The notes below the pieces were generated by a model, which had not been told where the DNA came from, did not search any database, and saw only the letters and a program-made list of their open reading frames with translations. From the IMG/VR virus record IMGVR_UViG_3300010885_012033, positions 1-24,488 of that record: a stretch of DNA of 24,488 nt, one strand, 5' to 3'. The DNA is from a virus. The position numbers and the translations under genes are program-made. Every line of letters begins with the position of its first letter. The stretch's first letter is position 1. Positions 1 to 24,488 of the stretch are shown piece after piece.

Positions 1-7
1 ACTTATT

Positions 8-1003
8 ATGGCATCATTAGCAGAAATCCGTGCGAGACTCGCACAATCAGAAGGTAAACAACAAGGCGGCAACTCCACAGGTGGTGATAATGCAATTTAT
101 CCACACTGGAATATGGAAGAAGGCGGAGCCGCAACACTCAGATTCCTCCCAGACGGTAACTCAAAGAACACATTCTTTTGGCAAGAACGTGCTATGATCC
201 GTTTACCATTTAACGGCGTCAAAGGTGAGATGGAATCAAAACAAGTATATGTTCAGGTTCCTTGCGTAGAAATGTGGCAAGAGACTTGCCCAGTGTTGAC
301 AGAAGTTCGCACTTGGTTCAAGGACAAGAGTCTAGAAGAAATGGGTCGTAAGTATTGGAAAAAGCGTAGTTATATTTTCCAAGGCTTTGTTCGTGAGAAT
401 CCTCTTGCCGATGACAAGGCTCCAGCTAACCCAATTCGTCGTTTTATTATTGGTCCTCAGATCTTTACAACTATCAAGTCCGCATTGATGGATCCAGAGT
501 TGGAAGAATTGCCAACAGACTTGATGCGTGGCTTGGACTTCCGTATCACTAAAGGTAGTAAAGGCGGCTTTGCTGACTACTCAGGATCAAAGTGGGCACG
601 TAAAGAAACAGCACTCACAGAAGCTGAACAAGCAGCCATTGCTGAACACGGATTGTTTGATCTTTCAACATTCTTACCAAAGAAACCAACTGACGTTGAG
701 TTGAAAGTAATCAAAGAAATGTTTGAAGCGTCAGTTGATGGTCAAAGCTATGACACAGAACGTTGGGGTCAGTATTTCCGCCCAGCAGGTGTTAATGCTC
801 CAGCAGGTGGATCAGCACCAGTAACCGAAAGTGCTCCTGCACAAACCAGTGGGTTTGCGGCAACAGGAACTACTACATCAACAACATCAAGTGACTTTGA
901 CGATGAAGAGCCACCAGTGGCAACGGCTCCTGTAGCGGCTGCACCAGCAACTCAAAAAGCCGAAGACATCTTGGCAATGATTAGGGCCCGTCAAAAAGCC
1001 TAA
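8..1003 (+). CDS. 32: gp32-like single-stranded DNA-binding protein
   Basis: T4 gp32-type ssDNA-binding protein of 331 aa (T4 gp32 has 301). It coats ssDNA during replication and recombination and works with UvsX, UvsY and the replisome. The N-terminus is short and basic (residues 1-20), as in the gp32 self-association region. The OB-fold core follows at about 30-250, with the Cys-Pro element at C94 and the aromatic/basic stretch RKYWKKRSYIFQGF (114-127) that I recall from marine T4-like gp32. The tail (260-331) is low-complexity Ala/Pro/Thr, with an acidic patch DFDDEE (296-301) and an unusual conserved-looking end, EDILAMIRARQ. T4 gp32 binds Zn through three Cys and one His; here only C86 and C94 lie in that region, so a classical zinc site is not evident. 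The A-rich sequence before the ATG is cut by the window edge. Family assignment is secure from context and motifs. Confidence 0.9.
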   Translation: MASLAEIRARLAQSEGKQQGGNSTGGDNAIYPHWNMEEGGAATLRFLPDGNSKNTFFWQERAMIRLPFNGVKGEMESKQVYVQVPCVEMWQETCPVLTEVRTWFKDKSLEEMGRKYWKKRSYIFQGFVRENPLADDKAPANPIRRFIIGPQIFTTIKSALMDPELEELPTDLMRGLDFRITKGSKGGFADYSGSKWARKETALTEAEQAAIAEHGLFDLSTFLPKKPTDVELKVIKEMFEASVDGQSYDTERWGQYFRPAGVNAPAGGSAPVTESAPAQTSGFAATGTTTSTTSSDFDDEEPPVATAPVAAAPATQKAEDILAMIRARQKA

Positions 1004-1006
1004 TTA

Positions 1007-1666
1007 ATGTTGTCGTATTTAGATCGCATTTTGTTTCCAGACCGCTGTGAGGTAATAGAAGTCATACCCTCACAGCGGTATGTCTATGTTATTTTTAAAA
1101 ATGGACATAGTAGTTTTAATAATTTTAAAATAATAAATCCTCGTCAAATTTTCATTAATCAACAGATTCAAAAACTAAACAATATTGACGTTATTATACG
1201 AAACCCAGAAGATAGATTACCTTCAGGAATTAATACATTTATACATCATACTCTTAGAGACAATCCTGACCTTGATCCGTTCACAGTAGAATGGTTTGCT
1301 TTAAATTATTTGTCTTTAAATCGTCATTACACTTCACAATTTTCGTGGTTGTTAAATTTGGCAAGATATTTAGATATCAACACAAAATTAAACTTTTTAC
1401 CAATGGATGCCATTAGTGAAATAACCGGACTTAATAAAAAACCAGTAGGAGTTTCTCCGGTATCTGCAGAATTAATAGAAAAAATTTCACTAATAAAAAA
1501 CAATGAAATGTATCACCGAATAGACACAGTTATATTTGATTGCATTGGACAGACTATGACATTTGCCCAATTATTGCAACATATTAAAACAACCGACCCG
1601 GCCGCATACGCATATGTAATCGGATATGCACAACAAATTTTAAATCCAACTTATGCATTGTCCTAG
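1007..1666 (+). CDS. unrecognised phage protein, possibly sulfotransferase-like
   Basis: A 219-aa protein starting 3 nt after the gp32 stop codon and overlapping the next gene by 14 nt, so it is probably cotranscribed with both. I do not recognise it firmly. The N-terminal beta strand ending in FKNGHSSF (30-37) resembles the phosphate-loop region of P-loop sulfotransferase-like proteins, in which a hydrophobic strand is followed by K-x-G-x-S-S. No second diagnostic motif (3'-phosphate-binding Ser/Arg) is clear, so this is only a suggestion. The rest is Ile/Asn/Leu-rich and helical, with no signal peptide or membrane segment. The reading frame is markedly more AT-rich than gp32 next to it, which suggests an accessory gene of different origin. 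Codons 12-25 contain a strong inverted repeat (1041-1079), listed separately. Confidence 0.55.
   Translation: MLSYLDRILFPDRCEVIEVIPSQRYVYVIFKNGHSSFNNFKIINPRQIFINQQIQKLNNIDVIIRNPEDRLPSGINTFIHHTLRDNPDLDPFTVEWFALNYLSLNRHYTSQFSWLLNLARYLDINTKLNFLPMDAISEITGLNKKPVGVSPVSAELIEKISLIKNNEMYHRIDTVIFDCIGQTMTFAQLLQHIKTTDPAAYAYVIGYAQQILNPTYALS
1041..1079 (+). repeat. perfect 12-bp inverted repeat just inside the gene after gp32
   Basis: The arms accgctgtgagg (1041-1052) and cctcacagcggt (1068-1079) are perfectly complementary, with a 15-nt loop. On the mRNA this is a strong GC-rich hairpin beginning 38 nt downstream of the gp32 stop. No T-tract follows, so it does not look like an intrinsic terminator. It lies within codons 12-25 of the following gene. 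It could stabilise the 3' end of gp32 mRNA or reduce translation of the next gene, but that is inference. Confidence 0.7.
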
Positions 1667-2528
1667 ACTAGATCATTTTGTACGTTTTAACCCTAACGGA
1701 ACTGTAAGTCGTTGTGGACATATGGTCAACGCACCACAATTCGATACATTGGCTGATATGGAATCAAGTATGTGGTTGGCAAAAACAAAAGAAAAAATGT
1801 CTCGTAACGAATGGCCTAGTGAATGCGTTCGTTGCCAAGAAACAGAACCCAACAGTATAAGAGTCTACGCTACAGAATTGGACAATAAAACTCAACAACA
1901 AAATTATCTACAAGTAGGTGGTGTATTAGATAACCTATGTAATGCGGCCTGTCAAACATGTAATGAAAATTTAAGCAGTAGGATAGGCAGTCTAACAGGT
2001 CCTGGGTTTCCTATTGTCAACAATCTTGAACAGTTTTGGCAACTACCACAAGATCGTATTGTTCATTTAGATATCAATGGCGGAGAACCTGGCTACAGTA
2101 AAAACTACAAGAAAATTTTAGCCAACCTACCACCAAATTTAAAAACCCTTAGGCTCAACACAAATTGTAGTACTGTGTTAACCGAGCTGGCAGAGATTGC
2201 TACACGTGGCATAGAAGTTACAGTTACAGTTAGTTGTGACGGCATCGGCCCAGTACATGATTTTGTACGTTGGCCAATTCCGTGGCAAGAGTTTTATCGT
2301 AATCTCATGTCATATAAAACTATGCCGGTTAAACTTAATTTATGGACCACAGTTAGTGTATTAAACGTAGATGATCTTTCAAATATTCAAAAGTTTGCTC
2401 AAGAGCACAGCATTGATCACAGTTATGCTTATTTAAAACAGCCGTATGAATTGAGTGTAGATAACACCGACCTGGTCGCTCGTCAAACATATATAAGCAA
2501 ACAGAAACAATTGAGGGGTATTGAGTGA
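1653..2528 (+). CDS. radical SAM protein with N-terminal twitch/SPASM-like module (paralogue 1)
   Basis: A 291-aa radical SAM enzyme. The 4Fe-4S motif CNAACQTC (C96, C100, C103; CX3CX2C) is followed by NGGEP (142-146), the SAM-binding GGEP motif. An N-terminal module carries C3-x12-G16-x4-C21 and CVRC (C58, C61). This matches the first part of the SPASM cysteine pattern (CX9-15GX4C, then CX2C) but lies before the core instead of after it, which fits the twitch-domain radical SAM group. Such enzymes cleave SAM to a 5'-deoxyadenosyl radical, and the N-terminal cysteines probably bind an auxiliary Fe-S cluster. The substrate is unknown. It is shorter than its two paralogues in the window (384 and 417 aa). 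It overlaps the previous gene by 14 nt and the SDR gene by 4 nt, suggesting translational coupling. Confidence 0.82.
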   Translation: MHCPRLDHFVRFNPNGTVSRCGHMVNAPQFDTLADMESSMWLAKTKEKMSRNEWPSECVRCQETEPNSIRVYATELDNKTQQQNYLQVGGVLDNLCNAACQTCNENLSSRIGSLTGPGFPIVNNLEQFWQLPQDRIVHLDINGGEPGYSKNYKKILANLPPNLKTLRLNTNCSTVLTELAEIATRGIEVTVTVSCDGIGPVHDFVRWPIPWQEFYRNLMSYKTMPVKLNLWTTVSVLNVDDLSNIQKFAQEHSIDHSYAYLKQPYELSVDNTDLVARQTYISKQKQLRGIE

Positions 2529-3070
2529 AAATAGCAATTACTGGACACACCGCTGGCATTGGCCAAGCCCTGGCCAATGAATACACACTTGACGGACATG
2601 AAATTATAGGACTTAGTCGCCGCAACGGCAATAACATACGCAACACGCCTAAAATTTGTGATCAAATTGAACCTTGTGATGTGTTTGTTAATAATGCTCA
2701 AGCCGGGTACGCACAAACTGAATTGTTATTTGAAATGGCTCAGCGGTGGCAAGGTACTAAAAAACACATTATTGTTGTTAGTACCATGATGACGCAAGAT
2801 CCTATTAGTGTGTTGCCAGGATTAGATATGCTATCTTATCATCAACAAAAAGTTACCTTAGAGGAAATGGTCAAACAACTACGCCATCAACGCCTTGGCA
2901 TATCTATTACTATTGTCAGGCCTGGATACATTGCCACACAACCAGGACAAACTGTACCACCTGCTGCAGATGTCAACAACTGGGCCAGAACGTTATTGGA
3001 TTTATTTGACATGGCTAAACATAATAATCTGTCAGTTCCAGACATATCCTTGGGGCCACAGAATTTATGA
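2525..3070 (+). CDS. short-chain dehydrogenase/reductase (SDR), short form
   Basis: A 181-aa NAD(P)-dependent oxidoreductase of the SDR family. It has the Rossmann glycine motif TGHTAGIG (6-13), NNAQAG (56-61, the NNAG element), S86 after a beta strand, the catalytic pair Y105-x3-K109 and RPGYI (132-136, the PG motif). It is about 70 residues shorter than a classical SDR (around 250 aa) and lacks most of the C-terminal substrate loop, yet the catalytic residues are intact. The start is a GTG at 2525 in a GTGA overlap with the upstream TGA, with gagggg about 8 nt before it. It overlaps the next gene by ATGA. Being sandwiched between two radical SAM genes suggests a common pathway, perhaps modification of a sugar or another small substrate; the substrate cannot be read from the sequence. 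Confidence 0.85.
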   Translation: MKIAITGHTAGIGQALANEYTLDGHEIIGLSRRNGNNIRNTPKICDQIEPCDVFVNNAQAGYAQTELLFEMAQRWQGTKKHIIVVSTMMTQDPISVLPGLDMLSYHQQKVTLEEMVKQLRHQRLGISITIVRPGYIATQPGQTVPPAADVNNWARTLLDLFDMAKHNNLSVPDISLGPQNL

Positions 3071-4221
3071 CGCCAAAAGATATCCTAACAAATCAACATT
3101 TTTGTCCTATGCCGTGGACAGGACTAATGTATAACTCAGATGGTAAAGTTAAAAATTGTATTCGCAGTGATGAAAAAACTGGCTTACTAGGCAATATTAA
3201 AGATATACCTATTGAAGAAATATTACTAGGTAATACAAACGTAACCAAACAAACAAATATAACCAATAACAAACCGGCTGCCGGATGTCATACCTGTTAC
3301 GATTTAGAACATGGTAAAAAAGGTCTCGATATTATCAGCGATAGAATTTTTTACATACGAGAATTTAAAAAAACGCCGCTAGATACATATCAAGTTAATA
3401 ACTTTGATCTTCAAACCATTGATGTGCGTTGGACTAATTTGTGTAATTTTGCCTGTGTATATTGCAGTCCAGAGTTTAGCAGTCGCTGGGCCAATGAATT
3501 AAATGTCCAAATTAAAACGCCTTCTGAGAATCAGTTGACCAACTTTAAAGAATACATTTATCGTCATGCTAAAAATCTCAAACATGTTTATCTAGCCGGC
3601 GGCGAACCGTTGTTGATGAAAGAAAATTTAGAGTTGCTCAAAGAATTAAACCCTGAGGTTAATCTCAGGATAAACACTAATCTTAGTAAGGTTGACACAG
3701 GGGTGTTTGATACTGTATGCGGTTTTAAAAATGTTCACTGGACTGTGAGTGTAGAAACTGTAGAAGAAGAATTTGAATATATTCGATTTGGTGGTCAATG
3801 GTCTGATTTTTTAGATAATTTAAACACAATCAGAAAATTAGACCACAAAATAAGTTTTAATATGTTATGGTTTTTATTAAATTATGATACGGTGTTTGGG
3901 TGTGTAGATTACCTAAAAAGTCTGGGATTCCATAACAACAGCTTTGTTATTGGAGCATTGCTAACTCCAGAATACCTAAACATTAGACATTTACCAGAAA
4001 ATGTGTTAAACTTATTAAAGACTAAGTTGGAATCTAAAATTAATGAGCGGCCTGGATATCTTCTCGAGGATAGTTATTGCAATATGCTACACTATATAGA
4101 ACAACCAATTGACCAAAATTTAGCAGGATCGTTTGAAAAGTTGACCGTAATGGATCAGCGGCGTGGAGTAGACAGCAGTAAGATTTTTACAGAATTATAC
4201 AAACTTAAAGAAGGAAAGTAA
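3067..4221 (+). CDS. radical SAM protein with N-terminal twitch/SPASM-like module (paralogue 2)
   Basis: A 384-aa radical SAM protein. The cluster motif is CNFACVYC (C126, C130, C133), followed by SSRW and then AGGEP (177-181). The N-terminal module has C13-x12-G26-x4-C31 and CHTC (C74, C77), in the same layout as the proteins at 1653-2528 and 5543-6796. Mid-protein strands such as RINTNL (201-206) and WTVSVE (225-230) fit the partial TIM barrel. It overlaps the SDR stop by ATGA and ends 2 nt before uvsX. The cysteine arrangement supports one catalytic and one auxiliary Fe-S cluster. No peptide precursor gene is recognisable nearby, so a RiPP role has no direct support; a sugar or small-molecule substrate is equally possible. 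Confidence 0.85.
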   Translation: MTPKDILTNQHFCPMPWTGLMYNSDGKVKNCIRSDEKTGLLGNIKDIPIEEILLGNTNVTKQTNITNNKPAAGCHTCYDLEHGKKGLDIISDRIFYIREFKKTPLDTYQVNNFDLQTIDVRWTNLCNFACVYCSPEFSSRWANELNVQIKTPSENQLTNFKEYIYRHAKNLKHVYLAGGEPLLMKENLELLKELNPEVNLRINTNLSKVDTGVFDTVCGFKNVHWTVSVETVEEEFEYIRFGGQWSDFLDNLNTIRKLDHKISFNMLWFLLNYDTVFGCVDYLKSLGFHNNSFVIGALLTPEYLNIRHLPENVLNLLKTKLESKINERPGYLLEDSYCNMLHYIEQPIDQNLAGSFEKLTVMDQRRGVDSSKIFTELYKLKEGK

Positions 4222-4223
4222 TC

Positions 4224-5279
4224 ATGGCAAAACCATTTGACGTATCAAAGTTCCGCAAGGATATCACTAAGAGCATTGACGGACTTAGTATTGGATTTAA
4301 CGATCCTACTGATTGGATCAGCACAGGCAACTTTGCACTAAACTATTTGATCAGCGGCGATTTTAACAAAGGCATTCCTTTAGGTAAAGTAACAGTGTTT
4401 GCCGGCGAATCTGGTGCGGGTAAAAGTTATTTCTGCTCAGGTAACATTATTAAAAACGCACAGGAGCAAGGTATTTTTGTCATCTTGATTGACAGTGAAA
4501 ATGCACTGGATGAGGATTGGCTTAAAGCGTTAGGTGTTGATACCAGCGATAGTAAATTGCTTAAATTGAGTATGGCCATGATTGATGATGTGGCCAAGAC
4601 AATTAGCACATTTATGAGTGACTACAAAGCACTTCCAGACGGCGAACGTCCTAAGGTTTTATTTGTTATTGACTCGTTGGGCATGTTGCTTACACCAACT
4701 GACGTCAATCAGTTTGATGCAGGTGAAATGAAAGGTGACTTGGGTCGTAAACCCAAAGCACTTACAGCATTGGTTCGTAACTGCGTAAACATGTTTGGTA
4801 GTTACAATGTGGGTCTAGTGTGTACAAACCATACCTACGCAAGTCAAGACATGTTTGATCCAGACGACAAGATCTCAGGTGGTCAGGGCTTTATCTATGC
4901 GTCAAGTATCGTGGTTGCCATGAAGAAAATGAAGCTGAAAGAAGATGAGGATGGCAACAAGATCACTGACGTTATGGGTATCCGTGCTGGCTGTAAGGTT
5001 ATGAAAACTCGTTATGCCAAACCGTTTGAAGGTGTGCAAGTTAAGATTCCGTATGAAACAGGTATGAATCCCTACTCAGGCATGGTAGACATGGCTGAGA
5101 AACGTGGCCTGCTCAAGAAAGAAGGCAACAGTCTAGCGTTTGTGACTAGTGATGGCGAAGTAATCAAACAGTTCCGTAAAAAGTGGGAAGCCAATGAAGG
5201 CGGGTGTTTAGACAAACTCATGACCGACTTTAACAATCAAAAAACGGTAAGTACTGAAGAAACAGCCACGGAGGAATAA
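4224..5279 (+). CDS. uvsX: UvsX, RecA-like recombinase
   Basis: A 351-aa RecA/RAD51-family strand-exchange ATPase, the T4 UvsX counterpart (T4 UvsX is 391 aa). The Walker A motif is GESGAGKS (61-68), E92 in DSENALD is in the position of the catalytic glutamate, and Walker B is LFVID (146-150) followed by SLG. The motif VGLVCTNH (196-203) resembles the RecA L2-flanking strand, and ISGGQGF (217-223) the adjoining loop. UvsX forms filaments on ssDNA, displaces gp32 with help from UvsY and drives recombination-dependent replication. The ATG is preceded by aaggaaag. An acidic C-terminus (TEETATEE) ends the protein. Its composition is closer to gp32 and uvsW than to the AT-richer radical SAM genes on either side. 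Confidence 0.93.
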   Translation: MAKPFDVSKFRKDITKSIDGLSIGFNDPTDWISTGNFALNYLISGDFNKGIPLGKVTVFAGESGAGKSYFCSGNIIKNAQEQGIFVILIDSENALDEDWLKALGVDTSDSKLLKLSMAMIDDVAKTISTFMSDYKALPDGERPKVLFVIDSLGMLLTPTDVNQFDAGEMKGDLGRKPKALTALVRNCVNMFGSYNVGLVCTNHTYASQDMFDPDDKISGGQGFIYASSIVVAMKKMKLKEDEDGNKITDVMGIRAGCKVMKTRYAKPFEGVQVKIPYETGMNPYSGMVDMAEKRGLLKKEGNSLAFVTSDGEVIKQFRKKWEANEGGCLDKLMTDFNNQKTVSTEETATEE

Positions 5280-5282
5280 TAG

Positions 5283-5543
5283 ATGTCAGTAGAATTAAGC
5301 AAAGAAATTTGGGACGAACTTAAACGTTATGTTAACCCGCAAGATCGCGATGAAGCCGCAGAAACACTAGTTTCAGTGTTAATTGATAACGATTGTGATG
5401 CTGCTGACATCAAAAGTGTGTTTAAAAACGACTCTGGAGTCAAGGCCGCTCTAGCAAGTTATCTTAAAGATCACGCCGATGACGAAGAAGATGAAGAAGA
5501 AGATGACAACTACGATGATTTTGAGGAAGACGACGACTATTAA
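5283..5543 (+). CDS. small acidic protein following UvsX
   Basis: An 86-aa hypothetical protein. Residues 1-65 look helical, while 66-86 are almost entirely Asp/Glu with a few Tyr/Asn, giving a strongly acidic tail that could mimic DNA or bind a basic protein surface. A strong Shine-Dalgarno (ggagg at 5270-5274) precedes the ATG, and the gene starts 3 nt after uvsX. Its stop overlaps the next ATG (TAATG). I recall similar small acidic proteins beside uvsX in other marine T4-like phages, but no function is known to me. By position it might modulate UvsX or gp32; that is inference. Confidence 0.75.
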   Translation: MSVELSKEIWDELKRYVNPQDRDEAAETLVSVLIDNDCDAADIKSVFKNDSGVKAALASYLKDHADDEEDEEEDDNYDDFEEDDDY

Positions 5544-6796
5544 TGTCTAATAAATTTTTTCCAATCAAAACTGAAACTGCTTGCAAGTTAAAATGGAATT
5601 GGAATACTATTCGACTCTACAACGGGCTTACTAGCTCATGTCATAGAGTCGATGGTGATGTAGTGTCGGCCGAAACATTTGATACTTTTCATAATACACC
5701 AAAAAAATTAGCAGATAGAACTCTTATGTTACAAGGGCAATGGCCAACTGGTGGCTGCGAGTATTGCAAAAATATTGAAACAGCCGGTGGATCTAGTGAT
5801 CGGCTGTTTCATCTTGCTATTCCAGATCAAGTTCCGCCTGAGCTGTTTGACAATCCTACTGCTGTAAATGTAACACCTACCATTGTTGAAGTATATCTTG
5901 ACAATGTGTGTAACATGAGTTGCATTTATTGTTGGGACGGATTTAGCAGCCGCATTCAACAGGAAAATATTCAATTTGGACGCTTTGAAAAACAAGGTGT
6001 GGTAATTGATAACCGAGCAGAAAAAGCTAAAGACTTTGATACATTGTCTGACAAATTTTGGTCATGGATGAGCACAAACTACAAGACCTTGGGTAGGTTT
6101 CATGTCTTGGGTGGAGAACCCTTTTATCAACCGCAATTTGACCGCTGTTTGGAACTGTTGGAAACGCATGAAAATCCAGAGTTGGAATTTAACGTTGTTA
6201 CCAATTTAAAAACTCCACACAATCGTTTGGTCAAGATAATTGACCGCATACATCAAATAGTTTTGCAAGGACGAATTAAACGATTTGATCTCACAGTCAG
6301 TATTGATTGTTTTGGTCCAGAACAAGAGTATGTGAGATTTGGCCTGGATCTTGACCAATGGCGAAGTAATTTTGAATATCTAGTTGAACAACCTTGGATA
6401 ACTTTAAATATCAATCAGACTTTGTCCGGTCTTACTATTAAAACAGTGCCAGACTTGTTACAATATATAAATTTGTTACGCACTGATAGAGAAATTGGAC
6501 ATTATTTTTCAACCACAGTGATGACTTATGATTTTTTACATCCAGAAATTTTTGGACCTGGATTTTTTGATCAAGACTTTGAAAAGATTTTATCTGTTAT
6601 GCCCAACGATACGTGGCAACAACAACAGGCTAAAAAATACATGCAAGGAATACAATTGCAAATAAATTCTGGCCAGCAAAATCAAGAAAAAATAAATCAA
6701 TTGGTGGTGTTTTTAGACGAAATAGATCGTAGACGTAATCTCGATTGGAAAGAAACATTTCCGTGGCTAGTAAAGGAATTAGAAAATGTGGTATAG
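5543..6796 (+). CDS. radical SAM protein with N-terminal twitch/SPASM-like module (paralogue 3)
   Basis: A 417-aa radical SAM enzyme, the longest of the three in the window. The cluster motif CNMSCIYC (C123, C127, C130) is followed by FSSR, and LGGEP (189-193) is the SAM-binding element. The N-terminal module has C14-x13-G28-x4-C33 and CEYC (C72, C75). The insertion between the cysteine motif and GGEP is longer than in the other two, and an extra C-terminal helical region (about 350-417) is present. It lies between the acidic uvsX neighbour (TAATG overlap) and uvsY (11-nt overlap), so it is embedded in the recombination operon. Whether it acts on the same substrate as the other two is unknown. 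The low similarity between paralogues outside the motifs suggests different specificities. Confidence 0.85.
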   Translation: MSNKFFPIKTETACKLKWNWNTIRLYNGLTSSCHRVDGDVVSAETFDTFHNTPKKLADRTLMLQGQWPTGGCEYCKNIETAGGSSDRLFHLAIPDQVPPELFDNPTAVNVTPTIVEVYLDNVCNMSCIYCWDGFSSRIQQENIQFGRFEKQGVVIDNRAEKAKDFDTLSDKFWSWMSTNYKTLGRFHVLGGEPFYQPQFDRCLELLETHENPELEFNVVTNLKTPHNRLVKIIDRIHQIVLQGRIKRFDLTVSIDCFGPEQEYVRFGLDLDQWRSNFEYLVEQPWITLNINQTLSGLTIKTVPDLLQYINLLRTDREIGHYFSTTVMTYDFLHPEIFGPGFFDQDFEKILSVMPNDTWQQQQAKKYMQGIQLQINSGQQNQEKINQLVVFLDEIDRRRNLDWKETFPWLVKELENVV

Positions 6797-7238
6797 TAAA
6801 GTAGTAGCTGACCTAGGTAATATTCCAGACTTTATAGCATATTATGAGCATGAGCTAGACGATGCTAAACGTGACGTTCGCCTTGGCGGGTTAATCGAGC
6901 GTAGCATCAAAGAATTACCTGGAATTACAGAACATAGATTTAATCAACTCCAAGAAATTGAAGCAATTCTAAATCATCTTAACATTCAACTGCGAAAAAT
7001 ACGACGCAAGCATTTTCAAAAATATCTTGAAGGATATGCTCGTGCGTTAACCAGTCGCGACGCCGAGAAGTATGTGGATGGTGAGGACGAAGTCATTGAC
7101 TTTGAAACTATTATCAACGAGGTGGCTTTGTTGCGTAATCGTTGGTTGGGTATTATGAAAGGCTTAGACAGCAAGAGCTGGATGAGTGGCCACGTTGTTA
7201 GATTACGTACTGCTGGTATGGAAGATATACAATTATGA
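6786..7238 (+). CDS. uvsY: UvsY, recombination mediator
   Basis: A 150-aa protein assigned as UvsY, the mediator that loads UvsX on gp32-coated ssDNA (T4 UvsY is 137 aa). The sequence is helical and highly charged with no enzyme motif, as expected. The C-terminal part, with LLRNRWLGIMKGLDSKS followed by VVRLRTAGMED, follows the T4 UvsY end, where a helix with WGILLDFCSGALDAIKSR leads into the last basic/acidic strand. Size, position near uvsX and gp32, and this C-terminal pattern support the call; overall identity to T4 is low. It overlaps the radical SAM gene by 11 nt and the next methyltransferase by ATGA. Confidence 0.75.
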   Translation: MWYSKVVADLGNIPDFIAYYEHELDDAKRDVRLGGLIERSIKELPGITEHRFNQLQEIEAILNHLNIQLRKIRRKHFQKYLEGYARALTSRDAEKYVDGEDEVIDFETIINEVALLRNRWLGIMKGLDSKSWMSGHVVRLRTAGMEDIQL

Positions 7239-7999
7239 AATTTATACATCCTGGCGACAGTCACAAACACAGTTTACGAGTGCTTGACGCTCTTTACGAG
7301 TATGACGACTTTATGGCTAGTATTCAAACGTTGGTAGATCTTGGGTGTGGCTCTGGTGAAGATTTAGAATGGTGGGCTACAAGAACCACACGTGATGATG
7401 TTCCAGAACCGTTAAACATACAATGTGTTGGCGTTGATCTAATTGACACACCGGGTATAGCAAGAAAATATCCTAACATTACCTATCAAAGAACAGACTT
7501 TGAAAAAAATATACATGCTCCTAATACTGCGTCAAAAGCCTTTGATGTGTTATGGTGCCATGATGCATTTCAATACTGTACGGATCCTCTTGGAACATTA
7601 GCTCAATGGTGGAACATGACCAGCACAGGCGGTATGCTGGCCATCACACTACCGCAAACAACCTTGTTCCAACAACGAAAAGAATCATTCCATCAACCCA
7701 GCGGTTGTTACTATCACCATACCATTGTTAGTTTAATTCATATGCTGTCGGTCACGGGTTGGGATTGTAGAGAAGGATTCTTTTTAAAACAGACAACAGA
7801 TTCCTGGCTCACCGCCATAGTTTACAAAAGCAAACACGCACCCATGGACCCCAAAACAACCACATGGTATCAGCTGAGTGAATTAGAGTTGTTACCTGAA
7901 AGTGCAGACCAAAGCATACAGGCACACGGACATCTTAGACAGCAAGATTTATTGGTGCCCTGGATAGATAAAAGCCTTACTTGGCTAGGCCAGCAATGA
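7235..7999 (+). CDS. class I SAM-dependent methyltransferase
   Basis: A 254-aa Rossmann-fold methyltransferase. Motif I is VDLGCGSGED (34-43), an acidic end to strand 2 is seen at GVDLID (66-71), motif II/III at the TDF pair (88-90), and motif IV-like FDVLWCHDAFQY (103-114). The topology resembles small-molecule or sugar methyltransferases rather than DNA methyltransferases (no DPPY or NPPF motif). It is the first gene of the glycan-type island, overlapping uvsY by ATGA and the next methyltransferase by ATGA. The target is unknown; methylation of a sugar or lipid-linked glycan is suggested only by the neighbours. Confidence 0.82.
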   Translation: MKFIHPGDSHKHSLRVLDALYEYDDFMASIQTLVDLGCGSGEDLEWWATRTTRDDVPEPLNIQCVGVDLIDTPGIARKYPNITYQRTDFEKNIHAPNTASKAFDVLWCHDAFQYCTDPLGTLAQWWNMTSTGGMLAITLPQTTLFQQRKESFHQPSGCYYHHTIVSLIHMLSVTGWDCREGFFLKQTTDSWLTAIVYKSKHAPMDPKTTTWYQLSELELLPESADQSIQAHGHLRQQDLLVPWIDKSLTWLGQQ

Positions 8000-8538
8000 C
8001 ATTAATCACGCCCGAATACCAACAAAATTTAAAGCAGCTACAAAAAGAAAACAAGTTCAAGGGTCTACTTGTCAAGTACGATCCTGTGCGAGATTTTGTT
8101 AAAAAATATCAACCAGAGAGTATTCTGGATTACGGTTGTGCCAAGGGTCGATTAGTAGAACAACTGCGAGAAGATTTTCCAGAGATTCAAGTAATCGATG
8201 GGTATGATCCTGGCGTTCCTGAATTTGAACGCATTCCTTTGGATCAGTATGATTGTTTGATCAGCAACGATGTAATAGAACATTTTGAGCCAGAATTCTT
8301 AGATCAAAGTCTACGACAGATGAATGCTTTGTTTTCTCGTAGTGCTTGGTTGATCATTGCTTGCTATCCGGCTAAAAAAAGTCTGCCTGATGGCCGTAAC
8401 GCACACTTGATTATTGAACCACCGGCATGGTGGCGTGAACGTGTGGCTGAATGTTTCTCTGACTGTTGTGTTGTCTATGACCAAGTGGTAGAATTTGCAC
8501 CAGGCAAGCCTGAGCTTAGACTCATACTAGAACGATGA
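7996..8538 (+). CDS. class I SAM-dependent methyltransferase (small)
   Basis: A 180-aa methyltransferase with motif I ILDYGCAKGR (43-52), the strand-2 end DGYDP (68-72), and NDVIEHF (91-97), the motif typical of small-molecule methyltransferases of the UbiE/Coq class. I place the start at the ATG at 7996, which overlaps the preceding TGA as ATGA, the prevailing junction here. An in-frame TTG at 7981 would give a longer protein but would overlap more and has no better ribosome-binding site. It overlaps the next gene by ATGA at 8535. It resembles the protein at 9316-9840 in length and the xLDYGCxKG motif, so the two are probable paralogues. Confidence 0.8.
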   Translation: MTLITPEYQQNLKQLQKENKFKGLLVKYDPVRDFVKKYQPESILDYGCAKGRLVEQLREDFPEIQVIDGYDPGVPEFERIPLDQYDCLISNDVIEHFEPEFLDQSLRQMNALFSRSAWLIIACYPAKKSLPDGRNAHLIIEPPAWWRERVAECFSDCCVVYDQVVEFAPGKPELRLILER

Positions 8539-9338
8539 AATATGCTTATGCTCTGGACATGCCAGGCGATCATGCTGGATGGACTTTACAGCCATGGCGA
8601 CAACGAGGACTCAAAGTATTTGATCGGGTAGCTGACATTCCAGATGATTATGTTTTAATAGCTACTCATTATGCTCCGTGGTGGAGTCCGCTTAAAAAAT
8701 ACATAGCCGAAGGGCGACCCTACATAGAAATTGAATATGGATATTGGGGACCAGACACTCCACGTAGAGAAACTCGCAGAGTAACATACAATGGTCATCA
8801 TAACATGACCATGCGTCCTGTGCCACACAGCCGAGCACACCTGTTTCCAACGCCAGCACAACAACCATGGCAACTGCGTACCGATGGCTATGTCGTAGGT
8901 ATTCAGCCTGTGGAAGTGGTACTACAAGAACGCACTGGCGAAAATTTAGATCAATTTAGAACCAGACTAACCGCGTCTATACGGCCGTATTGGTCTGGCG
9001 AAATACAGTGGCGTAAGAAAACCGGTGCAAAAGATAATCGTTGGCCCAGGTACGTGGAACAATTAGCAGGTGCTAGAGCTGTGGTTGGAGAACGCACCAT
9101 GGCCTGCGTTGAAGCCTGTTTGTTGGGAGTACCCGCTTATACCACAGATGCCAGCATGACTACCTTGCTCATGGGCGGCATTGAGAATTTGGCTATAAAT
9201 AAATTACCAGACCGTACAGCCTGGTGGGAACATATTTGTTGGAGTCAGTTTAATCGAGCAGAATTTGATACAACTGTGCCAGCAGATCTAGTAGAACAAT
9301 ATCAAATATTCAGTAATGAACGGCTCAACTCAACTTGA
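8535..9338 (+). CDS. capsule-synthesis/GT-B-like protein, family member 1
   Basis: A 267-aa protein, one of five divergent paralogues in this island. Shared elements are a central Y-GYWG (68-72) followed by R-RVTYNGHHN (81-90) and RP (94-95), then a C-terminal core VGERTMACVEACLLGVPAY (184-202), DRTAW (226-230) and the signature W-SQF-R-E (236-243). The arrangement (a Ser/Thr-A-x-E-A-x-x-x-G-x-P helix-strand) resembles the nucleotide-sugar-binding half of GT-B enzymes and the capsule polysaccharide synthesis (KpsS/KpsC) group, in which an E-A-L-x-x-G-x-P motif is common. The RPHP motif of two paralogues is missing here, so activity may differ. Function is inferred as glycan transfer. It overlaps the next methyltransferase by 23 nt. 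Confidence 0.6.
   Translation: MKYAYALDMPGDHAGWTLQPWRQRGLKVFDRVADIPDDYVLIATHYAPWWSPLKKYIAEGRPYIEIEYGYWGPDTPRRETRRVTYNGHHNMTMRPVPHSRAHLFPTPAQQPWQLRTDGYVVGIQPVEVVLQERTGENLDQFRTRLTASIRPYWSGEIQWRKKTGAKDNRWPRYVEQLAGARAVVGERTMACVEACLLGVPAYTTDASMTTLLMGGIENLAINKLPDRTAWWEHICWSQFNRAEFDTTVPADLVEQYQIFSNERLNST
9194..9201 (+). promoter_or_regulatory. exact match to the T4 late promoter box (weak candidate)
   Basis: TATAAATA occurs on the + strand within the gene at 8535-9338, about 115 nt upstream of the methyltransferase start. It is identical to the T4 late (gp55-dependent) promoter box. In AT-rich coding sequence an 8-mer can arise by chance and no other signal supports it, so this is only a candidate. 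Confidence 0.25.
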
Positions 9339-9840
9339 AAAAAGTAAATTAGTACATAGTACTTTACCCAAATGGCAAGGCGAAGGCACCATGCAGTACG
9401 CTGACTTGCTCAAAGAAAATATCAACAAGTATCGGTGTCAAACCATGTTGGATTACGGGTGTGGCAAAGGTATTCAATACACACAATTTAAACTTCATGA
9501 ACAACTTGGGCTAGAACTAGCAAACATTTATCAATTTGATCCGGCCTATGAGCCGATGGCAACTGAACCAGACTGGCATCAAACATTTGATTGCTCAATA
9601 TGCTTGGATGTACTGCATTTTGTTGATGAGGATGAACTGGCAGTAATAAAACAACGACTAGAACAAGTAACTACAAAATTCTGTATTGTTGGCGTACAGT
9701 TAGCCCAGCCCAAACCCAAAAGTCTGTTGCTTAAACCTTACGCACTGTTAAAATCTGCTGAGTGGTGGCAAGATAAATTTAGCTCTTGGAACAGTAGCAG
9801 CCGGCTAATTTTAGAACTCCGGGATAATATACGCACATAA
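9316..9840 (+). CDS. class I SAM-dependent methyltransferase (small)
   Basis: A 174-aa methyltransferase-like protein with motif I MLDYGCGKG (44-52), strand-2 end QFDP, and CLDVLHFVDEDEL, a motif IV region like the DVLEH of small-molecule methyltransferases. It lacks an obvious substrate domain and ends at a domain-sized length, like its neighbour at 7996-8538. The start ATG at 9316 lies inside the preceding gene (23-nt overlap). Eight nt separate its stop from the nucleotidyltransferase-cupin gene. Probable role: methylation of a small molecule or sugar; substrate unknown. Confidence 0.75.
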   Translation: MNGSTQLEKSKLVHSTLPKWQGEGTMQYADLLKENINKYRCQTMLDYGCGKGIQYTQFKLHEQLGLELANIYQFDPAYEPMATEPDWHQTFDCSICLDVLHFVDEDELAVIKQRLEQVTTKFCIVGVQLAQPKPKSLLLKPYALLKSAEWWQDKFSSWNSSSRLILELRDNIRT

Positions 9841-9848
9841 ATATCTGC

Positions 9849-10595
9849 ATGAAAAAGATTGTTTTAGCTACCGGTGGATTTGACCCTGTACACTCTGGAC
9901 ACATTGCCTATTTAAAAGCAGCTAAAAATCTAGGCGACATGCTGATTGTAGGAATCAACAGTGACGAATGGCTAGAACGCAAAAAAGGTCGTGCATTCAT
10001 GCCCTGGAACGAAAGATTGTGCATCATAAACAATCTTGCCTGCGTAGATGAAGTTTACACATTTGACGACGAAGATGGATCGGCCAGGCATTTTATTCAG
10101 CAGGCACGGGCTCACTATCCAGATGCCGAACTAATATTTGCCAATGGCGGTGACAGAACCGCTGACAATATTCCAGAGATGGATGTGGCAGATACCAATA
10201 CAACATTTCTTTTTGGTGTAGGCGGAACCAATAAAGCAAACAGTAGCAGTTGGATCCTACAAGAATGGAAAGCACCCAAGACAGAACGTCCTTGGGGCTA
10301 CTATCGTGTGTTACACGAAGTAACAGGAACAAAAGTCAAAGAACTTACAGTCAATCCTGGACAAACACTCAGTATGCAACGACACAGTAGTCGTGCAGAA
10401 TATTGGCAAGTGTCAGAAGGCCGGTGTGTGGTAGAAGGTGAAGGCCAAAGACAAACATCGTTAGACACTCACGACAGTTATCATATTTCCACAAACGAAT
10501 GGCATAGATTGTACAATCCATTTGATCAACCATGCAGAATTGTGGAAATACAGTATGGTCCTAACTGTGTAGAAGAGGACATAGAACGTCAATGA
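9849..10595 (+). CDS. nucleotidyltransferase-cupin fusion (RfaE2/TagD-like plus mannose-6-P isomerase type II cupin)
   Basis: A 248-aa bifunctional-looking protein. Residues 1-140 are a cytidylyltransferase-type fold: TGGFDPVHSGH (8-18) with the HxGH nucleotide-binding motif, then LKAAKNLGD, IVGINSDEW (33-41), NGGDR (99-103) and the NSSSWIL segment (131-137), in the position of the serine/threonine-rich loop after the GG of RfaE2-like enzymes. Residues 146-245 match the cupin domain of type II mannose-6-phosphate isomerases: ERPWGYY (146-152), PGQTLSMQRHSSRAEYW (170-186) with likely metal ligands H179 and E184, and H219. The GDP-mannose pyrophosphorylase domain usual in ManC is absent. It should activate a sugar phosphate or polyol phosphate and perhaps isomerise it. 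It overlaps the next glycosyltransferase by ATGA. Confidence 0.85.
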   Translation: MKKIVLATGGFDPVHSGHIAYLKAAKNLGDMLIVGINSDEWLERKKGRAFMPWNERLCIINNLACVDEVYTFDDEDGSARHFIQQARAHYPDAELIFANGGDRTADNIPEMDVADTNTTFLFGVGGTNKANSSSWILQEWKAPKTERPWGYYRVLHEVTGTKVKELTVNPGQTLSMQRHSSRAEYWQVSEGRCVVEGEGQRQTSLDTHDSYHISTNEWHRLYNPFDQPCRIVEIQYGPNCVEEDIERQ

Positions 10596-11275
10596 CCCCA
10601 ATACCAATTTTTATCGGTTACGACCCTAGAGAAGCCATTGCTTTTCATACCTGTGTGAATAGTATCATTAGACATGCCAGTCAACCTGTGGCCATCATGC
10701 CCATTGCACTGAACTTGTTTCAAGACTACAAAGAAACCCACACCGATGGATCCAATCATTTTATCTATACTAGATTCCTGGTACCACACTTGATGAGCTA
10801 CACAGGTTGGGCAATATTCATCGATGGCGATATGATTGTTCGAGATGACGTAGTAAAGTTGTGGGAACTACGCGAAGGCGACAAAGATGTCATGGTAGTC
10901 AAACACGATTACAAAACTCGAATGACTGAAAAGTATCTTGGTGCTAAAAATGAAGATTATCCAAGAAAGAATTGGTCAAGTGTGATACTGTGGAATTGCG
11001 GTAATCACCCTAATAGACGACTAACTCCTGAATTTGTGCAAAATTCAACCGGAGCATATTTACACAGGTTTAGTTGGTTATTAGACGACCGCATTGGCGA
11101 ACTGCCCAAAGAATGGAATTGGCTTCCAGACGAATATGGCCCTAATCCAGACGCCAAGCTATTACATTACACATTAGGAACACCTTGCTTTCATGAGTTT
11201 GCTGATACTCCGCAGGGCAACGAGTGGCATATGGAACGTATGTTTACTGAATATTGCCAACAACGTTTGGACTAA
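10592..11275 (+). CDS. glycosyltransferase, GT-A/GT8-like
   Basis: A 227-aa putative glycosyltransferase. It begins with the IPIFIGYDPREAIAFHTC pattern (4-21) common to phage and bacterial GT8-like proteins, and carries a DxD-type metal and sugar-nucleotide motif in IFIDGDMIV (75-83). A later conserved-looking LLHYTLGTPC segment (194-203) parallels the H-x-x-G of GT8-type enzymes. No membrane segment is visible, so it should be cytoplasmic. It lies directly after the nucleotidyltransferase-cupin gene (ATGA overlap), which could supply its activated donor. Acceptor and sugar are unknown. Confidence 0.82.
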   Translation: MTPIPIFIGYDPREAIAFHTCVNSIIRHASQPVAIMPIALNLFQDYKETHTDGSNHFIYTRFLVPHLMSYTGWAIFIDGDMIVRDDVVKLWELREGDKDVMVVKHDYKTRMTEKYLGAKNEDYPRKNWSSVILWNCGNHPNRRLTPEFVQNSTGAYLHRFSWLLDDRIGELPKEWNWLPDEYGPNPDAKLLHYTLGTPCFHEFADTPQGNEWHMERMFTEYCQQRLD

Positions 11276-11277
11276 CA

Positions 11278-12111
11278 ATGATGCCAGACATTCCAAAAAG
11301 AGATTTTGAACCTGGTCAGCCTCTTTGCATCAACAGAAAAATACACGATAGTGAAATCAAAGCTCGCCAGGCTGCATTTGTTGATAGATTTGCCAAAGGA
11401 TGCAACGGTGCGTTGGTTAGCAGTCAAGAAGCCGCACTGACTCCTATAGAACATCCGTACGTAATTCGCGGTATGAAATTTACTGCGGCAGTTAATCTTT
11501 GCTGGCAAACAGGCCGAACGTTTTATTACATAGACAATGGGTATATAGGCAATGTTGGTCGCAAAATACATTTTAGAATAATCAAAGATCATGTGCATGA
11601 TATCCGACCCATTATTGAACGTCCTAGAGATAGATTGGATCAATTGTATTTTACCATAAAAAAATTTACACCAGGCAGAAAAATATTAGTAGCACCGCCA
11701 AGTGAAAAAAGTTTTAGTCTTTGGGACATTGACCAACAACAGTGGATTGACGAAACTATTGCTGAGATTAAGAAACACACAGACCGTCCTATAGAAATTA
11801 GACTTAAACGTACCAGAGATGATCGCATGCGAGAAAATACCATGGAAGAAGCTCTAGCTGATGATGTACATTGTCTAGTAACTTATAACAGTGTTGCAGC
11901 CTGCGAAGCTGTTATGCTAGGCAAGCCTGCTATTACTTTGGGTCCTAATGCTGCTGGAGTTCTTTGTTCACAATCACTGAGCGAAATTGAAATACCCAAA
12001 GTTCCTACTGAAGATGAACGCGAAGCTTGGTTGCGACATCTGAGTTATAGTCAGTTTACTTTTACTGAAATGAGTGACGGTACTGCTTGGCGTATTTTAA
12101 ATGAACGGTAA
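11278..12111 (+). CDS. capsule-synthesis/GT-B-like protein, family member 2
   Basis: A 277-aa member of the five-protein family. Central YYIDNGYIG (83-91), then RKIHFRIIKDHVHDIRP (95-111), aligns by eye with the minus-strand protein at 12989-14062. The C-terminal core is TYNSVAACEAVMLGKPAIT (202-220), E-REAW (247-251), LSYSQFTFTEM (255-265) and GTAWRIL. I place the start at the tandem ATG-ATG at 11278, 2 nt after the upstream stop; an in-frame TTG at 11254 would add eight residues but overlaps the previous gene. The gene converges on the minus-strand gene at 12097-12996 and overlaps it by 15 nt tail to tail. A GT-B-like glycosyltransferase role is inferred from the motif pattern, not proven. 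Confidence 0.65.
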   Translation: MMPDIPKRDFEPGQPLCINRKIHDSEIKARQAAFVDRFAKGCNGALVSSQEAALTPIEHPYVIRGMKFTAAVNLCWQTGRTFYYIDNGYIGNVGRKIHFRIIKDHVHDIRPIIERPRDRLDQLYFTIKKFTPGRKILVAPPSEKSFSLWDIDQQQWIDETIAEIKKHTDRPIEIRLKRTRDDRMRENTMEEALADDVHCLVTYNSVAACEAVMLGKPAITLGPNAAGVLCSQSLSEIEIPKVPTEDEREAWLRHLSYSQFTFTEMSDGTAWRILNER

Positions 12112-12996
12112 AAAATGTTGATATATTGCACCACTGCGACTTTCCGCATCAGTCCAGTGTGCAGAACTAAGATCATTTAACCACTGAGTTCGATCTGGCA
12201 TAACAGGCGATTCAACATGTGCTAGATCCTTATTGGCCACTGCCCATGCTACGCAATCATCATCATCGGCAAACACAGGTATGCCGGCCAACACAGCTGC
12301 CACACTACTTGAACTGTTACAGAATACTGCGGCCCAGGCGTTGGCCAGGTCTTGTTGTAATGTACTACCAACTGCACTTTCTCTTACTCCGGGCAAACTA
12401 GTTAATTCAGACAAATTTATTTTATGTTTAGGATGCGGTCGAATCACAATAGGACGAGCAGTTAATGATCGCAAACGATGTACAGTCTGCCTAGTCCATT
12501 CTATCATATCAGTGCCCTTCATACTCCATCCACCATCACGCTGTAAGCATACCAATACATGATCGCCGTGTGTTCGCCAGGGCATTAAATTCAAATTGAG
12601 TTGGTGTTGAATTTGTTGCCATTTATCATTGTTGCTGTTGGCATTGGCATAATTGTTGGTGTTATAAAATACCCCGTCGAGACTATAACGTAGGAAATAG
12701 CTGTCAGTGTCTACAAATTTAAAACAACTGGCGTCAATGGGCATGACATGATGTCCGGTACGGCGTTGATGATTAATTACATTATTTCTAAGTTGAATAT
12801 GCGGCCCGCGAATTGTGGTTCCAACCCAACCTAGTATTACAGCCAAACAACAGTCTACCACTTGAGGGTCTGACTGAATTAACACTCGGGCACCCTGTGC
12901 TTGTGCACCTTCAGCAAAAGCTCGTAAAACCTCAACCTTGCGATTGCGATCAGCTATCCTGGGCAAACTGGAAAGATAAACTACTACATCATACAT
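12097..12996 (-). CDS. capsule-synthesis/GT-B-like protein, family member 3
   Basis: A 299-aa minus-strand protein and the last gene of the inverted block. It contains ARPIVIRPHPK (180-190), like the RPHP element of capsule polysaccharide synthesis proteins, then FCNSSSSVAAVLAGIPVF (225-242), DRTQW (268-272) and a weakened terminal signature, LSSAHWTDAES (276-286). The GIPVFADDDD strand-loop is where GT-B enzymes bind the nucleotide sugar. The N-terminal half (VVVYLSSLPR and VLRAFAEGAQAQGARV) looks like a Rossmann-type fold. It overlaps the upstream minus-strand gene by 8 nt and the convergent + gene by 15 nt. No terminator is visible between the convergent genes. Confidence 0.65.
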   Translation of the reverse strand: MYDVVVYLSSLPRIADRNRKVEVLRAFAEGAQAQGARVLIQSDPQVVDCCLAVILGWVGTTIRGPHIQLRNNVINHQRRTGHHVMPIDASCFKFVDTDSYFLRYSLDGVFYNTNNYANANSNNDKWQQIQHQLNLNLMPWRTHGDHVLVCLQRDGGWSMKGTDMIEWTRQTVHRLRSLTARPIVIRPHPKHKINLSELTSLPGVRESAVGSTLQQDLANAWAAVFCNSSSSVAAVLAGIPVFADDDDCVAWAVANKDLAHVESPVMPDRTQWLNDLSSAHWTDAESRSGAIYQHFLPFI

Positions 12997-14062
12997 GATA
13001 TTTTTTTATTAACCTTAATGCGGTACCGTTGTACATTTCTTTTTCTGTAAATTGACTATAACTTAACGCACATAACCAATCTCCTATGGGGCCACGATAC
13101 AAATTGTCAATGTCCGATAGTCGGGTACGAGCCACCGGTGTAGAAATATGTTGACCCAGTGTAATAATAGGCGTGCCAGCCCACACAGCTTCAATAGCCG
13201 CTGCACTAGCATCAGTGATTACACAGTAGTAGTTGGAGTTTTGTAATATATCATACAGGTTATCACGTGTTTTGCGATTGAGTTCTTTAGGTCTAAACGT
13301 TACGGCACGATCGGTGTGTTTTGCTAGTTCTGTTTTTACTTGTTCACGCCAGGCAGACAATGTCGTCCCAAACATTTGATAGTGATATTCGCTGTTTTCA
13401 ACAACCAATATTGAGTGTCCCTCATCTTGCCAAGGTGCAGGCATACTAGGTAACAAGTGTAAACGGTCCGCAGGAAAGTATCCCATACGCGGTGCATGAT
13501 GTATATGATTTTGTACCAAACGATGCCACAGTTTTTTACCTGTTACAAAATTAGTATAACCAGTATCAATAAACCAAAAGGGCAAACAATGACTTAAACG
13601 ATCTTTTAAAACTAATTCATTGTTGATGACATTTCTTAACACCACAGTTTGATCGTCTGGTATTGGATCATCAGGCAGTGCCCATACTGGATTATCAGTT
13701 AATTGTTGCCCTACGGTTTTGACAAAGTTTTCAGTACTGCTATTGATATAACTATTCAACAAATAGTCACGGTCAACATTGAGATTTTTAAAATTTTCTC
13801 CCAGCCAACGAATCAGCGGCTGATATTTCTTTTTGTATTCAACAACCACAGAATCTTTGTATTCTTGTACATCTTGTTTTATGTAACCGTTGAGCGTAGC
13901 AAAATCAATTTCGATCATCCCAGACTTTTCCATACGTTTACTAATTTTTTCTAAATACGCGGTAGTATTATCCCAATCTGGTTTGATTTTTTTTAAATGT
14001 TGTGCCAGTACTCTTTTGGCCAGTCCAATTACAACTTCTTCGCGGTTCAACAATAGATGCAC
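12989..14062 (-). CDS. capsule-synthesis/GT-B-like protein, family member 4, with helical N-terminal extension
   Basis: A 357-aa member, the longest of the five. The first ~120 residues (many Lys, Glu and Tyr, helical) have no counterpart in the others. The shared part starts at FWFIDTGYTN (162-171), with KKLWHRLVQNHIHHAPR (176-192), then AVTFRPKE (253-260), TDASAAAIEAVWAGTPIITLG (283-303), GDWL (327-330) and LSYSQFTEKEMYNGTALRLI (333-352). The match in this last stretch to the + strand protein at 11278-12111 is close. One nt separates its start from the FkbM gene stop, so it belongs to the same minus-strand unit. The extension may bind a partner or membrane surface; this is speculation. Confidence 0.68.
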   Translation of the reverse strand: MHLLLNREEVVIGLAKRVLAQHLKKIKPDWDNTTAYLEKISKRMEKSGMIEIDFATLNGYIKQDVQEYKDSVVVEYKKKYQPLIRWLGENFKNLNVDRDYLLNSYINSSTENFVKTVGQQLTDNPVWALPDDPIPDDQTVVLRNVINNELVLKDRLSHCLPFWFIDTGYTNFVTGKKLWHRLVQNHIHHAPRMGYFPADRLHLLPSMPAPWQDEGHSILVVENSEYHYQMFGTTLSAWREQVKTELAKHTDRAVTFRPKELNRKTRDNLYDILQNSNYYCVITDASAAAIEAVWAGTPIITLGQHISTPVARTRLSDIDNLYRGPIGDWLCALSYSQFTEKEMYNGTALRLIKKYHV

Positions 14063-14063
14063 G

Positions 14064-14708
14064 TTACCAACCCATGATCAAATCGTGTTTTTTCTGTTGT
14101 AGTAATTTGGCACCCCAACTTTTAAGTAAATCAACAGCTTCGCCGTTGTCAGTTATGCCGGTATCTTTGTGAAACTTCTGTTCAACTACTATGATAGGTT
14201 TGCAGGATTTAATATAATTTTCACCACCTACTAGAATATTATACTCGTAGCCTTCACAGTCTATTTTGACATAGTCAGTTGGTGGCAATTCCATGCTGTC
14301 TAGGGTTTTCATTTGTATTTTACCTTGACCAAAACTGGCAGGATCCACGTGACTATGCCCAGTGTTGTCAGCAGTGATGATCATATCAATCATGCTGTTT
14401 GTTGAACCCAGGGCACAATCATAAATTTTTAAATTTGTAGCTGGAACATTTTTCATCAAGCAGGCTCTAAAATCAGCCACTGGTTCAATGGCATGTACCT
14501 GTTGAAAAAATTGGCAAAGATCTCGCGTCCATAAGCCCACATTGGCACCTATGTCTACAGCCACATCGTGTTTTTTACAATGAGTTATACTGGCTCTGCG
14601 TACAGGTTCTTGATAGACTGGTTGTCCACCCTTTTCAATATTTCTAGTCAACATTTTAGCAAAATGTGTGTCTTGATCTGGAAACCACCAGCGGTGTGAT
14701 TGATACAT
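14064..14708 (-). CDS. FkbM-family methyltransferase
   Basis: A 214-aa FkbM-type SAM-dependent methyltransferase. Motif I is VDIGANVGLW (51-60), followed by HAIEP (72-76), the YDCALGS strand (96-102), VKIDCEGYEYNIL (147-159) and IVVEQ (173-177), all hallmarks of the family. FkbM proteins usually O-methylate polyketides, sugars or glycan chains and are common in polysaccharide loci. The length is close to the bare domain. The start codon overlaps the stop of the upstream minus-strand glycosyltransferase by one nt (TAATG). It probably methylates a product of the surrounding glycosyltransferases, by context. Confidence 0.9.
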   Translation of the reverse strand: MYQSHRWWFPDQDTHFAKMLTRNIEKGGQPVYQEPVRRASITHCKKHDVAVDIGANVGLWTRDLCQFFQQVHAIEPVADFRACLMKNVPATNLKIYDCALGSTNSMIDMIITADNTGHSHVDPASFGQGKIQMKTLDSMELPPTDYVKIDCEGYEYNILVGGENYIKSCKPIIVVEQKFHKDTGITDNGEAVDLLKSWGAKLLQQKKHDLIMGW

Positions 14709-15535
14709 TATTTTCTTCCTCGTTGTCGAAGTACTTGTTGCCAGTAAGGATGATCCTGATGCATGATCACTTCCTTGGGACGGCTCATACCTTGTAATTT
14801 ACGCTCGCCTTTGACATGATCCATGTATAGCCCTAGTTCGCTGTTGATAAATGGATGACCGGCAAGCCCTTTGTCCTCCCAGCTGGGATTCAAGTTAAAA
14901 AACCTATTGTTGGCTTGATATTGTTTACGTACTACATCCCATATGTAACTATCATGCCATTCGCGTTCTTTAAAAATATCATCGGTGTTGTACATACCCA
15001 CAAATTTTCTAATAAAGTTTCTAGTTTCTGGGTAAGACAAATTATAGCCTACCCACCCACACTCCGAATGATATTTGTCACCACGTCCTAGATAGCTGAT
15101 CATGGCATTGTCAGGGCATACCTTAGACAGCCATTCTAAGGGTACAGGGCTGTGCGTGTGACTGTCAGCATCTAACCAAATCATGTATCCATCACTTAAC
15201 TCTTTTTCGCAAAGAGCAACGCTAAACACTTTGTAGGAAAATCTAACGGCATTCCAACGAAAGGATTTTTTAGGATTCCATACTTCGGGTGGACCATCTA
15301 ATCCATGTGCCTTGGGATTATTTCTATGGCGTTCAATAAACACACGTAGATTTGAACTGACCGCTAATAGATCATGTACCTTAGTATTTGGTCTACGGGT
15401 AATGGGTTTGCAATTTTCAGCACAAACAATCAAATCAACTTCTGCTGGCCAGTTAGCTTCAAAAGTATCAATCATTCGCTGGCCGTATTGTTTTAAACCC
15501 TCGGCATTAAAAGAGGTAATTACAGTATATTTCAT
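14708..15535 (-). CDS. glycosyltransferase, GT-A-like with DxD
   Basis: A 275-aa putative glycosyltransferase and first gene of the minus-strand block. The N-terminus YTVITSFNAEGLKQYG (3-18) suits a GT-A nucleotide-binding strand, and MIWLDADSHTHSP (118-130) contains the DxD metal motif with the H-x-P segment that often follows it. Late-domain SECGWVGYNL (156-165) and HDSYIWD resemble acceptor-site segments of phage and lipopolysaccharide glycosyltransferases. No transmembrane segment is seen. Its ATG is only 12 nt from the divergent GTG start of the + gene at 15548, so any promoter must sit inside one of the coding regions. Confidence 0.82.
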   Translation of the reverse strand: MKYTVITSFNAEGLKQYGQRMIDTFEANWPAEVDLIVCAENCKPITRRPNTKVHDLLAVSSNLRVFIERHRNNPKAHGLDGPPEVWNPKKSFRWNAVRFSYKVFSVALCEKELSDGYMIWLDADSHTHSPVPLEWLSKVCPDNAMISYLGRGDKYHSECGWVGYNLSYPETRNFIRKFVGMYNTDDIFKEREWHDSYIWDVVRKQYQANNRFFNLNPSWEDKGLAGHPFINSELGLYMDHVKGERKLQGMSRPKEVIMHQDHPYWQQVLRQRGRK

Positions 15536-15547
15536 GTTGGATATTTA

Positions 15548-16390
15548 GTGATTAAATCAGTGGCCTATTTTCCTTTGCAGTGTGCTCAAAACAGTGCTCC
15601 TGTTCTAGCAGCCATGTTAACGGCATTAAGACACGCCGGTGTTCAATGTTTAGAAAACAGCATGGATGCAGATGCTGTTATCATTTGGTCAGCATTATGG
15701 GCAGGCCGCATGGCACCAAACAAACAAGTTTATGAGCATTACCGGTCTCAAGACAAGTCAGTGATTGTCGTGGATGTTGGTGCATTGTATCGTGGCGAAA
15801 CTTGGAAGATTGCCATCAACCATATCAACCGTTTGGGCTACTATGGACACACTGAAAATCTAGACTGGGATCGTCCCATGAAGTTGGGCATAAGTCTTGC
15901 CATCAATCTCAGTCGAAATCCTGCCGTCCTTATTGCCGCCCAACACAGACACAGTTTACAGTTGGCCAATCAACATCACGAAACTTGGATCATGGAACAA
16001 ATTGAAGCGATTCGTCAAGTAAGTGATCGTCCAATTGTGATCAGACCACACCCAAGAAGCCCGTTGCAAATTGGCACTTTGACTAAAAATATTACAATTC
16101 TAAAACCACAAAAAATAGCCAATACCTATGATAGCTTTGACATGCATTTTGATTATCATGCTGTGGTAAACTATTGCTCAGGCCCTGGAATACAAGCAGC
16201 TATATCAGGCACAAGGCCCATTGTAGGTGCTCACAGTTTGGCCGCACCAGTATCGGTTGCTATAGCCGACCTAGATCAGCAGTACACCACAGATAGAGAC
16301 CAATGGCTGGTAGAAATTTGCCACACTGAATACACAGTAAAAGAAATAGAACAAGGCCTATGGCTTCAACGACTAAGCTCCCGCCTTTGA
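15548..16390 (+). CDS. capsule-synthesis/GT-B-like protein, family member 5
   Basis: A 280-aa paralogue. VIVVDVGALYRG (72-83) and WKIAINHINR (86-95) correspond to the Y-I-D-x-G-Y-x-G and R-x-I-x-x-N-H elements of the others. DRPIVIRPHPRS (160-171) matches the RPHP element of the minus-strand paralogue at 12097-12996. The C-terminal core is NYCSGPGIQAAISGTRPIV (208-226), DRDQW (249-253) and ICHTEYTVKEIEQG (257-270). The start is a GTG at 15548 (gtg att aaa), 12 nt from the divergent glycosyltransferase; no clear Shine-Dalgarno precedes it. The next gene starts inside it (31-nt overlap). A glycosyltransferase role is inferred from the GT-B-like pattern. Confidence 0.65.
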   Translation: MIKSVAYFPLQCAQNSAPVLAAMLTALRHAGVQCLENSMDADAVIIWSALWAGRMAPNKQVYEHYRSQDKSVIVVDVGALYRGETWKIAINHINRLGYYGHTENLDWDRPMKLGISLAINLSRNPAVLIAAQHRHSLQLANQHHETWIMEQIEAIRQVSDRPIVIRPHPRSPLQIGTLTKNITILKPQKIANTYDSFDMHFDYHAVVNYCSGPGIQAAISGTRPIVGAHSLAAPVSVAIADLDQQYTTDRDQWLVEICHTEYTVKEIEQGLWLQRLSSRL

Positions 16391-17100
16391 CTGGCCCTAT
16401 TGACTGTGCCTGCGTAATTCACGGCACAGGATACGACTGGATTTATGTTGAACGCCTGTACAACATGTTAAACAGGCACCTCACTCCGGGTATTAGATTG
16501 CATGTTTATACTGAAACCAATCGTCCAGTACCAGCCCCAATGATCAAGCACGAGTTAACTGAGTGGTTCATTGGCGGCCCTAAAAAATCTTGGTGGTATA
16601 AGATGCAACTGTTTAACCCAGAGCATCATGCTGGCCCACTGCTGTATTTTGATTTAGATGTGGTTATTGTTAATAATATAGATTGGATTTGGCAACAATC
16701 ATTACGTCATTTTTGGACTGTGCGAGATTTTAAGTATTTGTGGCGGCCAACACACTATGGTATCAATTCTAGCATCATGTGGTGGGACACACAAAAATTT
16801 CAACACGTCTGGAAAGATTTTAACAGCCAAGACTTGAACAAAATTGTAGGAGTATATCGTGGCGATCAAGACTATATTACAGAAAAAATAGCAGATCGAG
16901 AACGTCAATTTTTGGACGCTACGCAAATAAAAAGCTGGCGTTGGCAGTGCCTAGATGGTGGGTATGATTTCAAGCGTAAACTTTACTTTAAACCCGGTGC
17001 CGGCACAATACTAGCAAATACCACGGATGTGCTGATTTTTCATGGCCAGCCAAAACCAGGAGAATTACAAGATCCTGCAATAATACACCACTGGAGATGA
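16360..17100 (+). CDS. glycosyltransferase, GT-A-like with DxD
   Basis: A 246-aa putative glycosyltransferase. The DxD motif is in LLYFDLDVVIVNNID (94-108), preceded by KSWWYKMQLF (76-85), which typically aligns the substrate in this phage/bacterial group. Near the end VLIFHGQPKP has the H-G-x-P-K-P segment that I recall from many phage-borne glycosyltransferases. Cytoplasmic, no membrane segment. The ATG at 16360 overlaps the upstream gene by 31 nt; no other in-frame ATG precedes the conserved ACVIHG strand, so this start is likely. It is the last gene of the island, ending just before a late-promoter-like motif. Confidence 0.83.
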   Translation: MASTTKLPPLTGPIDCACVIHGTGYDWIYVERLYNMLNRHLTPGIRLHVYTETNRPVPAPMIKHELTEWFIGGPKKSWWYKMQLFNPEHHAGPLLYFDLDVVIVNNIDWIWQQSLRHFWTVRDFKYLWRPTHYGINSSIMWWDTQKFQHVWKDFNSQDLNKIVGVYRGDQDYITEKIADRERQFLDATQIKSWRWQCLDGGYDFKRKLYFKPGAGTILANTTDVLIFHGQPKPGELQDPAIIHHWR

Positions 17101-17106
17101 TAAATA
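17099..17106 (+). promoter_or_regulatory. T4 late-promoter-like box
   Basis: gATAAATA differs at one position from the T4 late promoter box TATAAATA. It overlaps the stop codon of the preceding gene and lies 23 nt before the next ATG, in front of a gene with its own terminator, so it is well placed. T4 late promoters need only this box, recognised by the gp55-type sigma factor. A Shine-Dalgarno (aggag, 17115-17119) follows. Confidence 0.45.
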
Positions 17107-17129
17107 AAAACACTAGGAGATGTTAAAAC

Positions 17130-17792
17130 ATGGCAAATAGAACAATTCAATTTTGGGGACAAGGGTATGCTCCAACAGGCACAGACCCAATTACTGTTTC
17201 TGCAACACTAAACGGAAATGTAGTTTACACAGGGTCAATCCCAACATCATATACCAGTGAAATTAATCATGCAACAGATGCTCAGGTGGTATTATTTACT
17301 TGTGAACTGCCGGTGGATTTTGCAGGTACTGTGCCAATGTCGATCAGTCTTGACAGTCCAGTAGGTGTTACTGCATTTTTTGAACAGATACAGTCAAATT
17401 ACATGACAATACCGAATACAGTGTTTACAGCAGAACAAAGAGCCACATTAACTAACCCAGCAACCACCTTAGCTGATAGAATTACAATCTGGACTGCATG
17501 TGCAGTTCCGTCGTTAAGTGCTGCTGAAATTACCATTTTAGAAAGTGGTAACAAGGTAGAAATTGCAGCAATACTTAACTCTCATAATTTACAAACATAT
17601 GTAAGTTCCGGAGCAAACACATTTGTAGATGTCAACGGTGGGCAAGAGACAAGAAGTAATGTTGTTATCAACGGTACCGCTCAAACTCGTCAGAGTGAAC
17701 CAACTGGTGTCTGGGGCTGGATAGTAGAATTTCCAGCAGAAGGATCTGGTTTGTTTGAAAGCGATGTTACTGTGATTGCCGGTCAAGAATAA
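17130..17792 (+). CDS. beta-rich protein, possible virion or carbohydrate-binding component
   Basis: A 220-aa protein rich in Thr, Val, Ser, Asn and Gly, with many short predicted beta strands and only one cysteine-containing enzyme-like stretch. The N-terminal ~90 residues (IQFWGQGYAPTGT, 6-18; NGNVVYTGSIP, 28-38; ending in QSNYM) resemble a small beta-sandwich domain I recall from marine T4-like phage virion-associated proteins and calcium-dependent carbohydrate-binding modules. I cannot assign it firmly. No signal peptide or membrane segment. It has a good Shine-Dalgarno, a late-promoter-like box upstream and a strong terminator downstream, so it looks like an independently transcribed, possibly late, gene next to the glycan island. 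Confidence 0.65.
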   Translation: MANRTIQFWGQGYAPTGTDPITVSATLNGNVVYTGSIPTSYTSEINHATDAQVVLFTCELPVDFAGTVPMSISLDSPVGVTAFFEQIQSNYMTIPNTVFTAEQRATLTNPATTLADRITIWTACAVPSLSAAEITILESGNKVEIAAILNSHNLQTYVSSGANTFVDVNGGQETRSNVVINGTAQTRQSEPTGVWGWIVEFPAEGSGLFESDVTVIAGQE

Positions 17793-17814
17793 GTTTGTAC
17801 ACATTAACACATAT

Positions 17815-17843
17815 AAAAACCCGTCTAAATGGCGGGTTTTTTT
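17815..17843 (+). terminator. intrinsic terminator after the beta-rich protein
   Basis: The arms aaaaacccg (17815-17823) and cgggttttt (17833-17841) pair across a 9-nt loop and run into a seven-T tract (17837-17843). It closes the gene at 17130-17792. The next promoter -35 element starts 5 nt later. Confidence 0.88.
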
Positions 17844-17847
17844 ATGG

Positions 17848-17876
17848 TTGACCATTAATACCCTTTTTGCTATAAT
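17848..17876 (+). promoter_or_regulatory. consensus sigma70 promoter P1
   Basis: TTGACC (17848-17853), a 17-bp spacer, and a perfect TATAAT (17871-17876). It drives the 41-residue peptide gene and perhaps the ATPase gene. Its shape, including AATACCC within the spacer, repeats at 18038-18066. A host-sigma70-type consensus suggests early expression. Confidence 0.88.
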
Positions 17877-17907
17877 AGTAGTATAACAATTAATAAAGGA
17901 GTTTTAA

Positions 17908-18033
17908 ATGGAATCAAACACAATCATCGTTTTAATAGCACTGGCATATGGCGCATTTTTGGGCTACTGTTTTGGCCGTTATCAAGGCTACACCAAAGGT
18001 GCTGATATGGCCGTTAAAATCTACCGCAAATAA
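17908..18033 (+). CDS. 41-residue single-span membrane peptide
   Basis: A short ORF of 41 codons, below usual annotation cut-offs. It has a strong Shine-Dalgarno (aaaggag, 17896-17902) before the ATG and a consensus promoter 32 nt upstream. The product starts MESNTIIV; residues 6-23 form one hydrophobic segment (IIVLIALAYGAFLGYCFG), followed by a positively charged tail (R24, K30, K37, R40, K41). By the positive-inside rule the C-terminus should be cytoplasmic. The promoter, ribosome-binding site and codon-like composition argue that it is translated. Function unknown; early phage membrane peptides often act on the host envelope or on lysis or superinfection control, but nothing here proves that. 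Confidence 0.75.
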   Translation: MESNTIIVLIALAYGAFLGYCFGRYQGYTKGADMAVKIYRK

Positions 18034-18037
18034 GCGG

Positions 18038-18066
18038 TTGACCAAAAATACCCAATATAGTATAAT
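18038..18066 (+). promoter_or_regulatory. consensus sigma70 promoter P2
   Basis: TTGACC (18038-18043), a 17-bp spacer, and TATAAT (18061-18066), followed by an A/T-rich leader with aaaaggag (18083-18090) before the TTG start at 18097. It is nearly the same design as P1 and begins 4 nt after the stop of the 41-residue gene. Confidence 0.88.
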
Positions 18067-18096
18067 AGTTTTATAGTTAATAAAAAGGAGCTAACC

Positions 18097-19140
18097 TTGA
18101 GTACAGTAATTATTAAAAACGGAACATACCGTAATCAACCCGTAAACAATGTGACTTTTAACTTGGTTAAAGGTTACCAAACAGGAGCCAAAGGAGGCTA
18201 TGTGACTGTAAAATCAGATGGCTATTTTGGCCCAGACTTGCCAGACGTAGTTCGCGTTAATGTAAGTGGTATCGAAGATATAGAATTTACCGCAGAATCT
18301 GTGCCAGTCGGCGAGTTTGTTGCACCGGTGGCTCATGCTAAAGTTCATGTTCATGCACCAGTTGAAACAGACGAAGAAGTTATGGCTCGTATTGGCGAAC
18401 GTTTTGACATTCTTGATCAAATGACCAAGGCCACAATCGCAGGTGATGTCCGTGCCATGATTGTGGTTGGCCCTCCTGGTGTAGGCAAGAGCTTTGGTGT
18501 AGAAAAACAGTTGGAACACTCGGGCCTGTTTGACAAGTTAAGTGGTCGTAGAGTCAAGTACGAAGTGATCAAAGGTGCCATGACTCCGATTGGTTTGTAT
18601 TGCACTCTGTACAAACACTCTGACAAGAACAATGTAATCGTGTTTGACGACTGTGACTCGGTGTTCCAAGATGACTTGAGCTTGAACATTCTCAAGGCTG
18701 CACTAGACTCTGGTAAAAAACGTCGTATCTACTGGAACAGTGACTCAGCCATGTTGCGTCGTGAAGGCGTTCCAGACATGTTTGACTTCAAAGGTTCATG
18801 CATCTTTATCACAAACCTACAGTTCCAAAATCTCAAGAGCAAGAAGTTGCAAGACCACTTGGAAGCCTTACAGAGTCGTTGTCACTTTATTGACTTGACC
18901 TTAAACACCTTGCGTGATCGTTTCTTGCGTATCAAGCAGATTTATCTCAAAGGTGAACTGTTTGCGGACTACGATTTTAGCCAAGAACAAGGCGATGAAG
19001 TTATTACGTTTATGGAAACTAACCAGAATCGCCTGCGTGAAATAAGCCTGCGTATGGCCTTGAAGATTGCAGACTTGACCAAAGTATCCAGTGACAACTG
19101 GAAGGCCCTGGCCGCTACAACCTGTATGAAAAATAGTTAA
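18097..19140 (+). CDS. AAA+ ATPase
   Basis: A 347-aa ATPase. Walker A is GPPGVGKS (125-132) and Walker B VIVFDDCDSVF (180-190). ITNLQF, in the position of sensor 1, and the C-terminal LREISLRMALKIADL stretch fit an AAA+ fold of the type conserved in marine T4-like phages. Residues 1-65 form a separate small beta-rich domain (KNGTYRNQPVNNVTF at 7-21). I do not know its exact job; a remodelling or loading role in DNA metabolism or virion assembly is possible. The start is TTG at 18097, supported by the strong aaaaggag 6 nt before it and by lack of an ATG nearby. It has its own consensus promoter and a structured 3' UTR with terminator, so it is a monocistronic, probably early and well expressed unit. 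Confidence 0.85.
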   Translation: MSTVIIKNGTYRNQPVNNVTFNLVKGYQTGAKGGYVTVKSDGYFGPDLPDVVRVNVSGIEDIEFTAESVPVGEFVAPVAHAKVHVHAPVETDEEVMARIGERFDILDQMTKATIAGDVRAMIVVGPPGVGKSFGVEKQLEHSGLFDKLSGRRVKYEVIKGAMTPIGLYCTLYKHSDKNNVIVFDDCDSVFQDDLSLNILKAALDSGKKRRIYWNSDSAMLRREGVPDMFDFKGSCIFITNLQFQNLKSKKLQDHLEALQSRCHFIDLTLNTLRDRFLRIKQIYLKGELFADYDFSQEQGDEVITFMETNQNRLREISLRMALKIADLTKVSSDNWKALAATTCMKNS

Positions 19141-19141
19141 T

Positions 19142-19196
19142 TGGGTAGAAATACCCGGTAAGTAAACGGTAGCTCCTGGGTAGTGCAAACTACCCA
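19142..19196 (+). ncRNA. structured 3' UTR: two stem-loops before the terminator
   Basis: Starting 2 nt after the ATPase stop, gggta-GAAA-taccc (19143-19156) forms a stem capped by a GNRA-type tetraloop. A second stem, tgggtag/ctaccca (19177-19183 with 19190-19196), has a 6-nt loop, tgcaaa. Both stems use the same gggta/taccc pairs, and a third taccc lies in the terminator arm (19208-19212), so alternative pairings are possible. This may be a structured 3' UTR or a small RNA; seen in sequence, function inferred. Confidence 0.45.
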
Positions 19197-19201
19197 CTTT
19201 C

Positions 19202-19234
19202 AACAGGTACCCATAAAAAGGTACCTGTTTTTTT
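19202..19234 (+). terminator. intrinsic terminator after the AAA+ ATPase
   Basis: Perfect 10-bp arms aacaggtacc (19202-19211) and ggtacctgtt (19220-19229), an 8-nt loop, and seven T (19228-19234). The T-tract runs directly into the TTGACT of the next putative promoter. Confidence 0.92.
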
Positions 19235-19262
19235 GACTTTGCTAGACTAAGTATGTTACACT
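19233..19262 (+). promoter_or_regulatory. putative sigma70 promoter before the unknown gene and uvsW
   Basis: TTGACT (19233-19238), an 18-bp spacer, and TACACT (19257-19262, 4 of 6 matches). It follows the terminator, so a promoter is expected here. The ATG at 19269 lies only 7 nt after the -10 box and has no Shine-Dalgarno, so the transcript may be leaderless. Confidence 0.5.
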
Positions 19263-19268
19263 ATCAAG

Positions 19269-20087
19269 ATGCAACTTAAACTTACCTGGGCCCGCACACA
19301 AGATTTTTTATTGTTTGATATAATCAACAAAGATCTTGCGGTTTGGTTTGTTGATCAAAGTCAAAGACTTGGCAATAACTATAGTTCTGGCAATCAAGTC
19401 ATTGATATAATACAACAATCTGCTGACACAGAAAGATTGATACAAGAAGAAATTGCGTATATCGATACTGTCAACGAGATTCTGACTCGATTGAAACTTC
19501 CTGTTTTCAATAAACCCACCAATTGGTATGATCAAACGGAATTAAATACGTTGCACAAAGACTGGGCAAACACTAGATATACCAACCCTAAACTCACAGA
19601 GCTATTGTATAAAATTGATAAAAAATTCTTCGAAGCATACCAAGAGATGAATTGCCATATACACCTGATTGAACGGTCTTTCAAATATAGATTTAGAGAT
19701 CCACACCACTGGAGTATGGATAATCCTTTTAAAAGTAATAGCTACGATTGGGAGGTTGCTCACTTATACATTGAGTATCCTGGGCACGGTCGATGTGCTT
19801 TTGAAAAATTTGAATGGCTTGATATCAATGATGCAACCATGTGGAACGACAACAACAACTGGACCAATATAGATTCGTTTCTAGGAATGAATTTGGTTCG
19901 CCCGCATAAACTTACTCCTCCTGAAGAATTTCTAGCATGGTGCAAAGAAAAAAATCTAGTCCCATTGGGATACAATATTCCATTGGCAAATTTAGCTGAT
20001 TGGAAAGACAATCTAACAACGGCTAAACAACTTGTAACAAAAAACATTAAAATAAAAGAAAATAGTTTTTCTTTGGAATTGATATAA
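19269..20087 (+). CDS. unrecognised conserved-type protein upstream of uvsW
   Basis: A 272-aa protein I do not recognise. It is rich in Asn, Trp, Tyr, Asp and Leu. Residues 1-130 look helical (IIQQSADTERLIQEEIAYIDTVNEIL), and the middle contains an aromatic stretch (KYRFRDPHHWSMDN, 140-153) and HLYIEYPGHG (166-175). No nucleotide-binding motif, signal peptide or membrane segment is visible. A weak sigma70-like promoter is placed immediately upstream, and the stop overlaps the uvsW ATG as TAATG, so the two are probably cotranscribed and translationally coupled. Confidence 0.7.
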   Translation: MQLKLTWARTQDFLLFDIINKDLAVWFVDQSQRLGNNYSSGNQVIDIIQQSADTERLIQEEIAYIDTVNEILTRLKLPVFNKPTNWYDQTELNTLHKDWANTRYTNPKLTELLYKIDKKFFEAYQEMNCHIHLIERSFKYRFRDPHHWSMDNPFKSNSYDWEVAHLYIEYPGHGRCAFEKFEWLDINDATMWNDNNNWTNIDSFLGMNLVRPHKLTPPEEFLAWCKEKNLVPLGYNIPLANLADWKDNLTTAKQLVTKNIKIKENSFSLELI

Positions 20088-21547
20088 TGAAAACAGCCAG
20101 AATTATATTGCGTGACGAAGTTAATATCAAGATCGAAGGTCTTGAGTTGGATGCCCGCAGGGCTTTGGTTACGGCTTTTAAATATGATGTTCCGGGTGCT
20201 CGTTACTTGCCAGCGGTCAGACTGGGACGTTGGGATGGTAAGGTAAGTTACTTCCAGTTAGGTGGTAGCACTTATGTAAACTTGCTACCAGAAATTATTC
20301 CTATCTTGGAAAAGTTTAACTATGATATTGACCTGGATGATCAGCGGGACTATAGTGTTAATTTTACTTTTGAAAAAGTAACAGAACAAACATTTAGTCA
20401 CATTAAATGGCCCAAGGCACATCCAATGGCCGGACAACCAATGGAGTTGCGTGATTACCAAGTGGAGATCATTAACAACTTCCTTGAGAACCCACAATGT
20501 ATCCAAGAGATTGCCACAGGTGCCGGCAAGACTGTTATCACAGCCGCACTGTCAAACGCAGTAGCACCCTACGGTAGAACTATTGTTATTGTTCCTAACA
20601 AGAGTCTAGTAACGCAAACAGAAAAAGACTACATCAATATGCAACAGGATGTGGGTGTGTACTTTGGTGATCGTAAAGAGTGGGGTCGCCAACATACCAT
20701 TTGTACCTGGCAAAGCCTAAATGTCCTGCTAAAGAATACCAAGAGTGGCGTAGGTGATGTCACCATCGGCGAGTTCTTAGAAGATGTAGTATGCGTTATT
20801 GTTGACGAAGTTCACATGGCCAAAGCCGATGCACTCAAGAGTCTACTCACAGGAGTAATGAGCCGTATTCCGTTACGCTGGGGCCTCACAGGAACTATAC
20901 CCAAAGAACCATTTGAATTCCAAGCCCTGAAGTGTAGTCTTGGTCCAGTAATTGGTCGACTCAGTGCTAGCGAACTACAAAGTCAAGGAGTCCTGGCACA
21001 ATGTCACGTGAACATTGTGCAATTGGTCGACCACGCAGAGTTCTCTAACTATCAAAGTGAACTAAAGTTCTTGTTAGAAGAGTCAGACAGATTAGATACT
21101 ATTGCTAACTTAATTCGACAAGTTAATTCCACAGGTAATACACTTGTACTAGTTGATCGCATTGCCGCAGGACAAGGACTGATAGAACGCTTGGGTGACA
21201 ACGCTGTAATGGTTAGTGGTGCAACAAAAGCAAAGGCAAGACAAGATGAGTATGATGAGGTGGCCGAAGCAACTGGCAAAATTATTGTGGCAACATATGG
21301 AGTGGCCGCTGTGGGGATTAATATTCCTCGTATTTTTAATCTTGTTTTGGTGGAGCCTGGAAAAAGTTTTGTCCGTGTTATTCAAAGTATTGGGCGTGGC
21401 ATAAGAAAAGCCGAAGATAAAGACCATGTACAAATTTGGGACGTGACCAGTACCTGCAAGTTTGCCAAAAGACACTTGACCAAACGTAAAGTGTTTTATC
21501 GAGAAGCTAACTATCCTTTTACACAAGAGAAATTAGAATGGAAATAA
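20087..21547 (+). CDS. uvsW: UvsW, DNA/RNA-DNA helicase
   Basis: A 486-aa superfamily 2 helicase matching T4 UvsW (about 500 aa), which unwinds R-loops and branched DNA and helps switch from origin-dependent to recombination-dependent replication. The N-terminal DNA-binding region (1-110) is followed by LRDYQ (121-125, Q-motif-like), ATGAGKT (143-149, Walker A), VIVDEVHM (237-244, DEVH box), LTGTI (267-271, motif III) and, near the end, QSIGRGIRKAEDKD (motif VI with arginine fingers). The start at 20087 overlaps the upstream stop. The motif set, length and neighbouring recombination genes make the call secure. Confidence 0.93.
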   Translation: MKTARIILRDEVNIKIEGLELDARRALVTAFKYDVPGARYLPAVRLGRWDGKVSYFQLGGSTYVNLLPEIIPILEKFNYDIDLDDQRDYSVNFTFEKVTEQTFSHIKWPKAHPMAGQPMELRDYQVEIINNFLENPQCIQEIATGAGKTVITAALSNAVAPYGRTIVIVPNKSLVTQTEKDYINMQQDVGVYFGDRKEWGRQHTICTWQSLNVLLKNTKSGVGDVTIGEFLEDVVCVIVDEVHMAKADALKSLLTGVMSRIPLRWGLTGTIPKEPFEFQALKCSLGPVIGRLSASELQSQGVLAQCHVNIVQLVDHAEFSNYQSELKFLLEESDRLDTIANLIRQVNSTGNTLVLVDRIAAGQGLIERLGDNAVMVSGATKAKARQDEYDEVAEATGKIIVATYGVAAVGINIPRIFNLVLVEPGKSFVRVIQSIGRGIRKAEDKDHVQIWDVTSTCKFAKRHLTKRKVFYREANYPFTQEKLEWK

Positions 21548-21548
21548 T

Positions 21549-22451
21549 ATGGATTGGATGAAAGACGACGGCATTTTTATGCCCATGATTAACGATACTG
21601 GTCGTAATCGATTTTATAAACAAGCAATTGAATCGTTGTCTGCTGGAAAAATTGTGTGCGACATCGGCACCGGCACCGGGTTGTTAAGCATACTAGCAGT
21701 TAAATCCGGTGCCGCTCGTGTGTATGCGGTAGAGCAAGACCCTGAGCGTGCTGCATTTGCCCAATCTATGTTTAAACGACTCGGTATAACTGATCGAGTT
21801 ACGCTGATAGAAGACAACTTTCTAAATACTAGAATACCAGCAGACATTTATGTTAGTGAAACAATTAACGCTCAAATATTTGGCGAAAATATTATTGAAC
21901 TAGCCAATCATGCACAACAATTTGGGGGCAATTTTATACCGGGTAAGTTTGAGATCACGGCCCAAGTATACAAAAATCATCCAATCTTTTCTTTATGTCA
22001 GTCAAATTCAGATGCATTTGAGTTTCAGCCCGATATTAGTATTGACCCTGTGTTTGAAAAGGAAATTAATCTGCAGTTTCAACAAGCTCATCCTTTAGAA
22101 AACACTTTGTATCGTGCTAACATGATAAATGGTTTATTTACACAATTGCCAAGATTTACAGATTTAAAATTAACTAAACTTAGCGAAACAGACCCACTGG
22201 TAGTGGATTTAAACACACCAATTAATGTTGATTCATTGAAATTAACAATTCCAAAAACACAAGAAAACAGCCAGGCAGATGTGTATGTGGTATTGCATTG
22301 GAAAGCAGTATATCAAGATTTTGTGATGGACGTAGACTCTACTTGGTTTGGAAGGGTAGCAAAGACAATTCTTAAGAGGTGCCGCAACCCCGAGTTAGAT
22401 ATAAACATTTGGTACGATGCAAAGATTCAAGATTGGCGATTATCATTTTAA
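21549..22451 (+). CDS. class I methyltransferase, protein arginine methyltransferase-like
   Basis: A 300-aa SAM-dependent methyltransferase. VCDIGTGTGLLSILAVKSGA (37-56) followed by VYAVEQDP is the motif I/post-I pattern of PRMT-like enzymes, and VSETINAQIFGENI has S-E plus a second E two turns later, like the PRMT double-E loop. After residue ~180 the chain turns into a beta-rich half, with repeated short strands such as DVYVVLHWKAVY, fitting the PRMT beta barrel. The substrate may be a protein (host or phage), but ribosomal L11-type methyltransferases share part of this pattern, so this is inference. It starts 1 nt after the uvsW stop and is cotranscribed. Confidence 0.78.
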   Translation: MDWMKDDGIFMPMINDTGRNRFYKQAIESLSAGKIVCDIGTGTGLLSILAVKSGAARVYAVEQDPERAAFAQSMFKRLGITDRVTLIEDNFLNTRIPADIYVSETINAQIFGENIIELANHAQQFGGNFIPGKFEITAQVYKNHPIFSLCQSNSDAFEFQPDISIDPVFEKEINLQFQQAHPLENTLYRANMINGLFTQLPRFTDLKLTKLSETDPLVVDLNTPINVDSLKLTIPKTQENSQADVYVVLHWKAVYQDFVMDVDSTWFGRVAKTILKRCRNPELDINIWYDAKIQDWRLSF

Positions 22452-22455
22452 TCAC

Positions 22456-22489
22456 TTGACATTGACCAAAAAATCGTATATTATATAAT
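22456..22489 (+). promoter_or_regulatory. overlapping sigma70 promoters before 22491
   Basis: Two registers overlap: TTGACA (22456-22461) with a 17-bp spacer to TATTAT (22479-22484), and TTGACC (22462-22467) with a 16-bp spacer to a perfect TATAAT (22484-22489). The second -35 plus following bases, ttgaccaaaaa, repeats that of P2 at 18038. The ATG follows only 1 nt after the TATAAT, so the usable start depends on which box is active. Confidence 0.75.
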
Positions 22490-22490
22490 T

Positions 22491-22991
22491 ATGAAAATAC
22501 TAACACTTGACAATGAGCCATTTGATTTAGATCACTTGCCAGAAGAAGTAGATGACATGCGTTTTGCTATCTTGGACAATTCAAATCCGTCCGAAACAGA
22601 TTATCATTACATACCGTTGATCTTTTTAGAAAGTTTTAATGCACCTGCACTAGTGTTACGCATTGGCGAACACAAAGTACGTATGCCGGTGGACTGGCAA
22701 ATCTTGATCGGCGAACCCGACCTAGGAGACCTGGAAGTACTACCACTTACTGCCATTAACGATCGAGGCTTCAAAGCATTTCAGTTTAATCCACTCAGCA
22801 GTTTTAGGCCCAGCTTTCTGGACATAGAAATTGTAGACGTGTACCAAGAAGTGGCCTGGTATGCACCCAAGTTAAAAAATGGGCAACTATTATGTGTGCC
22901 GCTGGGCAACAGTGAAAAACCCGAGTGCGTGTACTTTGTCAAAGACATCAGTCGCAATTGTGAAGTCATAAACTATAATCAGGCTTGGTAG
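22491..22991 (+). CDS. conserved T4-like phage protein of unknown function
   Basis: A 166-aa protein that I associate with marine T4-like phages (cyanophages carry similar proteins), with no known function. It is rich in beta strands and in acidic and aromatic residues, with segments such as MPVDWQILIGEP (62-73), LEVLPLTAINDRGFKAFQFNP (81-101 region) and FLDIEIVDVYQEVAWY. No catalytic motif is evident. It starts with an ATG lacking a Shine-Dalgarno right behind overlapping promoters; a transcript from the upstream -10 would begin at the ATG. A possible internal start is the ATG at 22557. It abuts the next gene (TAGTG overlap), so they form a unit. Confidence 0.75.
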   Translation: MKILTLDNEPFDLDHLPEEVDDMRFAILDNSNPSETDYHYIPLIFLESFNAPALVLRIGEHKVRMPVDWQILIGEPDLGDLEVLPLTAINDRGFKAFQFNPLSSFRPSFLDIEIVDVYQEVAWYAPKLKNGQLLCVPLGNSEKPECVYFVKDISRNCEVINYNQAW

Positions 22992-23437
22992 TGGATAAAC
23001 TCAGCATCAATAACGAAATGGCTGTATTTGATCGCAAGGATCGTAGATTCTACGATAGCTTGACCGATGACGAACGGAAAAAGTTCAGTAACTTTCTTAT
23101 GATTCGTTATGGATCAAGTGTGCAGGGCAACACTATGGAACAGGCAGTATATCTGCTGAGTTGCAATGAAAATCTCAACAAACATTTTTTTGCAATCAAT
23201 CGCCATCCCAGACTGCAATGGTTATGTGCTACTACAGTAAGTCCAGGGTGGGGCACAAAACGCCATCAATGGATTGCTCCCAAGAAAAAAGAAGCTGGTG
23301 CCAGTGGAATTCGCAAACAGTTGGCTGAATTGTATCCTAATATGAAAGATGATGAGATTGCATTAATGGCACAGATCAATACCAAAAAAAACCTAGACGA
23401 ATACGTCAAACAACTAGGGCAAGAAGTTAAGAAATGA
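22991..23437 (+). CDS. conserved T4-like phage protein of unknown function
   Basis: A 148-aa protein of a type I recall from cyanophages and other marine T4-like phages, with the pattern FYDSLTDDERKKFSNFLMIRYGSS, NEN-NKHFFAINRHPRLQWL and SPGWGTKRHQWI in short blocks. It is basic, helical and probably nucleic-acid- or protein-binding. No function is certain; a role in late transcription or replication is possible from its company with uvsW, but I could not support a gp33 assignment. The start is taken as GTG 22991, which overlaps the previous TAG as TAGTG with an agg about 7 nt upstream; an in-frame TTG at 22985 is badly spaced, and the ATG at 23018 is a further alternative. Confidence 0.72.
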   Translation: MDKLSINNEMAVFDRKDRRFYDSLTDDERKKFSNFLMIRYGSSVQGNTMEQAVYLLSCNENLNKHFFAINRHPRLQWLCATTVSPGWGTKRHQWIAPKKKEAGASGIRKQLAELYPNMKDDEIALMAQINTKKNLDEYVKQLGQEVKK

Positions 23438-24162
23438 CAAAATTATTAGTCAATGGGTGCAGTTTTGCTCATACCTGGAAAAACGCCGAAGAGTTAGGGC
23501 ACCGACTAAACTGCAATACCACTGTGAACCTTGGACTGCCTGGGGGTAGCAATGCTCGCACCCTAAGAACCACCGCGGAATATCTATTGCAAAATTCTGA
23601 TGTATCGTTTGTAATTATAATGTTAACTTTTTGGGATCGGCAAGAAGCCCCTTGGGCCCCTCAATCTCAGTTTAATACATACGATAAAAATTGGGTATCA
23701 TATGCTGCTAACGGCGTTACCAATCAACATCGTAAACAAATTAACAAATCCGAAGTTGAGTTCAAATTGCTTAATCAATATATTGTTGATAGATTCAAGT
23801 ATGATTTTGATGACTCTTATATGGATAAATGGCTCATGGATATTATTACTTTTAGTTCCTGGTTGGATTCTTTAAAAATTAACTATTGTATGTTTAATAC
23901 TTGCGATCGTCGATATCAAAAATTTGAAGATAAAAAATTTCAACTAATTGAGAAAAATAACAAAATAATTAATATTAAAAATTTCTTATCTAATGTTTAT
24001 ATTCACAGCCAAGGCGTACCGTGTCCGTCAAACGAGTTGGAGAATTTTAAAAATCAAAAAATTGATTTTGCTCCAGAGTTCATACATTGGGATTACAACG
24101 GCGGAAAAGTTCTTAATGATTTTTTGTATGATTATATTATTGAAAATTGTGTTAAAAAATGA
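23434..24162 (+). CDS. SGNH/GDSL hydrolase-like protein
   Basis: A 242-aa protein with an SGNH-type pattern. NGCSFAHTW (7-15) carries the nucleophile position S10 in block I, LGLPGGSNARTL (33-44) gives the Gly and Asn of the oxyanion region, and FIHWDYNGG near the C-terminus gives a His with a nearby Asp, although the order (H-x-D) differs from the usual D-x-x-H. Such proteins in phages and bacteria are often esterases or acetyltransferase-associated domains acting on glycans. No signal peptide. It overlaps both neighbours by ATGA, and its AT-rich, Asn/Lys-rich C-terminal half contrasts with the preceding genes, suggesting an acquired insertion in a conserved operon. Confidence 0.72.
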   Translation: MTKLLVNGCSFAHTWKNAEELGHRLNCNTTVNLGLPGGSNARTLRTTAEYLLQNSDVSFVIIMLTFWDRQEAPWAPQSQFNTYDKNWVSYAANGVTNQHRKQINKSEVEFKLLNQYIVDRFKYDFDDSYMDKWLMDIITFSSWLDSLKINYCMFNTCDRRYQKFEDKKFQLIEKNNKIINIKNFLSNVYIHSQGVPCPSNELENFKNQKIDFAPEFIHWDYNGGKVLNDFLYDYIIENCVKK

Positions 24163-24488
24163 AATATACCTGTCAGTATTGTAAGAAAGACTTTATCAAA
24201 GAGTCTAGCCTTGCAGTGCATTCATGCGAACCTCGTCGACGCAGACAAGAAAAAGACGAACCCGGTGTCAGACTTGGGTTTCATGCTTATATCAAATTTT
24301 ATGAACTCACACAAGGCAGTGCCCGTCTAAAAACTCACGATGACTTTTGTGAAAGTCCGTATTATCGTGCTTTTGTAAAGTTTGGACGTTATTGTGTAGA
24401 TGTAAAAGCAATCAATCCAGCAAGGTTCACTGAGTGGGTACTAAAGCAAAACAAAAAAATTGATCACTGGTGTAAAGATAGTGTTTAC
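24159..24488 (+). CDS. zinc-finger-like conserved phage protein, truncated by window end
   Basis: The first 110 codons of an ORF that is still open at the window edge. It starts with an ATG in an ATGA overlap with the previous stop. The N-terminus has CQYC (C5, C8), then H21 and C23, a CCHC-type arrangement with C2H2-like spacing, so it probably binds one zinc ion. The rest, with QGSARLKTHDDF, SPYYRAFVKFGRY and INPARFTEWVLKQN, matches a protein I recall as conserved in marine T4-like phages, where it is usually annotated as hypothetical. A DNA-binding or replication-associated role is plausible from the zinc-binding motif and basic RRRR stretch (27-30 region), but not shown. Confidence 0.78.
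   Translation, partial: MKYTCQYCKKDFIKESSLAVHSCEPRRRRQEKDEPGVRLGFHAYIKFYELTQGSARLKTHDDFCESPYYRAFVKFGRYCVDVKAINPARFTEWVLKQNKKIDHWCKDSVY

Follow-up and report, generated by a model that had tools for sequence, protein, structure and literature searches.

A predicted late promoter touching a start codon in the gap between two divergent genes of a T4-like phage glycan-modifying cassette

The DNA analysed here, called the window throughout, comprises the 24,488 bases of an IMG/VR virus record that carries the T4-type genes gp32, UvsX, UvsY and UvsW. Its main genes all lie on the + strand, with the exception of Q, R, S and T, which form a block on the - strand (12097-15535). RNA families and tRNAs were not found in the window. 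Three mutually related radical SAM proteins are encoded among the recombination genes at 1653-6796. The genes and signals of the region are the following.

9836..9843, + strand: candidate late-promoter box CATAAATA at the head of CTPt-GT8-P, separated by 5 nt from the start codon of CTPt
9849..10595, + strand: CTPt, cytidylyltransferase-like with a cupin/mannose-6-P isomerase C-terminal domain (Pfam PF01467, 1.9e-14; PF01050, 1.2e-22)
10592..11275, + strand: GT8, GT8-family glycosyltransferase (PF01501, 1.5e-8)
11254..12111, + strand: P, glycosyltransferase-like paralogue of Q, R and U (ORF and mutual comparison)
12097..12996, - strand: Q, 299 aa, KpsC/WbbB-type Kdo-transferase-like GT-B fold (AlphaFold model)
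12989..14062, - strand: R, 357 aa, GTG start, paralogue of P (34% identity) and of Q (sequence comparison)
14064..14708, - strand: S, FkbM methyltransferase, 214 aa (PF05050, 4.5e-17)
14708..15535, - strand: T, GT-A glycosyltransferase, 275 aa, first gene of the minus block (AlphaFold model, Foldseek)
15542..15549, - strand: candidate T4-type late-promoter box ACTAAATA, proposed driver of T (motif and conservation)
15548..16390, + strand: U, paralogue of P, Q and R, GTG start, divergent from T (sequence comparison)
16360..17100, + strand: V, glycosyltransferase, overlapping U by 31 nt (phrog_1962)
17101..17106, + strand: candidate late-promoter core TAAATA, followed by a leader and an AGGAG Shine-Dalgarno sequence, upstream of W (motif)
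17130-17792, + strand: W, with the preceding late-promoter core upstream
17815..17841, + strand: predicted intrinsic terminator at the end of the + unit
17848 and 18038: predicted sigma70-type promoters after this terminator

The minus-strand genes are tightly packed. By ORF analysis, Q and R overlap by 8 nt, R and S are 1 nt apart, and S and T overlap by 1 nt. P (+) and Q (-) overlap tail to tail by 15 nt, and T (-) and U (+) diverge with 12 nt between their start codons. The initial annotation had given the same coordinates for the four-gene block, the convergent overlap and the divergent gap, and ORF analysis bears them out. T, Q, U, R and S served as queries in scans that yielded 291 loci; together with the window, these form 144 sequence clusters. 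Where T and U are neighbours (101 pairs), they diverge in 95, with a gap of 9-22 nt in 78 of these, and the window order -Q-R-S-T recurs in more than 12 other contigs from different metagenomes. An assembly accident as the source of the layout is thereby ruled out.

The region between uvsY and uvsW is a glycan-modifying cassette. P, Q, R and U are mutually related, and the gene at 8535 is related to P. A PDB sequence search with Q and T gave no meaningful match, so that fold models were needed for these two proteins. The Q model (mean pLDDT 91) has 8fux as its best Foldseek match (E 1.2e-8), and the T model (mean pLDDT 89) has GT-A matches at about 1e-7; residues D122 and D124 of T, which form a DxD motif, are invariant. 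The cassette may serve to change the host envelope, as has been proposed for pelagimyophage islands (PMC7029224).

According to the initial annotation, no promoter could fit between genes packed in this way. T4 late promoters do not need a -35 element, so that a box of this type, 8 bp long, fits into a gap of 12 nt. T4 late transcription starts roughly one helical turn downstream of its 8-bp box (PMC2988020). The T/U gap holds a candidate for such a promoter: the TAAATA core of ACTAAATA lies at 15542-15547 (-), 6 nt ahead of the T ATG, and the box shares only 2 nt with the GTG start codon of U, which removes the objection of space. Because this GTG takes the first two box positions, the window box matches six of the eight T4 consensus positions.

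The core is widely conserved. TAAATA stands 4-7 nt before the T start codon in 62 of 71 T relatives, most often at a spacing of 5 nt (30 relatives) or 6 nt (26 relatives), and a perfect TATAAATA precedes T in 13 relatives, including some of the more distant ones. The nine relatives without the core are all below about 56% identity, and several of them have long gaps. Aligned T/U junctions have GGATATTTA or variants of it in common, which on the minus strand reads as TAAATA 5-6 nt before T. Within T and within U, codon constraint is strongest in the window at the 5' end; Q, R, V, GT8, CTPt and UvsW, scored as six controls, have no such 5' peak. Constraint at the 5' end is, however, also seen in S, which does not lie at a divergent junction, and partly in X, so this signal is unspecific. 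From the presence, position and conservation of the box we infer that it acts as a promoter. Since it lies so close to the ATG, the T transcript would start at, or a few nt from, this codon and would be a leaderless mRNA.

The spacing of TAAATA was then scored across two large relatives, G001 (344 kb; L293-L310) and G003 (317 kb; L311-L326), with genes taken as simple longest-ORF calls. The distance from TAAATA to ATG is bimodal in both: 29 and 24 sites, respectively, lie at 4-7 nt (the near class), 2 and 2 at 8-16 nt, and 29 and 32 at 17-28 nt (the far class). Control hexamers are without bimodal spacing. TAAATT occurs at 4-7 nt at a single site per genome, which rejects the explanation that TAAATA sites before ATG are simply the TAA stops of preceding genes. 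Far-class sites are followed by a Shine-Dalgarno-like sequence ahead of the ATG. By PHROG function (G001), portal, baseplate wedge, head closure, tail tube, head decoration, tail fibre and endolysin families are among the genes that follow sites of the two classes. Genes of the near class stand first in a same-strand run more often than expected (p 1e-5; for minus runs, p 0.002). The near class is absent from the T4 late region (0/72 TAAATA sites; Fisher p 9e-5 against G001 and G003 together) and from PA5oct (0/94). In Pelagibacter phage Mosig, two regions were scored: the first has the near class at 2 of 93 sites, the second at 0 of 43. One of these two sites heads the inverted block of Mosig, and the other a nearby minus-strand gene.

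A homologue of gp55 (phrog_234) was found in nine of ten large relatives, and phrog_12791 was matched in 8/8; the 24-kb window fragment itself is without a gp55 gene. The frames of the gp55-like late sigma factors (loci L331-L338) are about 300 aa long, compared with 185 aa for T4 gp55, and phrog_12791 is matched over most of their length. The sites scored here thus appear to have the traits of T4-type late promoters, namely a TATAAATA-like box, virion and lysis genes behind it, and an encoded gp55 homologue. If transcription starts about 6 nt past the box, mRNAs of the near class would be leaderless, a reading suggested by the TAAATA-N4-7-ATG spacing with its dip at 8-16 nt. No report of leaderless T4-type late transcripts was found in the open-licence papers searched. 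G001 and G003 are also enriched in TATAAT placed exactly 6 nt ahead of an ATG (8 and 7 sites), hinting at leaderless transcripts from sigma70-type promoters as well.

In the cassette region, the near class precedes T in 58/62 relatives, CTPt in 49/64, GT8 in 9/57 and U in 1/97. No near-class site was found ahead of P, Q, R, S, V, X, UvsW, UvsX, UvsY, gp32 or any of the other genes scored. The near-class boxes before T and CTPt suggest a pair of facing late operons, CTPt-GT8-P on the + strand and T-S-R-Q on the - strand. They meet tail to tail at P/Q in the window and at Q/S in other lineages. A terminator at the P/Q convergence was considered and rejected, as no stem-loop is present and the fold z-scores are -0.56 and 0.08. 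Further downstream, two 51-nt promoter copies that are 73% alike (TTGACC-17-TATAAT) occupy 17846-18086, between the terminator at 17815 and X. The facing operons, with one apparent promoter type, would carry the glycan-modifying cassette inserted between uvsY and uvsW. As both appear to use the same type of promoter, Q-R could move from the + to the - operon with only a small change in timing expected.

Q-R has indeed changed strand between lineages. Q-R is found either as -Q-R-S-T, the state of the window, or as +R+Q-S-T, the state of other lineages. The initial annotation had likened the block to an inversion or a phase-variable arrangement and proposed a comparison with related phages for the opposite orientation. 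Part of the block, Q-R, does lie on the opposite strand in other lineages and was inverted in the course of evolution; among relatives with at least 70% Q identity, however, all 178 pairs have the same orientation. The Q tree (92 rows) requires a minimum of 6 changes of the orientation label, compared with 21 when the labels are shuffled. All 16 rows of the window clade are in the window state, and a second clade in this state (L047, L054) lies close to L036, L039 and L041, which are in the other. Between L041 and L047, the flanks share 76% DNA identity, and Q-R aligns inverted at 64%, so that exchange of a cassette and a clean inversion are equally likely. At 70-79% T identity, 66 pairs differ in Q orientation, which implies that the histories of T and Q-R are partly separate. 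In three contigs (L088, L089 and L093), the whole island from P to U is turned round relative to UvsX-UvsY. The strand change of Q-R would have come about by an old inversion or by cassette exchange. The existence of both orientations could also be expected of a segment that flips within populations, and this is the one observation in favour of phase variation. Against it stand the 178 concordant pairs, and near-identical contigs (L002, L082 and L083) hold the window orientation over the parts they cover. At the block ends, exact inverted matches reach 8 nt at most, which equals the shuffle median of 8, so that no inverted repeat stands out from chance, and Pfam and PHROG scans of the window proteins found no recombinase or invertase family. 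With the data at hand, phase-variable inversion is rejected as exceedingly improbable; on the sequences compared, the orientation is now fixed within each lineage.

The remaining alternatives concern U. Read on the + strand, the gap core is TATTTA, and it could be a signal for the translation or transcription of U, with TAAATA before T arising by chance. TATTTA does abut the GTG of U directly in many relatives. Across the 71 T relatives, however, the core keeps a near-constant distance to T (5-6 nt in 56 of the 62 with the core), whereas its distance to U varies. Moreover, TATTTA is not enriched right before start codons and was rejected as a signal of general use there, unlike TAAATA at 4-7 nt from an ATG, which is a genome-wide feature. 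A U signal with a chance match before T is quite improbable. How U itself is expressed is a separate matter. A late promoter of either class before U is absent in 94 of 97 relatives. A conserved sigma70 promoter inside T was rejected: the position-averaged score over 44 relatives reaches its top z of 3.5 at -2, a position unable to drive U. Either U has a promoter of an unrecognised type, or it is reached by + strand readthrough of the minus block, as in Staphylococcus phages (PMC11087260). In the latter case, U-V, without a promoter of its own, would be transcribed from the + operon antisense through Q-R-S-T as a noncontiguous operon, and the two strands would regulate each other by polymerase collision or decay of double-stranded RNA. 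The missing late and sigma70 sites, the P/Q convergence without a terminator and the precedent in Staphylococcus phages all speak for such an operon, in which the nested minus-strand genes would start from the conserved late box before T as their predicted promoter. Two observations point the other way. Codons 1-8 of T, just upstream of U, are under strong constraint and may mark an unrecognised U promoter; and in 20 of the 23 cases in which U has no T upstream, U is closely preceded by the palindrome TTAAATATTTAA (or TTAAATATATTTAA), which appears to sit between two divergent start codons and could serve both strands. We consider a noncontiguous operon unlikely on balance. The fuller proposal, in which gp55-type promoters touching the start codon yield a class of leaderless late mRNAs and U-V is expressed only by antisense + readthrough, as a noncontiguous, antisense-coupled late operon, is likewise unlikely.

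In the reading preferred here, a large T4-like phage transcribes T-S-R-Q as a late operon from a candidate gp55-type late promoter in the T/U gap. We regard it as likely that the minus block is such an operon, that it faces CTPt-GT8-P, and that Q-R switched sides in the past and is now fixed in orientation. The new part is probably a leaderless late promoter overlapping a start codon and not an invertible switch. This corrects the natural but wrong inference that leads from tight packing to the lack of a promoter and from there to a switch, and it illustrates how the divergent genes of a compact phage may be set start to start around a promoter that has bases in common with one of the start codons. 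Should the spacing mean what it seems to, a lineage of large T4-like phages of water would differ from T4 in translating many late proteins, virion components among them, from leaderless mRNAs, which would raise questions about host ribosomes and the translation of late genes.

The putative promoters resemble T4 late promoters and their gp55 system (PMC2988020) in having an 8-bp TATA-like box, free of a -35 element, with virion genes behind it, and large relatives encode a gp55 homologue. They differ in that TAAATA at 4-7 nt before ATG, never seen in the T4 late region, makes up one of two main classes here. The noncontiguous operons of Staphylococcus phages (PMC11087260) likewise have antisense genes with their own promoter, here a predicted one, nested among genes of the other strand. 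The Staphylococcus operon is a lysogeny/lysis switch established by direct RNA sequencing, whereas both facing operons here look late. The cassette also resembles the host-recognition island of pelagimyophages (PMC7029224) and Pelagibacter phage Mosig, a hypervariable cassette with GT8, other glycosyltransferase and radical SAM genes. The pelagimyophage island is bounded by the VrlC and gp14 genes, whereas the present cassette is flanked by uvsY and uvsW and occurs in phages with longest records of about 300-344 kb. Mosig, the closest isolate identified, also has an inverted block, in its case a metabolic one (L339:20991-31306; MT647606 60990-71305), which is headed by TATAAATA-TTTAT-ATG and has a convergent overlap of 14 nt.
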